Positions 1-64,000 of a stretch of DNA of 64,000 bases are shown here, piece after piece (within the stretch, counting starts at the first letter, position 1; the number at the start of each line of letters is the position of its first letter). A program made the position numbers and the translations under genes. Under the pieces are notes generated by a model. It saw only the letters and a list, made by a program, of their open reading frames with translations. It was not told the DNA's origin and did no database searches. The stretch is from Clostridia bacterium (GTDB lineage Bacteria; Bacillota; Clostridia; Oscillospirales; CAG-272): positions 62,001-126,000 of the forward strand of contig JAFTPV010000005.1 in assembly GCA_017463125.1 (NCBI GenBank). The letters are read 5' to 3'.

Positions 1-336
1 CGAATCACCTTCTGTTCTTTCAAGAAGACTGTATGCTCTCTCTGAAATATCCGTTTCAACATCACCAATATGTATTTCGTGCTTTCCGGTGGATCTGTCC
101 GGGGTTTTCATCCTTGGACTGTATCCCAAAAGTGAGGTCAACTCTTCTCTTATAAGGTCTACTCCGGGAGAAAGCTCATTTATTATCAGAGTAACACTCT
201 CTTCAGGCGAAAATATCACGCTGTCCGATGAAGAACCGGAGCCTGCGCCAGCCTCGTTTCCTGCGGTACAGGAAATAAGAGTCAGCATCAAAAGCATTAA
301 ACAAAGGGCAAGCGTGGTTGCTTTTCTTATAGTCAT
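1..336 (-). CDS. N-terminus of a surface lipoprotein, cut by the window edge
   Basis: Partial gene; 112 codons are visible and the C-terminus lies off the window. It begins at an ATG preceded by a perfect AAGGAGGTC ribosome site (341-349). The protein opens with a basic signal peptide ending in the lipobox LISC, so it should be an exported, lipid-anchored protein. After a Gly/Ala/Ser/Glu linker comes a region with the pattern ..VDLIREEL..LLGYSP..H-E-I-H-I-G.., which resembles the N-terminal part of the large lipoprotein at 8522-13936 and the small alpha/beta domain that precedes many glycosidase catalytic domains. Divergent from the AraC gene at 511, which may control it. The catalytic part is not visible, so the substrate is unknown. 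Confidence 0.7.
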   Translation of the reverse strand, partial: MTIRKATTLALCLMLLMLTLISCTAGNEAGAGSGSSSDSVIFSPEESVTLIINELSPGVDLIREELTSLLGYSPRMKTPDRSTGKHEIHIGDVETDISERAYSLLERTEGDS

Positions 337-510
337 AATTGACCTCCTTGAAATCTGTTTTTTGTTTTCTGATTTAATTTTAGCACCTACAAAAGCGTTT
401 TTACATATCTTAATGTGTCTAAACAATTTCATTTTGTTGTTTCGCCTTGATTTTGATATTTTATTATGTTAACCTAAAAATAACATCAATAAACAACTGT
501 GAGGTTATAT

Positions 511-1278
511 ATGAAATCTTTAGTGATAGATATAGATATGGCTGATGATATAACCGACATTATCCCTAAAGCTATAGGATATGACAGCTGTTCTGTACCG
601 GAAGCCTATGAACGATATCTTGCTGATCACTATATTATGCACATCTGTCTCTCAGGATCGGATGTGCTGAAAATAGATGGAAACGAGCACACCATAAGTG
701 CGGGAGAAATGTTTGTCAATCGCCCCGGGCAAAGACCTTTTTGCAGCCACAAAGCCTCCGAATGTTATGTTTGGGTAGCATTTTGCGGAAAACGCGCTCA
801 ACTTTTTAGCGAACCCATGAAAATAAAAAAAGCTCCATCGGGAATTGCACACCACCTAATGGATCTTTTGGAATCAAAGGAAAAGGCGCCGGATATATAT
901 GCTTCTATAATTTTGGAAGTGCTGTACACATTCTACACAAAAACAGTCTCATCACATGACAAGATTTCTGAAGTCCGTAATTATATAAAAGACAATCCGA
1001 TAGGATTTATGACAGTCAATGATATTGCCGCAAAATTTGGATTTGAACGTAGCTATCTTCACAGAATTTTTAAGCAAAGATATGGGATAAGCATAAAGCA
1101 ATTTATACTAGACACAAAAATGATACGAGCAAAAGCGCTGCTGGAAAACGGTAATTCGGTTCTTGAAGTTGCGTACATTGTAGGCTATTCAACGGAGTTT
1201 AATTTTTCAAGAGCTTTTAAGCAATATTACGGTGTTGCTCCAAGCGTTTTGAAAACCGAAAAAATCGATAGTAAGTAG
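511..1278 (+). CDS. AraC-family transcriptional regulator
   Basis: 255-aa regulator with a cupin-like N-terminal sensing domain (about residues 10-110, including the run AGEMFVNRPGQRPF) and two C-terminal helix-turn-helix motifs (around NDIAAKFGFERSYLHRIF and VAYIVGYSTEFNFSRAF). This is the layout of AraC-type activators of sugar or glycan genes. An in-frame GTG at 499 would extend the protein by four residues, but that GTG is part of the GTGAGG ribosome site, so the ATG at 511 was chosen. It is divergent from the lipoprotein gene ending at 336, the usual arrangement for a local regulator. The effector is unknown. It is followed by an intrinsic terminator. Confidence 0.85.
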   Translation: MKSLVIDIDMADDITDIIPKAIGYDSCSVPEAYERYLADHYIMHICLSGSDVLKIDGNEHTISAGEMFVNRPGQRPFCSHKASECYVWVAFCGKRAQLFSEPMKIKKAPSGIAHHLMDLLESKEKAPDIYASIILEVLYTFYTKTVSSHDKISEVRNYIKDNPIGFMTVNDIAAKFGFERSYLHRIFKQRYGISIKQFILDTKMIRAKALLENGNSVLEVAYIVGYSTEFNFSRAFKQYYGVAPSVLKTEKIDSK

Positions 1279-1347
1279 TTTTTTAACACAAAATCAGCTT
1301 GCTAAAGCCAAACAAGCGAACAAAAAATTTTATCACATGAAACAAAG

Positions 1348-1387
1348 AAAACCGATGTCAGAAATTCAATCTAACATCGGTTTTTTA
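1348..1387 (+). terminator. Intrinsic terminator after the AraC gene
   Basis: An 11-bp perfect stem (1348-1358 with 1374-1384, core ACCGATGT/ACATCGGT), a 15-nt loop and a run of six T. It separates the AraC gene from the SIR2 module. Confidence 0.85.
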
Positions 1388-1433
1388 TCAAATTATGTTT
1401 TACAAAAAATGCGAATATTATATGAAGAAGCTC

Positions 1434-1462
1434 TTTAAATCCAAAAGCAAATATGGTATAAT
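1434..1462 (+). promoter_or_regulatory. Sigma-A promoter of the SIR2 module
   Basis: Perfect -10 TATAAT at 1457-1462 with a weak -35 TTTAAA at 1434-1439 and 17 bp spacing. The predicted start near 1469 gives a leader of about 160 nt before the first gene. Confidence 0.6.
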
Positions 1463-1468
1463 GATATC

Positions 1469-1631
1469 ATAAAATTTTATTTGGCGGAAACAAATATTTA
1501 CCCCCGGGAAATGCAAAATCATATTGCTTTTGATATTAGCAAGCATAGCGTCGGGCTACCCTACTCTGCCCGACACTAAAAATGCGGGAGACACGCACCC
1601 CTTATTAAAACCGAAAAAAAGGATTGAAAAA
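1469..1631 (+). other. Long, structured-looking 5' leader of the SIR2 module
   Basis: No convincing gene. It holds a perfect 7-bp hairpin GTCGGGC/GCCCGAC (1550-1556 with 1568-1574, 11-nt loop), followed by a TGCG/CGCA mini-hairpin (1583-1586 with 1594-1597) with loop GGAGACA. An open frame from a TTG at 1524 runs through it into the next gene but has no ribosome site. The segment is more GC-rich than its AT-rich surroundings. It could be an attenuator, a small RNA or nothing; I do not recognise a known family. Confidence 0.35.
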
Positions 1632-1925
1632 ATGAATTTAGAAACAATAAAAAACAGGCTCAAAACCTTACTTACAGATAAATCCTCGGGCATTCAACCG
1701 GAGTTTCAAAAACAGCTTTCGGACATAGTAAAACGCATTGAAAATTTTCTCCGCGACAATAGCGGTGAGTGCGATATTCCCGATGATTTAATAAAAGAAA
1801 TTGCGAGGTGTCTTGTGCCCGATATAATCGCATTTTTTGAAACCGAAGAAGCGAAACGCGAATTCGAGGCGTGGAAGCTCGATAAAGAAAAACATAATAC
1901 GAATAGAACAATTAAAAAGGACTGA
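1632..1925 (+). CDS. 97-aa charged helical protein, first gene of the SIR2 module
   Basis: Unrecognised small protein that looks almost wholly alpha-helical, with no signal peptide or membrane segment. Visible stretches are the amphipathic N-terminal half (TIKNRLKTLLTD, FQKQLSDIVKRIENFL) and the C-terminal half (DLIKEIARCLVPDIIAFF, then EEAKREFEAWKLDKEK). The ATG at 1632 has AAAGGA upstream; the longer frame from TTG 1524 lacks a ribosome site. It ends 8 nt before the SIR2 gene, so the two are almost certainly cotranscribed. By position it might be an antitoxin, adaptor or sensor for the SIR2 effector, but that is inference from the neighbour only. Confidence 0.6.
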   Translation: MNLETIKNRLKTLLTDKSSGIQPEFQKQLSDIVKRIENFLRDNSGECDIPDDLIKEIARCLVPDIIAFFETEEAKREFEAWKLDKEKHNTNRTIKKD

Positions 1926-1933
1926 CATGTAAT

Positions 1934-3127
1934 ATGGCAAAAAAAGGATTTGAACTTAAAACTATCACAAGGTTGATTTCATCAGACTCAGACAAGCCTA
2001 ACTGGTCTTTATGCGTTGGAGCAGGCATTTCGATACCTATATTTCCATCATGGTACGCATTGGCAAAAAACTTAGCCAATACGCTAATACCTGGATCGGA
2101 TTTGGATGAAGAAATGTTAACCGATCTCGCATTTTCTGCAGATGCCTTGATTCAAATGGTTAAAAACAAAACCAAAATTTCAGATAAAGACTTTGCCATC
2201 AAGATGAGTGAAATTCTATATTCTGATTTTAAAGAAAAAATAGAACCTAACGACTGGCCTGCGATTGTCAAAATTTTAGAAGCAAATCATTTGTCAAAAA
2301 TAACTGCAAAAGAGTGGGATGTATTTAACAAATATAGGGATACCGTTTTAAAAAACACAACATCTAGCGTAATCGCTAAATCTGTTTTCAAAGCAATTGA
2401 AGCCGGAATATCTCCAAAATCAATATTGTCTTTTAATGCCGAACCACTTCTTTTGGTTATGCTAAACTCTTTATTAATGCAAAGTAAAACCGACGAAGAT
2501 CATCCTATACCCAAGCAATTGTTTAACAAGGTTACCGGTAGCCTTTCAAACCAAAACGACAAACGAATACAATATGTTTTTTGTCATGGTTTGCTTCCGT
2601 TGTCAAACAAGAGTGATAAATTTACATATTCGACCGAAAAACTAGTTTTTTCAGAAGAAGAATATCTTCAGATAGCAAACAACTCGTTTTCGTGGCAGGC
2701 AACAACTTTTATAAACACATGTACAACACAACATATAATTTTCATAGGAACATCTTTAACAGATCCAAACATGAGAAGGTGGCTTAGTTGGACTCATTCA
2801 AACCGTTTGAATGAGATGAAAGAATACAACTTGAATGTAGAAGATAGCACACAACATTATTGGATAAAAGAAAAACCTAAAAATAGAGATTTGATGCCTT
2901 GGATAGAATCTGCAGTTTCACATTTAGGAGTAAGATTGATATGGTTGGATAGTTGGTCACAAGCTGGTGAAGCACTAGAGTTGGCTTTAGGTTTAAGAAA
3001 AAGAGAAGCAGCACCTAAAATAAATAAAACCTACAAAAAGAAAAATAATAATCAACAACGAAGAAAGACACACTCTAAAAAAGACAATGTAAAACATCGA
3101 AACAACAAAAAGAACGAGGCAAGATAG
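1934..3127 (+). CDS. SIR2-like domain protein, putative anti-phage NADase
   Basis: 397 aa. Residues about 22-345 form a SIR2-like Rossmann domain: GAGIS at 29-33 (nucleotide-binding loop), SFN with Asn168, CHG with His218 (positions expected for the catalytic Asn/His of defence-type SIR2 NADases), and IGTSLTDPN at 271-279. The last 40 residues are very rich in Lys, Arg and Asn and could bind nucleic acid. No transmembrane segment. Stand-alone SIR2 proteins of this kind typically deplete NAD+ on phage infection (family knowledge); activity here is inferred. AT-rich codon use and the position next to tRNA genes suggest horizontal acquisition. The stop codon lies inside the terminator hairpin. 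Confidence 0.75.
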   Translation: MAKKGFELKTITRLISSDSDKPNWSLCVGAGISIPIFPSWYALAKNLANTLIPGSDLDEEMLTDLAFSADALIQMVKNKTKISDKDFAIKMSEILYSDFKEKIEPNDWPAIVKILEANHLSKITAKEWDVFNKYRDTVLKNTTSSVIAKSVFKAIEAGISPKSILSFNAEPLLLVMLNSLLMQSKTDEDHPIPKQLFNKVTGSLSNQNDKRIQYVFCHGLLPLSNKSDKFTYSTEKLVFSEEEYLQIANNSFSWQATTFINTCTTQHIIFIGTSLTDPNMRRWLSWTHSNRLNEMKEYNLNVEDSTQHYWIKEKPKNRDLMPWIESAVSHLGVRLIWLDSWSQAGEALELALGLRKREAAPKINKTYKKKNNNQQRRKTHSKKDNVKHRNNKKNEAR

Positions 3128-3140
3128 CCTCGTTCTTTTT
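3111..3140 (+). terminator. Intrinsic terminator of the SIR2 module, overlapping its last codons
   Basis: Ten-bp perfect stem AGAACGAGGC/GCCTCGTTCT (3111-3120 with 3127-3136), 6-nt loop and a T run to 3140. The stop codon at 3125-3127 is within the hairpin. Confidence 0.9.
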
Positions 3141-3151
3141 GCATTTACACA

Positions 3152-3197
3152 TAAAAAACAAATCCGAACCACTTATCTGTTACGAAGTAGTTCGGAT
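3152..3197 (-). terminator. Intrinsic terminator after tRNA-Glu
   Basis: A 13-bp stem with one mismatch (3162-3174 with 3185-3197), followed on the minus strand by a T-rich tract (A run at 3153-3158 on the plus strand). Confidence 0.75.
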
Positions 3198-3207
3198 ATG
3201 TTTTGTT

Positions 3208-3282
3208 TGGTGACGCGTACGGGAATCGAACCCATGTTACAGCCGTGAAAGGGCCGTGTCTTAACCGCTTGACCAACGCGCC
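3208..3282 (-). tRNA. tRNA-Glu (anticodon UUC)
   Basis: Full cloverleaf read on the minus strand: acceptor GGCGCGT/ACGCGTC with encoded CCA, D arm, anticodon stem CGGCC/GGCTG around loop CTTTCAC (anticodon TTC), and T arm with GGTTCGATTCC. 75 nt including CCA. Downstream of tRNA-Met. Confidence 0.95.
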
Positions 3283-3283
3283 G

Positions 3284-3314
3284 AAAAATATCCGCCGCCA
3301 TTTTAGCGGCGGAT
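3284..3314 (-). terminator. Terminator-like hairpin between the two tRNA genes
   Basis: Perfect 9-bp GC-rich stem ATCCGCCGC/GCGGCGGAT (3290-3298 with 3306-3314), followed on the minus strand by TATTTTTC. It lies between tRNA-Met and tRNA-Glu, so it may lower tRNA-Glu output or act as a processing site. Confidence 0.6.
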
Positions 3315-3315
3315 T

Positions 3316-3392
3316 TGGTAGCGGATGTCGGATTTGAACCAACGACCTACCGGGTATGAACCGGGCGCTCTAGCCAGCTGAGCTAATCCGCC
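3316..3392 (-). tRNA. tRNA-Met (anticodon CAU)
   Basis: Cloverleaf on the minus strand: acceptor GGCGGAT pairing with ATCCGCT (one G-U), anticodon loop TTCATAC (anticodon CAT), T arm GGTTCAAATCC and encoded CCA; 77 nt. Elongator-type Met is most likely; CAT could also be the Ile2 tRNA read after lysidine modification, which sequence alone does not settle. Confidence 0.93.
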
Positions 3393-3425
3393 ATAAAGTC
3401 ATGCCTAGGATTTTCGTGCTTTGAT

Positions 3426-3454
3426 ATTATAGCATATCAAAACTCAAAAGTCAA
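3426..3454 (-). promoter_or_regulatory. Promoter of the tRNA-Met/tRNA-Glu pair
   Basis: On the minus strand, TTGACT (3449-3454), 17-bp spacer, TATAAT (3426-3431). A strong stable-RNA promoter. Confidence 0.85.
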
Positions 3455-3503
3455 TACTTTTTTGAAAGTTTTTTTGCAACAGGCGCTTTTATTTGCCTTT
3501 TAC

Positions 3504-3532
3504 TTGACAAATATATATAAAAATGGTAAAAT
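3504..3532 (+). promoter_or_regulatory. Promoter of the amidohydrolase-rnc operon
   Basis: TTGACA (3504-3509), 17-bp spacer, TAAAAT (3527-3532). The predicted start near 3539 leaves a short leader of about 24 nt before the ATG at 3563. Confidence 0.85.
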
Positions 3533-3562
3533 TTATTGATAGAAAAATGCATGGAGCAATAT

Positions 3563-4330
3563 ATGAACTTAGAAATTATTGATTTTCACACTCACCCCTT
3601 CACTACCCCCTCGGAAAACTTCTGCTTTTTCCCCGGAAGCGTTACAACGGACGGAGATTTTCTCTCCGACCTTGCCTCTGCGGGCATCGGCAGATTTGCG
3701 GGCAGTATCATAGATAAACAAAACAAGGACTTTGCATCTATCGTTCGTGCTAACAGGCGCGCTATTGAGCTTGGGGAGCGATACGGAGATAAATATATCC
3801 CGGGTATACACGTTCACCCCGACTACGTTTCAGAGTCGGAAAACGAGATAAACTCGGCTTGGGAGCTGGGTGTGCGCCTTGTCGGAGAGCTTGTGCCGTA
3901 TCATCACGGATACAGCTACGACCACTGTGGCTTACACGAGATTTTTGAGTGCCTTGGGGGACGTGATATGACGGTGAGTATTCACTCAACCGATAGCGAC
4001 CTTCCGCTAATGGAGAAGCTCGCGGCAGAGCACAAGGACGTAACCTTTGTTTTTGCCCACCCGGGTGACCTACCTAGAGTAAAAAATCATATTGAAGTTA
4101 TGCGTCGGTGCGAGAACGTGTATCTCGACCTCTCGGGCACGGGTCTTTTCCGCTACGGAATGTTAAAGCATCTTGTGGACTCTGTCGGAGCTGAAAGGAT
4201 ACTCTTCGGCACGGATTACCCGATATGCAACCCGGAGATGTACGTACACGCGGTCCTCTTTGAAAAAATCAGCGACAGAGAAAAGGAGCTTATCTTCGCA
4301 GGAAATGCAAAACGGCTCTTAAAACTATAA
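3563..4330 (+). CDS. Amidohydrolase-family metal-dependent hydrolase
   Basis: 255-aa TIM-barrel hydrolase of the amidohydrolase-2/TatD-like group. Metal-binding motifs are FHTHPF near the N-terminus, VSIHSTD and FVFAHPGD in the middle, and LFGTDYP near the C-terminus with the final Asp ligand. Start: the ATG at 3563 has GGAG six bases upstream and fits the mapped promoter; the upstream TTG at 3536 would precede the transcription start. It abuts the RNase III gene (next ATG immediately after its stop), so the two are an operon. The substrate cannot be told; members hydrolyse or decarboxylate small cyclic compounds or act on nucleic acids. Confidence 0.8.
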   Translation: MNLEIIDFHTHPFTTPSENFCFFPGSVTTDGDFLSDLASAGIGRFAGSIIDKQNKDFASIVRANRRAIELGERYGDKYIPGIHVHPDYVSESENEINSAWELGVRLVGELVPYHHGYSYDHCGLHEIFECLGGRDMTVSIHSTDSDLPLMEKLAAEHKDVTFVFAHPGDLPRVKNHIEVMRRCENVYLDLSGTGLFRYGMLKHLVDSVGAERILFGTDYPICNPEMYVHAVLFEKISDREKELIFAGNAKRLLKL

Positions 4331-5521
4331 ATGAACGGAAAAAATATGGATTTTACAAAACACATACCCGAAATAGAAAAGAAAATACGCTATACCTTCA
4401 AGGACAAGAATCTGCTGACACAGGCCTTCACCAGAGCCAGCTTCTGCAATGAGAAGAACCGCAGGGGCGAAAACTATATGTCAAACGAGGTGCTGGAATT
4501 TTTCGGTGACAGCGTGCTGTCTACGGCTATAATAACCCTTATGCTTGAGAAAAAAACAGAGCGATACCGTCACGGAATCAAGACCGACTGGAACGAGGGC
4601 GATTTCTCAAACCTCAGATCAAAGCTCAGCGACAAGCGCAATCTTTCAAAGAGCACAGCAGAGCTTGGGCTGCAAAGGTATCTCATAATGGGCGAGGGTG
4701 ACAAGGCGTGCGGTATTGAGAACGAGCCTTCGGTTATGGAGGACCTGTTTGAGAGCATTATCGGCGCGATATACGTTGACTCGGGTAACGATATAAAGAC
4801 GGTTATAAAGTCGGTAGGCTGTATGCTGGACGTTTCGGCTTACGGTGACACGAAGGAGGCTCCGATACAGAGCTATAAAAACGCTTTGCAAGAGTGGTGC
4901 GCTGACAAATCCCACAGACTTCCCGCCCCTGTGTACAAAACTTTAGAGGAGAGCGGACCTGACCACAAGAAGAGCTACAAGCGCGCCTGCTATATTGGCG
5001 ATAAGCTATACGGTGTCGGAGAAGGAAAAAATCAGAAGCTTGCCGACAGCGCCGCCGCAGAGGCTACGCTCCTTATGTTAAAGGAAGAAAACGCACCGAA
5101 AATCAAAATAGACTCTGACGCGCCCGCAAGGCTTAAAGAGCTATGCGCGAAGGGCAAGCACCCCTCTCCCGAGTGGCGAGACCTCGGTGAAACCGAGAAA
5201 TCAACAGACTCCTCGAAGGAATTTATGGTAGAGTGTCGCGCTATGGGTAAGAGCGCCGTAGGCATCGCTAACAGCAAGGCGGAGGCAAGAGCGCTAGCCG
5301 CAAGGAGCATACTTGATGCCGTAATAGTAAAAAACAAAGAAAAATCGGATAAAGCTTCAAAAAAACAGGATAAAAAGAGCTATCCAAAGCTGACCGTCAA
5401 GGATAAGCCAATGCCAAAAGAGGCAAAAGGCGCAGAAGCGCCAAAGCCCAAGCAACAGAGGACATCAAAGGGCGCACACGCGCCAAAGAAGCGTCCCTCC
5501 TGGCAGAAAAAGCACCTATAA
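4331..5521 (+). CDS. rnc: Ribonuclease III with two dsRNA-binding domains and a basic tail
   Basis: 396 aa, far longer than the usual 220-240. Residues 10-170 form the RNase III catalytic domain: signature NEVLEFFGDS (E53, E56, D60) and EDLFESIIGA (D138, E141) match the metal-binding residues of E. coli Rnc, with a roughly 12-residue insertion around RYRHGIKTDWNE. A standard dsRBD follows (about 177-250), then what looks like a second, divergent dsRBD (about 264-332, ending SKAEARALAARSILDAV), then a Lys-rich low-complexity tail (333-396). It processes rRNA and other double-stranded RNA. The first ATG follows the previous stop directly; an in-frame ATG at 4346 with GGA upstream is an alternative start. 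Ends at a strong terminator. Confidence 0.9.
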   Translation: MNGKNMDFTKHIPEIEKKIRYTFKDKNLLTQAFTRASFCNEKNRRGENYMSNEVLEFFGDSVLSTAIITLMLEKKTERYRHGIKTDWNEGDFSNLRSKLSDKRNLSKSTAELGLQRYLIMGEGDKACGIENEPSVMEDLFESIIGAIYVDSGNDIKTVIKSVGCMLDVSAYGDTKEAPIQSYKNALQEWCADKSHRLPAPVYKTLEESGPDHKKSYKRACYIGDKLYGVGEGKNQKLADSAAAEATLLMLKEENAPKIKIDSDAPARLKELCAKGKHPSPEWRDLGETEKSTDSSKEFMVECRAMGKSAVGIANSKAEARALAARSILDAVIVKNKEKSDKASKKQDKKSYPKLTVKDKPMPKEAKGAEAPKPKQQRTSKGAHAPKKRPSWQKKHL

Positions 5522-5527
5522 AATTTT

Positions 5528-5560
5528 GAGAGCAAGCCAACTTGGGCTTGCTCTCTTTTT
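5528..5560 (+). terminator. Intrinsic terminator after rnc
   Basis: Eleven-bp perfect stem GAGAGCAAGCC/GGCTTGCTCTC (5528-5538 with 5545-5555), 6-nt loop, TTTTT. It lies between convergent genes. Confidence 0.9.
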
Positions 5561-5569
5561 ATTTATGGA

Positions 5570-6985
5570 TTATTTAGCTTCGTACGCGTTATCTGACAAT
5601 CCGATTATAAAGTTATCTACACATACCGTAGAATTTATAGGCATTGCATTGTCAAGATAGAAGTAAATTCTATTGTTATATGTATTCGCGGTATCGGTAA
5701 GAGTCATAGTATATCCATATGTATCGTCTACATATATCTGCACATACTTTACTCCACCAACATTATAGAATTCGAGGCGGATGTTGCACCATTTACCGGG
5801 CGTTATAACGGCAGTGTCTTTTGCTCCAAGAGAAAGTGTCGTTCCATCTGAATTTCGGTAAGCCTTAATGTAATCGCCACCGTCAAGGCGGAACAACGGA
5901 CGACCGTCGCTGGTTCCCGTGAACATATCGCTCATTTTATAATCAAACTCATATATCTTACAGCTAACCTTTGTAAGATCGGTATTCTCGTCGGAAAGCG
6001 AAGAATCAGAAATTCCGGAATAATAGAAATATGCCTGGGTCCACTGTTCAACCGTTTTTGTCATGGTCGCTGCACTGTCTACAACACTTCCTGTTGAAAC
6101 ACTTGCACTACTAAATCCGTTGAGACTAGCACCATCTGTTCCAAAATCGCGGGCTACCGGCTTTCCGAGAAGGGCGGTTCTGTCATTCCAATACTTACCC
6201 TCTCCGCGCTCGTAAGCCTTAACCTCGATAACAGCGTTCCCGCTTACGGTGAACGTTCCGTCGGTAATAACCTCGGAGGAGGTTACGTTGCCGTTTGCAT
6301 CAAGGAGAGATACCTGATACTTCTTTGTAGCGTCTGCGGGAGTAAAGGTAATAGAATCGGTTTCGAGATACACGCCTGCGGAGTATGCACCGTCGATAGT
6401 GCCGAGGTCGGTGTAAACGTAGTAGTAATCGGTTACAAGGTGGTCTACGTTATTGTTTGGGTTGGTATCAATATTAAGGACTTTACCCATATTAGCCGCA
6501 AACTCAAGAGTAGAGAGGTAGAACTCTTTACGAATTTCGTCCTTGCCGGGAGTTGCGTAACCGTTCTTATAGAGCTGCTCACCGAGATACTCTGCGATGC
6601 TGTATCTTTTAGCCTCGCTTGTAGCGTCACCCGAGGTTGCGGTAACGGTGTACTGCGTTGCAAAGTCCTGAGGACCTACGCCCTCGGTTATAAATACGTA
6701 TGCCGCCTTGTTCTTTATAGTCTGCTGATTTTCTGCGGTTGCGGCAATGGTCTGTGACCACTCGGTGTCACCGCCTGTTACGGTGAGTGTAACTGTGTCC
6801 CCCGTTACGGTAGACGCATCAACTGCATACATAAGTGAGAATTTGTCGCTGTAATAAACGTTCTGGCTGAATATTTCGGGCTTTGTGGCTTCAGTGTCTT
6901 GCGCTGATACTGCGAATGCCGTTGCGGTGAGCGCAGTCATAGCTGCCATTATGGCAATAACTTTTACTATCGTTTTGTTTTTCAT
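5570..6985 (-). CDS. Secreted protein with a C-terminal LamG-like module
   Basis: 471 aa. Start: the ATG at 6985 has AAAGGAAAGAAAG upstream and begins a Sec signal peptide (MKNKTIVKVIAIMAAM, cleavage likely after AVSA). No lipobox and no visible cell-wall anchor, so probably released. Residues 30-130 look like a beta-sandwich of Ig type; the middle is unassigned; the last 200 residues are a concanavalin/LamG-like carbohydrate-binding module. That module is nearly the same as the last module of the 1804-aa lipoprotein upstream (shared AYRNSDGT.LSLG.KDTAVITPG.WCNIR), implying recent duplication or gene conversion. Same strand and direction as the 43-aa peptide, toroid and lipoprotein genes, so probably one expression unit. 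Likely glycan binding; no catalytic domain recognised. Confidence 0.75.
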   Translation of the reverse strand: MKNKTIVKVIAIMAAMTALTATAFAVSAQDTEATKPEIFSQNVYYSDKFSLMYAVDASTVTGDTVTLTVTGGDTEWSQTIAATAENQQTIKNKAAYVFITEGVGPQDFATQYTVTATSGDATSEAKRYSIAEYLGEQLYKNGYATPGKDEIRKEFYLSTLEFAANMGKVLNIDTNPNNNVDHLVTDYYYVYTDLGTIDGAYSAGVYLETDSITFTPADATKKYQVSLLDANGNVTSSEVITDGTFTVSGNAVIEVKAYERGEGKYWNDRTALLGKPVARDFGTDGASLNGFSSASVSTGSVVDSAATMTKTVEQWTQAYFYYSGISDSSLSDENTDLTKVSCKIYEFDYKMSDMFTGTSDGRPLFRLDGGDYIKAYRNSDGTTLSLGAKDTAVITPGKWCNIRLEFYNVGGVKYVQIYVDDTYGYTMTLTDTANTYNNRIYFYLDNAMPINSTVCVDNFIIGLSDNAYEAK

Positions 6986-7032
6986 TCTTTCTTTCCTTTC
7001 GTTATTGTGTTTTTCTGTGAATTTTGCGCGCG

Positions 7033-7164
7033 TCATGTCCATCCTCCGTCGTCCCACGAGCCTTGAGTTAATTTTCCTGACGTGGATATTACGTCGGCAG
7101 AGTCAAATTTAACGATGTCAAGCTCGGGCGTTTGGTATGGACTTTTCAAGTCTTTTTTCCTCAC
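7033..7164 (-). CDS. 43-aa peptide of the P..PELDIVKFD.ADVISTSG type
   Basis: Short gene with a GTG start and an excellent AAAGGAG ribosome site 7 nt upstream. The product begins RKKDLKSPYQTPELDIVKF, continues DSADVISTSGKL and ends TQGSWDDGGWT. From memory, many gut Clostridia encode short proteins with this P-x-L-E/D-x-V-x-F-x-x-x-D-V-I-x-T-S-G pattern followed by a variable Gly/Asp-rich tail, without known function; they look like precursor or signal peptides, but no maturation enzyme is present here. It lies between the 415-aa toroid gene and the secreted LamG-like protein. An in-frame extension of the downstream gene overlaps its end and was rejected. Confidence 0.6.
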   Translation of the reverse strand: MRKKDLKSPYQTPELDIVKFDSADVISTSGKLTQGSWDDGGWT

Positions 7165-7223
7165 GTTAACACTCCTTTCTCTTGTTTTTTGTGGATATTT
7201 GCTAATAATAATTTACATTTTAA

Positions 7224-8471
7224 TCAACAATCGAGGGCTTCGAGGAATTTTTCTCTATCCTCTTTGTCATAAATAGGAACATAGAAATCTAAAAGCTCCA
7301 TTGCAGAATACATATTTCGGGTCGTGCCGGAGGAGGCTATAACGCTGGCGTTCACGTCGCTCTCTACTGTCATGTGTATTGACACGGGAGCCTTCTGTGA
7401 AAAGCCTGTACTGCTCTTCGGTAGGTAAGAAAATGCTCCGTCGGGCTTTGCAAACGTGCCTACCTTCTCGGTTGTGGCTCTTATGGCCTCGGGAGCGCCC
7501 TTGAGGAGTATTGCCATAGCCTCGTCAGCAGCAGAGTCAGCCTCTGGCGTCTTAAGACCGCGAAGAATACCGACGAGATTGCTCACCGAGTACCACGCGT
7601 TATACTGCCAACAGATAGTGCCACAGCTCTCGGGCGAGGTTATACAGTCTATCGCCGCCTTCATAGCCTTGTCAGCATTTGGGAACATTGCGCCTGCCGT
7701 ATGATATGCGCCCGATATTTTAAGCAGTGCGTTTATTGCATCGTATCCGCCCTGCACACCCCAAAGGCCCGTCTTGGGATTTTGCTTTTTGTTGAGGAAA
7801 TCCACCATCGTATCCGTAAGTCCTGCCGCGATTATCAGGGGCGCCTGCGCTACTACGTTGTTACCCGAGAAATACGCATTTGTTTCCCAATCAAACGTTT
7901 CAAGATATCTTACAAGTGCGTCTGAAGAGCGCAAATGCTCCGCGAGCTTGCCATTTTCTTCACTCGTCTTGCTTTGCGATGCGGCAAGGCGCTCAACCGC
8001 TGTTGGATATGGGTACTTGAACTTAAACTTTCTAGCCATGTCAATAGCCCACGTCATATCTCTGCCGAGCCTTGAATCCTTCTGGTACCAATTTGGGTCG
8101 CTATAGTCCCACTGCGGATGGTATATATATCCGTCCTCCGCGCTTATAAGGCTCTGACAGAAGCGCGCCATCTGCTCACGCATAGCAAGGGGCAAATCGT
8201 CAGGCTCGTCTAAAAGTCCGGTAGCTAAAAGCAGGTTTGTCGCCTGATTTGTTGACTCTATATCAGGTAAAAACGGCTCGTTGTCCCTTCCCGAATTTGA
8301 GTAATAAAAGCCGCCTATATTCTTGTCGTAAAGCCCGGCAAGCCATAGATAAACGCTCTCGCCGTATAGCTTGTAATGATCCTGCATGGCGCAGACGACC
8401 TCGTCGCCCTTGCCGCCTCTTCTTGTTACCTCTTTTTCAAGAGCTTCCCATTTTTCATTAAATTTTTTCAT
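7224..8471 (-). CDS. Cytoplasmic paralogue of the toroid domain of the large lipoprotein
   Basis: 415 aa, no signal peptide. It clearly resembles residues 240-660 of the 1804-aa lipoprotein encoded just upstream: shared GGFYYSNSGR, a LPD.ESTxQA motif, MREQ, YNAWYS and DVNAS/DVNAT followed by a GNM/RNM run. The repeated helical hairpins with Gly- and aromatic-rich turns suggest an alpha/alpha-toroid, the fold of many polysaccharide lyases, unsaturated glucuronyl hydrolases and terpene cyclases. No family-specific catalytic residues were recognised, so the reaction is unknown. A secreted and a cytosolic version side by side would suit two-stage breakdown of one glycan (inference). Start chosen with AAAGG upstream. 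Confidence 0.7.
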   Translation of the reverse strand: MKKFNEKWEALEKEVTRRGGKGDEVVCAMQDHYKLYGESVYLWLAGLYDKNIGGFYYSNSGRDNEPFLPDIESTNQATNLLLATGLLDEPDDLPLAMREQMARFCQSLISAEDGYIYHPQWDYSDPNWYQKDSRLGRDMTWAIDMARKFKFKYPYPTAVERLAASQSKTSEENGKLAEHLRSSDALVRYLETFDWETNAYFSGNNVVAQAPLIIAAGLTDTMVDFLNKKQNPKTGLWGVQGGYDAINALLKISGAYHTAGAMFPNADKAMKAAIDCITSPESCGTICWQYNAWYSVSNLVGILRGLKTPEADSAADEAMAILLKGAPEAIRATTEKVGTFAKPDGAFSYLPKSSTGFSQKAPVSIHMTVESDVNASVIASSGTTRNMYSAMELLDFYVPIYDKEDREKFLEALDC

Positions 8472-8493
8472 AATTATGTACCTTTTGGGTCTC

Positions 8494-8515
8494 GCCGAGC
8501 GCAGCCGCGCTCGGC
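8494..8515 (-). other. Perfect intergenic hairpin between the lipoprotein and its paralogue
   Basis: GCCGAGCGC/GCGCTCGGC, 9 bp with a 4-nt loop, beginning 7 nt beyond the stop of the 1804-aa gene on the transcript side. No T run follows, so it is more likely an mRNA-stabilising or processing hairpin than a terminator. Confidence 0.55.
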
Positions 8516-8521
8516 ATTTGT

Positions 8522-11500
8522 TTATTTCTCTTCATAGGACTTGCTTGTGCAGTCTATTATGAGGTTATCTACATATACCGAAGTATTCGCCGCCATAGCG
8601 TTGTCGATAAAGAAGCGTATCTCGTAAGCGAAAGCACTGTCCGTGCTTATAGTTTGAGTATAGGAGTAGGTGTCATTTACGTATATCTGCACGTAGCGCG
8701 TGCCGTCAACGTTATATACCTCAAATCTTATATTGCACCACTGACCCGGGGTGATAACCGCCGTGTCCTTCGAGCCAAGCGAGAGGCTTGTGCCATCCGA
8801 GTTTCTGTACGCTCTGACGTAATTACGGTCTACCGTATCGTCAGTATTATAATCAAGCGCAAACAGAGCGCGTTCGTCGTTTGAGTCCGAGAACATATCG
8901 CTTATCTTATAATCAAACTCAAATATCTTACAGCTTGACGTAGCGTAATCAGCAAAGTCGGCGTCGTTATGCTTATAACGGAAATACTCCTGCTTCCACT
9001 CACTGCTCGTTTTTGTTAAGACAGCCGCGCCGTCAGCATTCGCTCCCGTCGCGTAACCGTAATTTGAAAAGCCGTTAAGCGCTGCTCCCGCCGTACTGAA
9101 ATTCCAGCTCTTATAATTCGTAAGCGCGCTCTGCGCTTGCCAATAAACACCCTTACCAAGCTCAAACGTAGGCTCTATCGGCTCTGTTTCAGTACCGTCG
9201 TCGCCGCTCTGTGCGTCGCTAATATGTCCATAGAAGAGATTGTCAATCGACATTACTGAGGTGTTTTCATAGCCTGTATAGGCGTTTCGCCATACCTTGA
9301 TGCTCGTTATCAGAGCGCTTGTAGTGCCGAGACTCGTGCTTTCTCCGATTTTTACGTTGTTGACATAATAATCGGTTGTCGCGCTTCCGTCTGCAAGATA
9401 TACTATCTCAAAGCGAATGTTATACCAAGTGTCAGATAGGATAGTATTTTCCTCGCTGGCCGGAGTACTCACAGATTGCGAATAAAGGTAAAGAGTATCA
9501 GCATCGGAATTTTTACCGAATCTGAAATACTTATCTCCGCTGCCGCCGTTGATTATAAACGGAAGAAGTCGGTAGCATATTTGGTTATCGGCAATTTCAT
9601 CGGCGCTGTACGTCAGCTTCATATCAAACTCAACTACTGTGAGATAATCGGTGAGATTGCCACCCGAGGCGCCGGGACCTGAGATGGTAAGATACGACTG
9701 ACTGCTATACTTGTTTTCTGTATCCGGGTTTGTGAAAACGTTTGCGCCGTTTATTATCTCGCTCTTTCCTACATACGTATTTGTAACGGGAAGAGGCAGA
9801 GAGGAGGTTCTGTTAAAGCTTTCCTTAAGAATTGCGCCCGTGAGATTAGAGTTGTTGTAATAAACGCCCTCTCCCCCTGCGCCGCTGACAGGCTCTTCGG
9901 GTTCTTCCGGCTCTTGCGATGGGTCGTCGGGGTCGGGTGTGGGAGCTGCCGGAGCTTCCTTATCTATATGAGCGATAAATACGTTGTCCATCGCTACAAG
10001 TGTGTCGGTAGGAGTCTGTGCCTTCATGTTGACGATAAGCCTTTCGGTATACGGTGTAGTATCGTTAAGGGTTATCTCTGTGCTCTTCACTCCGTCAACG
10101 TATATTTCGGCAAGCGCGGAGTCGGACTTATAGTAGATTTCAAAGCGGATATTATGCCACTGTCCCGCCTTTATCTGCGCTGTGTCCTTCGTTCCTATGG
10201 AGAAGCTTGTGCCGTCGGTGTTTTCGACAAAGTAGGCGTAGTCAGAGCCGTCAAATCTGAACGATAGACCGTAATTGCCTGTGGCTATCGCATTAGCATA
10301 GAAATCAAGCTCGATTACCGTGCAGGGATTTGCCGTTTGTGTAGGGGTGCTCGGCGCCTTATACGTAACGTAAACCTCTTTGTTATCGTCGGCACTGTCT
10401 ATCCTTATAAACATCAAAGTCGTTTTATCCTTGATGTATTTTACACCCTTCGTTCCGGTAAGGGACGGTGCAGTTCCGTCATCAAAGCTCCACCTCTTTG
10501 CGTTTTCGGTAACTGTTCCGTTATAATAAGCTCCCTCGCCCTTTGCTGTGCCTATGTTGGTATTTGGCCCAGGGCTTACGGTTGTACCGTCCTCGCTGAC
10601 GTAAGCCTTATCTATATGAGCTATGAACATATTGTCAACGTTGATAACCGTTCCCTTGTCGACGTTCTTTTTCATATACATTATGAGTCTTGAGTTGAAG
10701 GGACTCATCTCGCCGAGTCTTACCTCGGTTGCATACTCGCCGTCAACGTAGATTTTAACTATTTCGGTATATTCGTTGATATAGTAGATCTCAAAGCGAA
10801 TATTCGCCCACTCTCCGCATTTTATCTCTGCGGTGTCTGCCTCAACAAGCGACCACGTTGTACCGTCAGAGTTCTTTACAAACCTTACGTAGTTTCCGTC
10901 GTCAAGTCTGAATGGTGCGTTATCGTAGGAGAGGTCTGCCTCGCTTACTCGGTAATCAAACTCGTATATCGAGCAGTAATTGCTATACTGTGTAAGGTCG
11001 GTGGGCGCATTAAGCTTATACTGTATGTATGTCTCGTCCGTACCCGTCTCCCCCTTGCGCTCGAATATCAACATTCCGTCAGAGCAGAACATTTTACCGT
11101 AAAGCGGTTTGGTAAGATTAGGTGAAGGATAACCCATAAAGTCATAGGTGTATCTCGTTGTAATATCCTTATACTCCGGGGCGTTAAAGTACTTGCCAAG
11201 ACCGGGGGCAGACACCACGTTGCTGTCTTTTGGAGCATCGATATTGATGTTCGGCTGCTTATCGGGGTCTGTTATCTCTTCGTAAATTGCGTTTGTCTTA
11301 TAGCAGGCAACGTTGTCGATATAATAGACCGCATTAACGTAAGACATAGCAAAGATAGATGCCTCGGTATACATATTCACAGGTGTTCCAACCTTGCCTT
11401 TAAGCCTTGCTGACGTAGAGTCGTAATAGTTGTCGGTGACGCCGGCAAGCTCTCCGTTTGCATATACCATAATTCTAACGTTTTCTTCAGTGCCGACATA

Positions 11501-13936
11501 ATACTCAACCTTTATATTGAACCACTCGTCTTTAGGAAGAGTAACACCGAAATCGTTCATGAGTCGCGGCGTGCTACCCGATGAAATATCGCAAAGATGT
11601 ATACCGGAGTTGTCAACGCTTATCATCAGCATATATGCCTTGCTTCCAAGCGTAACCTGTAAAATGTTTCCGCTGCTCGAGGACTCAATAAACATATCAA
11701 ACTCGAATACGAAGCAGGAGGCACTCAAACGAAGGCTGTTACAGTCAAACGTCAGAGTATCACCGCCCTTGTTATCCGTTTCAACTCTTAAAACGTTGCC
11801 ATTCGCTCCCTCTCTGATGTCGCCGACAACAACAGCTCCTCCCTGGGAGTTGAAGGTCAAATCCACGTACTCTGTTTTTTCGTTTACCGTTTCGTCATCA
11901 AAGATGATAAATTCAACCTCTGAATTGTCATCGTCCTTTATAACGGGATTAAGACCCTCAAGGATATCAAGATACCTCATCCAGTCGCTTTTAGTGTAAA
12001 GGGGAGGCATATAATCCTTAAGATCGAGCGCGTTAAACATATTTCCGGTTAAACCAACGATGCCTATCTCCGTTGCGTTTACGTCACCCTCATCGACCTG
12101 AGGAACAGCAACCGGCATATCGTGGCTATCGCTTACCGTACCGTAGGTAAAGTAAGAATACGAGCCGTCGTCCTTTTTGAACGCGGAGTTCTTTGACAAA
12201 GACACCGCTATCTCGTTTTGGCAGTTCTTTAGAAGATCTAAAGAAATTTTATCCGCCAAGGCAGCTCCCGCATCGGTGTCAGAGCTGTATTTCCTTAAGT
12301 TTTTGGTTATATTAGCTATCGAATACCACGCGTTATATACGAAGCAAATAGTTTTCGCTTCTTCCGCAGTGGTAAGAGTTTTTATTGCCGACCTTGCCGC
12401 CTCTTCGGGATAGGGTAACTCAGCACCAAGCTTGTTATAAAGTGCGGATATTTTCAAAAGTCCGTTCGTTCCATCGTAATCGACAACCGACTTCCAATAT
12501 CCTGTGCTTTCGTAAACGTTGTCATTAAGATATTTTATAACCGTTTCGGAGCAGGACCAATCAGCGCACTCCTCTTTTAGCTCTTTATCTCTTTTAAGAA
12601 AATCGTCTCCTTGAGAAGCAAGCTCGTCACCGCCGCCGTAGCAGTTGTTTCTAATATCGATAATGTTATTTAAGTAATTTAAGAGCGCTTCTTTAGTTTC
12701 AAGATGTGGAGTAGCCGACGAGGCAACCGCACTCACCTTTGATACAGCCTGAGCCGCAGAGTGTGAGAGCCTCATAGTAAGCGGAGTCGCTGCCGGCTGT
12801 ACCCAATGGTTATTTATAACGATTCCGTCGCCCTCAAGGTTAGGCGTATCGTACGTAGGGCTTACTCCAAGCTCGCGAAGAATATTTTCAGCATTTGAAA
12901 GATCTCTTCCGCGTCTTGCAAGCTTCTTATCCGTCATCTCCTGTCCCCACTGTATGTGGTAGAAGTATCCGTTTGGTGCTTGTGCCCCCTTGACGAAGTG
13001 CGCTATCTGCTCCCTCATCCAATCGGGCAGAGCATAACCATACGGGCTAGCCATTCCGGAGCCTGCGATAAAGTTAAGCGCCTGGCTGGTTGACTCAAGG
13101 TCAGGAAGGTATCCTTCGGTATTTCTTCCCGAGTTTGAATAATAGAATCCTCCGCCGTTTTTATAGTCGCCGTCTATTGCCGGCTCGTAAAGATTGGCAA
13201 ACCAGGATATAACATTATCGCTGTATTGAGAATAAAATTTTTGCAGCTCTTTTATAACGCCGTCAGCATATTCAGAAGCAGAAATTTCCCTGCCGTTCTT
13301 ATCACGCAGGACATCACCGCCAGTGCTGACGCGTTTTTCAATCTCTTCGCGAAGCTCCTGCCACTTTTCAGCTACCATTTCATTATCAATAGCTTCCTGA
13401 TAAGCAATGGGATCTATCAGAGCACTTGCTATCACGCCACTTTTAACGTAATATGTAGACTCATCGCCCACAAGGCTTAAAAACTTTTCCAGCGATTTAT
13501 TCAGCGCAAGCTCAAGATCAAATTTATCATTCTCGAAAGCAATCGCAACGGACGAGCCGTCAGAATAAATTACGTACTTGGTGTCACAGTCTGACTGCTT
13601 TTCAATTCTGGCAAGCTGCTTATACGCCTCGCTTGATATTGGTCTGTTTGTCTTGCCTATAACCAGCTCGTGCTGCCCGATCTCCGACTCCGTATCGCGC
13701 CTGATTACAGGAGGCTTTGAAAGATTGCCGGCAAGGTCATAGTACAGATCGTTCAGATAGGCTTTAACCTGCTCTTCCGCATACACTATCCCAAGCGTGC
13801 TTCCGGGATAATACAGGGCACCGCTCGCAGATTCTTCATTAGGCGAGGCGTCCTGCTCACCGCTCGGGGTACAGGAAGCAAGCATAGCGGTTATGCAAAT
13901 AGCCGCTAAAAGACAAACCAAAATTCGTTTTTTCAT
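8522..13936 (-). CDS. Giant surface lipoprotein: toroid domain plus five LamG-like modules
   Basis: 1804 aa. Start: ATG at 13936 with AAAGGAG upstream; an ORF extension to 13975 would bury the signal peptide. Residues 1-22 are a lipoprotein signal (LASC, Cys22). About 45-170 is a small alpha/beta domain like those preceding GH20-type domains (contains HELVIG). About 240-660 is the predicted alpha/alpha-toroid (GGFYYSNSGR, PDLESTSQA, YNAWYS). About 675-1804 holds five LamG/concanavalin-like beta-sandwich modules, most containing a W-x-N-I-R-F-E-type strand and a Y-V-D-G/N motif, with a Pro/Glu/Asp linker before the fourth. A cell-surface, probably glycan-binding and possibly glycan-cleaving protein; the catalytic class is not recognised. 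It heads the locus running to 5570. Confidence 0.8.
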   Translation of the reverse strand: MKKRILVCLLAAICITAMLASCTPSGEQDASPNEESASGALYYPGSTLGIVYAEEQVKAYLNDLYYDLAGNLSKPPVIRRDTESEIGQHELVIGKTNRPISSEAYKQLARIEKQSDCDTKYVIYSDGSSVAIAFENDKFDLELALNKSLEKFLSLVGDESTYYVKSGVIASALIDPIAYQEAIDNEMVAEKWQELREEIEKRVSTGGDVLRDKNGREISASEYADGVIKELQKFYSQYSDNVISWFANLYEPAIDGDYKNGGGFYYSNSGRNTEGYLPDLESTSQALNFIAGSGMASPYGYALPDWMREQIAHFVKGAQAPNGYFYHIQWGQEMTDKKLARRGRDLSNAENILRELGVSPTYDTPNLEGDGIVINNHWVQPAATPLTMRLSHSAAQAVSKVSAVASSATPHLETKEALLNYLNNIIDIRNNCYGGGDELASQGDDFLKRDKELKEECADWSCSETVIKYLNDNVYESTGYWKSVVDYDGTNGLLKISALYNKLGAELPYPEEAARSAIKTLTTAEEAKTICFVYNAWYSIANITKNLRKYSSDTDAGAALADKISLDLLKNCQNEIAVSLSKNSAFKKDDGSYSYFTYGTVSDSHDMPVAVPQVDEGDVNATEIGIVGLTGNMFNALDLKDYMPPLYTKSDWMRYLDILEGLNPVIKDDDNSEVEFIIFDDETVNEKTEYVDLTFNSQGGAVVVGDIREGANGNVLRVETDNKGGDTLTFDCNSLRLSASCFVFEFDMFIESSSSGNILQVTLGSKAYMLMISVDNSGIHLCDISSGSTPRLMNDFGVTLPKDEWFNIKVEYYVGTEENVRIMVYANGELAGVTDNYYDSTSARLKGKVGTPVNMYTEASIFAMSYVNAVYYIDNVACYKTNAIYEEITDPDKQPNINIDAPKDSNVVSAPGLGKYFNAPEYKDITTRYTYDFMGYPSPNLTKPLYGKMFCSDGMLIFERKGETGTDETYIQYKLNAPTDLTQYSNYCSIYEFDYRVSEADLSYDNAPFRLDDGNYVRFVKNSDGTTWSLVEADTAEIKCGEWANIRFEIYYINEYTEIVKIYVDGEYATEVRLGEMSPFNSRLIMYMKKNVDKGTVINVDNMFIAHIDKAYVSEDGTTVSPGPNTNIGTAKGEGAYYNGTVTENAKRWSFDDGTAPSLTGTKGVKYIKDKTTLMFIRIDSADDNKEVYVTYKAPSTPTQTANPCTVIELDFYANAIATGNYGLSFRFDGSDYAYFVENTDGTSFSIGTKDTAQIKAGQWHNIRFEIYYKSDSALAEIYVDGVKSTEITLNDTTPYTERLIVNMKAQTPTDTLVAMDNVFIAHIDKEAPAAPTPDPDDPSQEPEEPEEPVSGAGGEGVYYNNSNLTGAILKESFNRTSSLPLPVTNTYVGKSEIINGANVFTNPDTENKYSSQSYLTISGPGASGGNLTDYLTVVEFDMKLTYSADEIADNQICYRLLPFIINGGSGDKYFRFGKNSDADTLYLYSQSVSTPASEENTILSDTWYNIRFEIVYLADGSATTDYYVNNVKIGESTSLGTTSALITSIKVWRNAYTGYENTSVMSIDNLFYGHISDAQSGDDGTETEPIEPTFELGKGVYWQAQSALTNYKSWNFSTAGAALNGFSNYGYATGANADGAAVLTKTSSEWKQEYFRYKHNDADFADYATSSCKIFEFDYKISDMFSDSNDERALFALDYNTDDTVDRNYVRAYRNSDGTSLSLGSKDTAVITPGQWCNIRFEVYNVDGTRYVQIYVNDTYSYTQTISTDSAFAYEIRFFIDNAMAANTSVYVDNLIIDCTSKSYEEK

Positions 13937-14218
13937 AATTTTTGTTTCTCCTTTCGTAAAGAGAGCTTCTAACATTTGAACGGCAAATCAGCCGCTTACC
14001 CACAAGGCGCCAAGCACTGCAACACATTTCGGGTATATAAAATACTGAAAATATATGAGATGTTTATAGTCAGTGCCTTTCACCACTTACATTATTGCAT
14101 ATTTCGCACAAAAAAAGCAATACCCCAAAGGGCAACATTTAACATTTTGACGATTTTTGCAAACAAATCACCTATTGATATAAATTTAACGCTAAACCTA
14201 CTAAATAGGCAAAAAGAT
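13937..14218. other. Intergenic region upstream of the giant lipoprotein gene
   Basis: AT-rich, no gene supported. It should carry the minus-strand promoter for the lipoprotein operon, but I see no pair of -35/-10 boxes good enough to name; a TATATA-like box near 14033-14038 is a weak candidate. A plus-strand frame here has no ribosome site and is considered chance. Confidence 0.4.
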
Positions 14219-14222
14219 AACG

Positions 14223-14263
14223 AAAAAGCGTCCACTATGCAGAACTCTGTCATAATGAACGCT
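14223..14263 (-). terminator. Intrinsic terminator after ppa
   Basis: Thirteen-bp stem (14227-14239 with 14251-14263; two G-U pairs) extended by pairs inside the loop, then a T run on the minus strand. Confidence 0.85.
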
Positions 14264-14293
14264 TTAATTGATATTATCGAATGAGCTTATAAG

Positions 14294-14827
14294 TTATTTG
14301 CAAAAATTCTCGATATAATTGTCGATAGCTTCCTTTATTACCTTAACCGCCTCGGCTCTCGGGCTGACCTCGTTTACAGCAGTTTCCTTATGCTCGAGGC
14401 TCTTGTAGACGCTGAAGAAATGACGCATCTCGTCAAAAATGTGAGGCGGAAGCTCGTCAATTCCCTTATACTGATTGTAATTCGGGTCGTTATATGGAAT
14501 AGCTATTATTTTTTCATCGTTTCTGCCGTTATCCATCATAGAGATAACGCCTATCGGATAAGCTCTGACAAGCGACATGGGCTCTAAGGACTCGGCACAG
14601 ATGAGCAAAACGTCAAGCGGGTCGCCGTCATCACCGTAGGTTCTCGGAATAAATCCGTAATTTGCGGGATAGTGAGTAGAGGTATAGAGTATTCTGTCGA
14701 GAATTATATACCCTGTTTCCTTATCAAGCTCATACTTTTTCTTACTGCCTTTAGATATTTCGATAACGCAGATGAAATCCTCGGGTGTTATTCTCTTCGG
14801 TGAGATGTCGTGCCAGATATTTGACAT
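14294..14827 (-). CDS. ppa: Inorganic pyrophosphatase, family I
   Basis: 177 aa, the usual length for the soluble family-I enzyme that hydrolyses pyrophosphate to phosphate in the cytosol. The signature DGDPLDVLL with its three metal-binding Asp residues is present, as are the upstream HYPANYGFIPRTYGDD stretch and the later substrate-binding AIPYNDPNYNQY region. Many Clostridia use the unrelated family-II enzyme, so family I is a useful lineage mark. It lies 26 nt downstream of fucO on the same strand with no terminator between, so fucO-ppa are probably cotranscribed. A terminator follows. Confidence 0.93.
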   Translation of the reverse strand: MSNIWHDISPKRITPEDFICVIEISKGSKKKYELDKETGYIILDRILYTSTHYPANYGFIPRTYGDDGDPLDVLLICAESLEPMSLVRAYPIGVISMMDNGRNDEKIIAIPYNDPNYNQYKGIDELPPHIFDEMRHFFSVYKSLEHKETAVNEVSPRAEAVKVIKEAIDNYIENFCK

Positions 14828-14853
14828 TTTTTTATATCCTTTTTACAAATTTA

Positions 14854-15999
14854 TTAAAGCAGGCTTTTGTAGAGCGCGGTAATATCCTCAACGCTTGTTT
14901 CTCTCGGGTTGCCGGGACGGCAAGCGTCGTCGTATGCCGACTGTGCAAGGAAGGGTATGTCCTCCTCCTTAACGATATCCTTAAGATCTGCGGGAATTCC
15001 TACGTCAAGAGAAAGCTGCTTTACTGCAGAAACCGCAGCAGCTCTTGCCTCCTCGAGAGTCATATCGTCAACGCCGGTGACACCCATAGCCTTTGCGATC
15101 TCGCGGTACTTCTCACCCGTCGCGGGAGCGTTATACTCCATAACGGTGGGGAGAATTATAGCATTTGCAATACCGTGAGGAGTGTCGTAGAGAGCGCCGA
15201 GGGGGTGAGCCATAGAGTGAACTATACCAAGACCGACATTAGAGAATCCCATTCCTGCGATATACTGACCGAGTGCCATGCCCTCTCTGCCCTCGTCTGT
15301 GCCCTCAACAGCACCGCGAAGCGACTTTGCAATAATTCTAATGGCTTCAATGTGGAACATATCCGAAAGAGCCCAAGCTCCGCCTGTGATATAGCCCTCG
15401 ATAGCGTGGGTGAGAGCGTCCATGCCCGTTGCGGCAGTAAGCCCCTTCGGCATCGTGGACATCATATCGGGGTCAACAACAGCTACTACGGGAATGTCGT
15501 GAACGTCAACGCACACCATTTTTCTGTTCTTCTGCACGTCTGTAATAACGTAGTTGATAGTAACCTCTGCTGCAGTTCCCGCTGTTGTAGGAACGGCGAT
15601 GATGGGAACGCACTTGTTCTTTGTGGGGGCAACGCCCTCGAGGCTGCGCACATCGCTGAACTCGGGGTTGTTGATTATAATACCGATAGCCTTTGCGGTA
15701 TCCATAGACGAGCCTCCGCCGATAGCGATTATGCAATCAGCGCCCGACGCCTTGTATGCGGCAACACCTGCCTGCACGTTCTCAATAGTAGGGTTGGGCT
15801 TTATTTCGGAAAAGACGGAGTAATCAATCTTCGCATCGTCGAGAACCTTAAGCACCTTGCCGGTTACTCCAAATTTTATAAGATCGGGGTCGGAGGTTAC
15901 GAAGACCTTTTTGAAGCCTCTTGCATTTACCTCATCCGCAATAGCGCTTATCGCACCCTTGCCGTGATAGAATGTTTCGTTAAGTACAAATCTGTTCAT
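14854..15999 (-). CDS. fucO: Lactaldehyde reductase / 1,2-propanediol oxidoreductase (iron-containing alcohol dehydrogenase)
   Basis: 381 aa, the family length. Iron-dependent group III alcohol dehydrogenase with the NAD-binding IGGGSSMDTAKAIG, the PTTAGTAAEVTINYVITD stretch typical of FucO, and metal-site motifs MDALTHAIEGY, HSMAHPLGALYDTPHG. Close resemblance to E. coli FucO along the whole length from the opening NRF.LNET. It reduces L-lactaldehyde from fucose or rhamnose breakdown to 1,2-propanediol. No fucose genes are adjacent; it sits instead with ppa behind a strong promoter, suggesting a general redox role. Ribosome site AGAGAGG. Confidence 0.88.
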   Translation of the reverse strand: MNRFVLNETFYHGKGAISAIADEVNARGFKKVFVTSDPDLIKFGVTGKVLKVLDDAKIDYSVFSEIKPNPTIENVQAGVAAYKASGADCIIAIGGGSSMDTAKAIGIIINNPEFSDVRSLEGVAPTKNKCVPIIAVPTTAGTAAEVTINYVITDVQKNRKMVCVDVHDIPVVAVVDPDMMSTMPKGLTAATGMDALTHAIEGYITGGAWALSDMFHIEAIRIIAKSLRGAVEGTDEGREGMALGQYIAGMGFSNVGLGIVHSMAHPLGALYDTPHGIANAIILPTVMEYNAPATGEKYREIAKAMGVTGVDDMTLEEARAAAVSAVKQLSLDVGIPADLKDIVKEEDIPFLAQSAYDDACRPGNPRETSVEDITALYKSLL

Positions 16000-16033
16000 T
16001 GGTTTTACCTCTCTTTTTTATTTTTACAAGGTT

Positions 16034-16063
16034 ATTATACATTATAACAAGCGTGGATGTCAA
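16034..16063 (-). promoter_or_regulatory. Promoter of fucO-ppa
   Basis: Minus strand TTGACA (16058-16063), 18-bp spacer, TATAAT (16034-16039). Confidence 0.8.
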
Positions 16064-16068
16064 TGGTT

Positions 16069-16215
16069 TTAACAAAGTTTGTCAAAAAAATAACAATTTA
16101 TTTTACAGTCCGAAAATCCACCGCCCGATAGCGCCCGATACCATATCATATCCCGTCGCGGTAAGATGCTGTCACCGTCAAAAATTATTTTCTTTCCTAA
16201 AAGATGGTTTTCCAT
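16069..16215 (-). pseudogene. Remnant of an SGNH/GDSL hydrolase gene
   Basis: After the rnmV-like stop there is a good ribosome site (GGGAGAG) and an ATG at 16215. The 48-residue frame begins MENHLLGKKIIFDGDSI, matching the N-terminus of SGNH hydrolases (KKI.F.GDSI with the nucleophile Ser). The rest does not look like the family and stops soon; a neighbouring frame reads on with GYDMVSGAIGRWIFGL, which hints at a frameshift followed by deletion. Probably a truncated gene remnant left at the end of the maf-nth-rnmV operon. It could instead be a short real peptide. Confidence 0.45.
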
Positions 16216-16238
16216 TTTATTCTCTCCCAAATTTGTTT

Positions 16239-16823
16239 CTAACTCCTACCCCTTACCAACTCTTTGTATTCCTCGTAGCTATAAAGCAGGTTCAGCGCGC
16301 AAAGCAGCGCATTCGGTGTCATATCGTGTGGTAATCCAAGGCTCTTACAAAGCTCCGCTCTTCTCTCGGCAGAACCCGGGTATCCCGTGAGTTTATCCTC
16401 GAAAAAGTCAACTTTTGTTATCATTTTTTTGCTTTTTTCGGTTTTTTCACCATTTGCGAATGGCGCAAGCAAAGCGCAGATTGTTTCGCGATTCATTCCT
16501 TCTACACCGAGAAGGCCTGCCGCAGAGGGAGATTTTTTTCTCTTTTCTTTCCCCTGTATTTCGGGGGTGTATATATGAAATATTTTATCCTTCGGAATGA
16601 TAGAGGAAAGGTAGGAGCGTATCTGCCTGCCACCGCCGTCAGAATCGGTGAGAACGATAATTCCATCGGATGCCAGCCTTTTTATAAGAGCGGTTTTTTC
16701 CTTATTATTAAATATAGAAAATCCGCCTGTCGTAATTACCGTCGCATCAAGAAAGGAAAGAAGCGTAGATTTATCATAACGACCTTCAACTATTATCGGC
16801 AATGAAATTTTCAGTCTTTGCAT
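16239..16823 (-). CDS. rnmV: Toprim-domain protein, ribonuclease M5-like
   Basis: 194 aa. The N-terminal half is a Toprim domain: IIVEGRYDK supplies the conserved Glu and LTDSDGGGR the DxD metal site. The C-terminal half matches the domain (DUF4093) found in clostridial RNase M5 homologues that mature the 5S rRNA 5' and 3' ends. The family assignment is strong; 5S processing is inferred from Bacillus RnmV. The gene starts 2 nt after the nth stop and is the third gene of a maf-nth-rnmV run. Confidence 0.75.
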   Translation of the reverse strand: MQRLKISLPIIVEGRYDKSTLLSFLDATVITTGGFSIFNNKEKTALIKRLASDGIIVLTDSDGGGRQIRSYLSSIIPKDKIFHIYTPEIQGKEKRKKSPSAAGLLGVEGMNRETICALLAPFANGEKTEKSKKMITKVDFFEDKLTGYPGSAERRAELCKSLGLPHDMTPNALLCALNLLYSYEEYKELVRGRS

Positions 16824-16824
16824 A

Positions 16825-17469
16825 TCATTTTCTCCCGCGACAAATATCGTTCATAGGACACTCCGAGCACCTCGGTGCTCTGGCAGAGCAGATTTCTCTG
16901 CCGAATATCACTATCCTGTGACAAAAATCGCTTCCGCGCGAGAGATCTATAAGCTCCCGCAGTATCCTCTCAACCTTCGTAGGATCCTTAAGCTTTTCGG
17001 GATAAAGCCCGAGCCTGCCGCATATTCTGATGCAATGCGTATCACAAACTACGGCGGGCTTTGCGTACACGTCGCCGAGTATCAGGTTTGCTATCTTTCT
17101 GCCAACTCCGTGAAGGCGCAAAAGCTCCTGCATAGTGTCGGGTACTCTGCCTCCAAAATCGGTTATCAGCATTTTGGACGCGTCCTTAATATTCGCTGCT
17201 TTCATGTGATAAAGTCCACAGGGCTTCACTATTTCTTCAATTTCAATAACGTCCGCCGAAGCCATCGCCTCCGCCGTAGGAAACCGACTAAACAGCTCTC
17301 TCGAAACTACGTTCACTCTGGCATCGGTGCATTGTGCTGACAGGCGCGCCATAACTAAAAGACGCCAAGGGTCTCCCCCGTATTCCAAAGCACATTCGGC
17401 TGTCGGATATAATTTCTCAAGCCTGTCGGCTACCTCTGCCGCAAGCGCTCTCTTTTCACTCTTTGTCAT
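16825..17469 (-). CDS. nth: Endonuclease III, DNA glycosylase/AP lyase
   Basis: 214 aa, usual length. Helix-hairpin-helix LHGVGRKIANLILG with the catalytic Lys (GRK), the catalytic Asp in CDTHCIRICGRL, and a C-terminal [4Fe-4S] cluster motif C-x6-C-x2-C-x5-C beginning CSARAPRCSEC. It removes oxidised pyrimidines in base-excision repair. The ATG lies inside the end of maf (14-nt overlap), showing translational coupling. Confidence 0.94.
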   Translation of the reverse strand: MTKSEKRALAAEVADRLEKLYPTAECALEYGGDPWRLLVMARLSAQCTDARVNVVSRELFSRFPTAEAMASADVIEIEEIVKPCGLYHMKAANIKDASKMLITDFGGRVPDTMQELLRLHGVGRKIANLILGDVYAKPAVVCDTHCIRICGRLGLYPEKLKDPTKVERILRELIDLSRGSDFCHRIVIFGREICSARAPRCSECPMNDICRGRK

Positions 17470-18028
17470 AAGACGTTGCCACCTCTATCAGCTTTTTTGT
17501 GAGCTTCACGGATAGACCCACAACCGTATCAAAGTCGCCCTCGTAGCTTTCTACAAGCCTGCCGCCAAGCCCCTGAATACCGTAGCTCCCCGCCTTGTCC
17601 ATAGGCTCTCCTGTGGCAACGTACTCTGCTATCTCGCTATCAGAAAGCTCTCTGAAAACGACCTTCGTCGTATCGGTTCCGCTGTATACCCTTCCTTTAT
17701 AATGAACGGCAACACCCGTATGGACGTTATGTCCTCTTCCGGAAAGAGAGCGCAGCATAGCAATAGCGTCACCCTCGTCGCGCGGCTTTCCTAAAGCTAA
17801 ACCGTCAAGCTCAACGAGAGTATCAGATGATATTATCAGCGTGTCGGGTGAGAGGTCGGCAACAACCGCGCCTCCCTTCCTCTCTGCGAGAATACGAACA
17901 CCATCTCTTGGGTGAACGTCGGGCGGAAGCTCCTCGTCACATTCGGCGGTAATTATATCAAAATCCGTCGTTATCTCTCCAAGAAGCTCGCGCCTTCTCG
18001 GCGACTTTGATGCAAGAACAACTTTCAA
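17456..18028 (-). CDS. maf: Maf-family nucleotide pyrophosphatase
   Basis: 190 aa. Opens with the Maf signature LASKSPRRRELL, then SSDTLV with the catalytic Asp, GKPRDEGDA and the C-terminal GSYGIQGLGG. Maf proteins hydrolyse non-canonical nucleoside triphosphates and affect septum formation. Start: a TTG at 18028 preceded by AAAGGA gives the usual short N-terminus MKVVLASKSP; an earlier in-frame TTG at 18046 overlaps that ribosome site and was rejected. First gene of the overlapping maf-nth-rnmV operon, directly behind the terminator of the solute-binding protein gene. Confidence 0.9.
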   Translation of the reverse strand: MKVVLASKSPRRRELLGEITTDFDIITAECDEELPPDVHPRDGVRILAERKGGAVVADLSPDTLIISSDTLVELDGLALGKPRDEGDAIAMLRSLSGRGHNVHTGVAVHYKGRVYSGTDTTKVVFRELSDSEIAEYVATGEPMDKAGSYGIQGLGGRLVESYEGDFDTVVGLSVKLTKKLIEVATSYDKE

Positions 18029-18042
18029 AATTGTTTTTCCTT

Positions 18043-18081
18043 TCAAAACTTAAAGGGTGCAAAGCTATACGCCTTGCACCC
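18043..18081 (-). terminator. Intrinsic terminator after the solute-binding protein gene
   Basis: Stem GGGTGCAA/TTGCACCC (18055-18062 with 18074-18081) followed on the minus strand by TTTAAGTTTT. It lies directly before the maf ribosome site, so read-through may feed maf. Confidence 0.75.
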
Positions 18082-18139
18082 CTCTTGAGTCAATTAATTA
18101 TTGAGTTTTTTAGTTTAGTCTATTCGTTATGAATAACTA

Positions 18140-19840
18140 TTACTTATTCCACTCAGCAACAGCCTCGTCAAGATACTGCTGCTTCTTGCCTCTGATCGAA
18201 TCATACTTGTTAGTGAAGTCGGTCATTGTGAAGCCGCTGCTTGCGATGATCTCGTGGAACTTGTTAGCAGTCATATCTTTGTCAGTAACCTTCCAGAGAG
18301 CGATCTCGTCCTCGATGGTCTTTGCGAAAGCATCCTTAACGTGGTTACGGATATAGCCAAGCATCTTCTTGTTCTGATCTGCTGCAACACCACCGGTCTT
18401 GGAAACAAGGTTTACGTTATAGTACTCGTCAATAACATCTGCAGACTGTCTGGAAAGATAGTCAAGGTATGCAGAAGCCTGAGCGAACTTGGTAGTATTC
18501 TTTGCAATTGCAACAACCTTTGCAAGGTTATGTACAAGAGTGAGGTAATCGTCCTGGTTATTGTAAAGCGGAACGGGAAGGATACCGAAGCCTGAACCAC
18601 CCTCTGCCAACATGTTCTGGTAAACTGTGTCCTCAAGAGAACCGAGAGCGATGATACCGCCGAAGAGAACTCTATCCTTAGCAAATCTGTTACGGATAGC
18701 CTGAAGCTCGGTCTTAGCATCTGCCTCACCGATTGCCTCGAAGTTGCCGGAAGCTACTGCTACCATACCGGACTGGCCGAAGAGACCGGACATCTTCTCA
18801 ACAAGAGTATTAAGAGTGGGATTATCTACAGGATACTGAGGATTCTTGGTGCCGTTGTCTGCTACGTTAGGAACTACAGTATCAACACTCTCAACGGTGT
18901 AAAGGAAACCGGAGGATACAAGACCGGAGGTCTTACCTGCTGCAAAGCCTACGGTGTCTGCAAGAACGTGATCAGAACCGTTATCGTTAGTATTCTTGAA
19001 CGCTTGTGCTGCATAGTGACCAAGAACGGTATAGGTCCAACCCTCAGCGTACTTATCCTCAGTTCTCCAAACGAGATCATAGAAATCATAGAATCCGTTT
19101 GTCATATCCTTCGTCCAAGTATATTCAGTTTCGATAGCCTCAAGCATTTTGATGTTTACGGGAACAACGAGGAAGGAACGAACAAGGTCAACACAGAAAT
19201 CTGATGCAAGAGCATAGAGCCTGTTGTTATTAAGAGAGAGGGACTGCATATACTCGTAGAAGTAACCCTCACCTATGGTAGAGTCGAAGTAGTTTTCGCC
19301 CTTGTAATTGTAGTCAGAATCATTGAATCTGAAGTTGTTACCGTTTGCATAGCTACCCTTAAGGTTAGCAAAGCATCCGTTAAGCTGAGCGCCGCTGATG
19401 TCATAAACGAAATTGTAGTAAACGTCAGGAGCCTCGTTGCTTCCCGAGGTAGCCTCGCTTACCATAACGCCTGAAGAAGCGCCCCAACCCTCAGTAGCCT
19501 TGAAATACTGCCAATCAATAGTTACTTTTGCAGCAGTTTCTGCATAGAGGTTTCTCTTACGAACAAGGTCGTCAATGTCCTCAAAGTCAGCGCTCTCACC
19601 GGCATAGTATCTCTCACAACCGGAGGAAAGCTCGCCTGCATGGTCGTCATTGGTGTACTTGATCTTAAGAGTTGTTTTCTCCCAATTACTAGTATCATAA
19701 GTGGGAGCACCATCGGGAAGCGTAACGTCGTCACCGCCGTTGCCGTTTCCATTACCGCTGCCACTACCCGAGTCACATGCTGCGAACATAGCGATAGCAG
19801 CAACCATAGCCAGGATAAGGCATAAAAGTTTTGTTTTCAT
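18140..19840 (-). CDS. Orphan ABC-type solute-binding lipoprotein
   Basis: 566 aa. Start: ATG at 19840 with AAGGAG upstream; it begins a lipoprotein signal ending FAAC. A Gly/Ser/Asn linker (GSGSGNGNGNGG) leads to a family-1 extracellular solute-binding domain with the mixed-hinge look of sugar or oligosaccharide receptors (KLKIKYTND start, long aromatic-rich body, DYLSRQSADVIDEYYN near the end). No permease or ATPase gene adjoins it, so it must use a transporter encoded elsewhere, or an exchangeable one. Own promoter at 19892-19920 and a hairpin in the leader just upstream of the ribosome site. Confidence 0.8.
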   Translation of the reverse strand: MKTKLLCLILAMVAAIAMFAACDSGSGSGNGNGNGGDDVTLPDGAPTYDTSNWEKTTLKIKYTNDDHAGELSSGCERYYAGESADFEDIDDLVRKRNLYAETAAKVTIDWQYFKATEGWGASSGVMVSEATSGSNEAPDVYYNFVYDISGAQLNGCFANLKGSYANGNNFRFNDSDYNYKGENYFDSTIGEGYFYEYMQSLSLNNNRLYALASDFCVDLVRSFLVVPVNIKMLEAIETEYTWTKDMTNGFYDFYDLVWRTEDKYAEGWTYTVLGHYAAQAFKNTNDNGSDHVLADTVGFAAGKTSGLVSSGFLYTVESVDTVVPNVADNGTKNPQYPVDNPTLNTLVEKMSGLFGQSGMVAVASGNFEAIGEADAKTELQAIRNRFAKDRVLFGGIIALGSLEDTVYQNMLAEGGSGFGILPVPLYNNQDDYLTLVHNLAKVVAIAKNTTKFAQASAYLDYLSRQSADVIDEYYNVNLVSKTGGVAADQNKKMLGYIRNHVKDAFAKTIEDEIALWKVTDKDMTANKFHEIIASSGFTMTDFTNKYDSIRGKKQQYLDEAVAEWNK

Positions 19841-19861
19841 GTTTTTTCTCCTTTTTTTATT

Positions 19862-19883
19862 AACCGCTTGTAGCGGTTTTTTT
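19862..19883. other. Short hairpin with T run in the leader of the solute-binding protein gene
   Basis: AACCGCT/AGCGGTT (19862-19868 with 19872-19878) followed by T's on the plus strand. On the minus-strand mRNA it forms a hairpin about 20 nt before the start codon, where it might modulate stability or initiation. No plus-strand gene ends here. Confidence 0.35.
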
Positions 19884-19891
19884 GCACTATA

Positions 19892-19920
19892 ATAATACCA
19901 TATAAATGGAAATAAGTCAA
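19892..19920 (-). promoter_or_regulatory. Promoter of the solute-binding protein gene
   Basis: Minus strand TTGACT (19915-19920), 17-bp spacer, TATTAT (19892-19897). Confidence 0.75.
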
Positions 19921-20027
19921 GCACAAAAATCGCTAATAAAAATTTTGTTACACCTTGCACAAACTCGAGAAATCTTTTTTGTTTATTTTAACATATCAAA
20001 AATATGGAAAAAACAACTTTGTTCATC

Positions 20028-20102
20028 TCCCGAACAGTCAAAAGCGTCTACCCTACAGTCAGTCCTGAAAATCCATAAAATCCATATTTTTTAAGTTCGG
20101 GA
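20028..20102. other. Inverted repeat enclosing 59 nt, between two divergent promoters
   Basis: TCCCGAAC (20028-20035) and GTTCGGGA (20095-20102) form a perfect 8-bp stem around a segment with two ATCCATA direct repeats. It lies outside both predicted transcripts. Possible uncharacterised small RNA or protein site; otherwise nothing is visible in 19921-20120. Confidence 0.25.
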
Positions 20103-20123
20103 CGATTTTTTTCAAAAAAGCTA

Positions 20124-20152
20124 TTGACAAACGCTTTTTCTTGTGGTAGAAT
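20124..20152 (+). promoter_or_regulatory. Promoter of tRNA-Gln
   Basis: TTGACA (20124-20129), 17-bp spacer, TAGAAT (20147-20152). Confidence 0.85.
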
Positions 20153-20188
20153 ATATGAGCGCAAAAATGTGAAACCTATTATTAGCAT

Positions 20189-20262
20189 AGCGGAATTGTG
20201 TAAAGGTAGCACAGCAGACTCTGACTCTGTATGTTGGGGTTCGAATCCCTATTCCGCTGCCA
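20189..20262 (+). tRNA. tRNA-Gln (anticodon CUG)
   Basis: Acceptor AGCGGAA/TTCCGCT, discriminator G, encoded CCA, anticodon stem GCAGA/TCTGT around loop CTCTGAC (anticodon CTG), T arm GGTTCGAATCC. 74 nt. It sits between its own promoter and a long-stem terminator. Confidence 0.93.
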
Positions 20263-20263
20263 A

Positions 20264-20303
20264 ACAAAAACAGACCACCTTGTGTGGTCTGTTTTTGTTT
20301 TTG
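20264..20303 (+). terminator. Intrinsic terminator after tRNA-Gln
   Basis: Fifteen-bp stem (20264-20278 with 20284-20298; core CAGACCAC/GTGGTCTG) with 5-nt loop and T-rich tail. A near copy lies at 20443. Confidence 0.9.
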
Positions 20304-20480
20304 GTTACGGAATAAGCGTTCCGAACCGCAGCGCCGAGTATCTTACGAGGCGCGGGGGTCGCATACCCCGCCCGAAGTTCGACAAGCTCGCTTGTCAAAC
20401 ACAGGGTGCGGGTATCTTCACCATAGGTGAATACCCCCATTTCAGACCACACCCGAGTGGTCTGTTTTTGTTTTTTGTGG
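20304..20480. repeat. Hairpin-rich element ending in a second copy of the tRNA-Gln terminator
   Basis: A 140-bp GC-rich stretch with consecutive hairpins: GCGCC/GGCGC, GCGGGG/CCCCGC, GACAAGC/GCTTGTC and GGGTAT...CACC/GGTG..ATACCC. It is followed by CAGACCAC-acccga-GTGGTCTG and a T-rich tail (20443-20475), repeating the terminator 172 bp upstream. Neither strand carries a credible gene. This could be a small palindromic repeat (REP/MITE-like) inserted with duplication of the terminator, or an unknown structured RNA. Confidence 0.45.
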
Positions 20481-20481
20481 T

Positions 20482-21699
20482 TTACCTTATACCATATTTT
20501 TCGATGATATAGTCCATATCCTTATCACCTCTGCCCGACAGACAGATAAGCACGGAGCCGTGATTCATTTCTCTTGCCAGCTTCATACCGTAGGCAACGG
20601 CGTGAGAGCTTTCGATAGCGGGAATGATACCCTCCATGCGCGAGAGCTTGAAGAAGGCGTCTATGGTTTCCTCATCGCTTATCGCATCATACTTTACTCT
20701 GCTGAGGTCGTGGAGGAAGGCGTGCTCGGGACCGGAGGAGGGGTAGTCAAGTCCGGAGGCGACGGAGTATACGGGCGCGGGGTCGCCGTTCTCGTCCTTA
20801 AGCATTATACTATTGAAGCCGTGCATAATGCCCTCTGTGCCGTACTTGAGGCTTGCGGCGTGGTCGCCAAGCTTCTCGCCTCTGCCGAGCGGTTCAACAC
20901 CGTAGATGTCTACGGGGTCGTTTAAGAAGCCCGCGAACATACCCATAGAGTTAGAGCCGCCGCCAACGCAAGCAACGACAGCGTCGGGAAGCTCACCCGT
21001 CATGCCGACGAACTGCTCTCTTGCTTCAATACCCACAACGCTCTGGAAATCGCGCACCATCATAGGAAAAGGATGAGGACCGACTACCGAGCCTATACAA
21101 TAGATGGCGTCCTTGTACTCTCTCGTATAAGCGTCAAATGCCGCGTCAACCGCTTCCTTAAGAGTTGCGAGGCCGTGAGTTACCTCAACGACGTTTGCAC
21201 CAAGTATTTTCATTCTTGCTACGTTTGGCGCCTGCTTCTTTATGTCAACCGAGCCCATATAGATATCGCACTCCAGTCCAAAATACGCCGCCGCAGTAGC
21301 AAGCGCAACGCCGTGCTGGCCTGCGCCCGTTTCAGCAATTACCTTTTTCTTACCCATATATTTCGCAAGGAGCGCCTCGCCCATGCAGTGATTAAGCTTA
21401 TGGGCGCCGGTGTGGTTAAGGTCCTCGCGCTTTACGTAAAGCTGGACATTACCAATGCTTTTCGACAGTCTTTCAAGATAGGATATCGGTGTAGGTCTGC
21501 CCTGGAACTCACGGCGTATCTTACGCAGCTCGCCTATGAACTTAGAGGACTTGCAGATCGTGAAATACGCATCGGTTATCTCGTCCATAGCCTTCTTAAG
21601 CTCGGGGGAAACGTATGCTCCGCCGTATTTGCCGAAATAGCCGTCAGTCGAGGGGTATTTTTTCAAATAAGTATCAAAATCAATATCGTTAAATTTCAT
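20482..21699 (-). CDS. trpB: Tryptophan synthase beta subunit
   Basis: 405 aa, typical of TrpB1. PLP Lys101 in [14 protein letters not shown], phosphate-binding [10 protein letters not shown] and C-terminal CLSGRGDKD are all present. It condenses indole with L-serine to give tryptophan. Start: ATG at 21699 with AAAGGA upstream; an in-frame GTG at 21717 overlaps that site. There is no trpA or any other trp gene in the window; the gene stands alone behind a T-box reading Trp. It may therefore act in indole salvage or with a distant trpA. Confidence 0.94.
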
Positions 21700-21817
21700 T
21701 TTTACAATTCCTTTCACTTATATACTGTTACAAACTATATAATCTTTTATTTATTGTTATTATCCAAGCGTCGCCATCGTATAATTCCCATAACCAAAAT
21801 TTCCTTTCGTGAAAACA

Positions 21818-22062
21818 AAAAAGCCCCAAGTGTAACGTAACACTCGGGGCGAATATATCGCGGTACCACCCGTTTTCAAAGTAAAAACTTCCTCATGCAC
21901 GGAATATGCATTATGCAGATAACGGTGCCGCCGTCGGAGCCTACGCACAGAAAAAGCTTCGGTCCGCCCTCAAAAGCCCATTCACCGTAATGCCCTATAC
22001 CGCACTCTCACCGTCTGCGGCTCGCTGGAATAACACTGTTACGGCTACTCCTCTTTCTCAAA
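21818..22062 (-). ncRNA. T-box leader responding to uncharged tRNA-Trp
   Basis: Minus-strand leader of trpB. It has the conserved T-box sequence GGGTGGTACCGCG (21859-21871), a terminator with stem GCCCCGAGTGT/ACACTTGGGGC and T run (21820-21850) and an AGTAG-containing stem I start. The specifier is most likely TGG in GGTGAATGGGC (21978-21980), a Trp codon, fitting the downstream trpB. Uncharged tRNA-Trp should favour antitermination. Confidence 0.93.
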
Positions 22063-22073
22063 GGTTTGATGTA

Positions 22074-22102
22074 ATTATACTCTCCTTTTTTTGATTTGTC
22101 AA
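22074..22102 (-). promoter_or_regulatory. Promoter of the T-box/trpB transcript
   Basis: Minus strand TTGACA (22097-22102), 17-bp spacer, TATAAT (22074-22079): a consensus promoter, so control is left to the T-box. Confidence 0.88.
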
Positions 22103-22143
22103 TAGAAAAGGCGAAATTTTATTTTTCTTTTACAAAAAACTTA

Positions 22144-22704
22144 TCAAAGGAAGAGCGGCCGCATCTGCTCGCCGAGAAGCGCACACCTTAACGCCTCGGG
22201 CACCTCGCTCATTTCGGCAACGAGGGAGTGGGGCTTTCCCTTCGGGTCGTCCTGCCTCATTCTGACGAAGAATACGGATTTTCTGGTTATCAGCTTTGCA
22301 ACATTGCCGAGGTTTTGCGACATGGCGTCGTTTGATGCAAGGGCTATTATTAGAGTCTTGTCGCGCCTCAGGTGCGCCTTTGCCGCCATTGTAACGGCGG
22401 TATCGGTTATTCCGTTTGCAATTTTTGCGAGGGTGTTACCCGTGCAGGGTGCTATCACGAGAGCGTCAAGCGGCGTTTTGGGTCCGAGGGGCTCTGCGTC
22501 CTTTACCGTATGGATTATTTTTCTGTCGCAGAGCTCTTCAACCTGCATTACAAGGTCCGACGCCATTCCGAAGCGGGTATCTGTTGAGTAGGCGTTTTCA
22601 CTCATTATAGGCTGTATATCGTATCCCTCAAGACGCAGCTTGCGTAAGGACTCAAGAGATGCCTTGTGTGTACAGAAGGAGGCGGTTATTGCATATCCTA
22701 TCAT
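22144..22704 (-). CDS. dpaB: Dipicolinate synthase subunit B
   Basis: 186 aa flavoprotein-like subunit of the enzyme making dipicolinic acid, the calcium chelator of the spore core, in the mother cell. Family marks: GYAITASFCTHK near the N-terminus, then APCTGNTLAKIANGITDTAV and the C-terminal KPHSLVAEM. The start ATG overlaps the dpaA stop (ATGA), so the pair is translationally coupled; an in-frame GTG nine bases earlier is less likely. Confidence 0.9.
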   Translation of the reverse strand: MIGYAITASFCTHKASLESLRKLRLEGYDIQPIMSENAYSTDTRFGMASDLVMQVEELCDRKIIHTVKDAEPLGPKTPLDALVIAPCTGNTLAKIANGITDTAVTMAAKAHLRRDKTLIIALASNDAMSQNLGNVAKLITRKSVFFVRMRQDDPKGKPHSLVAEMSEVPEALRCALLGEQMRPLFL

Positions 22705-23453
22705 AGAATGCACCCCATTCTCTCCGAGATATATCTTGCATACGTGCGTCCTGCGGTTTCGGGATACATACGCTCGGGTATAGCCATAAGCCTTACGACG
22801 TTATCGCCGCTTGGGACGGCGTTGCCCGATGCTACGTCGATAACCTTCAGATGCGAAAGAGGGCCTTCCAGCATCTCTGAATCTATCGTATGCGAGGGTG
22901 ATGTGTTTATAATCACGTCAAGGGCGCTAAAATCGTCGCCGCCGAGTCCGACGCGTGCAGAAATTCCGTTCTCACAAAGCGAAATGGCAACCGACTCTCT
23001 TGCCGTGTAGACCCGCACTCCTGCCCCAAAAAACAAAAGCCCGCGCACAAGAGCCTCGCCTATTCTTCCGTATCCCACAACGCCGATATTCAGCTCGGAT
23101 ATATCCTTGGTAAGCTCGGAGAGTATATAGCCGACTATACCGTGTGCGCTTATTGCAGCGTTCTCCAAAAGAAATTTTTCGTCCTGACCCGCGTCATAGA
23201 CCTCGCCGCCCCGCAAGGCTATCTCTTCGCTCATCTTTGCCGGTATTTCGTATCCGGCAACAAGGGTGTTTTTCGTTACGAGCTCTGTCACCTCGCATAA
23301 CTGCACGGTGGTATTTGTGATATATTTTTTGTCCTTAGTAGTAGGTATGGGGAGCAATATAAGGCGTCCGTATCTGCCAAGGCTTTTTCCCTGCGCTATG
23401 ACTGCGGCGCACCTCTTAATACGCTCCCCTTTGCCAAAGGTAATAATTTCCAT
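22701..23453 (-). CDS. dpaA: Dipicolinate synthase subunit A
   Basis: 250 aa. Contains the NAD(P)-binding Rossmann motif GVVGYGRIGEALVRGL about residues 125-140 and the family-typical DVIINTSPS and VIDVASG stretches. With DpaB it oxidises the lysine-pathway intermediate to dipicolinate during sporulation, so this organism should form endospores. The ribosome site is weak (GGGA). A 56-aa membrane-protein gene lies 83 bp upstream on the same strand. Confidence 0.9.
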   Translation of the reverse strand: MEIITFGKGERIKRCAAVIAQGKSLGRYGRLILLPIPTTKDKKYITNTTVQLCEVTELVTKNTLVAGYEIPAKMSEEIALRGGEVYDAGQDEKFLLENAAISAHGIVGYILSELTKDISELNIGVVGYGRIGEALVRGLLFFGAGVRVYTARESVAISLCENGISARVGLGGDDFSALDVIINTSPSHTIDSEMLEGPLSHLKVIDVASGNAVPSGDNVVRLMAIPERMYPETAGRTYARYISERMGCIL

Positions 23454-23536
23454 ATATGTCCCAACCTGAAAATAATAAGAAAGCGGGATATTTCACCCAC
23501 CTTCATTATATGCTTTTTTCAGACGGACGTGTTTTA

Positions 23537-23707
23537 TTACATATCCTGACTTTTGCTCTTCACCATATCGGTAACGCATTTAGCCTTGTCGGTAATAAAG
23601 TCACGGCTCTTTTTGCCTATACTTATAAGACCTGCGGCCGCCAGCGAGAAAATCGCAAGCCATGCATAAGGGTGCGATTTCTTTTTATCAGACTTGCCAA
23701 AAAACAT
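23537..23707 (-). CDS. 56-aa single-pass membrane protein
   Basis: A short gene with a near-perfect AGGAGGAG ribosome site. The product begins MFFGKSDKKKSHPYAW, has one hydrophobic helix (LAIFSLAAAGLISIG), then a basic/charged tail (KKSRDFITDKAKCVTDM). N-terminal basic residues suggest the tail faces outward, though this is uncertain. Not a family I can name. It sits between the AIM24-like gene and dpaA; the strong ribosome site and sensible composition support expression. Confidence 0.65.
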   Translation of the reverse strand: MFFGKSDKKKSHPYAWLAIFSLAAAGLISIGKKSRDFITDKAKCVTDMVKSKSQDM

Positions 23708-23768
23708 AAACTCCTCCTAACAAACTGGATTTACGCTTATTTTCTCCCAAAATGCTCGGAGTTATTAC

Positions 23769-23797
23769 AAAAAGCGGCCGAAAAAGCCGCTTTTGTT
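23769..23797 (-). terminator. Intrinsic terminator after the AIM24-family gene
   Basis: AAAAGCGGC/GCCGCTTTT stem (23770-23778 with 23786-23794) followed on the minus strand by TTGTAAT after the stem T's. Usable in both directions. Confidence 0.7.
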
Positions 23798-23800
23798 TGT

Positions 23801-24520
23801 TTAATTGTTGCCGAAATCGATATTTATATCTCTGTCGCCGGAATCTCTTGTAGGAAGATAAGGAATAAGCGCCTCTGCCGTTTTGGCTACGGGCATTGTT
23901 TGAATATAAACCTTGCCGGGACCCGTAATTCTCGTGTTGAAGAAGCCCTCGCCGCCAAGAAGCTTATTTTTTATTCCCTTGACGGTCTGTATCTCCATAG
24001 TACAGCTTTCGCTCATTGCGGCAAGATGTCCCGTGTCAATAATTATGCTCTCGCCGGCTCGCAGCTCGTATTCCTTGCAGTATCCGTCAATCTCAATAAA
24101 TACAAGCCCCTCGCCCGAAACCTTCTGAAGAATGAAGCCCTCGCCGCCGAAAAATCCCGCGCCGAAGCGACGCTGAAAATGTACCGAAAGATCAAGCCCC
24201 TTCTCCATTGCGAGAAATCCGCTCTTCTGAATTATTATGCCGTTTCCGCGAGTGACGTGATACGGGATTATCGAGCCGGGAAAGCTGGACGCAAAGGCTA
24301 TCGTTCCAGGCGCACCGTCAGCAATATATTCATTCAAAAACAACGACTCTCCCGAGAACATTCTGCCAAAAAACTTTCCGATACCGCCACTTGTGGTAAG
24401 CATCTTCATATTCGGGCTCATCCAGCTCATAGCGCCACCCTCACACATAATGGATTCACCTGTATCAGGATAGCAAATAACAACAGGAAGATTGCCGCCT
24501 TCGATCTCGAATTTTAACAT
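23801..24520 (-). CDS. AIM24/TIGR00266-family protein
   Basis: 239 aa, full family length. Gly-rich beta-prism repeats: GGAMSWM near the start, GFLAMEKGLDLSVHFQRRFGAGFFGGEGFILQKVSG in two parts in the middle, then GHLAAMSES and LLGGEGFFNTRITGPGKVYIQTMP at the end. Cytosolic, function unknown; the family is common in Firmicutes. Ribosome site AAAGGAG. Single-gene unit with its own terminator. Confidence 0.85.
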   Translation of the reverse strand: MLKFEIEGGNLPVVICYPDTGESIMCEGGAMSWMSPNMKMLTTSGGIGKFFGRMFSGESLFLNEYIADGAPGTIAFASSFPGSIIPYHVTRGNGIIIQKSGFLAMEKGLDLSVHFQRRFGAGFFGGEGFILQKVSGEGLVFIEIDGYCKEYELRAGESIIIDTGHLAAMSESCTMEIQTVKGIKNKLLGGEGFFNTRITGPGKVYIQTMPVAKTAEALIPYLPTRDSGDRDINIDFGNN

Positions 24521-24568
24521 ATTTTTCTCCTTTTTAAGCGAAAATGCAAATTTTAGTTTGCAAAAATC

Positions 24569-26338
24569 TTACTTATCAGCGATTTCTGGTTGGGTATCAA
24601 AGGTGGTAACGGTAGGCCATTTTATGAATTCATCTAAGCCTATTTCATAATAAGCTACCTCGGTGAAGTAGTCATCGTTATAATATTCAAACAGCTCCTT
24701 ATCGCGTGTTGCCGTGAACTCTGACCACTGCTCGTCGGTGTAATCAGAGCGAGTTTTGCTCTCTTTTTCGAGATACTGAGTATAATATTCTTCCTTATAC
24801 TCGTCCTTTACGGCGGCTATCTTTTCCGCGAGTTCTTCCTCGGTGGGAAGAAGATTTTCTTCCTTTAATATATAATATAGGACAAGTCTTTCTTTTACCA
24901 AGCTCTCTGACATAGCGTAGAGATATTCCTTCCAATCGTCATAGCCGTAATACTCGCAGCTAAGGTATGCCATAGCATAATCATCTATATTATCGAAGGT
25001 TTCATACTCCTCTGTATAAGAGTTCTGTATTGAGCCGCCGTTGGTTTCGTACTGCCAAACTACGTCGTCCTTGTATTCGTTATAGATAGCCTCGACCTTC
25101 TTCTTTGGATATTTCTTTACCTCTGCTATATTAAGGTAATGATCCCACATAAGAGCCTCGATTTCAGCCTCAAGCTCTGCCTCGTACGCCTCATTGAGCT
25201 TATCCTGAAGATATGCGGTCAGCTTCTCCGTAGCTGTACCGTCGTAGCCCTCAAGATCCTCTGCGGTTACGCCAAAATCGTCCTCCAGAAGCTTCTCCTC
25301 AACAAACTCGTCGGTAAACTCGGGAGCATTATATTCCTCTATACCGTGAACGTATACCTCAAATTTCGCATTTTTGTTACGAAGAGTTGCCGTCGTGTAA
25401 TCGTAGGGGAAATAGCAGTCAACGAGGAAATAATCACCCTCTCCCTCGTTTGCCGTAGCGTACGAAATTTTTACGTCGGTATAGTCGTACTCTACGCCCT
25501 CGGAGTTCTTTGCCGAGAAGGAAGCGCCGCTCTCTGCACCGATAGTCAGAGTTTTAAGCATATTTTCAAAGCCCTGACCGTAATTCTTGAGGTTTTCCTC
25601 CTCGCCGAAGACAAATCTGACCTCAGATGCCTTTTCCGAATCCTTGGATTTGTCGGCTAGCTGACGGGTGTAGCTTACGTAAACGATATAATCATCCTCA
25701 ACCTCGCCCTCGGTAACCTTAACGAGCTGATTTTCCTTTGTAAATTCCTTGCCAACAAGGTTTAACTCAAAGCCGGGAACGAATTGATTGGAGCCTATCT
25801 TCAGCTCTGCGGGAGATGAATTTCCGAAATTGCACATACCGGAAACATACTGCTCCTCGTTGTCATCGTTGAGAATATAGCCTCGGTAATATATATTTAC
25901 AACGTCGCCTGCCGTTATCGTGCCGTATGTATAAGATTTACCGCTGTCTACGGGCTCACCTCTATTTTCCGCAAGAAGATTGAGTATCGTTACCTTCACG
26001 TCGATATCATGAGGCTTTGCAATATCTATATCTAGCTTATAGTCCTTATAGAGCGATTTATCGATGGTTATATACTCCGAGAGGTCGGAGGTTATGTAGT
26101 CAAACTGCGACTCGTGATGCTCGTTTACCTGATGTACTATAAGAGCAATCAAGCCGCCAAGGAGGGCGAGCGCCAACACCGCCGCCGTAACTATCATTGC
26201 AATTTCCTTTGCGCCAAGCTTCTTTTTAGAAAGAGATGCAGTGCCTCCTGCCGCTATTTGAGAATCCCTTTTTTTAGGCGCCTGCTTTTGAGGCTTTTGA
26301 CTTTTTGTATTTACATTATTTGATTTGTTTTTACCCAC
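24569..26338 (-). CDS. Membrane-anchored FKBP/trigger-factor-like foldase
   Basis: 589 aa. The GTG at 26338 with AAGGAAGGA upstream is the likely start; extending to 26428 would overlap rnhA and lacks a ribosome site. A basic N-terminus is followed by a membrane helix (IAMIVTAAVLALALLGGLIALIV, in two halves), so the rest is outside the membrane. The middle holds an FKBP-type prolyl isomerase domain (AGDVVNIYYRGYI, IGSNQFVPGFELNLVG). The C-terminal 300 residues are long acidic helices like trigger factor/SurA chaperone arms (PEFTDEFVEEKL..). Probable extracytoplasmic folding factor. Related to the lipoprotein at 26929. Confidence 0.75.
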   Translation of the reverse strand: MGKNKSNNVNTKSQKPQKQAPKKRDSQIAAGGTASLSKKKLGAKEIAMIVTAAVLALALLGGLIALIVHQVNEHHESQFDYITSDLSEYITIDKSLYKDYKLDIDIAKPHDIDVKVTILNLLAENRGEPVDSGKSYTYGTITAGDVVNIYYRGYILNDDNEEQYVSGMCNFGNSSPAELKIGSNQFVPGFELNLVGKEFTKENQLVKVTEGEVEDDYIVYVSYTRQLADKSKDSEKASEVRFVFGEEENLKNYGQGFENMLKTLTIGAESGASFSAKNSEGVEYDYTDVKISYATANEGEGDYFLVDCYFPYDYTTATLRNKNAKFEVYVHGIEEYNAPEFTDEFVEEKLLEDDFGVTAEDLEGYDGTATEKLTAYLQDKLNEAYEAELEAEIEALMWDHYLNIAEVKKYPKKKVEAIYNEYKDDVVWQYETNGGSIQNSYTEEYETFDNIDDYAMAYLSCEYYGYDDWKEYLYAMSESLVKERLVLYYILKEENLLPTEEELAEKIAAVKDEYKEEYYTQYLEKESKTRSDYTDEQWSEFTATRDKELFEYYNDDYFTEVAYYEIGLDEFIKWPTVTTFDTQPEIADK

Positions 26339-26385
26339 TTTTTTGTTCCTTCCTTGCGTTTTGTGAAAGTATTTTGGGTTTATTC

Positions 26386-26820
26386 CTATGTGAACGAGTC
26401 GGCGTAGGCGGTTGCCAAGGCGTCGCACCTCTCGTTGTAATCGTGGCCGTTATGCCCCTTTACCCAAACAAACGTGACTTCGTGCGCCTCGGTAAGCTGA
26501 TAAAGCCGTTCCCAAAGGTCAGGATTCTTAAGCTCGTCCTTGCCGCGCTTCCATCCCGCCTTCTTCCAGGAATATATCCAGCCCTCACAAAAGGCGTCAA
26601 CAAGATATTTTGAATCAGAGTAAAGCGTTACCGCACACGGCTCCTTAAGAGCAGAGAGGCCGGATATTGCCGCCATAAGCTCCATACGGTTATTCGTGGT
26701 GACAGGCTCGCCGCCTGACATTTCCTTCTCAAATTTACCGTAGACGAGTATCGCCCCCCAGCCGCCGCGTCCGGGGTTGCCTCGGCAAGCGCCGTCTGTG
26801 TATATCTGTACTTGTTTCAT
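26386..26820 (-). CDS. rnhA: Ribonuclease HI
   Basis: 144 aa, family length. Catalytic residues visible: Asp in [11 protein letters not shown], Glu in NNRMELMA, Asp in LYSDSKY and Asp in NERCDALA; the basic-handle region ([10 protein letters not shown]) typical of the E. coli type is present. It degrades RNA in RNA-DNA hybrids. It lies 47 bp upstream of the FKBP-like gene on the same strand. Confidence 0.96.
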
Positions 26821-26842
26821 ATATTTGGTCCTGTCTTATTTG

Positions 26843-26880
26843 GTAAAAAAACGGACGAGCACAGAGTCCGTCCGTTTTTT
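26843..26880. terminator. Terminator after the 736-aa lipoprotein gene
   Basis: AAACGGACG/CGTCCGTTT stem (26849-26857 with 26869-26877), T run on both strands; on the minus strand it ends the lipoprotein gene before rnhA. Confidence 0.8.
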
Positions 26881-26928
26881 TCATAGTAGTGCCGTCGCGG
26901 GACAATCGCACGGCATTTAGATGTCTGA

Positions 26929-29139
26929 TTATTTGGTTGCGTCGCCCTCGGTCTTATCAGCCTTGAGGGTGTATGTGATGTTGTAGAACTGAAGCTTACC
27001 GCCGTCCTCGTAAACGTAGGACTCGTGGCTGTGGCCGTCGTGGCTGTGCTCCTCTACCTTTGCGCTAAGCAGGTAATCAAAGAGTCTATCAACCTGAAGA
27101 GCTGTGCGAATGTTGGTTTCGCCATACTGTGATTCAATGCTCTCGTAGTTGGACTGGCCGTAGTATTCCTTATACTTATCAAATGCTTCATCATCAAAGA
27201 GGAAATGCTCTGCACACCAGAACTCGTAGTCCTTATATTTCTGTGCGGATTCCTCAGCCTCTGCCTTTGCCTTCTCGTTTGCTTCCTCGGAGATAGAATC
27301 GTCATACTCGTAGTCAGCGTCGTAGATGAACTCCTTAGCCTTAAGCTGATCAAACATTACTGCATTCGCATCATCAGCAAGCGCCTTGGATACAACGTAG
27401 ATTCTGATGATAGGATCGACAAATTCCTTTGCCTCCTCCTCAATCTTTGCATCAACGCCGTCAATATCAGATGCCTTCGTTACAGCAACCATATAAGCAT
27501 CAAGATCACCATTATACGCCTTGTAGTTAGATTCTGCGTTTGTTGAGGTGCTTGTGTTCTCGTTATAGAACTTGTACTCATACTCATTGTAGAGGTGATC
27601 CTTTGCTTCCTTAACAAGAGCCTCGGGATAGCTGTTTATCTTAACGCTCTTCTCAATAAGCTCCCAGATAGCTGCGCCGACAGCGTCAACTATCGCGGTA
27701 TCGTAATCGGACTTAAGATCCTCGTAAACATCGTCCTTGTATTCTTCGAGGATTTTATCCTCAACGGACTCCTCGCCCTTCTTTGCCGCAACTATCTCGG
27801 CAATCTTGTCGTCAACCTCTTTGTTAGCGGCAACCGCGTCGTCGTATGCAGCCTTTGCATCATCAGCCTTGGTCTTATCAGCCTCGGTTGCGCCCTCTGC
27901 GTCAGCCTTCGCCTTCGCCTCCTCGTACTTCTCAAGAAGCTCTGCAACCTTTACGTCACTAACGATGTCGTCCTTCTTGTCTGTGTAAAGCTTAACAAGC
28001 TCCTCGACGAGAGCCTTAACGGTCTTGTCACCGTTCTTATATTCCTCGCTCGCAAGAACCTCAAGAGATTCGGTGGTTACCTTGCTGCCAAGGATCTCTC
28101 TTATAACAGAGGTGGCATTTACATCGGATACATCATAGAAATAAACCGGATATACGTGGTAGGTAAGCTTTGCGTCCTTAGGGATCTCAACCTTAAAGGT
28201 ATTTGCACAAAGTCCGTTGGGAGCAAGCTCCTTCTTTGCGGTATAAGGAGTGTACTCAAAGGTAACAAGCTCATCGCCCTCTTCTTCAACCGCGAAGAGA
28301 ACCTTTACCGAAGAGTACTTGTAATCAACTCCGTCGATAGTTGCGTTGAACTCGGATTTCTTATCTTCGCCAATCTCGATAGTTTTATCAATAGTTGCGG
28401 TTGTTCCCTCTTCAAGAAGCTTTGCAACTATGGGGTTTGTCGTATCGGAAAGATCGAGCTTCTCGTAAGTTGCGGTTTCCTTCGTAGTTACCTCGTTAAC
28501 AGTATACTCACGGCTGTAAGAAACGTAAATAGATTTAATATTATCAAGGAAGGCTTTTTTATCAGCGGTCTTGATAGAGCCGGAGGTTATAGTCTTATAA
28601 GGAGAGATGGCCTTGTTCTCAAGAGCTGCAATAGCGGTCTTAAGAGCTACCGCAAGTGCGTCAGCATCCTCGTCGTTTACGTCAATAGCGCCGAGGGAGA
28701 TAGAGTGCTTATTCTTTACGGTAGTGGTGGAGTCGTCAAAGTCGCTAACCTTCATCTCACCGCTATCAAATACGTATGTGGTAGAGGTCTGGTTCTCGCC
28801 CTCGCCGGACACAACGGTGTAGGTCGTGTAATAAGCGTAGTAAAGAACGTCTGTAAGAGAGAACTCGCCCTCTTCGCTCTTATTCTTATTCTTCGTTGCG
28901 TAGTCAGCAAGAGATTTTACAATGCTGTCAACAACCTTCTGCACTCTCACGTCCTCTTTGGTTGTGAAATCGGCGTCCTCAATCTCGATTTTAGTAAGAG
29001 CGTCCTTGAATGCCGCAACGTCAAAGGTCACGTAGCTGTCAAGATCCTCTTCTGCATAATTGAAGGCAGAGGAGCAGCCGGCAAGCACCATCGTTGCCAT
29101 AACTACTGTCAAAATTAATGCGATAATTTTGTTTCTCAT
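26929..29139 (-). CDS. Large lipoprotein with trigger-factor/SurA-like helical body and His-rich segment
   Basis: 736 aa. Lipoprotein signal ends LAGC. The opening of the mature region (DLDSYVTFDVAAFKD) parallels that of the FKBP-like protein at 24569 (DLSEYITIDKSLYKD), and the following 250 residues look like a degenerate FKBP-type domain. The centre is an Ala/Glu/Lys/Asp-rich coiled coil (around EAKAKADAEGATEADKTKAD), and the C-terminal part consists of acidic helices. A cluster EEHSHDGHSHES near the end could bind metal. Probable extracytoplasmic chaperone or holdase; foldase activity is doubtful because FKBP active-site aromatics are not evident. Own promoter and terminator. Confidence 0.65.
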   Translation of the reverse strand: MRNKIIALILTVVMATMVLAGCSSAFNYAEEDLDSYVTFDVAAFKDALTKIEIEDADFTTKEDVRVQKVVDSIVKSLADYATKNKNKSEEGEFSLTDVLYYAYYTTYTVVSGEGENQTSTTYVFDSGEMKVSDFDDSTTTVKNKHSISLGAIDVNDEDADALAVALKTAIAALENKAISPYKTITSGSIKTADKKAFLDNIKSIYVSYSREYTVNEVTTKETATYEKLDLSDTTNPIVAKLLEEGTTATIDKTIEIGEDKKSEFNATIDGVDYKYSSVKVLFAVEEEGDELVTFEYTPYTAKKELAPNGLCANTFKVEIPKDAKLTYHVYPVYFYDVSDVNATSVIREILGSKVTTESLEVLASEEYKNGDKTVKALVEELVKLYTDKKDDIVSDVKVAELLEKYEEAKAKADAEGATEADKTKADDAKAAYDDAVAANKEVDDKIAEIVAAKKGEESVEDKILEEYKDDVYEDLKSDYDTAIVDAVGAAIWELIEKSVKINSYPEALVKEAKDHLYNEYEYKFYNENTSTSTNAESNYKAYNGDLDAYMVAVTKASDIDGVDAKIEEEAKEFVDPIIRIYVVSKALADDANAVMFDQLKAKEFIYDADYEYDDSISEEANEKAKAEAEESAQKYKDYEFWCAEHFLFDDEAFDKYKEYYGQSNYESIESQYGETNIRTALQVDRLFDYLLSAKVEEHSHDGHSHESYVYEDGGKLQFYNITYTLKADKTEGDATK

Positions 29140-29186
29140 GTCAAAATCCTTATATCCTTTATTTGAAATTATTTCAATTACAAGTT

Positions 29187-29215
29187 ATTATAACACACAT
29201 TATAGGAAAATGCAA
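29187..29215 (-). promoter_or_regulatory. Promoter of the 736-aa lipoprotein gene
   Basis: Minus strand TTGCAT (29210-29215), 17-bp spacer, TATAAT (29187-29192), just beyond the end of the DUF4340-like gene. Confidence 0.75.
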
Positions 29216-29243
29216 ATGTTTTTTTGATTTTTTACAAAATATT

Positions 29244-32189
29244 TTAATAATCTCTGTATCCTTCGCCTGCATCAACGGGATTTCCGTTTACAAGATCGGA
29301 TATCGAGTTGACGATTTTCTTCAGCGCAAAATTGGAAATATAGAAATTACAGCTCTCGCCGTAGCGTACTCCCGTAGCGGAGTCAACGCGGTACATAACG
29401 ACTGCAACCTTGCCTTCCTTCGTGTAATGGAAATCGTATGCATACTCGTACGCAGAGGATTCGTCAACCTTAAACGCAAGGCTCAGAACTGCCTCGCGGG
29501 ATCTGGCGTCTGCAATCTCTGCCTCGGTAAGAGTTCCAACGTAGCTGATGCTGTACGTGGCGTGCAGGAAATTCTTGAAATAAGCGTCGCCAGCCGCATC
29601 GTAGCCTATCGAAAGACCCGTACCGCCCGTTATTCCCGCAGCGAGATTATAAACGTTTGCAAGATGGAAATTCTGTCCGTAAAGCCCGATGTACTCTGAA
29701 AGCTTAGTGTCGGTATAATCGCCGCTTACGGATACGAATACGTTAATGGCCTCGTAAGTCTCGGATGAAACCGAGTCATCAGGCTTAACGAAGGTTAGTC
29801 CCTCAGAGGTAAGCCATGCGTCAGGGTGTCTTACGTCAAAATCGTACGTTCCCTTGAATTCATCAAAATTAACGGTAGCGCTTACGTAATCAAGCTTAGT
29901 GTAATCGATCATAACAAGATCGCGTCTTGCCCAGAAATCAATGAAGCTCTCTTCTACAAAGTAGAACGTATCACCGTCTATTTTAACGATCGTGTCGTAC
30001 ATATCGCTGCCTACGTATCTTGTGCCATCGGTCTGCTCCTCACTTATATAGAGAGTGAATCCAACGGTACTAAGCCATTCAAAATCGTCCTCAACCGACA
30101 TTATCGCTCTAGGCAGCTCGAAATAAATAGTATAGGCGTAAAGGCCGTATTCCTTCATATTCTCGGGGCTTAAGCCAACCTCGACGACCTCCGTGCCGGA
30201 AAGTCCTTCAAAATTCGTTGATGAAGAGCCGGCACCTATTCCGCCGAGCAGCTTTGCAACATACTCACACGTTGCCCAGTCAATTGCGTAATTTGCGTAC
30301 TTATGATCGGAGGGAAGAGCATTTGCGTGAATCGACTCCGCAAAGAACGCATCTCGCTCTGACATATTTACAAAGCGGAAGGCTGTGATAAGCTCTCTTG
30401 ACACGAAATAGTCAACGCTCTTTATCTCATAGGTTACGAAATTCATCATAAGCTGATAATAGCCGACCTGCTCGTAAACGAGCTTGTTATAATCACTCTG
30501 CACGCCCTGATTCAAGAGCGCCGCCTTAATAGCCGTGTACAACTCGTCGTCCTCGGGTACGTCAGCAAGAGCTATCGTTTCGGTTCCCTCCTCGATAATC
30601 TCACCGCCCGAAAGGAGACTGTAAGAATATGTGACTATGGAATTCTCGGTAACCTTATCTACTACGTAAAGAGAATCGTCCTTTATTTCATTGATGACGG
30701 TTATATCGTTGATTATATACTGAGCCGTCAGCTTTGTAGCAGTGTCTTTGGTATAAACCACATCAAAGCTTGCGTTATCAGCCCTAACGTAACCAACCTC
30801 ACAGGACGAAAGATATTCGCGCACATCTGACGGTATCCTATCATCGTTAAGATCGATTATCGCGTGGGAGGAGTGACCGAAGAAGGAGTCCTGTGTTTCG
30901 GGAGCAACGCCGTCAACCAGATATTCATAGGTTACCTTTATAAGATTATTGTCACCGACTATGCCTTCGGTGTATTCTCCGTCGTCAGTGAGCACCGACT
31001 CTATCGCAGAAATCTTATAGGTGTATTTAACAGTATCGTTGCTTTCGGGGAACTTTACCGGAATATTTACCGAATAAACGGTTGCAAGCAGAGGTGAATC
31101 CTCATAGCTTTTAACAGCCTTCCCCTCAAGCACCTTCGCAAGCCTTCCGAGATATTTTCTATTCTCGATAGACTCAAGATCGAGGGAAATCTTATCAAAT
31201 TCACTGATTGTATATCCGTCGTTTTGGGAATCGGTATCCAGAACGTCAAGCACGGGCTCCAGCGTCCTTGCCGTAACAACGACCTCCGCGCTTGCCTTAA
31301 CGTAATCGAGAACCTCCTTAACGTTGCCCCACTCGTCCTTGCTGTCAAAGACGACGTTTTTCCACTGTTTATAAGACGTGGTAAGAAGGGGTATTTGCGC
31401 GTTATCCATTTCGCTTCCGCTCATAACAAGCGTCGGTGAAATAAATGAAGCAAATCCGTTAAGCGCGTAGCTCAAATTTTCAGCTGCGGAAGAGGTGTAA
31501 ACGTAATTACGTCCGGCAATTTGAATATAGTATCCGACACCGGTAACGAGCTTGTTACCAACGTACACGGTGTATGACACCTCTTCATTATTATCATCAA
31601 GGTAAGTAACCGTTATAGCATCTCGGCTTTGCTCATCAAGACCGTAGGTAGCAAGCTGCTTGCCGTAATGTCCCTTTTCATCGGGGATAAGCTCTATGCG
31701 TTCATCAAAGTACGGAACCGAAAGAGCGGTAAGAAGATATATAAGCTTATAAGTATTCATTCCGTCATCGGCTATCGCATAAAGAGAGGTATACTCAAAG
31801 CCCTCCTCGTAATAGCAGATGGGGGGATAATACACTTGTCCATTACCCATATCATCTCTATAATAGTAATAGAACGTTCCGTCATCGTCCTTGGCTATCG
31901 AGAAATATCCGTCATAGCCGGGGAAATCGTTTGCACTTACGGTAACACGCTTTATTTTAGAAGAGCTTGTAGCCGGGTACATTACCGCCTTCTTGCCGTT
32001 ATACAGCGCTTCGCCGTCTATTATCTCCGGAGGCTGTGTCGCATTACTGCCGTCGGAAGCGTCGGTAAGACCCATATTGATTACCGCGTCAACAACAATA
32101 TATCCTATTACAAGAAGTGCTAAAATCGAGGCTGTTACTATAATGGCAATGGCATTTTTGCCAAATCTTTTTTTCTGAACCTGTATCAT
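29244..32189 (-). CDS. DUF4340-like membrane-anchored protein, last gene of the Gld-like operon
   Basis: 981 aa, larger than most relatives. Basic N-terminus and one membrane helix (AIAIIVTASILALLVIGYIVVDAVI, in two halves), then a long outside region of beta-rich repeats (e.g. GYYIQIAGRNYVY, TVYVGNKLV) as in DUF4340 proteins that accompany GldFG-type ABC transporters. Function of the family is unknown. Start ATG with AAGGAGG upstream; it begins 15 nt after the second GldG-like gene, so it is cotranscribed with the ABC genes. Position in the operon, rather than any catalytic motif, suggests a partner in the transporter complex. Confidence 0.7.
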   Translation of the reverse strand: MIQVQKKRFGKNAIAIIVTASILALLVIGYIVVDAVINMGLTDASDGSNATQPPEIIDGEALYNGKKAVMYPATSSSKIKRVTVSANDFPGYDGYFSIAKDDDGTFYYYYRDDMGNGQVYYPPICYYEEGFEYTSLYAIADDGMNTYKLIYLLTALSVPYFDERIELIPDEKGHYGKQLATYGLDEQSRDAITVTYLDDNNEEVSYTVYVGNKLVTGVGYYIQIAGRNYVYTSSAAENLSYALNGFASFISPTLVMSGSEMDNAQIPLLTTSYKQWKNVVFDSKDEWGNVKEVLDYVKASAEVVVTARTLEPVLDVLDTDSQNDGYTISEFDKISLDLESIENRKYLGRLAKVLEGKAVKSYEDSPLLATVYSVNIPVKFPESNDTVKYTYKISAIESVLTDDGEYTEGIVGDNNLIKVTYEYLVDGVAPETQDSFFGHSSHAIIDLNDDRIPSDVREYLSSCEVGYVRADNASFDVVYTKDTATKLTAQYIINDITVINEIKDDSLYVVDKVTENSIVTYSYSLLSGGEIIEEGTETIALADVPEDDELYTAIKAALLNQGVQSDYNKLVYEQVGYYQLMMNFVTYEIKSVDYFVSRELITAFRFVNMSERDAFFAESIHANALPSDHKYANYAIDWATCEYVAKLLGGIGAGSSSTNFEGLSGTEVVEVGLSPENMKEYGLYAYTIYFELPRAIMSVEDDFEWLSTVGFTLYISEEQTDGTRYVGSDMYDTIVKIDGDTFYFVEESFIDFWARRDLVMIDYTKLDYVSATVNFDEFKGTYDFDVRHPDAWLTSEGLTFVKPDDSVSSETYEAINVFVSVSGDYTDTKLSEYIGLYGQNFHLANVYNLAAGITGGTGLSIGYDAAGDAYFKNFLHATYSISYVGTLTEAEIADARSREAVLSLAFKVDESSAYEYAYDFHYTKEGKVAVVMYRVDSATGVRYGESCNFYISNFALKKIVNSISDLVNGNPVDAGEGYRDY

Positions 32190-32204
32190 TTATACCAGCC
32201 TCCT

Positions 32205-33917
32205 TTACAAGAATCGTCTTTTTATATGAACGGCAATTCCAAGACCCAGAACGATTAAGGGAATCGTAAATAACGCGATAGTAAAGCCCGTAATATCCCC
32301 CTGAGAAAGCCCGGAAACAGTTTTTACCGATTCGTAATAAGAGCCGGTGCCCGTATGAGTGAAAACGTCCTCGTAAACGTCGGTGGCGGAAAGAGAGGTA
32401 TCCGAAAGTATCTTTCCTCCGTACGAAGATGAGTTCATAGAGTTGCTTCCAAGATGTATAGATGCATATTCGTCAGTTCTCGCCATATTATGAACAAGAA
32501 GCGACATAACGTCGTAATTCGCATACGACGAATTGTAAAGCAACTCGTTTGAGAAGAAATCGATTCCGTTCACGCAGAACACGTAAGAATATTTAGTTTC
32601 ACCTGTATAAGAATCCATAGCGCCTCTCGCGGTTACTGCTGCAAGAGTAAGCGCGCCCTCGTTCTCAATCACGGAATAATTATTCTCCGCACTCTTAAGG
32701 AAGGCTGCCGATGAGGAATAAGAGTTCATAAGAGGAAGAAAGACCCTCTCCACCGAGAGATCTCCCGGCTCCTGCTCTGCGCCGTTTTCCTTATACGAGG
32801 TCTTGATATATCCCGCATTTGAGAATATCGTGCTTGCGGCACTGGGCAGAGCTGCGAATTCGCCGTAAATCGCGTATCCGTAGCTATCCTCATCGGTGTT
32901 ATATTCACCGATTATGGTATTATGCTCACCGGAGCTTGTATCGAGGTAATTTTCATCATCGTAAACAACCGATTCGCTGAAATCAAAGCCCCATTCGTAA
33001 AGGAAACTGTCAAGCGCAGGGAGAGCGGATACTCCGCCCTTCTCAATCTCGTGATCTCTTGAAACCATTATAGAGCCGTAATTGTTTACAAGATAACGGT
33101 CGAGGATTTCTAACTCCGAAGCGTAATCAAGCTCCGTGAATCTGTCGGGGTCAACCTTGAAATCCTCACGCGGATTGTTTATCACAAGAAGCACGCAGTC
33201 ATCGGGAACTTTACCCGCCTCTTCAAGATTGACAGTCTTTACGTCAAGACCGCACTCCGTAAGCATATCGTAAAGCGCCGCAGCATCGGCGTTCTCTGCT
33301 CTTTCGGGATTCTCGGCATCATAATAGGTTTCGCCATGACCCGTAACAAAATACGCTGCCGGACGGTTGACTGCAGTTACAGACATAATATATGTAGCCA
33401 TCTTATATTCACCGTCGTACGCCGAGAGCGCAGTGTCGCTTCCGTACCAGAAATTAAGAGGCTTCTGAATTCTATATCTGTCACCGTAGGATATAATAAT
33501 GTCACCCTGCTCTATTTTTGAAAGAGAGGTCTTCTTGTACTGCGATACTGCCGTAGGGTTGTAAACCACGTTGACGGTTTCAACCTCTAAATTATCAAAC
33601 TCCGCCTGCATCTGAAGCGCCATGAAATATATGATTCTGGTGACGTCGGAGGCAACAAGCGTGTCCGGATCCGCACAGAATGTTATCTTTACCTTTCGCT
33701 CGTCGTTATCAAGCTCGTCTATAAAAGCACACTCCTGCTTCATCGCATCGGTAAGCGTATAAAGCCCCTCGGGAGTCAAGTCGACGTAAAGGCTCTTCTG
33801 CTGCCCTAAATACATAAGCGCAAGGTTTAGGGCAAAGAGAAGCACTACCGCCAAGACTGTCAGCAGAGCAAAAAGCTTCGTTCTCTTGCTTTTACCTTTT
33901 ATTATCGAATTTTTCAT
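32205..33917 (-). CDS. GldG-like ABC auxiliary protein, copy 2
   Basis: 570 aa. N-terminal membrane helix (LFALLTVLAVVLLFALNLALM), a large outside domain of the ABC_transp_aux/GldG type (substrate-like Rossmann region with YFVTGHGETYYDAE and LLVINNPREDF), and a C-terminal membrane helix followed by IKRRF. The same plan as the neighbour at 33921 but clearly divergent, so an old duplication. In Bacteroidetes GldG works with GldA and GldF in an ABC system tied to gliding; in Clostridia its role is not known. Confidence 0.8.
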   Translation of the reverse strand: MKNSIIKGKSKRTKLFALLTVLAVVLLFALNLALMYLGQQKSLYVDLTPEGLYTLTDAMKQECAFIDELDNDERKVKITFCADPDTLVASDVTRIIYFMALQMQAEFDNLEVETVNVVYNPTAVSQYKKTSLSKIEQGDIIISYGDRYRIQKPLNFWYGSDTALSAYDGEYKMATYIMSVTAVNRPAAYFVTGHGETYYDAENPERAENADAAALYDMLTECGLDVKTVNLEEAGKVPDDCVLLVINNPREDFKVDPDRFTELDYASELEILDRYLVNNYGSIMVSRDHEIEKGGVSALPALDSFLYEWGFDFSESVVYDDENYLDTSSGEHNTIIGEYNTDEDSYGYAIYGEFAALPSAASTIFSNAGYIKTSYKENGAEQEPGDLSVERVFLPLMNSYSSSAAFLKSAENNYSVIENEGALTLAAVTARGAMDSYTGETKYSYVFCVNGIDFFSNELLYNSSYANYDVMSLLVHNMARTDEYASIHLGSNSMNSSSYGGKILSDTSLSATDVYEDVFTHTGTGSYYESVKTVSGLSQGDITGFTIALFTIPLIVLGLGIAVHIKRRFL

Positions 33918-33920
33918 ATT

Positions 33921-35507
33921 TTATCTATTCTTTCTTCTTACTATTGTAACTGCTCCGAGTACAGCAAGAGCCATAGGCAGAGCGAGGAGGAGCGCCGTAT
34001 ACATAATAGAGGTGCCGAGCGTCAGGTTCTCAAGCGCTGTTGACTGCTGAACCACGTCGTTAGTACCGTAAATCATATTTTCCGCTCCGTAGAAGGATTC
34101 AAAGAGAGAGTACAAAAAGTCTTTGTTGGAATATCCGTTAGTTACCATAGCGTCACTTGCCGTCATATATATGCTGGGGACGAGAACGAGCCTTGCCGCC
34201 TCTGCGTTATCGTTAGGCCTCTTTGAGTAAGCTACTACGGTGTAAGAGCCCTCAGTGTCGGTCGTGGCACCGGATGCCTCAAGAACGGCAGACGAGGATG
34301 CAACAAGAAGAGGAGATGCGCCCTTCGAGCTATCGCAATCAAGTGCCGCTATGTCACGGATAATAACCGAGCCGTCAACGTCGGATATATTATCATATAC
34401 GTCATCTGCAACGGGAGTGTCGGCATACTGAGTTATAAGAGTGAAGCCGTCCGTTCCTATCGCCATATTAAGATCCTTGACGATCTGTCTTTCACCGCTC
34501 TCCGAGGTAATAAACGAGATGCCAAAATCGGCAATAAATTCTTCAAGCTTGGGAAGCGACTCCGCAATCGGGTCCATATTTATGTAGAACCTGCCGCCGC
34601 GCTCCGCATACTCCTTAAGTCTGTCCATCTCGCTGACTATTCCCGAGTCCTCACCGGATTTTTCAAAATCGCTCTTCGGGTCTGCGATTACGACAAACGC
34701 CGCATCGTTCGGCACGCTCTGCTTGCGAAGATTTATTTCTTCAACGTAATAGCCCGCGCTTACGAGAGCACTATAGAAATTCAAGCTGGGAGCCTCACCG
34801 TGTCCCATAGTGAAATAAACGGTATCGTGCTCGTCAGCAATAACCCAGCTTATGCTTGAGGCAAAGATTTCCTCACCGTTGTACGAGGTGATGTAGCCGG
34901 AGTCATCGAAGGTGAAGAAGGAGGAATACGCGCTGGAGGTTGTCAGAACCTTGATGTTTTCTCTGGTAACCGTGCCGTGTACATCCGTCGTGTGACATTC
35001 AAAGAGGACGCTCGCACGTGTCAGAGAATACTCGTCGTATACAACCTCGCCGTTTTTATCAGTGATAGCCTCTCCGCTTGCGTCCTTGCGTGCTACCTTC
35101 TGATACTTTGCGGGGTTAAAATCCTCGCCGGTATCGTCATATTTAAGAGTCATTACGTTAGCGTATCTGATTTCAATAAAATCCGGATACCTCTCGGCAA
35201 ATTCCATCGCCGTTCTGTAAACATAGTTGCCCGTTTCGTGAGTCTGTATGTCGGATTCGTTCATACAGAACGTAACGGTTACCTTTTTACCGCTCTGCTG
35301 CGCCCTGTCAAATATGCGGTCAGCAGCATCGGTTATGGAGAGATCCTCCTTCTCAACGGACGAGTCCTCGACCATAAAAGCGTAATACACAGTATACATA
35401 AGCACGTTAGCAACCGTGAATATCGCTATGACAAGCGCGGTTATCACGCCTGACGAAAAGCCGCGCCCCTTGACGAAGGAAGCAAGCTTGTGCTTCAAAT
35501 TATTCAT
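33921..35507 (-). CDS. GldG-like ABC auxiliary protein, copy 1
   Basis: 528 aa. Membrane helix near the N-terminus (GVITALVIAIFTVANVLMYTV), outside domain with the family motif TMGHGEAPSLNFY and FVVIADPKSDFE, and a C-terminal helix (MYTALLLALPMALAVLGAVTIV, in two halves) ending RRKNR. It starts 38 nt after the permease gene and ends 3 nt before the second copy, so all are one operon. Probably a heteromeric pair with copy 2 flanking the permease. Confidence 0.82.
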   Translation of the reverse strand: MNNLKHKLASFVKGRGFSSGVITALVIAIFTVANVLMYTVYYAFMVEDSSVEKEDLSITDAADRIFDRAQQSGKKVTVTFCMNESDIQTHETGNYVYRTAMEFAERYPDFIEIRYANVMTLKYDDTGEDFNPAKYQKVARKDASGEAITDKNGEVVYDEYSLTRASVLFECHTTDVHGTVTRENIKVLTTSSAYSSFFTFDDSGYITSYNGEEIFASSISWVIADEHDTVYFTMGHGEAPSLNFYSALVSAGYYVEEINLRKQSVPNDAAFVVIADPKSDFEKSGEDSGIVSEMDRLKEYAERGGRFYINMDPIAESLPKLEEFIADFGISFITSESGERQIVKDLNMAIGTDGFTLITQYADTPVADDVYDNISDVDGSVIIRDIAALDCDSSKGASPLLVASSSAVLEASGATTDTEGSYTVVAYSKRPNDNAEAARLVLVPSIYMTASDAMVTNGYSNKDFLYSLFESFYGAENMIYGTNDVVQQSTALENLTLGTSIMYTALLLALPMALAVLGAVTIVRRKNR

Positions 35508-35545
35508 ATTCTTAATTCCTTTTCCGCAATTTATTTAATAAGCTG

Positions 35546-36256
35546 TCAGTTATATCTTCTGCGGTCGTATATACGCACGGTAAGATAAAGAAACAGGGCG
35601 GAAAGCGAGAGATAGAATACAACTGCTGAAATATCAAAATATCCCGACGTGAAGGTCGTGAATCTTCCGAATACCGAAAGAGAATCCAATACGTATCTTA
35701 TCGCATAATTAGAGGGGATAAGGCTGCTCAAAAGACCTACGGTTAGGAAGCCGAGAATTATCGCAATGGTTCCGACTGCCGCAGAGAGCTGGTTCTCCGT
35801 AAGAGAGGAAACGAAAAGTCCCACAGAAACAAACACCGAGCCGACAAGCAGGAGCGCAACGATGTTGCCAAGAAGAAGCGCCAGCTTAAAGGTTATTGCA
35901 TAAGGGATAAGTATAAGAAAATAGAGCGAGGTAAATACCACAGCCGACGCAAACATTACGTAAGCGGCAAGAAACTTGCCTATAACCATACCGGTTATGG
36001 AAACGGGAGCTGTCATAAGGAGCTGCTCTGTTTTAAGCTTCCTCTCCTCGCTGAAGGATTTCATCGTAAGTATCGGCAGGATAATAGCCGAGAACATAAG
36101 CATTATAACGAAATAGGAGGTAACGTCTGCAGACATTGAGAAGAGCGTCGTGTAACAGAACACAGCCGCAGCTGCCACAAGGAATATTACCATAAAGACG
36201 TAACCCATAACGCCTGTGAAATAAGAGCGAAGCTCTCTTTTAAAAATCGCTAACAT
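35546..36256 (-). CDS. GldF-like ABC transporter permease
   Basis: 236 aa with six predicted membrane helices and the family opening KRELRSYFTGVMGYVFM. ABC-2 type permease as in GldF; the motif TMKSFSEERKLKTEQLLMTAPVS (cytoplasmic coupling segment, two halves) is well conserved. Strong AAGGAGG ribosome site. Located 12 nt after the ATPase gene. Transported substrate unknown. Confidence 0.88.
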   Translation of the reverse strand: MLAIFKRELRSYFTGVMGYVFMVIFLVAAAAVFCYTTLFSMSADVTSYFVIMLMFSAIILPILTMKSFSEERKLKTEQLLMTAPVSITGMVIGKFLAAYVMFASAVVFTSLYFLILIPYAITFKLALLLGNIVALLLVGSVFVSVGLFVSSLTENQLSAAVGTIAIILGFLTVGLLSSLIPSNYAIRYVLDSLSVFGRFTTFTSGYFDISAVVFYLSLSALFLYLTVRIYDRRRYN

Positions 36257-36268
36257 TTTTCTTCCTCC

Positions 36269-37267
36269 TTAATGAGCCTTTTTGGCCTTTAACTTCTTGT
36301 CTGCACCTTGAGCGTCGGAGCGGTCGACAAGATTAATGAATATCGATTCAAGATCAGTTCCTATGGGAGCAAGACCGATAAGCGGGAAGCGGTTATCCGC
36401 GCAAGCGGTAAATACAGCCTTACGCGCGTCAACACCAGCCGCGCTCTCAACGACGTAAACGTAAGCATCGCCATCCTTTGCGCCGGTAGCCTCCGCATTC
36501 TTAATAGCGCCCTGTGCACGAAGAGCAGGAAGCACGTCCTTTGCCTGCGCGCAGATCTTTGCCTCATAGCGATAGCCGCCCTCAATGGTTCTCGTTATAT
36601 CCTCGGTGCGCTCGTTTGCGATTATCTGACCCTTGTTGATAATGATAACTCGTTCGCAAACGGCCTGAACCTCCGCGAGAATGTGAGTGGAGAGAATAAC
36701 CGTGTGGCGTCTGCCGAGCATTCTGATAAGATTCCTTACCTCAAGGATCTGCTTCGGGTCAAGGCCTACCGTAGGCTCGTCAAAAATAATGATTTTAGGG
36801 TCGCCGATAAGAGCCTGAGCAATGCCGACACGCTGCTTATATCCCTTTGAAAGATTTCGTATAAGCCTGTCCTTAACGTCGGTAAGCTTCACAACCGAGA
36901 GTATCTCCTCAATATGAGGGTCGCGGTCAAGCTTACAGCACTTAAGCTCGTAGACGAAGTTCAGATATTCGGCAACCGTCATCTCCGGATATATAGGAGG
37001 CTGCTCGGGAAGGAAGCCGATAAATTTCTTTGCCTCAAGAGGATTTTCAAGAATATCTATTCCGTTTATGTATGCCGCGCCGGAGCTTGATGAGAGATAG
37101 CCTGTAAGAATATTCATCGTGGTACTCTTGCCCGCGCCGTTAGGACCGAGGAGTCCAACGATCTCTCCCTCTCCTATTTCAAAGGATATGTCATTCAACG
37201 CATAGTTGGTTCCATATCTTTTAACCAGGTTTTCCACCTTTATAACAGGTACAGATGTTTCGTTCAT
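36269..37267 (-). CDS. GldA-like ABC transporter ATP-binding protein
   Basis: 332 aa. Walker A GPNGAGKST, signature LSKGYKQR, Walker B KIIIFDEPTVGLD and switch His in LSTHIL are intact; a C-terminal extension of about 100 residues follows the nucleotide-binding domain, as in GldA. Start: ATG at 37267 with GGAG upstream; an ORF extension to 37318 lacks a ribosome site. First gene of the five-gene operon that runs to 29244. Confidence 0.9.
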   Translation of the reverse strand: MNETSVPVIKVENLVKRYGTNYALNDISFEIGEGEIVGLLGPNGAGKSTTMNILTGYLSSSSGAAYINGIDILENPLEAKKFIGFLPEQPPIYPEMTVAEYLNFVYELKCCKLDRDPHIEEILSVVKLTDVKDRLIRNLSKGYKQRVGIAQALIGDPKIIIFDEPTVGLDPKQILEVRNLIRMLGRRHTVILSTHILAEVQAVCERVIIINKGQIIANERTEDITRTIEGGYRYEAKICAQAKDVLPALRAQGAIKNAEATGAKDGDAYVYVVESAAGVDARKAVFTACADNRFPLIGLAPIGTDLESIFINLVDRSDAQGADKKLKAKKAH

Positions 37268-37492
37268 ATTCTTTCTCCAAAAATTAAAATTCAAATTAAG
37301 ACAACCGTAAAAAGACACTTGTCCGCATTTTAACTCGTATATTATAACATATAATTATAAATAAATTATGAACGAAATAGCGCAAATTGAAATAATAATA
37401 TAAATTATTTTTGAATTTTGAGTGAAGAGTTGCAGGAAATATAATAACATAACACTATTTTTGAATGCTGTGTGCATTTTTTTCTCTTCCTC

Positions 37493-37521
37493 TTGACAAA
37501 AAACCTCCCGTGCTGTATAAT
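37493..37521 (+). promoter_or_regulatory. Promoter of trpS
   Basis: TTGACA (37493-37498), 17-bp spacer, TATAAT (37516-37521): a consensus promoter. The leader of about 37 nt is too short for a T-box. Confidence 0.9.
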
Positions 37522-37564
37522 TTTTAAGTAAGAAACGCACTTTTCTTTTGAAAGGATAAACTAT

Positions 37565-38560
37565 ATGATCGGCGATAAAAAAATAGTTTTCTCGGGCGTT
37601 CAGCCCTCGGGTAACCTTACAATAGGTAATTATCTCGGCGCGATAAAGAATTTTTCGCGTTTTTCCGAGGATTATAAGACGTTTTACTGCGTGGTTGACC
37701 TTCACTCCATTACGGTAAGGCAGGTCCCTGCCGAGCTCAGGCGCAGAACGTATGAAACGCTGGCGCTGTACATGGCTTGCGGCCTTGATGAAAAAAAGAA
37801 TACCCTCTTCGTTCAGTCCCACGTGCCCGCTCACGCGGAGCTTGGCTGGATCCTCGACTGCTATACTATGTTCGGCGAGCTTTCCCGTATGACGCAGTTT
37901 AAGGACAAGAGCCAAAAGCACGCGGAGAACATTAACGCAGGACTGTTCACCTACCCCGCTCTCATGGCGGCGGATATTCTGCTCTATCAGACCGACCTTG
38001 TTCCCGTCGGCATTGATCAGAAGCAGCACCTCGAGCTTGCAAGAGATGTTGCCGCAAGATTTAACCAGATATACGGCGACACCTTTACTATTCCCGAGGG
38101 ATACATTCCAACCGACACGATGAAGATAGCATCGCTTGCCGAGCCTACCTCGAAAATGTCAAAATCTGACCCCAACCCCAACGCCTGCGTTTACATCCTT
38201 GATTCCAAGGACGATATTATGCGTAAGTTCAAAAAAGCTGTCACGGACTCCGACGCCTCCGTCAGATACTCCGAGGATAAGCCAGGTGTGTCAAACCTTA
38301 TGACTATATACCGCGCCTTCACCGGCAAGAGCCTTGAGGAGATCGAGCGCGAGTTTGACGGCAGAGGCTACGGTGATTTTAAGCTGGCGGTCGGCGAGGC
38401 CTGCGCCGACGGACTTGCGCCTGTTCGCGAGGAATTTGCGCGTCTTATGGCTGACAAGGCGTATCTTGAGCAGGTTATGAAAAACGGCGCAGACGAGGCG
38501 GCGTATTACGCAAGAAAAACCATGTCAAAGGTAAGAAGAAAGATAGGTTTTGTAAACTAA
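37565..38560 (+). CDS. trpS: Tryptophanyl-tRNA synthetase
   Basis: 331 aa, normal length for the bacterial class Ic enzyme. HIGH-type motif GNLTIGNYLG near the N-terminus, KMSKS motif in TSKMSKSDPNPN about residue 200, and the Trp-pocket GIDQKQHLELARD. Charges tRNA-Trp in the cytosol. Ribosome site GAAAGGA. Unlike trpB, it is not under T-box control here. Single-gene unit with its own promoter and terminator. Confidence 0.97.
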   Translation: MIGDKKIVFSGVQPSGNLTIGNYLGAIKNFSRFSEDYKTFYCVVDLHSITVRQVPAELRRRTYETLALYMACGLDEKKNTLFVQSHVPAHAELGWILDCYTMFGELSRMTQFKDKSQKHAENINAGLFTYPALMAADILLYQTDLVPVGIDQKQHLELARDVAARFNQIYGDTFTIPEGYIPTDTMKIASLAEPTSKMSKSDPNPNACVYILDSKDDIMRKFKKAVTDSDASVRYSEDKPGVSNLMTIYRAFTGKSLEEIEREFDGRGYGDFKLAVGEACADGLAPVREEFARLMADKAYLEQVMKNGADEAAYYARKTMSKVRRKIGFVN

Positions 38561-38590
38561 TATTTGCAAAAACCGCATTTTGCTATATAA

Positions 38591-38623
38591 AAATCCGGCG
38601 AGGATAATCTCGTCGGATTTTTT
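38591..38623 (+). terminator. Terminator between trpS and the convergent SIS-domain gene
   Basis: Twelve-bp stem AAATCCGGCGAG/CTCGTCGGATTT (38591-38602 with 38609-38620; one G-U), 6-nt loop, T run; may serve both strands. Confidence 0.88.
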
Positions 38624-38638
38624 GTGTTGTGAATTTTA

Positions 38639-39385
38639 TCAAAGCATTTTTATCCTAGGGCTGTATTTTGCCAAATATTCAGCGTTTTTTTCATCGCCGC
38701 CGGGCGTATTTGCAGAAGACCATACAGGTGGTTTTACGCCTCGGCGCACGCACTCACGTACGCACTCTATCTCGAGCATGTGTGCTATATAGAAATCCAC
38801 TATATTAGAAATAGGAGCTATGGGAGTATCAAGCCCCTCTACCGTAACAACCGCATCTCCAACAGGGTTATAATCATCAATACATACGTCTGCATAATCA
38901 AAAAGATTAGTTCCGTTAGGGTGGCGGATAAAGTGATCATCAGGCATTTCGTTTTGCCAATAGCTTGATGAGATCGCGATGATTTTTGCCCCCGCAGCCT
39001 TTGCCTCCATTACGGCGTCTATTGTGGCGGGATTAATGCCTATGTTATGATAAACGATAAGCAGATCGTCTTTTTGAAGCTTATAATAACGCATTATAGC
39101 AGAACCGTAATTGACTGTACGCTCAAGCTCCAGATATTTTAACGCCTGGTTAAAAACGGTGAGTCCCGTTTCGGCAATAGGATTTATGTTTGACAATCCA
39201 CCTGCACGGAAAAACATCTCTCCGACACATAAAGTCGTGTGACCGCCGCCGCCGTAAACATGTATTAAACGGTCATTCTCGATAGCATCAGCCATCATTG
39301 ACGCAGCCTTTTCTATATTATCACTTTGTTTACTATTAACTAGCTCAAGATTTTCAACTATTTTGTTAAAATAGGTCATATCCAT
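38639..39385 (-). CDS. SIS-domain sugar-phosphate-binding protein
   Basis: 248 aa. SIS fold: VYGGGGHTTLCVGEMFFRAGG (residues about 45-65, two halves) and KDDLLIVYHNIGINPATIDAV followed by AKIIAISSS. Close to the YgbK/phosphosugar-isomerase-like group annotated as sugar isomerase domain proteins. Start: ATG at 39385 preceded by AAGGAG; the frame's GTG at 39406 overlaps that site. Third gene of the cluster running from 41778, so it probably handles a phosphorylated amino sugar released by the GH20-like enzyme (inference). Confidence 0.75.
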   Translation of the reverse strand: MDMTYFNKIVENLELVNSKQSDNIEKAASMMADAIENDRLIHVYGGGGHTTLCVGEMFFRAGGLSNINPIAETGLTVFNQALKYLELERTVNYGSAIMRYYKLQKDDLLIVYHNIGINPATIDAVMEAKAAGAKIIAISSSYWQNEMPDDHFIRHPNGTNLFDYADVCIDDYNPVGDAVVTVEGLDTPIAPISNIVDFYIAHMLEIECVRECVRRGVKPPVWSSANTPGGDEKNAEYLAKYSPRIKML

Positions 39386-39402
39386 ATCTTTTTTCTCCTT
39401 TA

Positions 39403-40440
39403 TCACTTCTGTTTTTTCAAAACTCTCTTATAATTTTCGCCTATTCTGTCCCACAGCTTTATCGGGTCGGGCGCGGCAACGCTGGTTCCAAGACCGCCTC
39501 TGTAAGTCCAGGTTGCAAGTCTGTCAACGCCCATCTCCTCGTACATATCCACAACCTTGTCAATCTGTGCAAAGTCCTCGGGCTGTGCGTTATAGCCCAT
39601 AAGCCATCTTTCACTCTGCTTGCCGTACTTCTTGGCAATACGGACGGTGCGCTCGGTTATTTCCTTAAAGAAGGATTCGGGGAGAGACCAGTTGATAATC
39701 GTGGTGGAGAATACGTCAAAGTAAGGACAAGCCGCCACCATTTCCCAGTTGTCATAACCGCGAAGCTCGGTCACGTAATAAGTATTTTTGGTTGCGTGAA
39801 CGCAGCAGGTGATTTCAAGGTTAGGGTTAACCTCTTTAAGCGCCTTCGAGCAATCGGCAAGAGTTTTAAGCGCCTCGCGCCATCTGAACTGCTTTACGTC
39901 ATCGTTCATAAACCTTGGCATTTCGTAGCCGTAATAATCCTCGAATTTCTTCATACATTCGGGACAGCGGCAAGCCCAGTCGTCACCCGCACCACCCGTG
40001 ATAGATGCATACGCCTTTGGGTATGCGTAATGAGGCTCGTCCCAGAAGAAGCCGTCAACCTCTGTTTCTCTTGCGAGCTTCAGGCATATATTAGTGAAAT
40101 AATCTCTAAACGAGTTGGTGTTGAAGCAGGCTGCGTTAAGAACCTCGCCGGTATAAGCGGAAACCTGTCTGTGATGAATATTATTCTGAAGGAAGAGAGA
40201 AACCTGCTCGCCGCCGAAATATTTTCCAATTCCCCAAGTATCCGCAATACAGCGGAGTCCGACCTTATGCGCGGTCTTAACTATATTGTTGATATTCGGG
40301 AACCAAAAGTCCATATCAAACTCGGTTATGGCAAGGATAACGGTGTCGCATCCGTGCTCCTTCATTTCGATAAAATCCTTCTCTGCGTGTTCAACGTAAT
40401 TAAGTCCGTAATAGCTTACGGCGGTGTGTTTTATAGACAT
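39403..40440 (-). CDS. TIM-barrel glycoside-hydrolase-like protein
   Basis: 345 aa, no signal peptide, complete. Opens with a glycosidase-like first strand and helix (SYYGLNYVEHAEKDF, then CDTVILAITEFDMDFWF). A likely acid/nucleophile is in GFFWDEPHYAYP, and a C-x-C-x2-C patch (WACRCPECMKKFEDYYG) resembles Cys-rich loops in some GH-A glycosidases. I cannot name a GH family. It sits 12 nt downstream of the GH20-like gene on the same transcript, with AAGGAG as ribosome site. Cytosolic action on an imported oligosaccharide is likely. Confidence 0.65.
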   Translation of the reverse strand: MSIKHTAVSYYGLNYVEHAEKDFIEMKEHGCDTVILAITEFDMDFWFPNINNIVKTAHKVGLRCIADTWGIGKYFGGEQVSLFLQNNIHHRQVSAYTGEVLNAACFNTNSFRDYFTNICLKLARETEVDGFFWDEPHYAYPKAYASITGGAGDDWACRCPECMKKFEDYYGYEMPRFMNDDVKQFRWREALKTLADCSKALKEVNPNLEITCCVHATKNTYYVTELRGYDNWEMVAACPYFDVFSTTIINWSLPESFFKEITERTVRIAKKYGKQSERWLMGYNAQPEDFAQIDKVVDMYEEMGVDRLATWTYRGGLGTSVAAPDPIKLWDRIGENYKRVLKKQK

Positions 40441-40452
40441 AACGAAATCTCC

Positions 40453-41778
40453 TTATCTGTTTAATATAGCATCAACTGCCTCTTCGCAAGGCTCGCTTCC
40501 CCCCCACATATAAGCGCCTGAATATACAACGGTAGGGAGAGCAAGCTCGGGTCTATGCCACGTGGTCTGCACAATTCCGAGAGAGCCGTTGCTGATACAC
40601 TGCTCTATCATGTTTTTTGCTCCGTTTTTATCAAGGAAGGGCGAATAAACCGTTTCAAATCCCTTGTCCTCAAAGAACGGAACGTCCTGCCATTTCGTTT
40701 CTCCGATATCGTTATGCGTCCAGACGTTCATAAGTATATCGTTTGGTAATCTGTCGGTAACAGCGGGGTCGCATTTCCAATATTTCACATCAAGCGAGGA
40801 ATAGAGCATATCCGACCACATAGCCATACGAACACCGCGCTCCTTAAGCTCATCGTGCAGGAAGAGCATGTGATTTACGAAAAGGTCGTCGGCGGGAATA
40901 ACACGCTCTTCCTCGGTCGAGCCAAAGCCAAAGCATTTGTCACACGAGCAATGAAGAATAGGCGGGTTGCGATAGGCTTTAACCAGGTCGTCGATAATAT
41001 CGCGTAAGTATGCCTTCGTATCCTCTCTCGTGGTTGCAAAGCACCAGCCGCCCGGTATCCACATATCCGCAAGATCGGGGCGCTGGTCAAGCACTACGTG
41101 CTGGCGCGAGGTGATACGGCTCCAGCCTGCATGGCTTGTGAGATTTTGGTGAGGAATGGGAGTCATGTGAAGGTCGTCTATTACAAATGAAATAAGCGTG
41201 TCAACGTCTGCCTTCGACCATGCGTTAGGCCAATGAGCATAAGGACGCTTCTCGTAGGGGAACATGCCCCAGAACTCGTAAAAAACATAGTTATATCCGC
41301 AAAGTGCGGCTATTTTTGTGCGGCGGAGAACGTCTCCAAGCGTTGTATCGTCCTTCTCTGTACCATCGTTTGGCTTGAAGACACACATATGTACCCCACG
41401 AAAGCTTATCTTCGGTGTGTAGTGAAATTCTCCTATCGGAAATTCACCGTCATTTTTTGCCACGCGCTTCATATCCACAAGCATTTTAACACCGTTTGAC
41501 ACGGCATCGGCATCCTTGCCTATAACGGCAATTCCGCTCTCGCTTATCTTCAATACACTTTCACCATTCTCACACTCGGCATTCGTGTCAGCATCACCTA
41601 TTACAAGATAGGAGTTTCCGTTTTTCGCTATCTGCTCGGCAGGGCAAAGTCCGAGAAGCGAAAGTAAATAATCGTATTTTCTTGTAAGTATATTGGTTTC
41701 GATTTTTCCGGACAGATTGATTTTTTTCCATCCGTCATATCCAATACATCTATCAGGCTTCAAAATCATGCGTTCCAT
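40453..41778 (-). CDS. GH20-like protein with non-canonical active site
   Basis: 441 aa, no signal peptide. The N-terminal 110 residues form the alpha/beta domain that precedes GH20 barrels (YLVIGDAD, GIAVIGKDADAVSNGVKMLVDM); then the barrel starts with the GH20-type PKISFRGVHM. Where beta-hexosaminidases have the Asp-Glu catalytic pair, this protein has ILHCSCDKCFGFG, so the usual D-E pair is not evident. Possibly an altered substrate range or loss of hydrolase activity. Good GGAGGAG ribosome site; first gene of a three-gene operon divergent from an AraC regulator. Confidence 0.65.
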   Translation of the reverse strand: MERMILKPDRCIGYDGWKKINLSGKIETNILTRKYDYLLSLLGLCPAEQIAKNGNSYLVIGDADTNAECENGESVLKISESGIAVIGKDADAVSNGVKMLVDMKRVAKNDGEFPIGEFHYTPKISFRGVHMCVFKPNDGTEKDDTTLGDVLRRTKIAALCGYNYVFYEFWGMFPYEKRPYAHWPNAWSKADVDTLISFVIDDLHMTPIPHQNLTSHAGWSRITSRQHVVLDQRPDLADMWIPGGWCFATTREDTKAYLRDIIDDLVKAYRNPPILHCSCDKCFGFGSTEEERVIPADDLFVNHMLFLHDELKERGVRMAMWSDMLYSSLDVKYWKCDPAVTDRLPNDILMNVWTHNDIGETKWQDVPFFEDKGFETVYSPFLDKNGAKNMIEQCISNGSLGIVQTTWHRPELALPTVVYSGAYMWGGSEPCEEAVDAILNR

Positions 41779-41815
41779 TTTTTAGTTCTCCTCCGAAAAT
41801 TTGATTGTTGATTTT

Positions 41816-41844
41816 ATTATATCAAAGAGAGAGGAATACCACAA
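41816..41844 (-). promoter_or_regulatory. Promoter of the GH20-like operon
   Basis: Minus strand TTGTGG (41839-41844), 17-bp spacer, TATAAT (41816-41821). The weak -35 fits activation by the divergent AraC protein. Confidence 0.6.
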
Positions 41845-41898
41845 CCTGAAAAACACCACTAAAGGTTAGATTTTCGCTACTGTTTTTTCACAAATCCC

Positions 41899-41926
41899 TT
41901 GACAAATCAAGAGGCATGGGTTATAC
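41899..41926 (+). promoter_or_regulatory. Promoter of the AraC gene, placed at the start codon
   Basis: TTGACA (41899-41904), 16-bp spacer, TTATAC (41921-41926). The predicted transcription start (41932-41935) coincides with the ATG at 41934. Confidence 0.65.
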
Positions 41927-41933
41927 TGAAAAT

Positions 41934-42710
41934 ATGTTTAACAATGAACGCTTTAATTTTAAGATTTTGTCCGTTTTGAAGCTGGAGTTTCCTGTATCCG
42001 AAAGGTATTCTCCGCCAAGGCGGTATCACGCATTGGTTTTTCGTATGCAAGGACGGGCGGAGGTTGCTAAGGAGGGCCGCAGCGCGCGCTTAATCAAAAA
42101 CGATATTACCTTCGTGCCGCGTGGATACGACTATACAATAAGGACAGAATCTGACGAGAAGGTCACGGTGGTGCATTTTGAGGCGGATTTTCAGACGCCG
42201 CCTCCGTTTAGTAATATTCACACATCAAGTCCCGAAATTTTCAACTCTCTGTTTGAAAAGCTTTTGAACACTTGGCAAATCAAGCCGTGCGGACACGTGT
42301 ATCGCATAGATTCTCTGTTTCTTTCTATTCTTGAAAATATAGAGAAGCAGGTTTTTGAGATGAAGGAGGACTCTGTATCGTTACGAATACAGCGCGCCGC
42401 CGATTCCATGCACTCAAGATTTACAAACCACGAGCTTTCCGTTGATATTCTGGCGAGGGAATCGGGCTACTGCTCATCTTATTTTCGCCGCATATTCCGC
42501 GAGGAAATGGGCAAATCTCCAAAGGAATATTTATGCGAGCTTCGGATACGGCACGCGACAGCCTTGCTTGAATCGGGATATTACAGCGTTGACGCCGTTG
42601 CCGCGCTTTCGGGCTTTGACTCCTCTAAATATTTTTCCACAGCTTTTAAGGCGCACACCGGCAAAAGTCCGTCTGAATATCTGCCTCGGGTCAGCCGTCG
42701 CAAAAAATAA
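41934..42710 (+). CDS. AraC-family regulator divergent from the GH20-like operon
   Basis: 258 aa from the ATG at 41934. N-terminal cupin-like sensor (FRMQGRAEVAKEGR, FVPRGYDYTI) and C-terminal double helix-turn-helix (ELSVDILARESGYCSSYFRRIF; VDAVAALSGFDSSKYFSTAF, in the usual spacing). An ORF start at 41916 lies between the promoter's -35 and -10 boxes, so it cannot be used from that promoter; the transcript may be leaderless. It probably activates the divergent glycosidase-SIS operon in response to a sugar. Confidence 0.85.
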   Translation: MFNNERFNFKILSVLKLEFPVSERYSPPRRYHALVFRMQGRAEVAKEGRSARLIKNDITFVPRGYDYTIRTESDEKVTVVHFEADFQTPPPFSNIHTSSPEIFNSLFEKLLNTWQIKPCGHVYRIDSLFLSILENIEKQVFEMKEDSVSLRIQRAADSMHSRFTNHELSVDILARESGYCSSYFRRIFREEMGKSPKEYLCELRIRHATALLESGYYSVDAVAALSGFDSSKYFSTAFKAHTGKSPSEYLPRVSRRKK

Positions 42711-42724
42711 ATTTTATAAAATAA

Positions 42725-42755
42725 AACGGCAGGATTAGAAATCCTGCCGTTTTTT
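42725..42755. terminator. Terminator between convergent AraC and lipoprotein genes
   Basis: Eleven-bp perfect stem AACGGCAGGAT/ATCCTGCCGTT, 5-nt loop, T run on the plus strand; A-rich side may serve the minus gene too. Confidence 0.9.
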
Positions 42756-42781
42756 CACTCTGTTTTCAGTCTTACGATTAT

Positions 42782-43120
42782 TTATTTTTTGGTATACTTT
42801 GTTCCGTTGATTACAAAGCCGTCCTCAAGCTTCTCATAAGAGAACGTAACGACATCGCCCTCAAAATCGGGAGTTAGGACGATGTTCTGCTTTGCGGAAT
42901 TATTCTCGTCGTCCTTGATCTCGTAGGTATACGTACCGCTTTCGGTTTCGTCGCCCGCAGTCTTATTTATAACGAGTGTGTTTCCGGATATTTCAATCTC
43001 CGCGCCCTTTGCTCTGTTTACGTAAGTTCCGTCCTCGATAGCGCCGCCGCAGGAAACGAGGAGAAGCATAGTGCTTGCAAGAAGAACACACACGAGAATT
43101 GTTGAAATGATCTTTTTCAT
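42782..43120 (-). CDS. Small lipoprotein, copy A
   Basis: 112 aa. Signal peptide ends with the lipobox LVSC. The mature 85 residues look like a small beta-barrel (DGTYVNRAKGAEIEISGNTLVINK, two halves; GTYTYEIKDD), ending NGTKYTKK. It shares plan and C-terminal pattern with copy B at 43266; the signal peptides and promoters are also alike, so the two arose by duplication. Function unknown; resembles small surface lipoproteins of the DUF4-like beta type, but I cannot name a family. Confidence 0.7.
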   Translation of the reverse strand: MKKIISTILVCVLLASTMLLLVSCGGAIEDGTYVNRAKGAEIEISGNTLVINKTAGDETESGTYTYEIKDDENNSAKQNIVLTPDFEGDVVTFSYEKLEDGFVINGTKYTKK

Positions 43121-43159
43121 TTTAATTATTCCTTTCAGAAATCAAAAGCTTGTAGAACT

Positions 43160-43188
43160 ATTTTAGCACAAAACGATTTGTTAGTCAA
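43160..43188 (-). promoter_or_regulatory. Promoter of small lipoprotein A
   Basis: Minus strand TTGACT (43183-43188), 17-bp spacer ending TTTTGTGC, TAAAAT (43160-43165). Closely matches the promoter of copy B. Confidence 0.8.
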
Positions 43189-43228
43189 TATATAAAGTTA
43201 AAGTTTTTTATTTTTCTGGCACCCACAT

Positions 43229-43253
43229 AAAAAAGGACCGCCGAAGCGGTCCT
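43229..43253 (-). terminator. Terminator of small lipoprotein B
   Basis: AGGACCGC/GCGGTCCT stem with a UUCG-type tetraloop on the minus strand, followed by TTTTTTAT. Confidence 0.9.
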
Positions 43254-43265
43254 AAAATTTCAAAA

Positions 43266-43619
43266 TTATTTCTTGTAGTACTTTGTTCCGTCAAGCTCGA
43301 TGTAAGCACCGTCATTGTCGCTACCCTCATTGAAGCTGACCTCGCCGGAGTACTTATCGGCATCCTCATCACCAAATGTGAATGTAATGGTGTCACCGTC
43401 AATTGCATACTCTCCGTCATATTCGTACGAGAAACCGCTAACAGAGGTCTTAATAGTTACGTTGCTTCCCTCAAACTCGTAAGAGGTTGTTGTGGTAACT
43501 CCAAACACGGTAGTCTCATTCACATACTCACCGTTAAGGGTCTTAGCGCAAGACGCAAGAACGAGCACACAGCTGAGAAGCATTACGCAAACGAGAACTG
43601 CAGATACGATTTTTTTCAT
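43266..43619 (-). CDS. Small lipoprotein, copy B
   Basis: 117 aa. Lipobox LASC; mature part LNGEYVNETTVFGV.., repeated beta strands with Thr/Ser-rich turns, ending LDGTKYYKK. Compared with copy A: same MKKI..VLVC signal, same (D/N)G.YVN opening and (N/D)GTKY.KK ending, so they are paralogues with the middle diverged. Acidic, beta-rich and surface-exposed; binding role unknown. Confidence 0.7.
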   Translation of the reverse strand: MKKIVSAVLVCVMLLSCVLVLASCAKTLNGEYVNETTVFGVTTTTSYEFEGSNVTIKTSVSGFSYEYDGEYAIDGDTITFTFGDEDADKYSGEVSFNEGSDNDGAYIELDGTKYYKK

Positions 43620-43669
43620 TTTATTTCTCTCCTTAAATGTTTTACGAGACGTCTCTCCCGTTTATATTT

Positions 43670-43698
43670 ATTTTAGCACAAAGTTTTTGTTTCGTCAA
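43670..43698 (-). promoter_or_regulatory. Promoter of small lipoprotein B
   Basis: Minus strand TTGACG (43693-43698), 17-bp spacer ending CTTTGTGC, TAAAAT (43670-43675). Confidence 0.78.
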
Positions 43699-43800
43699 GA
43701 TAAACTTGGAAAATTTTATGACATTTCATAATACTTAACATTTATTTATATACGAATCCATGTTAATTATTGTAAAATATAAATTTTTTCTCATAAGGTA

Positions 43801-43829
43801 TTGACAAATGCGTATTTTAATAGTATAAT
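43801..43829 (+). promoter_or_regulatory. Promoter of the citrate synthase-GntR-aconitase operon
   Basis: Perfect TTGACA (43801-43806), 17-bp spacer, perfect TATAAT (43824-43829). Confidence 0.9.
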
Positions 43830-43843
43830 GTCCTCATTCCCGA

Positions 43844-43862
43844 TTGTATTCTTGTATACAAT
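43844..43862 (+). promoter_or_regulatory. Probable GntR (FadR-type) operator
   Basis: Inverted repeat ATTGTAT-N5-ATACAAT, containing the 10-bp palindrome TTGTATACAA (43852-43861). This fits the T-N-G-T-N2-A-C-N-A pattern of FadR-subfamily GntR sites. It lies 8-26 nt after the predicted transcription start, where a bound repressor would block the operon. The likely ligand-responsive protein is the GntR regulator encoded by the second gene. Confidence 0.6.
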
Positions 43863-43884
43863 TTCATTGGAAAGGAAGAAAAAT

Positions 43885-45264
43885 ATGCTTGCAAAAAACA
43901 AACATTCAAACCTTCTTGAGCAGTCGCAGTATAAGTATTCGCTTCAGGATGTAGAAGACCCTAACCTGTTCCGCGAAATATATCCCTACGACGAAATCCC
44001 GAAGGTTGCCTTTAACCACAGAAGAGTTCCTCTCGATATGCCTGACGAGATTTGGATTACAGACACGACCTTCCGCGACGGGCAGCAGTCAAGAGCTCCT
44101 TACACGGCTAATCAAATCGTGGATATGTATAAATTGCTCAACCGCCTCGGCGGCCCTAACGGAATTATCCGCCAGAGCGAATTTTTCGTTTATACAAAAA
44201 AGGACAGAGAGGCAGTGCTTAAGTGCATGGACCTTGGATACGAGTTCCCCGAGGTTACTACCTGGATAAGAGCGAAGAAAGAGGACTTTGCCCTCGTGCG
44301 CGATATAGGAATAAAGGAAACGGGTATTCTCGTATCCTGCTCCGACTATCATATCTTCAAGAAGCTTGGACTTTCGAGAAAAGAGGCGCTTGACCATTAT
44401 CTCGGTGTTGTTAAACGCGCCTTTGACGCAGGTATACGCCCGAGATGTCACCTCGAGGATATAACGAGAGCAGATTTCTACGGCTTCGTCGTTCCGTTTG
44501 TAAACGAGCTGCACGAGCTCTCTGCCGAGGCTAAAATTCCCGTTAAAATAAGAATGTGCGACACTATGGGATACGGAGTATCATACCCCGGTGTTGCCCT
44601 GCCCCGAAGCGTTCCCGGCATAGTTTACGGTCTGCACCATTATGCTGACGTTCCCTCGGATATGCTCGAGTGGCACGGTCACAACGACTTTTATCACGGC
44701 GTAACGAATGCGGTAAACGCTTGGCTCTACGGCTGCTCCGGTGTCAACTGCTCGCTGCTCGGTATCGGTGAAAGAACGGGTAATATTCCCCTTGAGGCTA
44801 TGGTTATGGAGTATGCTGCTCTAAGGGGTACATTTGACGGTATGGACCCGACGGCTATTACCGAAATTGCCGAATATTTCAAAAATGAGATAGGCTACGA
44901 GATACCTCCTATGACCCCCTTCGTAGGCTCTGCGTTCAATCTCACCCGTGCAGGCGTTCACGCAGACGGACTTATGAAGGACCAGGAGATATACAACATC
45001 TTTGATACCGAGAAAATACTCGGCCGTCCCGCAGAGGTTGCCATTTCTAACACCTCGGGAACCGCAGGAATAGCTTATTGGATAAACAAGCACTATAAGC
45101 TCCCCACAGAAAGCGCTGTAACAAAGCAAGATCCGCTCGTTGTTAAGATTAAGGAAGAGATCGACCGACTTTACGCTGACGGCAGAACTACTCTTATGGG
45201 TGACGACGAGCTTGAGCAGATAATCAACTTCTACTACCCCCGTCTTAATAAGGAGGGGATTTAA
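43885..45264 (+). CDS. Re-type citrate synthase-like enzyme (homocitrate/isopropylmalate synthase family)
   Basis: 459 aa. HMGL-like TIM barrel: TDTTFRDGQQSRAPY at the start, CHLEDITRADFYGF, IRMCDTMGYG and the metal motif WHGHNDFYHG. In clostridia this family includes Re-citrate synthase, homologous to homocitrate synthase; the neighbouring aconitase strongly favours citrate as product, feeding glutamate synthesis through an incomplete TCA route. Isopropylmalate synthase is less likely: no leuCD-type small subunit or leuB nearby and no regulatory C-terminal domain. Start ATG at 43885 with GGAAAGGAAG upstream; earlier in-frame starts lie inside the promoter/operator. Confidence 0.8.
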   Translation: MLAKNKHSNLLEQSQYKYSLQDVEDPNLFREIYPYDEIPKVAFNHRRVPLDMPDEIWITDTTFRDGQQSRAPYTANQIVDMYKLLNRLGGPNGIIRQSEFFVYTKKDREAVLKCMDLGYEFPEVTTWIRAKKEDFALVRDIGIKETGILVSCSDYHIFKKLGLSRKEALDHYLGVVKRAFDAGIRPRCHLEDITRADFYGFVVPFVNELHELSAEAKIPVKIRMCDTMGYGVSYPGVALPRSVPGIVYGLHHYADVPSDMLEWHGHNDFYHGVTNAVNAWLYGCSGVNCSLLGIGERTGNIPLEAMVMEYAALRGTFDGMDPTAITEIAEYFKNEIGYEIPPMTPFVGSAFNLTRAGVHADGLMKDQEIYNIFDTEKILGRPAEVAISNTSGTAGIAYWINKHYKLPTESAVTKQDPLVVKIKEEIDRLYADGRTTLMGDDELEQIINFYYPRLNKEGI

Positions 45265-45266
45265 CC

Positions 45267-45914
45267 TTGATTATAAGAAATGCAAAATCTCTTGAGGAGA
45301 GTGTATTTCTGACTCTTGAAGAAGAGATTTTAAGCGGAGAGCTGAAAAGAGGAGATACACTTACCGAAATATCTCTTTCAGAGCGGTTGGGTGTTAGCCG
45401 CACGCCGCTTCGCGCGGCTCTTCACCGACTTGACGACGAGGGACTTGTAAAAATAGAAACCAACAGGGGTGCTGTTGTCGTGGGCGTTACTCCCGAGGAT
45501 CTCGTTAATATATACAAGGTTCGCATGCGTCTTGAGGGACTTGCCTCGGGCGAGGCGGCGCTCAATATCACTAAAGAAGATCTATCGGAGCTTCACGACT
45601 CTGTTGAGCTCTCGGAATTTTATCTGAAAAAGCAGGACGCCGAGCACCTTAAGGAGCTGGACTCAACGTTCCATAATATTATATATAGAGCATCGGGAAA
45701 CAGACATCTTGAAAAAATTCTCTCCGAGATGCACAGAAATATCAGAGCTTACAGAAAAATATCACTGACAGTACCCGACAGGCTTGAAAAATCAATAGAA
45801 GAGCACAGAGAGATCCTCGCAGCAATAGAGGCGGGAGATTCCGCTCTTGCCGACCGTCTGACGTACGAGCATATACACTCCGCTCTTGAAAACCTTCTGA
45901 CGGTTGCAAAATAA
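45267..45914 (+). CDS. GntR-family (FadR subgroup) regulator of the citrate operon
   Basis: 215 aa. N-terminal winged helix (SLSERLGVSRTPLRAALHRLDDEGLV) and C-terminal FCD domain with Asp/His metal-site residues (DSTFHNII, EEHREIL, TYEHIH). TTG start with AAGGAGGGG upstream, 2 nt after the preceding gene, so it is cotranscribed with the two enzymes and probably binds the palindrome at 43844-43862 to control its own operon. FCD regulators usually sense small carboxylic acids; citrate or a related acid would fit (inference). Confidence 0.85.
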   Translation: MIIRNAKSLEESVFLTLEEEILSGELKRGDTLTEISLSERLGVSRTPLRAALHRLDDEGLVKIETNRGAVVVGVTPEDLVNIYKVRMRLEGLASGEAALNITKEDLSELHDSVELSEFYLKKQDAEHLKELDSTFHNIIYRASGNRHLEKILSEMHRNIRAYRKISLTVPDRLEKSIEEHREILAAIEAGDSALADRLTYEHIHSALENLLTVAK

Positions 45915-45934
45915 AAAATAGGAAGGCAAAGAAA

Positions 45935-47869
45935 ATGGGTTATTCCATAGTACAAAAGATTATAAAAAACCATCTCGTAAGCGGTGAAATGAAAACGGGC
46001 GAGGAAATCGCACTGAAAATAGACCAGACCTTGACACAGGACGCTACGGGAACGATGGCTTATCTTCAGCTTGAGGCAATGGAGATAGACAGAGTAAAAA
46101 CAGAGCTGTCTGTTGCGTACATAGACCACAATACGCTTCAGTCCGGATTTGAAAATGCTGACGACCACAGATACATTCAGACCGTTGCTAAAAAGCACGG
46201 CTTAAAATTCTCCCGCCCCGGAAACGGAATCTGCCACCAGGTTCATCTTGAGAGATTCGGTGTTCCAGGCAAGACGCTTATCGGCTCAGACAGCCACACT
46301 CCCACAGCGGGCGGTATCGGTATGCTCGGCATGGGTGCGGGCGGTCTTGACGTAGCGGTTGCTATGGGAGGCGGCGCTTATTACATCACCTGTCCCAAGG
46401 TTATAAAGATGAACCTTGTCGGTGCGCTCTCCGACTACGTTTCGGCAAAGGACGTTATCCTCGAGGTGCTGAGGCTTCTCGGCGTTAAGGGCGGCGTTGG
46501 CGCAGTTATCGAATATGCAGGCGAGGGCGTTAAGACGCTGTCTGTTCCGCAGAGAGCTACTATCACCAATATGGGCGCGGAGCTTGGCGCTACGAGTTCG
46601 GTGTTCCCCTCTGACGAAAATACATATAAATTCCTAAAGGCGCAGGGACGCGAGGAGGATTATACTCCCCTTTCGGCAGACTCTGACGCAGTATACGACG
46701 CAGAGTACACAATTGACCTCTCCGCTCTGAAGCCTCTTGCGGCTTGTCCTCATAGTCCGGATAACGTAAAGATCGTGTCCGAGCTCTCGGGTATGAAGAT
46801 AGACCAGGTCTGCATCGGCTCGTGTACTAACTCCTCTCTTTCCGATATGCTGACGGTTGCGGCAATGCTTAAGGGCAAGACCGTTCACCCAGACGTTTCC
46901 CTCTCTATCTCCCCCGGCTCAAAGCAGGTTTACACAATGCTTGCAGAATGCGGCGCTCTTGCCGACTTAATTGCTGCGGGCGCGAGAATACTAGAGTGCG
47001 CGTGCGGCCCCTGTATCGGAATGGGCTTCTCCCCGAAATCCGCAGGTGTCAGCCTCCGTACCTTCAACCGTAACTTCCTTGCCCGCTCTGGCACCGCTGA
47101 CGCAAGCGTTTATCTCGTATCCCCCGAGGTTGCGGCAGCATCTGCCGTAGCAGGCGTGTTCACAGACCCGACAACTCTCGGCTCAGCTCCTAAAATCGCT
47201 CTCCCCGAGCGCTTTACCATAAACGATAACCTTATTGAGCTTCCCGCATCCGTCGAGGAAGCTGCAAACGTAGTCGTTGAGCGCGGACCTAACATAAAGC
47301 CTATCCCCAAGGGTGTCGCACCTGCAAAAAATCTCGAGTGCGAGCTCATCTTAAAGGTTGGAGATAACATTACCACCGACCACATAATGCCCGCAGGTGC
47401 AAAGATCCTCCCCTACCGTTCAAACGTTCCGAAGCTCTCGGAGTTCTGCTTCACGGTATGTGATAAGGAGTTCCCTGCGCGTGCTGTGGCGAAGGGCGGC
47501 GGAGTAATACTTGGCGGTCAGAACTACGGTCAGGGCTCGTCGCGAGAGCACGCGGCACTCGTTCCCCTCTATCTCGGAGTTAAGGCGGTTATTGCCAAGA
47601 GCTTTGCACGAATCCACATGGCAAATCTCGTAAACTTCGGCATAGCACCCATCACTCTTAAAAATGAAGCCGATTACGACCTCATAGCTGAGGGTGACAA
47701 GATTTATATTGAAGGCTTTGCCGATGCGATAAAGGACAGCGAATCCGCAATGCTTATTAACAAGACGAGCGGGAAGAAGATTCCTCTCGTGCTTAGCTTC
47801 TCCTCCCGTCAGAGAGAAATTCTGCTTGCGGGCGGTACTCTCAACTACACGAAGGCTGGGGCTAAATAA
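45935..47869 (+). CDS. acn: Aconitate hydratase
   Basis: 644 aa single-chain aconitase of the shorter anaerobe type. Iron-sulfur Cys ligands in IGSCTNSS and CACGPCIGMG; substrate motifs GSDSHTPTAGGIGMLGMGAGG, DNITTDHIMPAG and GQGSSREHAALVP are visible (longer runs split). Converts citrate to isocitrate via cis-aconitate. Being a fused large/small-subunit protein of this length argues for aconitase rather than two-subunit isopropylmalate isomerase. Third gene of the operon begun by the citrate synthase-like gene. No isocitrate dehydrogenase gene is in the window and no clear terminator follows. Confidence 0.9.
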   Translation: MGYSIVQKIIKNHLVSGEMKTGEEIALKIDQTLTQDATGTMAYLQLEAMEIDRVKTELSVAYIDHNTLQSGFENADDHRYIQTVAKKHGLKFSRPGNGICHQVHLERFGVPGKTLIGSDSHTPTAGGIGMLGMGAGGLDVAVAMGGGAYYITCPKVIKMNLVGALSDYVSAKDVILEVLRLLGVKGGVGAVIEYAGEGVKTLSVPQRATITNMGAELGATSSVFPSDENTYKFLKAQGREEDYTPLSADSDAVYDAEYTIDLSALKPLAACPHSPDNVKIVSELSGMKIDQVCIGSCTNSSLSDMLTVAAMLKGKTVHPDVSLSISPGSKQVYTMLAECGALADLIAAGARILECACGPCIGMGFSPKSAGVSLRTFNRNFLARSGTADASVYLVSPEVAAASAVAGVFTDPTTLGSAPKIALPERFTINDNLIELPASVEEAANVVVERGPNIKPIPKGVAPAKNLECELILKVGDNITTDHIMPAGAKILPYRSNVPKLSEFCFTVCDKEFPARAVAKGGGVILGGQNYGQGSSREHAALVPLYLGVKAVIAKSFARIHMANLVNFGIAPITLKNEADYDLIAEGDKIYIEGFADAIKDSESAMLINKTSGKKIPLVLSFSSRQREILLAGGTLNYTKAGAK

Positions 47870-47915
47870 TAGTATATATTTCGCATAAATTACTATAAAT
47901 ACATTCATTTTTATA

Positions 47916-47944
47916 TTGTTTTGGAATTTATAATATGATAAAAT
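47916..47944 (+). promoter_or_regulatory. Promoter of the GH20 hexosaminidase gene
   Basis: TTGTTT (47916-47921), 17-bp spacer, TAAAAT (47939-47944). Confidence 0.55.
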
Positions 47945-47978
47945 CTAACTGATAAGTTTTTATTCAGAGGATTTTATT

Positions 47979-49832
47979 ATGAAGCTTAACTTTAACGTGG
48001 ATCCCGATTTCAGCGAAGGAATCGGCAGACTTTCAAAAATTCTCGGCTACGGGATAGGAGAGGACATCAGCGTTACTGCCTGCCAAAGCGAGAGGATAGG
48101 CGTCAGCCTTCACGGTAAAAGCGCGACTATATATTACAGAGAAAAGGTTCAGTTTTTCAGAGGTCTTGGTATCCTTGCAGAGAAGGCAAGAACCTTATCC
48201 GACTTTGACGTCACGGAGGACGGCTTTTTCAAAACAGTTGCCACAATGATAGACTCCTCTCGCTGCGGCGTCCCCACAGTTAAAACTGTAAAATCTCTGC
48301 TCGACTACCTTGCGGTAATGGGCTACAATATGATGATGCTCTATACCGAGGACGTTGTTGAGCTTGAGGGACGGCCATATTTCGGATATATGCGCGGAAG
48401 ATACACGGTATCCGACCTTCGCGAAATAGACGACTACGCCTACGGGTACGGTATCGAGATTATACCCTGCCTTGAGTGCTACGGCCACATGGAGAAATAT
48501 CTGATTTGGCCCGAGGCCTCCGGGATAAAGGACACCGAGGGCGTTATGATGGCAAGAGAGGAAAAAACCTTTGAGTTCATCGAGCAGCTTATCTCAACCG
48601 TTACCGGAGCTCTGCGTTCAAATAGAATACATATCGGTATGGACGAGGCGTGGGATATGGGCAGAGGTGCCTTCCTCGATAAGCACGGCTACGTGCCGCC
48701 CTTCGATATATTCAACGAGTTTATGGAGCGCCTTATTGCAATAACGGACAAGTACGGACTCCGTCCTATGATGTGGAGCGATATGTATTTCCGCATCAGT
48801 AACAAAAACAACGACCTCTACTACGAGGAGGACATCGTTATTCCCGACGAGGTAAAGGCGAAAATCCCCGAAAACGTTGAACTTGTATTCTGGCACTACG
48901 GTGAAAAGCATCAGTGCGACGACTATATGCTGAAAAAGCATAATGAGCTTGGTCGCAACGTTATCTTTGCGGGTGGAAACTGGGGCTGGATAGGTCATTT
49001 TCCCGAGCATAATTATATGATGAGTACAAGCCGCTTCTCGCTTAACGCTTGCAGAACCAACAACGTTAAGGAAGCAATGCTCACCATCTGGTGCAACGAC
49101 AACGCTGAGTGCGACCCGTTTGCCAACCTCTTCGGTCTCTCTTATTTTGCCGAGCTCTGCTATAACGAGAATCCATCGGACGAGTATATTATGAAGCGTT
49201 TTGAGGCCTGCACGGACGGTGACTCCGAGCTATTCTACAAGATGAGCTATTATCATAACGACTTTGAGCGTCAGCCCGAGCACGAGCATTACTCCACCCG
49301 TTTCCTTGGTAAGCCGCTTTTCTGGCAGGATATTATGGAGGGGCTTTACGACACTCACCTGTTTAAGAAAAAGATGTCCGACCACTACGAAGCCGCAGCG
49401 GCTCTCTACGAGGGCAAGAGCTCTGACGAGAAGTGGGGATACCTTTACGACTATGCTTACAGGGCATTTGACTATCTGGCGACAAAAACTCTTATCGCTG
49501 AAAATCTCGTTCCCGCATACAAGAGAGGCGATAAGGAAGCCTTAAGAAGAATCGCGGAGGAGCTTCTCCCCGCCCTTAAGGAAAAGACGCTCAAGGTACA
49601 CGAGGCTCACAGGACAGCGTGGCTAAAAAACAACAAAGTGATAGGCTGGCAAAATATGGACGTAAGATACGGCGGAGTTGCTGCAAGATGCGAAACGGCA
49701 AGAATGCTGATACTCGCATATCTTAACGGCGAGATATACCGCATTGACGAGCTTGACGAGCCTAGACTCTACAAAGGGCTTTCCGGCTTTATACACTACT
49801 CCGGAGTTGCAACGGTCAATAAAAAAACTTAA
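47979..49832 (+). CDS. GH20 beta-N-acetylhexosaminidase, intracellular
   Basis: 617 aa, no signal peptide. The GH20 barrel spans about residues 85-400 with the catalytic pair D222-E223 in RIHIGMDEAWD and upstream CLECYGHMEKYL; the C-terminal 220 residues form the helical domain seen in exo-hexosaminidases of this clade (GH20C type). It should release terminal GlcNAc/GalNAc from imported glycan or peptidoglycan fragments. Ribosome site AGAGG. Unlike the protein at 40453, its active site is intact. Stand-alone gene after the aconitase operon. Confidence 0.85.
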   Translation: MKLNFNVDPDFSEGIGRLSKILGYGIGEDISVTACQSERIGVSLHGKSATIYYREKVQFFRGLGILAEKARTLSDFDVTEDGFFKTVATMIDSSRCGVPTVKTVKSLLDYLAVMGYNMMMLYTEDVVELEGRPYFGYMRGRYTVSDLREIDDYAYGYGIEIIPCLECYGHMEKYLIWPEASGIKDTEGVMMAREEKTFEFIEQLISTVTGALRSNRIHIGMDEAWDMGRGAFLDKHGYVPPFDIFNEFMERLIAITDKYGLRPMMWSDMYFRISNKNNDLYYEEDIVIPDEVKAKIPENVELVFWHYGEKHQCDDYMLKKHNELGRNVIFAGGNWGWIGHFPEHNYMMSTSRFSLNACRTNNVKEAMLTIWCNDNAECDPFANLFGLSYFAELCYNENPSDEYIMKRFEACTDGDSELFYKMSYYHNDFERQPEHEHYSTRFLGKPLFWQDIMEGLYDTHLFKKKMSDHYEAAAALYEGKSSDEKWGYLYDYAYRAFDYLATKTLIAENLVPAYKRGDKEALRRIAEELLPALKEKTLKVHEAHRTAWLKNNKVIGWQNMDVRYGGVAARCETARMLILAYLNGEIYRIDELDEPRLYKGLSGFIHYSGVATVNKKT

Positions 49833-49856
49833 AAATCTACGATTTTTCCAAAGCAC

Positions 49857-49885
49857 TTGTATTACGGCGAAAAATATGTTAAAAT
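49857..49885 (+). promoter_or_regulatory. Promoter of the 183-aa membrane protein gene
   Basis: TTGTAT (49857-49862), 17-bp spacer, TAAAAT (49880-49885). Confidence 0.6.
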
Positions 49886-49902
49886 GACAGATGGAGGTTA
49901 TT

Positions 49903-50454
49903 ATGAACGAATTTGATTCACCAAACTATGCGGAATATTCCTACGACGTAAAGAGCGAAGGTAAGGTAAAGCTTTTGCGTATGACGGCAATTGCTGGCTA
50001 CATAGCGTTTGTACTTGCGTATTTCCTTATCTGTTATGCTACCAGAATGATACCCGTATTCGCCATAGCGCCTATCCTCACTTGGATACTGATATTTTTC
50101 ACCTGGAGCTACGTGAAATACGACTACTATTTCGAGTTCAAAACGGGAATGCTGGAGCTTGGTCGCATTACAGGCGGCAAAAAGGGTAGAAAAAGACAAC
50201 CAAAGCTTACAATACACGCAAAAGACGCTGAATTTATCGGACCATACTCCGAATATCAGGAGAAAGCAAAAGAGGCTGACGTGATATACGACTTCTCCGC
50301 TTCTCAAGGCTCGGAGAACAGAATAATTATCCTCTTTAATAACAAGGGTAAGCGTGCGGCGGCAATCTTTGAGGGTACGGCAAAAATCGCTAACCTTCTT
50401 GTCTCCTTCTGCCCTAACGCCCACGACATTAAGGGCAAGGCTTTTCACGGTTAA
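49903..50454 (+). CDS. 183-aa membrane protein with two helices
   Basis: Start ATG at 49903 with GGAGG just upstream; the ATG at 49891 overlaps that site. Two adjacent membrane helices (IAGYIAFVLAYFLICYA; VFAIAPILTWILIFFTW) follow a 30-residue N-terminus, then a soluble 100-residue beta-rich domain begins with YDYYFEFKTGMLELGRI, like PH-type domains in clostridial proteins of unknown function (DUF6106-like in my recollection). Possible membrane-bound sensor or scaffold; no function assigned. Single gene with its own promoter and terminator. Confidence 0.65.
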   Translation: MNEFDSPNYAEYSYDVKSEGKVKLLRMTAIAGYIAFVLAYFLICYATRMIPVFAIAPILTWILIFFTWSYVKYDYYFEFKTGMLELGRITGGKKGRKRQPKLTIHAKDAEFIGPYSEYQEKAKEADVIYDFSASQGSENRIIILFNNKGKRAAAIFEGTAKIANLLVSFCPNAHDIKGKAFHG

Positions 50455-50470
50455 TATATCAAAAAAGTCA

Positions 50471-50500
50471 AAAAGCGATTGGAAATCCAATCGCTTTTTT
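50471..50500 (+). terminator. Terminator between convergent genes
   Basis: AAAAGCGATTGG/CCAATCGCTTTT stem (50471-50482 with 50487-50498), AAAT loop, T run; usable from both sides. Confidence 0.9.
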
Positions 50501-50517
50501 GTTATGCGCTGTGATTT

Positions 50518-51657
50518 TTACAGAAAATATATTACCGAGGCAATTCTTTTTGCCGACTCGGCGAGTGAAGGGAGCTTTATATACTCGTTTTTTGAATGAA
50601 TATTTCCGCCCTCCGTACCGATAGAATCCACGCACGGTATACCGCACTCTGTGATATATGCGGCGTCGGAGCCGCTAACGCAAAAGCGCGCCTGCAAAGG
50701 CGGTAGAGAGCATTTTTTATATATTTCGTTCATTCTCTCGAGCAGCTTAAAATTAGCCTCGCTACGCGGCATTGCAGGACGAAAGCTTATTTCCTCAAGC
50801 TCGGTATGCGAGCCTTCTATCTCGGTATGCTCGGCAATTCTTTTTACGGCAGCCCTCGCGCGCTCAAGCTGCTCGCCATTTGCAAAGCGTATATCAGCGG
50901 TGAACGTGCATACCTCGGGTACGGTATTTACTGCCGTGCCGCCGTTTATTATACCGCAATTGCAGGTCAGACCGTCAACGTCCTTCATCTTCTCAAGCTC
51001 TAGGATTTTACTCGCCGCCTCCGCAATAGCGCTGACGCCGTAGGCACATCTTGCGGAATGAATTGCCTTGCCGTGAACTGTAAGGCGATACCTGATTATG
51101 CCCTTTCGCACCAGCACGGCAGTTCCGCTGACGTACCCCTCAAGATTAAAGAATGCCTCGGAGCCCTCTGCGGCACGGCACATCTGCCTAACAGTCGCCT
51201 TGCTGCTCGTCATACTGCTATTTTCCTCGTCGCTCTGAAGATACAGCCTTACAGGGCGGGAGGTAAAGCCGCACCTCTCGAGTGCGTCCATAGCAAGAAG
51301 GGCTGCGGCAATACCGCCCTTACAGTCCATAACGCCGGGGCCGTACATATTCTCGCCGTCGCGCTTGACGGCAGGTGAGCCGAAGAGTCCTATGGGGTGA
51401 ACAGTATCCATGTGGGCAGAAAGCGTTATCGGCTTCCCTATAGCATAGGGGTTCATAGTTATAAGTGCTGTGTTCCCGGAAATATACTCTGGAAATATTT
51501 CAGTACTCCACCCCTTCCTTTTGGCAAGACTTACGCAGTAATCGCACACCGCATCAACTCCCGCCTTGTACGAGGTCGGACTTTCAATATTGCAAATATC
51601 CTCAAGAATATCCAGATATTCGTCATTCAGCTCGTCTATTTTGGAAAACAATCTCAT
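50518..51657 (-). CDS. M20-family metallopeptidase (ArgE/DapE/carboxypeptidase G2 group)
   Basis: 379 aa. Di-zinc M20 motifs: SAHMDTVHP (His ligand and Asp), GPGVMDCKGG (bridging Asp), QSDEENSS (catalytic and ligand Glu) and a C-terminal His near EGGNIHSKNEY. The dimerisation lid lies about residues 180-290. Such enzymes cleave N-acyl amino acids or dipeptides in the cytosol; the exact substrate is not determined, with the carboxypeptidase G2/glutamate-type group looking nearest. Start: ATG at 51657 with GGTGGG upstream. Stand-alone gene. Confidence 0.82.
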   Translation of the reverse strand: MRLFSKIDELNDEYLDILEDICNIESPTSYKAGVDAVCDYCVSLAKRKGWSTEIFPEYISGNTALITMNPYAIGKPITLSAHMDTVHPIGLFGSPAVKRDGENMYGPGVMDCKGGIAAALLAMDALERCGFTSRPVRLYLQSDEENSSMTSSKATVRQMCRAAEGSEAFFNLEGYVSGTAVLVRKGIIRYRLTVHGKAIHSARCAYGVSAIAEAASKILELEKMKDVDGLTCNCGIINGGTAVNTVPEVCTFTADIRFANGEQLERARAAVKRIAEHTEIEGSHTELEEISFRPAMPRSEANFKLLERMNEIYKKCSLPPLQARFCVSGSDAAYITECGIPCVDSIGTEGGNIHSKNEYIKLPSLAESAKRIASVIYFL

Positions 51658-51801
51658 AATAATTACCCACCTCATAGTTTGGGATACTAATTCCTAAGCA
51701 CTTGTAATTATATCACATAAAAATTAACAGTTCAATACCTTCTCATATTTTTCTGCTTTGTAAATTTTAATCATAAGAGTAATGAATTTTTTGTCATTTG
51801 A

Positions 51802-51830
51802 TTGATTATTCTTTTGTAAAATGTTAAAAT
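51802..51830 (+). promoter_or_regulatory. Promoter of cls
   Basis: TTGATT (51802-51807), 17-bp spacer, TAAAAT (51825-51830). Confidence 0.6.
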
Positions 51831-51901
51831 TAAGTAGATTGTAGTCAATTGAGTCGGCAGCTCCGGTATACCTTTTACATAAAATTAACAGGAGATTTTC
51901 T

Positions 51902-53437
51902 ATGTTCAAGCAACGCTGGTTTCGCTCGCTATTCATAAGACGCGCTATCGTTTTCATCTTGGTTTTAGTACAGTTTTTATATCTTATATACGCTCTTATA
52001 AGCAGCAGTATAACGTCGAATTTCATAAACGCGGCATTTTCCTTTTTAAGTCTGTGCATATCGTTTGTCATCGTGGTAAGACCCGGGCATTCATCGTACA
52101 AGCTCGCGTGGATATTCTTGATCTTTCTATCGCCTATTCTCGGTACGGGAATGTACCTCTTCTTTAATCATCAGATTACGCCGAGGATTACGGATAAAAA
52201 GTATATGGAAATCCTTAAAAAAACAAAAGGGATAAAGACTGTGGGCGAGGGCTCTCTCTCGAATGCCAAGCTCACAGCGCCAAATCACGCAAGGCTCGTA
52301 AGTTATCTTGACGAGCATTCCGGATTCCCGGTTTATAAAAACACAGACGTAAAATACTTCCCTCTCGGTGAATTTAAGTGGGAGGCGATGCTTGACGAGC
52401 TTAAAAAGGCGGAAAAATACATTTTCCTTGAATATTTTATAATTCAAGAGGGCGTTTTCTGGGATTCGATACTGGAAATATTAAAGGAAAAGGCAAAAGC
52501 TGGTGTCAAGGTCAGGATTCTGTACGACGATTTTGGATGCTTTTTCCTTCTGCCAAGCAACTATCCTAAAAAGCTTAAGGAATACGGAATAGAATGCGTT
52601 GCTTTCAATCCATTCAGGCCTTTTCTTTCAAGTATACAAAACAATCGTGACCACCGAAAAATATGCTCTATTGACGGAAAGGTCTGCTTTACCGGCGGAA
52701 TAAACCTTGCCGACGAGTACGTTAACGAAAAGGTGCGTCACGGGCACTGGAAGGACACGGCTGTAATGCTCACCGGAGAGGCTGCTTGGGGTATGACGGT
52801 AATGTTTCTTGAAATGTGGGAGCTATCTACGCTAAAGACAGAAAACATCAAGGATTACATGCCCGACTTTTCATTGCCCGAAGGTTTTGCCGAGGGGTTT
52901 GTGCAGCCCTATTGCGATACACCTATTGATAAAGAAAACGTAGGCGAAAACGTATATCTTAAAATAATACAGAATACGAAAAATTATTTATACATCAATA
53001 CGCCGTATCTCATTATTGACGAAGTAATGAGCCATAGCCTAGCCCTTGCGGCAAAATCAGGCGTTGACGTGAAAATAACCACTCCCGGTATAGGTGACAA
53101 ATGGTTTGTGCACGAAACCACCCGCTCATATTACAGAGATCTTATCAACTCAGGAGTTGAGATATACGAGTACGAGAAAGGCTTCAATCACGCCAAGACC
53201 TTCGTTTCTGACGACGAGATTGCGACCGTAGGAACGACTAATTTGGATTTCAGAAGCCTGTATCTGCATTTTGAATGCGGCGCGCTTATCATAAAATCAC
53301 CTGCTATACAAGATATTAAAAACGACTATATTGAAACTCTTAAAAAATGTAAAAGAATTTCCTTTGAAGATTGTAAAAGAAATATACCGCGTAAGCTGCT
53401 GCAAAATATACTGCGCTTGTTTGCTCCGCTTTTATAA
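51902..53437 (+). CDS. cls: Cardiolipin synthase
   Basis: 511 aa. Two N-terminal membrane helices (LVLVQFLYLIYALI; WIFLIFLSPILGTGMYLF), then two phospholipase-D HKD motifs: NHRDHRKICSIDGKV and FNHAKTFVSDDEIATVGT-N-DFRS. It joins two phosphatidylglycerol molecules into cardiolipin at the membrane. Length, topology and motifs are those of Firmicutes Cls. AGGAG ribosome site; own promoter and terminator. Confidence 0.93.
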   Translation: MFKQRWFRSLFIRRAIVFILVLVQFLYLIYALISSSITSNFINAAFSFLSLCISFVIVVRPGHSSYKLAWIFLIFLSPILGTGMYLFFNHQITPRITDKKYMEILKKTKGIKTVGEGSLSNAKLTAPNHARLVSYLDEHSGFPVYKNTDVKYFPLGEFKWEAMLDELKKAEKYIFLEYFIIQEGVFWDSILEILKEKAKAGVKVRILYDDFGCFFLLPSNYPKKLKEYGIECVAFNPFRPFLSSIQNNRDHRKICSIDGKVCFTGGINLADEYVNEKVRHGHWKDTAVMLTGEAAWGMTVMFLEMWELSTLKTENIKDYMPDFSLPEGFAEGFVQPYCDTPIDKENVGENVYLKIIQNTKNYLYINTPYLIIDEVMSHSLALAAKSGVDVKITTPGIGDKWFVHETTRSYYRDLINSGVEIYEYEKGFNHAKTFVSDDEIATVGTTNLDFRSLYLHFECGALIIKSPAIQDIKNDYIETLKKCKRISFEDCKRNIPRKLLQNILRLFAPLL

Positions 53438-53454
53438 AACGCTTAAATACTATA

Positions 53455-53489
53455 GCCGAGTCCTACTAAAATAAGACTCGGCCTTTTCT
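53455..53489 (+). terminator. Terminator after cls
   Basis: GCCGAGTC/GACTCGGC stem (53455-53462 with 53475-53482), 12-nt loop, T-rich tail. Confidence 0.85.
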
Positions 53490-53497
53490 TTTGAAAA

Positions 53498-54295
53498 TTA
53501 TCTTCTGCTTTTCTTATCCTTCAAATCACCGTAAATAGGCGTTGCAAGACCGAAGCCGCCGGACACCGATAGTATTTGCCCCGTAGTGTATGCCGACTCG
53601 TCGGACGCAAAATAGACTACGGCTGCGGCAATTTCCTCGGGCAGACCTATCCTTGCAAGCGGAATGTGCTTTAAGAACAGCTCTCTGAACTCTCCGCTCA
53701 AATTCTTCTCTACCGCCTCGGTTGCCGTCATACCCGGAAGGACGGCGTTACATCTTATATTACTTACCGCCTCGTGTACTGCTATCAGCTTCGTAAGGTA
53801 GTTTATTGCCGCCTTTGAGGTACCGTAGGCTATCTGTGAAATATCCGGCACAGTTCCGCCTACCGAGGAAATATTTATAATACTTCCCCCGCCCTGCGCT
53901 CGCATATATTCTATTACCGCCTTGCTACCGACAAAGACGCTTCGCAGGTTTGCGTTTACCGTTTCTAAAAAGACGTCCGTGTCGGTATTTGAAATATCAA
54001 GATCCTTTCCGGGATTTGAGGTGCCGAAATTATTTACGAGAACGTCTATCCTTCCGCACTCCGAAGCGACCTTTTTTGCCATTTCGTAATACGACTCCGG
54101 AACTAGAGCGTCGTTGTAAACGCACCTAACCTTATATCCCTTATTTTGAAGCGATGCGGCCTCCCTCTCTGCCGCCTCCGTGTTTCTTGCCGCCATATAC
54201 ACGACTGCGCCCTCTTTTGCACACGCCTTAACGGTAGCGAGGCCTATGCCTCTGGTTGATGCCGTTACTATTATAACCTTGTTTTCAAGCCTCAT
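53498..54295 (-). CDS. Short-chain dehydrogenase, probable bile-acid 7-alpha-hydroxysteroid dehydrogenase
   Basis: 265 aa classical SDR: cofactor motif TASTRGIG (11-18), LVNNFGT, catalytic Ser144 in INISSVGG, Tyr157 and Lys161 in YGTSK. The unusual TASTRGIG opening, VYMAAR, the VPDISQIAYGTSK run, IRCNAVLPG and the ending GGFGLATPIY closely follow the clostridial 7-alpha-HSDH I remember from Clostridium absonum/sardiniense rather than FabG-type reductases (normally TGASRGIG). It would oxidise the 7-hydroxyl of primary bile acids. It overlaps the upstream MFS transporter gene by 11 nt, a transporter-enzyme pairing known for bile-acid genes. The substrate remains an inference. Confidence 0.7.
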   Translation of the reverse strand: MRLENKVIIVTASTRGIGLATVKACAKEGAVVYMAARNTEAAEREAASLQNKGYKVRCVYNDALVPESYYEMAKKVASECGRIDVLVNNFGTSNPGKDLDISNTDTDVFLETVNANLRSVFVGSKAVIEYMRAQGGGSIINISSVGGTVPDISQIAYGTSKAAINYLTKLIAVHEAVSNIRCNAVLPGMTATEAVEKNLSGEFRELFLKHIPLARIGLPEEIAAAVVYFASDESAYTTGQILSVSGGFGLATPIYGDLKDKKSRR

Positions 54296-55718
54296 TTTTT
54301 ATCTTCTCCCCGTTATGAATTTTCGGTAATAAAAGAACTATTAAAATTCCTACGGCTACGCAAATTATTTCAATTATAGCGAGCGTCCGTATAGACGATA
54401 CAGCGCCTATAGCGGCAGCCCCTCCCGATGATACGTAGTCGGTTACACTGTTTGTAAACAGCGGCACCAGCACCGCAACACCAAAGGGTGCTGCAAGGTC
54501 GCGGAACAGACCGTAGGTTCCCGTAGCAGCCCCCGCGCTCCTCGGCGCAACTCCGTGCAGCACGACGCGCATAAATATCGTTGCGTTTGCGCCAAGGCCA
54601 AAGCCAAGCACACCGAGAGATAACGCAAGGAGGATAACCGACGTAGCCTCCGTAAACAACAGCATTACTGCGCACCCAACACCCGTTATCCCAAACGACG
54701 AGGCGAGAATCCTCTTCGGCTCATATTTATCCGCAAGAGGCCCGAGGAGTATTGAGCCGAGTGACATTCCTATATACATTATCGAGATAGCGTAACCTGA
54801 TATAACACTGCTCTCGGGCTGGGTATAGTTTACAAAAACGATAATATTGGTCATATTTGCCTGCATAAGCCCTTGGGTCAAGAGAAGCGCTGCTACCGAA
54901 AGAATGAACGAGCGCCGTTTCATAAAAGAGCCTTGAAGAATAGGATTTTTCGCCTGTTTTTCTATAAATATAAGCAACACGAGAGATACCGCTGCCGCCA
55001 CGCACACCGAAATAAAGGCTGCCGAACTCCAGCCGAAATTCTGACCAAACGACGGGATGCACAGCGCCAGACTGAAAAAGATAAGAACGAATAACGCCCC
55101 CATACCGTCGAATCCCGAAAGAGTACCGTAAGATTCACCTTTTTCTTTTTTTATGAATATACAGGCTGCAAATATTATAACGGAGAGCAAAGCGCAAGTC
55201 CACATCATCGCACGCCAACCCAGGCTGTCTATCATCAGGCTGCCAAGGCTCGGTCCAAATATAACCGCAACACTTGATATAAGCATATAGAGAGAAAATC
55301 CGCCTGCTACTCTATCGTGCGGAAAGGCGCTTACTATATATGCTATTACGGCAGGTGCTATAGCCGCGCTTCCCGCACCTACTATGAAACGGGCAATCAG
55401 CATAAACATCAAAGAGGTTGCCGATGCGGTGAGTATATTTCCTAACGTAAAAACAAGTATTCCTAAAAGCAAGGTCGCGCGTCTGCCAAGCACGTCTCCA
55501 AGTCTGCCCCAAACGGGAGCAAGGGCTGCGGTAGATATTGCCATAGAAAGTGCCGTCCACGTCGTATTGTTATAATCAAGTCCAATATCCTTTACAAACG
55601 CGGGAGCTAAAACCGTAGTAAATCCTCCGACAATACCTATCAAAAAGGCTGCGAGGGCGTACGGTACGAAGCCGGAAAGGTAGGATTTTTCTTGTAATTC
55701 TCCCAAAAATATGATCAT
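54285..55718 (-). CDS. MFS transporter of the 14-helix (DHA2-like) type, paired with the HSDH-like gene
   Basis: About 477 aa with roughly 14 hydrophobic helices. MFS signature GRLGDVLGRRATLLLG between helices 2 and 3 and motif C-like GPSLGSLMIDSLGWRAMMW are clear. Drug/proton antiporter style, but its overlap with the HSDH-like gene suggests import or export of the same substrate, as with bile-acid transporters. Start uncertain: the ATG at 55718 sits right after AAAGGA (spacing tight); a longer frame begins at 55772, and a TTG a few codons later has better spacing. First gene of a two-gene operon. Confidence 0.8.
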   Translation of the reverse strand: MIIFLGELQEKSYLSGFVPYALAAFLIGIVGGFTTVLAPAFVKDIGLDYNNTTWTALSMAISTAALAPVWGRLGDVLGRRATLLLGILVFTLGNILTASATSLMFMLIARFIVGAGSAAIAPAVIAYIVSAFPHDRVAGGFSLYMLISSVAVIFGPSLGSLMIDSLGWRAMMWTCALLSVIIFAACIFIKKEKGESYGTLSGFDGMGALFVLIFFSLALCIPSFGQNFGWSSAAFISVCVAAAVSLVLLIFIEKQAKNPILQGSFMKRRSFILSVAALLLTQGLMQANMTNIIVFVNYTQPESSVISGYAISIMYIGMSLGSILLGPLADKYEPKRILASSFGITGVGCAVMLLFTEATSVILLALSLGVLGFGLGANATIFMRVVLHGVAPRSAGAATGTYGLFRDLAAPFGVAVLVPLFTNSVTDYVSSGGAAAIGAVSSIRTLAIIEIICVAVGILIVLLLPKIHNGEKIKNEA

Positions 55719-55885
55719 TCCTTTCTTATAGAGGTTGTTTGTTTTCGGTTTCCGAACAAAGATTCGTTCCATCGCCTACGGAACGAAAGACACAAACGAC
55801 GGTTTGAAATATTTTTTCAAACTTTACTCCTATGTTTTTTATATTTGTATTATTTACAAAAACAGATGGGTAATTCGTCACAAAT

Positions 55886-55913
55886 AAAAAAGCGGCTTAA
55901 AAGCCGCTTTTTG
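55886..55913 (-). terminator. Terminator after the duplicated ABC operon
   Basis: AGCGGC/GCCGCT stem extended by A/T pairs on both sides, T runs on both strands; on the minus strand it follows the last permease gene. Confidence 0.8.
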
Positions 55914-55924
55914 TAAATTTCAGT

Positions 55925-56746
55925 TTACACCAAACTTGTTTTATTTAATATCGTCTTGCTCAATGCTCCAAGTCCTACGCTGAAAAGAAGTCCGCCTGCA
56001 AGGCACAAAACGACGTTTATAGCGGTAGAGCCAAGAGGCGTTATCATTGAGACCATCATAAATAGGAGCATACACGCGCCGAGCGATCCGCATAGGGAGA
56101 GCCACGCTACGTGCTTTGCCGAAACGGCAACTATCACGTCTATCGCCACGAACACGAGCATGAGAAATATTTTTGCTATCATGCACATTACGATATTCAT
56201 CGCCGACAGTCCCATAAGGTCAAACGAAAGACCAGAAATAGCACCGCCGAGCATTGCGCCGATAAAGTACGCCGTAAGCATAATAGCCCCTGCCGCGAAG
56301 CCCGCAAGCGTCTTGGAGATAACGTAGTCTCCCTTTTTTGCACGAACGGTAAAGAGGTTCTTCGCATAACCGCTTCTAAAATCCTCGGAGATAAAGAGGC
56401 AGATAAAGACGGCAACGAGCATAAACATCATATTAATATTACACATACTCATAACGTCCATACCGCCCATTTCAGCAGCTTCTCCGTCCTCCGAAGGAAG
56501 CGTACCTATAGACTGCCAAGCGTTCTCGGGACCTTCCATAACCGTTTCAACACCCGTCTGCGGGTCCTTGGAAACCGAGCCGTCCATCATCGTCATCATG
56601 ACGGTAATGAGTATCGGAATAACGAGGGCACAGGCAATTAAAATATAAAAGAGCCTTGATTTGAACATTCTTTTGAAGTCTACCTTAAGCATACTCTTGA
56701 GCCTTTTGCCGAAATCGCTTTTTTCAAAGGTTACTGTGTTTTCCAT
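55925..56746 (-). CDS. ABC transporter permease, second copy
   Basis: 273 aa, six predicted helices, ABC-2 type as in BcrB/LanE-like immunity transporters. Opens SDFGKRLKSMLKVDFKRMFKSRLFYI, nearly the same plan as the first copy at 57662 (SFAERLKSMLGVDFYRLFHTPVFYI); shared motif DFRSGYAKNLFTVRAKKGDYV versus DYKSGYVKQLFTTHAKKQDYM (each split here). A large loop after helix 1 has an acidic outside segment (EDGEAAEMGG). Pairs with the ATPase gene ending at 56748. Such transporters remove peptide antibiotics from the membrane. Confidence 0.82.
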   Translation of the reverse strand: MENTVTFEKSDFGKRLKSMLKVDFKRMFKSRLFYILIACALVIPILITVMMTMMDGSVSKDPQTGVETVMEGPENAWQSIGTLPSEDGEAAEMGGMDVMSMCNINMMFMLVAVFICLFISEDFRSGYAKNLFTVRAKKGDYVISKTLAGFAAGAIMLTAYFIGAMLGGAISGLSFDLMGLSAMNIVMCMIAKIFLMLVFVAIDVIVAVSAKHVAWLSLCGSLGACMLLFMMVSMITPLGSTAINVVLCLAGGLLFSVGLGALSKTILNKTSLV

Positions 56747-56747
56747 A

Positions 56748-57647
56748 TCATCTGCCCTCCTTCATAAGATCGATATAATATTCCTCAAGACCTATCTTGT
56801 CGGTTCTAATCTCTGTGACGCAGATGCCGTTTTCGTAAAGATAGGTAACGATCTGCTCGGGAGTCGTAGCGTCGTACACGCGGATATACTCCGCTTCGTC
56901 CTCTTCAACCCGTGAATACTTGCAGCCGAGAAGCATTTTGGTTCTGCTCATATCGGCTGAGCGAAGAGCAACGTAGGTACGGCAGCTCTCATCAAGCTCG
57001 TCTGCGGTCATCTCGCGTACCATTTTCCCGTGACGGATAATTCCATAATGGGTAGCCACCTTCTGAAGCTCACCGAGAAGATGAGAGGACACCACTATGC
57101 TGCGTTTGCCGTCCTTAATAATGTCAAGGAACACCTCTCTCATAATCCTCATGCCGTCGGCGTCAAGACCGTTGAGAGGCTCGTCAAGCACGAGGAGCGT
57201 CGGCTCTCCGATAAGCGCCATTGCAATACCTACTCTCTGCTTCATACCGAGAGAGCAATTTTTATATTTGTTTCCTGCGGCGCCTTCCATTCTGACCATT
57301 TTCAATGCCCTTACAACCTCTTTTTCGGCATCTGGAATACCGAGATTTGCCGCCTGAAGCATCATATTGTCAAAAACGGTAAGTCCCGGAAAGCACCCGG
57401 GTGCCTCAATAAGCACCCCCACCCTTGCTCTCACGTCCTTGTCGGTATGATCCCTGCCGTAAAGCTTTATCGTACCGGCGCTTTTGGGTATAAGCCCGCA
57501 TATCATTTTTTCGGTTGTTGATTTACCCGAGCCGTTCTCGCCGATAAAGCCGTATATTGCGCCCATAGGCACGGTCATATCAAGGCCGCAAACAGCCTGC
57601 TTTTCGCCAAAGTTTTTTGATAGATTTCTTATTTCAACCGCATTCAT
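56748..57647 (-). CDS. ABC transporter ATP-binding protein, second copy
   Basis: 299 aa. Walker A GENGSGKST, signature CSLGMKQR, Walker B LLVLDEPLNGLD and SSHLL His loop intact. The GENGSGKST form and C-terminal 80-residue extension are typical of BcrA/LanF-like ATPases. AAGGAGG ribosome site. Very like the copy at 58504 (same AVEIRNLSK opening, same IGLEEYYIDLM ending), so the ATPase-permease pair has been duplicated in tandem. Confidence 0.88.
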   Translation of the reverse strand: MNAVEIRNLSKNFGEKQAVCGLDMTVPMGAIYGFIGENGSGKSTTEKMICGLIPKSAGTIKLYGRDHTDKDVRARVGVLIEAPGCFPGLTVFDNMMLQAANLGIPDAEKEVVRALKMVRMEGAAGNKYKNCSLGMKQRVGIAMALIGEPTLLVLDEPLNGLDADGMRIMREVFLDIIKDGKRSIVVSSHLLGELQKVATHYGIIRHGKMVREMTADELDESCRTYVALRSADMSRTKMLLGCKYSRVEEDEAEYIRVYDATTPEQIVTYLYENGICVTEIRTDKIGLEEYYIDLMKEGR

Positions 57648-57661
57648 TAAAGCTATCCTCC

Positions 57662-58504
57662 TTAATACACGTCGCTCTTTGAAAGAATATGAGTACCCAG
57701 TGCGTTATAGAAAACAGTCCACAACACCGACACCAGTATGCAAATTACAAGCGTTTCAATATTACTTACAAGGCAGGCATTGACCGAAGAGCCGTAAAGA
57801 AATACGTTGAGGAAGCCTGTGGGAAGCGAAAGACCTTCCACAATTGCCGCCGCACCGATAATAAGAATACCTGTGCCGAAGAAGAAGGAAGAGGCTATGG
57901 AAATACCGAAATATCTTCTGAAAATAACGTTTAAGAAGGTGTAAAGGCTTGCCCAGCCAAGACTCATTACCATCTTGCCGACGATTGCGATTATAAGCGA
58001 TCCGACGTTTACCTCCAGTGAATAGCCTACGAGAAGGCCCGCAAAGGTTCCGCCGATAAAATACGAGGCGCACATACAAACGATAGCAAAGGCGCATACG
58101 AGGCTCTTTGACATCATATAATCCTGCTTCTTTGCGTGAGTGGTAAAGAGCTGCTTTACGTATCCCGACTTATAATCGTGTCCGATGAATATAGAAACCA
58201 TAATACCGCCGAAGATGAATACCATATTCATATTGGCATAATCGGCAATAGTGTTTATTACGTAAAGAGGCTCTGTGGCGGCGATTATCTGCCACACGTT
58301 AGAATACAGAGGCTCCATAGTGTTGCCGTTTTGGTCAGGCATCATAGTCATTGCCGACACCATTGCGGGAATAATTGCCGAAATTGCAAGGAAAATATAA
58401 AACACAGGAGTATGGAACAGACGGTAAAAATCCACTCCAAGCATACTTTTCAGACGCTCCGCAAAGCTCGGCGACTCAAATTTAAGTTCTTTTGACTTTG
58501 TCAT
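57662..58504 (-). CDS. ABC transporter permease, first copy
   Basis: 280 aa, six predicted helices, ABC-2 type. Starts at an ATG overlapping the stop of the upstream ATPase (TGATG), so it is translationally coupled. The extracytoplasmic loop after helix 1 (PDQNGNTMEPLYSNVWQIIA) differs from the second copy, which may alter the recognised peptide. An in-frame GTG one codon earlier is possible. Confidence 0.82.
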   Translation of the reverse strand: MTKSKELKFESPSFAERLKSMLGVDFYRLFHTPVFYIFLAISAIIPAMVSAMTMMPDQNGNTMEPLYSNVWQIIAATEPLYVINTIADYANMNMVFIFGGIMVSIFIGHDYKSGYVKQLFTTHAKKQDYMMSKSLVCAFAIVCMCASYFIGGTFAGLLVGYSLEVNVGSLIIAIVGKMVMSLGWASLYTFLNVIFRRYFGISIASSFFFGTGILIIGAAAIVEGLSLPTGFLNVFLYGSSVNACLVSNIETLVICILVSVLWTVFYNALGTHILSKSDVY

Positions 58505-59406
58505 CACTCTTCTCCCTTCCTTGACATCAGCTCGATATAGTATTCTTCAAGGCCAATCTTATTCTTTTTAATTTCACTGACAACGTGACCGCTCTTCATC
58601 AGATAATCGACGATGTACGCCGTGTCGTCAACGTCATACACGCGGATATATTCGCCTTCCTCACGGACGTCTGCAAACTTCTTCGAGAGAATTGCCCAAG
58701 CCCCCTTCATATCATCGGTCTTAAGCGATACGAACACCTGCGCTCTTCTATCCATCTCCTCGGCAGAAAGCTCCATTATCATTTTACCCTGCCGTATGAT
58801 GCCGTAATGAGTTGCAATTTTTTCAAGCTCGCCAAGAATATGAGAGGATATAAGTACGGTACAGCCGTAATTTTTCGTAATATCAACGAGTATCTCGCGC
58901 ATAATTCTCATACCGTCTGTGTCAAGACCGTTTATCGGCTCGTCAAGAATAAGAAGCGCGGGGTCGCCGAGAAGCGCCATAGCAATACCTATCCTCTGCT
59001 TCATACCGAGAGAACAGCTCTTGAACTTGATATTTGCCGAATCCTGCATTCTCACGATTTCAAGAACGCGTCTTATCTCTTCGTCGGGATTTTTTAGACC
59101 GAGATTGATAGTCTGCATACGCAAATTCTGATAAACGCTTGAATGAGGGAAGCAGCCCGCATTCTCAATAAGCGCGCCAACTCTGACTCTAACTCCCGCA
59201 TCTGTATAGTCTCTGCCGAAGAGCTTTATCTCTCCTCCGTCGGGAACAAGATGACCGCAGATGAGCTTTTCGGTAGTGGATTTTCCCGATCCGTTCTCGC
59301 CGATGAAGCCGTAGATCGAGCCCACAGGCACGGTCATATTAAGATTATCAACGGCGTACATGCCGCGAAAGCTTTTTGACAAATTTCTGATTTCAATAGC
59401 ATTCAT
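58504..59406 (-). CDS. ABC transporter ATP-binding protein, first copy
   Basis: 300 aa. Walker A GENGSGKST, signature CSLGMKQR, Walker B LLILDEPINGLD, His in SSHIL. BcrA/LanF-like. First gene of the duplicated four-gene set 59406-55925. No two-component system or bacteriocin gene adjoins, so self-immunity cannot be shown; general resistance to host or bacterial peptides is plausible. Confidence 0.88.
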   Translation of the reverse strand: MNAIEIRNLSKSFRGMYAVDNLNMTVPVGSIYGFIGENGSGKSTTEKLICGHLVPDGGEIKLFGRDYTDAGVRVRVGALIENAGCFPHSSVYQNLRMQTINLGLKNPDEEIRRVLEIVRMQDSANIKFKSCSLGMKQRIGIAMALLGDPALLILDEPINGLDTDGMRIMREILVDITKNYGCTVLISSHILGELEKIATHYGIIRQGKMIMELSAEEMDRRAQVFVSLKTDDMKGAWAILSKKFADVREEGEYIRVYDVDDTAYIVDYLMKSGHVVSEIKKNKIGLEEYYIELMSRKGEE

Positions 59407-59543
59407 ATTTTTGTCGTTCCTTTCTTCGTAATATTGCTACTGCGTTGATTTTGATATAATATTTTAGCTCTTTTTTGTTTGCGATTTGATAAAGTGATGT
59501 TAAATAAATGTTAAAGTCGGGCTATTATAGTATTTTTATAAAG

Positions 59544-59576
59544 AAAAGGTCGATGCATACTTGCACCGACCTTTTT
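59544..59576. terminator. Terminator after the decarboxylase gamma-like gene
   Basis: AAAAGGTCG/CGACC TTTTT stem (59544-59552 with 59567-59575), hairpin loop of 14 nt with an inner TGCA pairing; T runs on both strands. Confidence 0.75.
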
Positions 59577-59591
59577 AATATTGATTTTAGA

Positions 59592-59738
59592 TTAATCCTC
59601 GTTTTCGGGAATATTTCTTGTGAACTTACCTATCGCGTAAGTCGCAACGATTATAATGCCGATTATGATAAATACGCCGAGCATACCAACGCCCATGTAT
59701 TTAAGATTATTTACAAATTCCATTGGTTGAAAGTTCAT
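59592..59738 (-). CDS. 48-aa membrane protein, probable gamma-like subunit of a Na+-pump decarboxylase
   Basis: Very short gene with an AAAGGAG ribosome site 27 nt after the beta-subunit gene. The product has a short N-terminus (MNFQPMEFVNNLKYMG), one membrane helix (MLGVFIIIGIIIVATYAI) and a charged tail (GKFTRNIPENED). This is the layout of OadG-type subunits that hold the decarboxylase complex on the membrane, shortened to its membrane part. Assignment rests on size, topology and position next to the beta subunit. Confidence 0.65.
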   Translation of the reverse strand: MNFQPMEFVNNLKYMGVGMLGVFIIIGIIIVATYAIGKFTRNIPENED

Positions 59739-59765
59739 ATCTTTCTCCTTTCGTTATCCGTAAGG

Positions 59766-60980
59766 TTATGCAAAGAAGCCAAGCACGAGAGCGCCTGCAA
59801 TAACCGAAGCTATCTGACCCGAAACGTTTACGCCGATAGAGTGCATGAGAAGGAAGTTCTGATTATCCTCTGCAAGAGCCATCTTATGTACGATTCTTCC
59901 GGACATGGGGAACGCGGAAATGCCGGCTGCACCAATCATAGGATTGATAAGAGGCTTGCCGAGAAGCTTCATTATTACGTTGTAGAGCTTTGCAAAAAGT
60001 ACGCCGCCTGCGGTATCAACGATAAACGCAATCAGGCCAAGACCCATGATAAGAAGGGTTTCAAATGCAAGGAACTGGCTTGCGTGCATATTGAAGGCGA
60101 TTGTGATACCGAGGAATATGGTAATAAGGTTTGCAAGCACCTTCTGTGCGGTTTCTGAAATAGACTCAAGCACGCCGCACTCTCGGATAAGGTTACCGAA
60201 CATAAGGAAGCCGATAAGCGAGCCTGCCGATGGAGCGAATACGCAAGCAACTATTGATATGATTATGGGGAAGAGAATCTTAGTCAGCTTGGATACGGAT
60301 TTTGCCTCATAGGGCATACGTATACGGCGCTCGTTCTTTGTTGTAAGAGCCTTAATAACAGGGGGCTGAATAATGGGAACAAGAGCCATATAAGAGTATG
60401 CCGCAACGGTAATTGCGCCTATGTAATTTGAGCCAAGAGCGTTTGCCACAACGATGGATGTGGGACCGTCAGCCGCGCCGATGATGGAGATGGACGCAGC
60501 GTCCTTGATCTCGGGGAAGAACACCGAAGCCATGCAAAGCGTGAAGAAGATACCGAACTGTGCCGCCGCACCGAAGATCATAAGCTTCGGATTTGAAAGC
60601 AGAGGACCAAAGTCGATCATTGCTCCGATACCAATAAACAGAAGCAGTGGGAACAGCTCGTTTGCAATTCCCGCATTATAAAGCTCGTGAAGGGGCTCTG
60701 CGATTCCACCGTATTTAACGAAGCTCATAGCGTCACAGCAGGTAATTCCCTCCATTTGAGGCATTCCGCAGGCAACGCACTCGGTTGTATGTGTTATAAC
60801 ACCGGGGAAATTCATAAGAATTGCGCCAAATCCAATAGGAAGAAGAAGGGTTGGCTCCATTTCCTTCTTGATAGCAAGGTATATAAGAACACCGCCTATC
60901 AACCACATAACAAACATTTTCCAGTTGCCGTCCTGACCGAATTCAAGCATCGGTTCAAACAAAGCTAAAATATCGCTCAT
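59766..60980 (-). CDS. Sodium-ion-translocating decarboxylase, beta subunit
   Basis: 404 aa, about ten membrane helices. OadB/MmdB/GcdB family motifs: GIGAMIDFGPLLSNP, IIGAADGPTSI, the discontinuous-helix motif GAAGISAFPMS and IAFNMHASQFL. This subunit pumps Na+ out using the free energy of decarboxylation. Odd feature: an inserted segment (residues about 61-90) with four Cys (68, 71, 81, 82: CVACG then CC). No carboxyltransferase or biotin-carrier gene is in the window, so the decarboxylated acid (oxaloacetate, methylmalonyl-CoA or glutaconyl-CoA) cannot be told. Own promoter. Confidence 0.9.
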   Translation of the reverse strand: MSDILALFEPMLEFGQDGNWKMFVMWLIGGVLIYLAIKKEMEPTLLLPIGFGAILMNFPGVITHTTECVACGMPQMEGITCCDAMSFVKYGGIAEPLHELYNAGIANELFPLLLFIGIGAMIDFGPLLSNPKLMIFGAAAQFGIFFTLCMASVFFPEIKDAASISIIGAADGPTSIVVANALGSNYIGAITVAAYSYMALVPIIQPPVIKALTTKNERRIRMPYEAKSVSKLTKILFPIIISIVACVFAPSAGSLIGFLMFGNLIRECGVLESISETAQKVLANLITIFLGITIAFNMHASQFLAFETLLIMGLGLIAFIVDTAGGVLFAKLYNVIMKLLGKPLINPMIGAAGISAFPMSGRIVHKMALAEDNQNFLLMHSIGVNVSGQIASVIAGALVLGFFA

Positions 60981-61017
60981 TGTCTTTCTCCTTAAAATTC
61001 CAAATTTTTCTTACTAG

Positions 61018-61046
61018 ATTATAGCACATATTTAATCAAAAATCAA
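61018..61046 (-). promoter_or_regulatory. Promoter of the Na+-decarboxylase genes
   Basis: Minus strand TTGATT (61041-61046), 17-bp spacer, TATAAT (61018-61023). Confidence 0.75.
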
Positions 61047-61105
61047 CAGATAAATCTCAAAAGTGCTTTTTAATTTTGAAAAACGGAATTTTATTATCCT
61101 TGATA

Positions 61106-61744
61106 TTAATCTAAGCTCTGATTTTTCTGAAGGTCCAACTCGCAAAGGCCGAATCTATGAAGCAGCAGGACTCCGACAAGAAGAGCTCCTTGTCCTATAA
61201 CGTTAACGCCCTCGGCAATCCAGTTCATAGCCGCCTCTGTGAAGTTTTTTGATGACAAGTAACCCATACATAGCGAGCAAACAAACGATGTAGCAAACAG
61301 CGCGGTGAGCCAAGGCTTTTTAAGCTTAAAGGATATAATCGAAAGCCCTGCGTCCATACAACCAAGGCCTATAACCATAAGACTGACAAAAACGAATGTT
61401 CCGCTAAAGAATGGAGGTGCCACCGCAAAACAAGCCTTGCCCGCCCGTTTGTCGCAAAGCATTAGGACGGTACCTATACCCGCTAAAAGAAAGCCTATCG
61501 ACTGAACCGGGAAAAACATATCCGAAAGAGCGACAAAATCGCACACTCCCGCAGCGTAAAGCAGCTTGTACGTCGCCTTCAGCGCGCCTGCGGCTATTAT
61601 ATCTATCGCGCCTGCAGCAAAGAGGGCAAAAGCCCCCTTGCCCATTTTGTTATAAAGGTCACGAAGAAGAATTATTACTGCTATTGCAAAAAAGATGACG
61701 GGGATATAGTCTACAAGCGCCATCGAAATCGAAAAGTCCTTCAT
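61106..61744 (-). CDS. Multi-pass membrane protein of unknown function
   Basis: 212 aa with about six or seven hydrophobic helices (for example YIPVIFFAIAVIILLRDLY and GFLLAGIGTVLMLC). Several Cys lie in or near helices (in GVCDF, LCDKRAGKACF, VCSLCMGYL). I do not recognise a family. It starts 13 nt after the DUF1295 gene on the same strand with a GAGAGGG ribosome site, so it belongs to the 61-64 kb cluster and may be a membrane partner of the redox proteins. Confidence 0.6.
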   Translation of the reverse strand: MKDFSISMALVDYIPVIFFAIAVIILLRDLYNKMGKGAFALFAAGAIDIIAAGALKATYKLLYAAGVCDFVALSDMFFPVQSIGFLLAGIGTVLMLCDKRAGKACFAVAPPFFSGTFVFVSLMVIGLGCMDAGLSIISFKLKKPWLTALFATSFVCSLCMGYLSSKNFTEAAMNWIAEGVNVIGQGALLVGVLLLHRFGLCELDLQKNQSLD

Positions 61745-61757
61745 ATCATACCCTCTC

Positions 61758-62558
61758 TTAATTTTTCTTGTTGAGATGATAAAGAGGAATAAGAGGAATG
61801 ATTATAGGCGTTTTATTTGCATAAGTGTTGTATTCTTCATTGTCACCATAGCGTGCCATCTGACGCTTCTCCAGCCTCTGAGCACCGTTAAACATAATAA
61901 AGACTATGCAAACGTAAGCAACGATAGCCATTATCCACTGTCCTATACCTGCGTATGTGGTAACGCCACTGATAAATATACCCGTCCAGAAAATAATCTC
62001 TCCGAGATAATTGGGACAGCGCACTATCTTATAAAGCCCCTTTGTCGCTACCATATCGGGATTTTCCTTCTTCTGCGCGGATTTTTGATTATCTGCGACA
62101 GACTCAAGGATAAGTCCTAAGATAGAAACGATAATACCCACTACGGGAACAACAACATCCTGCGAACCGTTATAATAACGGTAAAGCATAGGGCTTACCT
62201 GTGCTGTGTAAAGAACGGTAACGGATACCCATATTACGAAAAGCACGAAGAAAGGCATTCTTTTACCATCACCAGAAACCTCCTTAAAGGTTTTCTTGTA
62301 GCTTGCGCTCTTTATCTCGCGCACAAGAAGGAAGCCGGAGAGGCGAACACCGTATGCAACGAATAGAACTGCCTGAACGGCGAGAATCCATAGAGGCGCC
62401 GCAGTAGGAGCAACTAAAGCCATAGCAAGAACGGCAAGGCCTCCGCCCGCTACCGCGAATCCATATCCAATAGAAAGAAAGTATACAAATTTATAAAATC
62501 CGACTGCCGAAAGCACCGCACAAACGATTGCAATAATTCCAAGAAGCTCCCAAGCCAT
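61758..62558 (-). CDS. DUF1295/steroid 5-alpha-reductase-like membrane protein
   Basis: 266 aa, about six helices. The C-terminal third carries the family pattern of DUF1295 and isoprenylcysteine methyltransferase/steroid-reductase proteins: ATKGLYKIVRCPNYLGEIIFW, with later ARYGDNEEYNTYANKTP. Members are predicted membrane reductases or methyltransferases that use NADPH or S-adenosylmethionine; few are characterised. Starts right at the end of the NmrA-like gene with an AAGGAGG site overlapping that stop. Together with an SDR-type protein and a PCP_red protein it suggests reduction of a lipid or isoprenoid/steroid-like compound, but no substrate is proven. Confidence 0.75.
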   Translation of the reverse strand: MAWELLGIIAIVCAVLSAVGFYKFVYFLSIGYGFAVAGGGLAVLAMALVAPTAAPLWILAVQAVLFVAYGVRLSGFLLVREIKSASYKKTFKEVSGDGKRMPFFVLFVIWVSVTVLYTAQVSPMLYRYYNGSQDVVVPVVGIIVSILGLILESVADNQKSAQKKENPDMVATKGLYKIVRCPNYLGEIIFWTGIFISGVTTYAGIGQWIMAIVAYVCIVFIMFNGAQRLEKRQMARYGDNEEYNTYANKTPIIIPLIPLYHLNKKN

Positions 62559-62559
62559 A

Positions 62560-63411
62560 TTACTTTTCCTCCTTAAAGCTTTCTTTTATATACTCGGCAA
62601 AGCTCATATCGCCGTGAACGGTAGAGCCAACCATTTCCTCCGTCATGGTCCACTTTCCAAACTTAAGCACACCTTCCTTGCCCGTCTTTTTCATTTTGTT
62701 GACAAATGCAAGAACGTCAAACAGCAGAGCGGGTGCGCGCTTGATAACAACGGGCTTGCCTGCCGCCTCAAAGCAAAGAGTCGCCAGCTCCTCGTAGGAA
62801 TAGGTTTCCTTGCCGCCAACGTCATAGGATGCGTTTTCGTCCGTCATGTGACCGACTATAAAGTCAGCAAAATCCTCTGTGGAGATAACGTTTGCGTGTA
62901 TCGGCTTCTTGCCGAGAAGTGTCACCTCACCCTTAAGAATCATAGGCTTGAACACCTTGATAATGTCGTAGAAATAGCCTGTGGGGCGGTGAATTATGTA
63001 TTTAAGGCCGCTCTTTTTAAGCTCCTCCTCAAACATAGCCTTCGCGTGTAGCATAGGGATGTGAGGCGCCTTATCCGCTTTAATAACAGAGATAAAGGTG
63101 AAATATTTAACTCCGGATGCCTTTGCTTCATTAAGAAGATTGAGATTGCCCTGATAATCGATTTCATAAGGGGTAACGGTTGCAGAGCCCTTCGTAAGAC
63201 CTACGGTAGTTATAACCGACTCGCAGCCTTCGCATATTCCCTTCAAGGTTTCGGGATTTGTAACGTCTATTTTCTTAAACTCGTAGCTCTTTCCGATACC
63301 CAGATCACGCTCGGAAATATCTGCCGCAACAACCTCGTGTCCTTCAGCTACCAGCTTTTTAAGTATATCGGCGCCCAGGTTTCCAAATGCGCCTGCAAGT
63401 AAAACCTTCAT
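62560..63411 (-). CDS. NAD(P)-binding atypical SDR (NmrA/complex-I-39-kDa-like)
   Basis: 283 aa. Rossmann motif LLAGAFGNLGADILKKL at the N-terminus; TTVGLTKGS, then FISVIKADKAPHIPMLHAKAMFEEELKKSG (split) replacing the usual YxxxK with H-x2-K, and HRPTGYFYD. These features mark atypical extended SDRs, which are often redox sensors or assembly factors rather than dehydrogenases. It lies between the PCP_red-domain gene and the DUF1295 gene in one operon. AAGGAG ribosome site. Confidence 0.78.
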   Translation of the reverse strand: MKVLLAGAFGNLGADILKKLVAEGHEVVAADISERDLGIGKSYEFKKIDVTNPETLKGICEGCESVITTVGLTKGSATVTPYEIDYQGNLNLLNEAKASGVKYFTFISVIKADKAPHIPMLHAKAMFEEELKKSGLKYIIHRPTGYFYDIIKVFKPMILKGEVTLLGKKPIHANVISTEDFADFIVGHMTDENASYDVGGKETYSYEELATLCFEAAGKPVVIKRAPALLFDVLAFVNKMKKTGKEGVLKFGKWTMTEEMVGSTVHGDMSFAEYIKESFKEEK

Positions 63412-63423
63412 TGTTTTTGCTCC

Positions 63424-64000
63424 TTATTTTTTGTTCTTTTCTTTTTCTTTGGCACGCTTATCGTTGATTATCTTCATGTGCTCCTCGGTGATAAGCTCAA
63501 CGCCATTTTCTTTAGCCCAATCAACACAACCCTTAAGCACAAGAGGAAGGAACACTCTCGGTACGGCAAGCACCGTTTTAAGAGCCTCATCAGTAAACTT
63601 AACCTTGTCGTCCGCTCTGTCAGCAGCATAACGAACCGAAGCAAGCGATGCCTGACGCATCTGGAGAAGCTCTGCGCGCATACGAGTCTTTCTGTGGAAC
63701 CAGAAATTCTTTGAGTCACGGTATCCGTAATCTACGGGAAGAGAGGGAAAATCCTTTGCTCTGACGCCGTTTATGATTGCGTCGGAATACTTTTTCTTCA
63801 TTAATATTTTATCAACGCGAAGGATAAAATGCGCGCCAAATTTACTCGTAATACCGTTGAAGTCGTGGTAAGGTCCCTCGTAACCGTTAAGCTCGCCTGC
63901 CACATCCTTGTCTGCTCCGTCAAGCTCACGCATCCACGTACACTCAATAGCCTCAATAGCATCGGTAAGAACCATAGGACGAGCCTCTCCGCTCTCCTCT
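63424..64000 (-). CDS. PCP_red-domain protein, partial at the window edge
   Basis: The C-terminal 183 residues from the in-frame ATG at 63975 are seen, but the frame stays open to the window end (..GEARPMVLTDA..), so the gene starts beyond 64000. The last 60 residues (from FTDEALKTVLAVPRVF to the Lys-rich tail) match the pattern of the PCP_red domain found in light-independent protochlorophyllide reductase and in several Fe-S or NAD-linked redox proteins. The part before has no motif I can name. First visible gene of the 61-64 kb operon. Confidence 0.6.
   Translation of the reverse strand, partial: EESGEARPMVLTDAIEAIECTWMRELDGADKDVAGELNGYEGPYHDFNGITSKFGAHFILRVDKILMKKKYSDAIINGVRAKDFPSLPVDYGYRDSKNFWFHRKTRMRAELLQMRQASLASVRYAADRADDKVKFTDEALKTVLAVPRVFLPLVLKGCVDWAKENGVELITEEHMKIINDKRAKEKEKNKK

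Follow-up and report, generated by a model that had tools for sequence, protein, structure and literature searches.

A SIR2-domain gene as probable cargo of a putative integrative element at the terminator of a tRNA-Glu gene in a Clostridia genome

The SIR2-domain gene characterized in this study is best explained as cargo of an integrative element associated with the terminator of a tRNA gene, a reading to which we assign a probability of about 0.75. It is located in a window of 64,000 nucleotides (G000:C2:62001-126000), by which we refer to the whole stretch of DNA that was analysed, in a source genome of 1.9 Mb on 28 contigs with a completeness of 92%. A sequence-only reading had described a compact unit consisting of promoter, leader, a gene for a 97-residue protein (ORF97), SIR2 gene and terminator next to a tRNA pair, and it had proposed that ORF97 and the leader belong to the SIR2 protein as parts of one system. 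The layout of the unit and its coordinates were right and are as follows.

499-1278: AraC-type regulator, left neighbour of the unit (Pfam search)
1434-1462, plus strand: promoter-like site TTTAAA-17-TATAAT with extended -10 (TG), 10 of 12 consensus matches, called from consensus only
1528-1642, plus strand: leader stretch with a second copy in G000:C24 (blastn)
1550-1574, plus strand: leader hairpin 1, GTCGGGC/GCCCGAC, perfect arms at 1550-1556 and 1568-1574, 11-nt loop
1583-1597, plus strand: leader hairpin 2, TGCG-GGAGACA-CGCA, within the conserved block GCGGGAGACnCGCACCCCTTAT
1632-1925, plus strand: ORF97, 97 aa, of an unnamed family, seemingly of small mobile-element proteins (ORF list, homologues)
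1934-3127, plus strand: SIR2-domain protein, 397 aa, with GAGIS, N168, H218, GTSLTDPN and a basic C-terminal tail
3106-3141, plus strand: intrinsic terminator, stem 3106-3120/3127-3141, across the SIR2 stop codon, -24.1 kcal/mol
3162-3197, no strand assigned: tRNA-terminator hairpin ATCCGAAC...GTTCGGAT, 10 nt off the 3' end of tRNA-Glu
3208-3282, minus strand: tRNA-Glu(TTC), convergent with the unit
3316-3392, minus strand: tRNA-Met(CAT)

ORF97 and the SIR2 gene are separated by 8 nt, and the terminator behind them is absent from the listing of a simple terminator scan. An Rfam scan of positions 1280-3500 returned nothing but the two tRNAs at gathering score. The GC content ranges from 0.34 to 0.39 in 500-bp windows across 1501-3250; the claim that the unit is richer in AT than the genes that follow holds against the windows at 3501-5500 (0.45-0.52), which provide the only contrast, but the AraC gene has a similar composition (0.37-0.40). 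Between the AraC gene and the tRNAs there is no ORF for an integrase or relaxase, and a search for a flanking repeat with 95 bp of the tRNA-side end found no second copy in the window or in its own genome. It is plausible that the unit was inserted between the AraC gene and the tRNAs, with a left end that is given only as about 1400, and tRNA-Glu is the probable target of its integration. The unit looks like a mobile element, whose mobility and ends are putative.

The SIR2 protein matches the Pfam family SIR2_2 (PF13289) with an E-value of 2e-9 (38.1 bits against a cut-off of 24.5) and the PADLOC family ThsA at 3e-7. As a single sequence it has no match among PDB chains; a profile of four relatives matches chains of ThsA (7.9e-7), KomC (4e-5) and DSR2 (2e-4), which bears out the proposed kinship to NADases of phage defence. 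The residues N168 and H218, described earlier as intact, are indeed invariant in the alignment of four sequences, one row of which covers only the reading frame left open in a broken homologue. A HECW_N match under the cut-off was dropped. With the protein as query, we identified relatives in two of 147 related genomes (its own and one weak match, E limit 1e-3), in three of 391 genomes of the class (its own and two others, E limit 1e-4) and only in its own among 189 genomes of the phylum (E limit 1e-10), and none in phage, plasmid and viral collections. The closest homologue, a broken gene in G253, shares 37% over residues 1-238. Judged by its family, the gene is a probable NAD-destroying phage-defence gene, and its product would most likely hydrolyse NAD+ in response to phages and thereby abort the infection. 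Elsewhere, a SIR2 relative of 405 aa is located beside a 935-aa protein without PADLOC match (L055, G229:C97, 560-4602), which possibly constitute an unnamed two-gene pair.

The proposed partnership with ORF97 can be assessed from the distribution of both genes. SIR2_2 was detected at E <= 1e-5 in 12 genes of 11 of the 147 genomes, and none of the 11 genes other than that of the window has an ORF97 relative in the surrounding 9-17 kb, as probed with an HMM of 12 members that could miss very short or diverged relatives and in surroundings partly cut by contig ends. The SIR2 homologues in G253, G126 and G229 are equally devoid of ORF97. Among the 20 genomes with ORF97, only the source genome and G072 contain SIR2_2, in the latter on another contig, and 19 of the 20 thus have no SIR2_2 near ORF97. 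Among the 147 genomes, the pair was encountered a single time, and it does not recur in the co-occurrence check that had been set beforehand as the means to refute a partnership. We consequently regard it as improbable that both genes form a dedicated defence system, in which ORF97 would act as inhibitor, sensor or adaptor of SIR2 with the leader RNA as a further component. Such a system would account for the single transcription unit with its 8-nt gap, the intactness of both genes and the structured leader, but it conflicts with the distribution described above and with a second copy of the leader that precedes integrases. Since the pair is not recurrent and ORF97 relatives are found beside relaxases, recombinases and hairpins, the dedicated system is not upheld. 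Their arrangement 8 nt apart in one unit may still link the two genes at the window locus.

ORF97 itself is a real gene, as had been claimed: the comparison with its homologue in G038 indicates purifying selection (dN 0.23, dS about 2.2 and saturated). Homologues occupy 24 places in 20 of the 147 related genomes, the window included, and share the C-terminal consensus IPDxxIxAIARxLLPDIxxFFxSEEGKxEFExWK. The profile searches that placed the SIR2 protein in SIR2_2/ThsA yielded no family above the cut-off for ORF97: Pfam gave none for 12 members of the family, PADLOC contained none and all NCBIfam matches of ORF97 were below their cut-offs. Dropped candidates include matches to MinE (E 0.13, below cut-off) and to PHROG families (E 0.02-0.1), and an NCBIfam match of one relative far under its cut-off. 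ORF97 relatives are contained in one plasmid record and seven records of the phage collection and in none of the viral_contigs; the plasmid record and two of the phage-collection records were examined (L141-L143), with the tRNA-terminator hairpin present in L142 only. The nearest relative (G038, 65%) lies beside a tRNA-Glu/Met pair that is equivalent to that of the window; the hairpin is the same, SIR2 is absent, and a different gene follows past the tRNAs. In L040 (G123:C60), an ORF97-type motif closes a protein of 120 aa, whose gene lies downstream of one for a 988-aa protein that by eye resembles a restriction subunit.

The neighbours of ORF97 were examined at all 23 places other than the window. 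A serine recombinase is found downstream in six of the 24 places, assigned by Pfam in L033 and L045 (the same as L025) and by eye in L032, L039, L041 and L043. Upstream, Pfam identified a Relaxase in L029 (the same as L006) and L038, Mob_Pre in L046 (the same as L026) and in the independent record L142, ParB in L045 and Rep_ORF2-G2P in L044 (the same as L024). Several of the putative ORF97-type elements encode HUH-type enzymes (relaxase, Mob_Pre, Rep), and these show no integrase among the neighbours examined. Six places (L037, L040, L042, L048, L049, L050), several of them at contig ends, have neither hairpin nor recombinase. ORF97 thus seems to be a small mobile-element protein in the position of an accessory protein beside genes of recombination or mobilisation, and its neighbours suggest that it probably serves excision, integration or mobilisation and not SIR2.

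A second feature of the ORF97 places is the hairpin on the side of the tRNA. In 11 of the 24 places (window, L027, L029, L030, L031, L034, L035, L036, L038, L044, L046) the full hairpin is found up to 3 kb downstream, facing a tRNA called by ARAGORN in ten of them; in L046 none was called, though the sequence suggests one. A twelfth hairpin lies within the end of the recombinase gene of L033, and L028 contains a partial copy of 41 nt that is 98% identical to that of the window, with no tRNA found. Across the 147 genomes, the hairpin pattern is rare and occurs at 62 places in 43 genomes with up to four per genome, compared to a match in a single genome (G056) for a reversed control pattern. In G122, the only three hairpins coincide with its three ORF97 places. 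Some 50 of the 62 hairpins lack an ORF97 relative in their vicinity; the hairpin is therefore not specific to ORF97 and the link between the two is one-sided. We examined 30 of the 62 loci (L144-L173), at most one per genome. Four of these match the ORF97 HMM within flanks of 1.5 kb, and a fifth (L171) is the same place as L035, with ORF97 at a greater distance. In 21 of the 30 loci, exactly 10 nt separate the start of the hairpin from the 3' end of a tRNA; of the other nine, three show a distance of 6-22 nt, three of 195-478 nt and three have no tRNA on that side. The tRNAs of the 23 hairpins within 11 nt are Leu (10), Glu (6) and Pro (4), besides Ala, Lys and Val. TnpV-type genes were noticed by eye at five of 16 further hairpin loci (L149, L151, L161, L166, L168), and some hairpins adjoin ordinary-looking chromosomal genes (L156, by eye).

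In the genus of the window, tRNA-Glu is directly followed by an unrelated terminator at six loci (L109, L110, L111, L175, L176, L177), and in two of them (G050, G027) the hairpin is found 195 and 424 nt further on; L174 contains a degenerate hairpin. The hairpin may either have been carried in by the elements or have been a pre-existing target. The sequence past the terminator at L109, L110 and L111 (G050, G027, G014) looks by eye like an inverted remnant of the 3' part of tRNA-Glu, perhaps a scar of earlier insertions.

At five places, other genes lie in the gap that separates ORF97 from the hairpin. In the window it holds SIR2. In L028 (G023:C2, 434-2252), the ORF97 relative is followed by an antitoxin-type Panacea gene (SocA_Panacea, 6.8e-18), a gene for a 254-aa protein with a BCCT match below the cut-off and the partial copy of the tRNA-Glu terminator, a gene pair that is possibly toxin-antitoxin cargo. 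In L035, the gap is taken up by an AIPR protein (1.8e-47) together with a small protein whose HTH match is below the cut-off; in L038 by a protein encoded in the opposing direction, which has pentapeptide repeats (5.5e-14), an NPHP3_N-type NTPase match (1.8e-7) and a NACHT match below the cut-off; and in L030 by an HTH-TPR protein and TnpV (2.4e-29). PADLOC assigned no family to the AIPR protein of L035 and the pentapeptide protein of L038, matched the pair of L028 only at E > 0.005 and returned HTH-domain matches for the proteins of L030. Because PADLOC is nearly blank on the gap proteins, their label as defence genes rests on Pfam names and general knowledge, and with five cases and no control set, an enrichment of defence genes in the gap is a suggestion only. 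No gene of note is present in the gap at seven further tRNA-linked places (L027, L029, L031, L034, L036, L044, L046). These places bear on the idea that the unit is a toxin-antitoxin pair, in which either ORF97 or the leader RNA would act as the antitoxin to SIR2. Its small gene upstream of a potentially toxic one has the arrangement of such a pair and another gap carries the Panacea gene with a second gene, but ORF97 evidently needs no toxin at the seven places, and we consider this the least probable of the explanations.

The leader had been described as structured and as part of the SIR2 system. Its core at 1545-1605 folds with a z-score of -3.71, with none of 200 shuffles as good, but the fold of the longer stretch of 172 nt (1469-1640) is unremarkable (z -1.38, 18 of 200 shuffles). 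The sole other copy is found in the same genome (G000:C24, L115 8025-7905, minus strand), with 72% identity to 1528-1642 over 126 columns in blastn (E 4e-13) and 77% in a whole-genome search (E 2.3e-12). It precedes a tandem pair of tyrosine integrases (Pfam Phage_integrase, 1.1e-28 and 9.1e-29) in a unit between a Gfo/Idh-like gene (by eye) and tRNA-Pro, which dissociates the leader from SIR2. That unit (G000:C24:7000-23000, L115 3428-8329) comprises the integrase pair and an ORF of 468 aa in opposing orientation, for which neither Pfam nor PADLOC gave a match, followed by tRNA-Pro; by eye, a partial tRNA-Pro duplicate lies less than 200 bp upstream of the tRNA. The two leader copies share a pair of 22-nt blocks, of which one is identical and the other differs at a single position; these flank a hairpin of different sequence, which in the C24 copy of hairpin 1 is in a shifted register. 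Both copies fold (z -2.17 for C24), but with the shift in register the covariation is not clean, and a structure cannot be proven from two sequences.

Searches for further copies were negative. Compared with the 24 fetched loci of ORF97 relatives, the leader gave nothing better than E 0.008, and the exact gapped pattern retrieved just the two G000 copies among 391 genomes of the class. The 19-nt pattern of the conserved block, with up to two mismatches, has matches in two of the 147 genomes: two in G000 and one in G036, which lies inside an apparent gene and is chance-like. There is no match in phages; in plasmids, the C24 copy has none and the window copy one of 25 nt outside the block (E 0.4). 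The exact 19-mer is absent from the viral contigs, and the pattern matches examined in L134-L137, L200 and L201 were attributed to chance, as were a single match in genome_contigs (a Filomicrobium contig, from organism and expected number) and, by eye, BLAST matches of the C24 leader at 14 places in 13 other relatives (E 0.001-0.1). The leader is neither specific to SIR2 nor a general companion of ORF97, and we infer that it is a cis-acting element of mobile DNA in this genome, either a regulatory RNA of the canT/put antitermination type or an origin of transfer. Latter would imply that a visiting conjugative element mobilises in trans two units that lack a relaxase. The variable hairpin between conserved blocks, the lack of a visible relaxase in both units and CGCACCCCTTA, which may resemble known nic sites, are consistent with this proposal; the scarcity of the pattern in the 147 genomes and its absence from phages and, within the block, from plasmids speak against it. 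We consider it unlikely, if less so than the two explanations weighed above. As the sole other copy precedes an integrase pair, the leader would likely control the operon.

Taken together, we favour the SIR2 gene as cargo: the region of about 1400-3207 would be a compact element integrated directly at the tRNA-Glu terminator, or what remains of the tRNA-proximal part of such an element. ORF97 would be a gene of the element family that, by its neighbours, probably helps excision, integration or mobilisation, and the leader would act in cis, likely in operon control. The SIR2 gene would be exchangeable cargo, placed between ORF97 and the end that faces the tRNA; as its family suggests, the SIR2 protein would most likely destroy NAD+ upon phage infection and thereby abort it. 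Several points count against this reading, namely the lack of an integrase, relaxase or repeat in the window unit, the hairpin that is not specific to ORF97, the six of 24 places with neither hairpin nor recombinase, the leader with no match better than E 0.008 at the loci of ORF97 relatives and the scant PADLOC matches of the gap proteins. On a broader scale, one may speculate that the relatives of the window, and probably gut Clostridia generally, harbour integrative elements of a family not yet described, which would plug into tRNA terminators at a fixed spacing of 10 nt and replace or target the conserved hairpin. Their tRNA-side end would consist of an ORF97- or TnpV-type protein followed by a slot for defence genes, HUH enzymes recognising the hairpin could integrate them, and the expression of defence genes could be coupled to excision through a shared structured leader. 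In its entirety, we hold this scenario to be rather unlikely, if somewhat less so than a transfer origin in the leader.

Every ingredient of the cargo element is of a known kind. In the open-licence literature, we found no evident description of the ORF97 family or the hairpin landmark; both are unnamed and could easily escape searches by words. ORF97 and the hairpin mark a spot of differing genes, several of them by Pfam of defence or toxin-antitoxin type; if this is upheld in a controlled survey, the two could be used to find new defence genes in these bacteria. How elements at tRNA terminators integrate when no integrase is evident is a further question that can be tested.

With NADases of the ThsA, KomC and DSR2 type, the window protein shares the SIR2_2 assignment by profile, the catalytic Asn and His and the GAGxS and GxSxTDPN motifs. 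Unlike these proteins, it has 397 residues, with nothing but a short basic tail added to the SIR2 domain, compared to about 1000 aa in DSR1/DSR2, where SIR2 forms the N-terminus. Unlike in Thoeris, there is no adjacent TIR-domain ThsB, the neighbours being ORF97, for which Pfam yields neither TIR nor any other match above the cut-off, AraC and the tRNAs; unlike in ThsA, Pfam detects no C-terminal SLOG domain, and the PADLOC ThsA match covers residues 235-302 only. The leader resembles canT, conAn2 and put, which are described as cis-acting structured antitermination RNAs of mobile elements, in being a structured leader at the start of an element operon, a likeness by analogy and not by sequence comparison (PMC11658703). 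Unlike integrative and mobilizable or Tn4451-type elements, the window unit has no recombinase or relaxase, and ORF97 belongs to no named family. Tn4451-type elements carry the serine recombinase TnpX together with the small proteins TnpV and TnpW. The ORF97 places resemble both kinds of element in the small proteins next to a serine recombinase or relaxase, the tRNA-side site and the cargo, and the TnpV that Pfam identifies in L030 is a feature in common with Tn4451.
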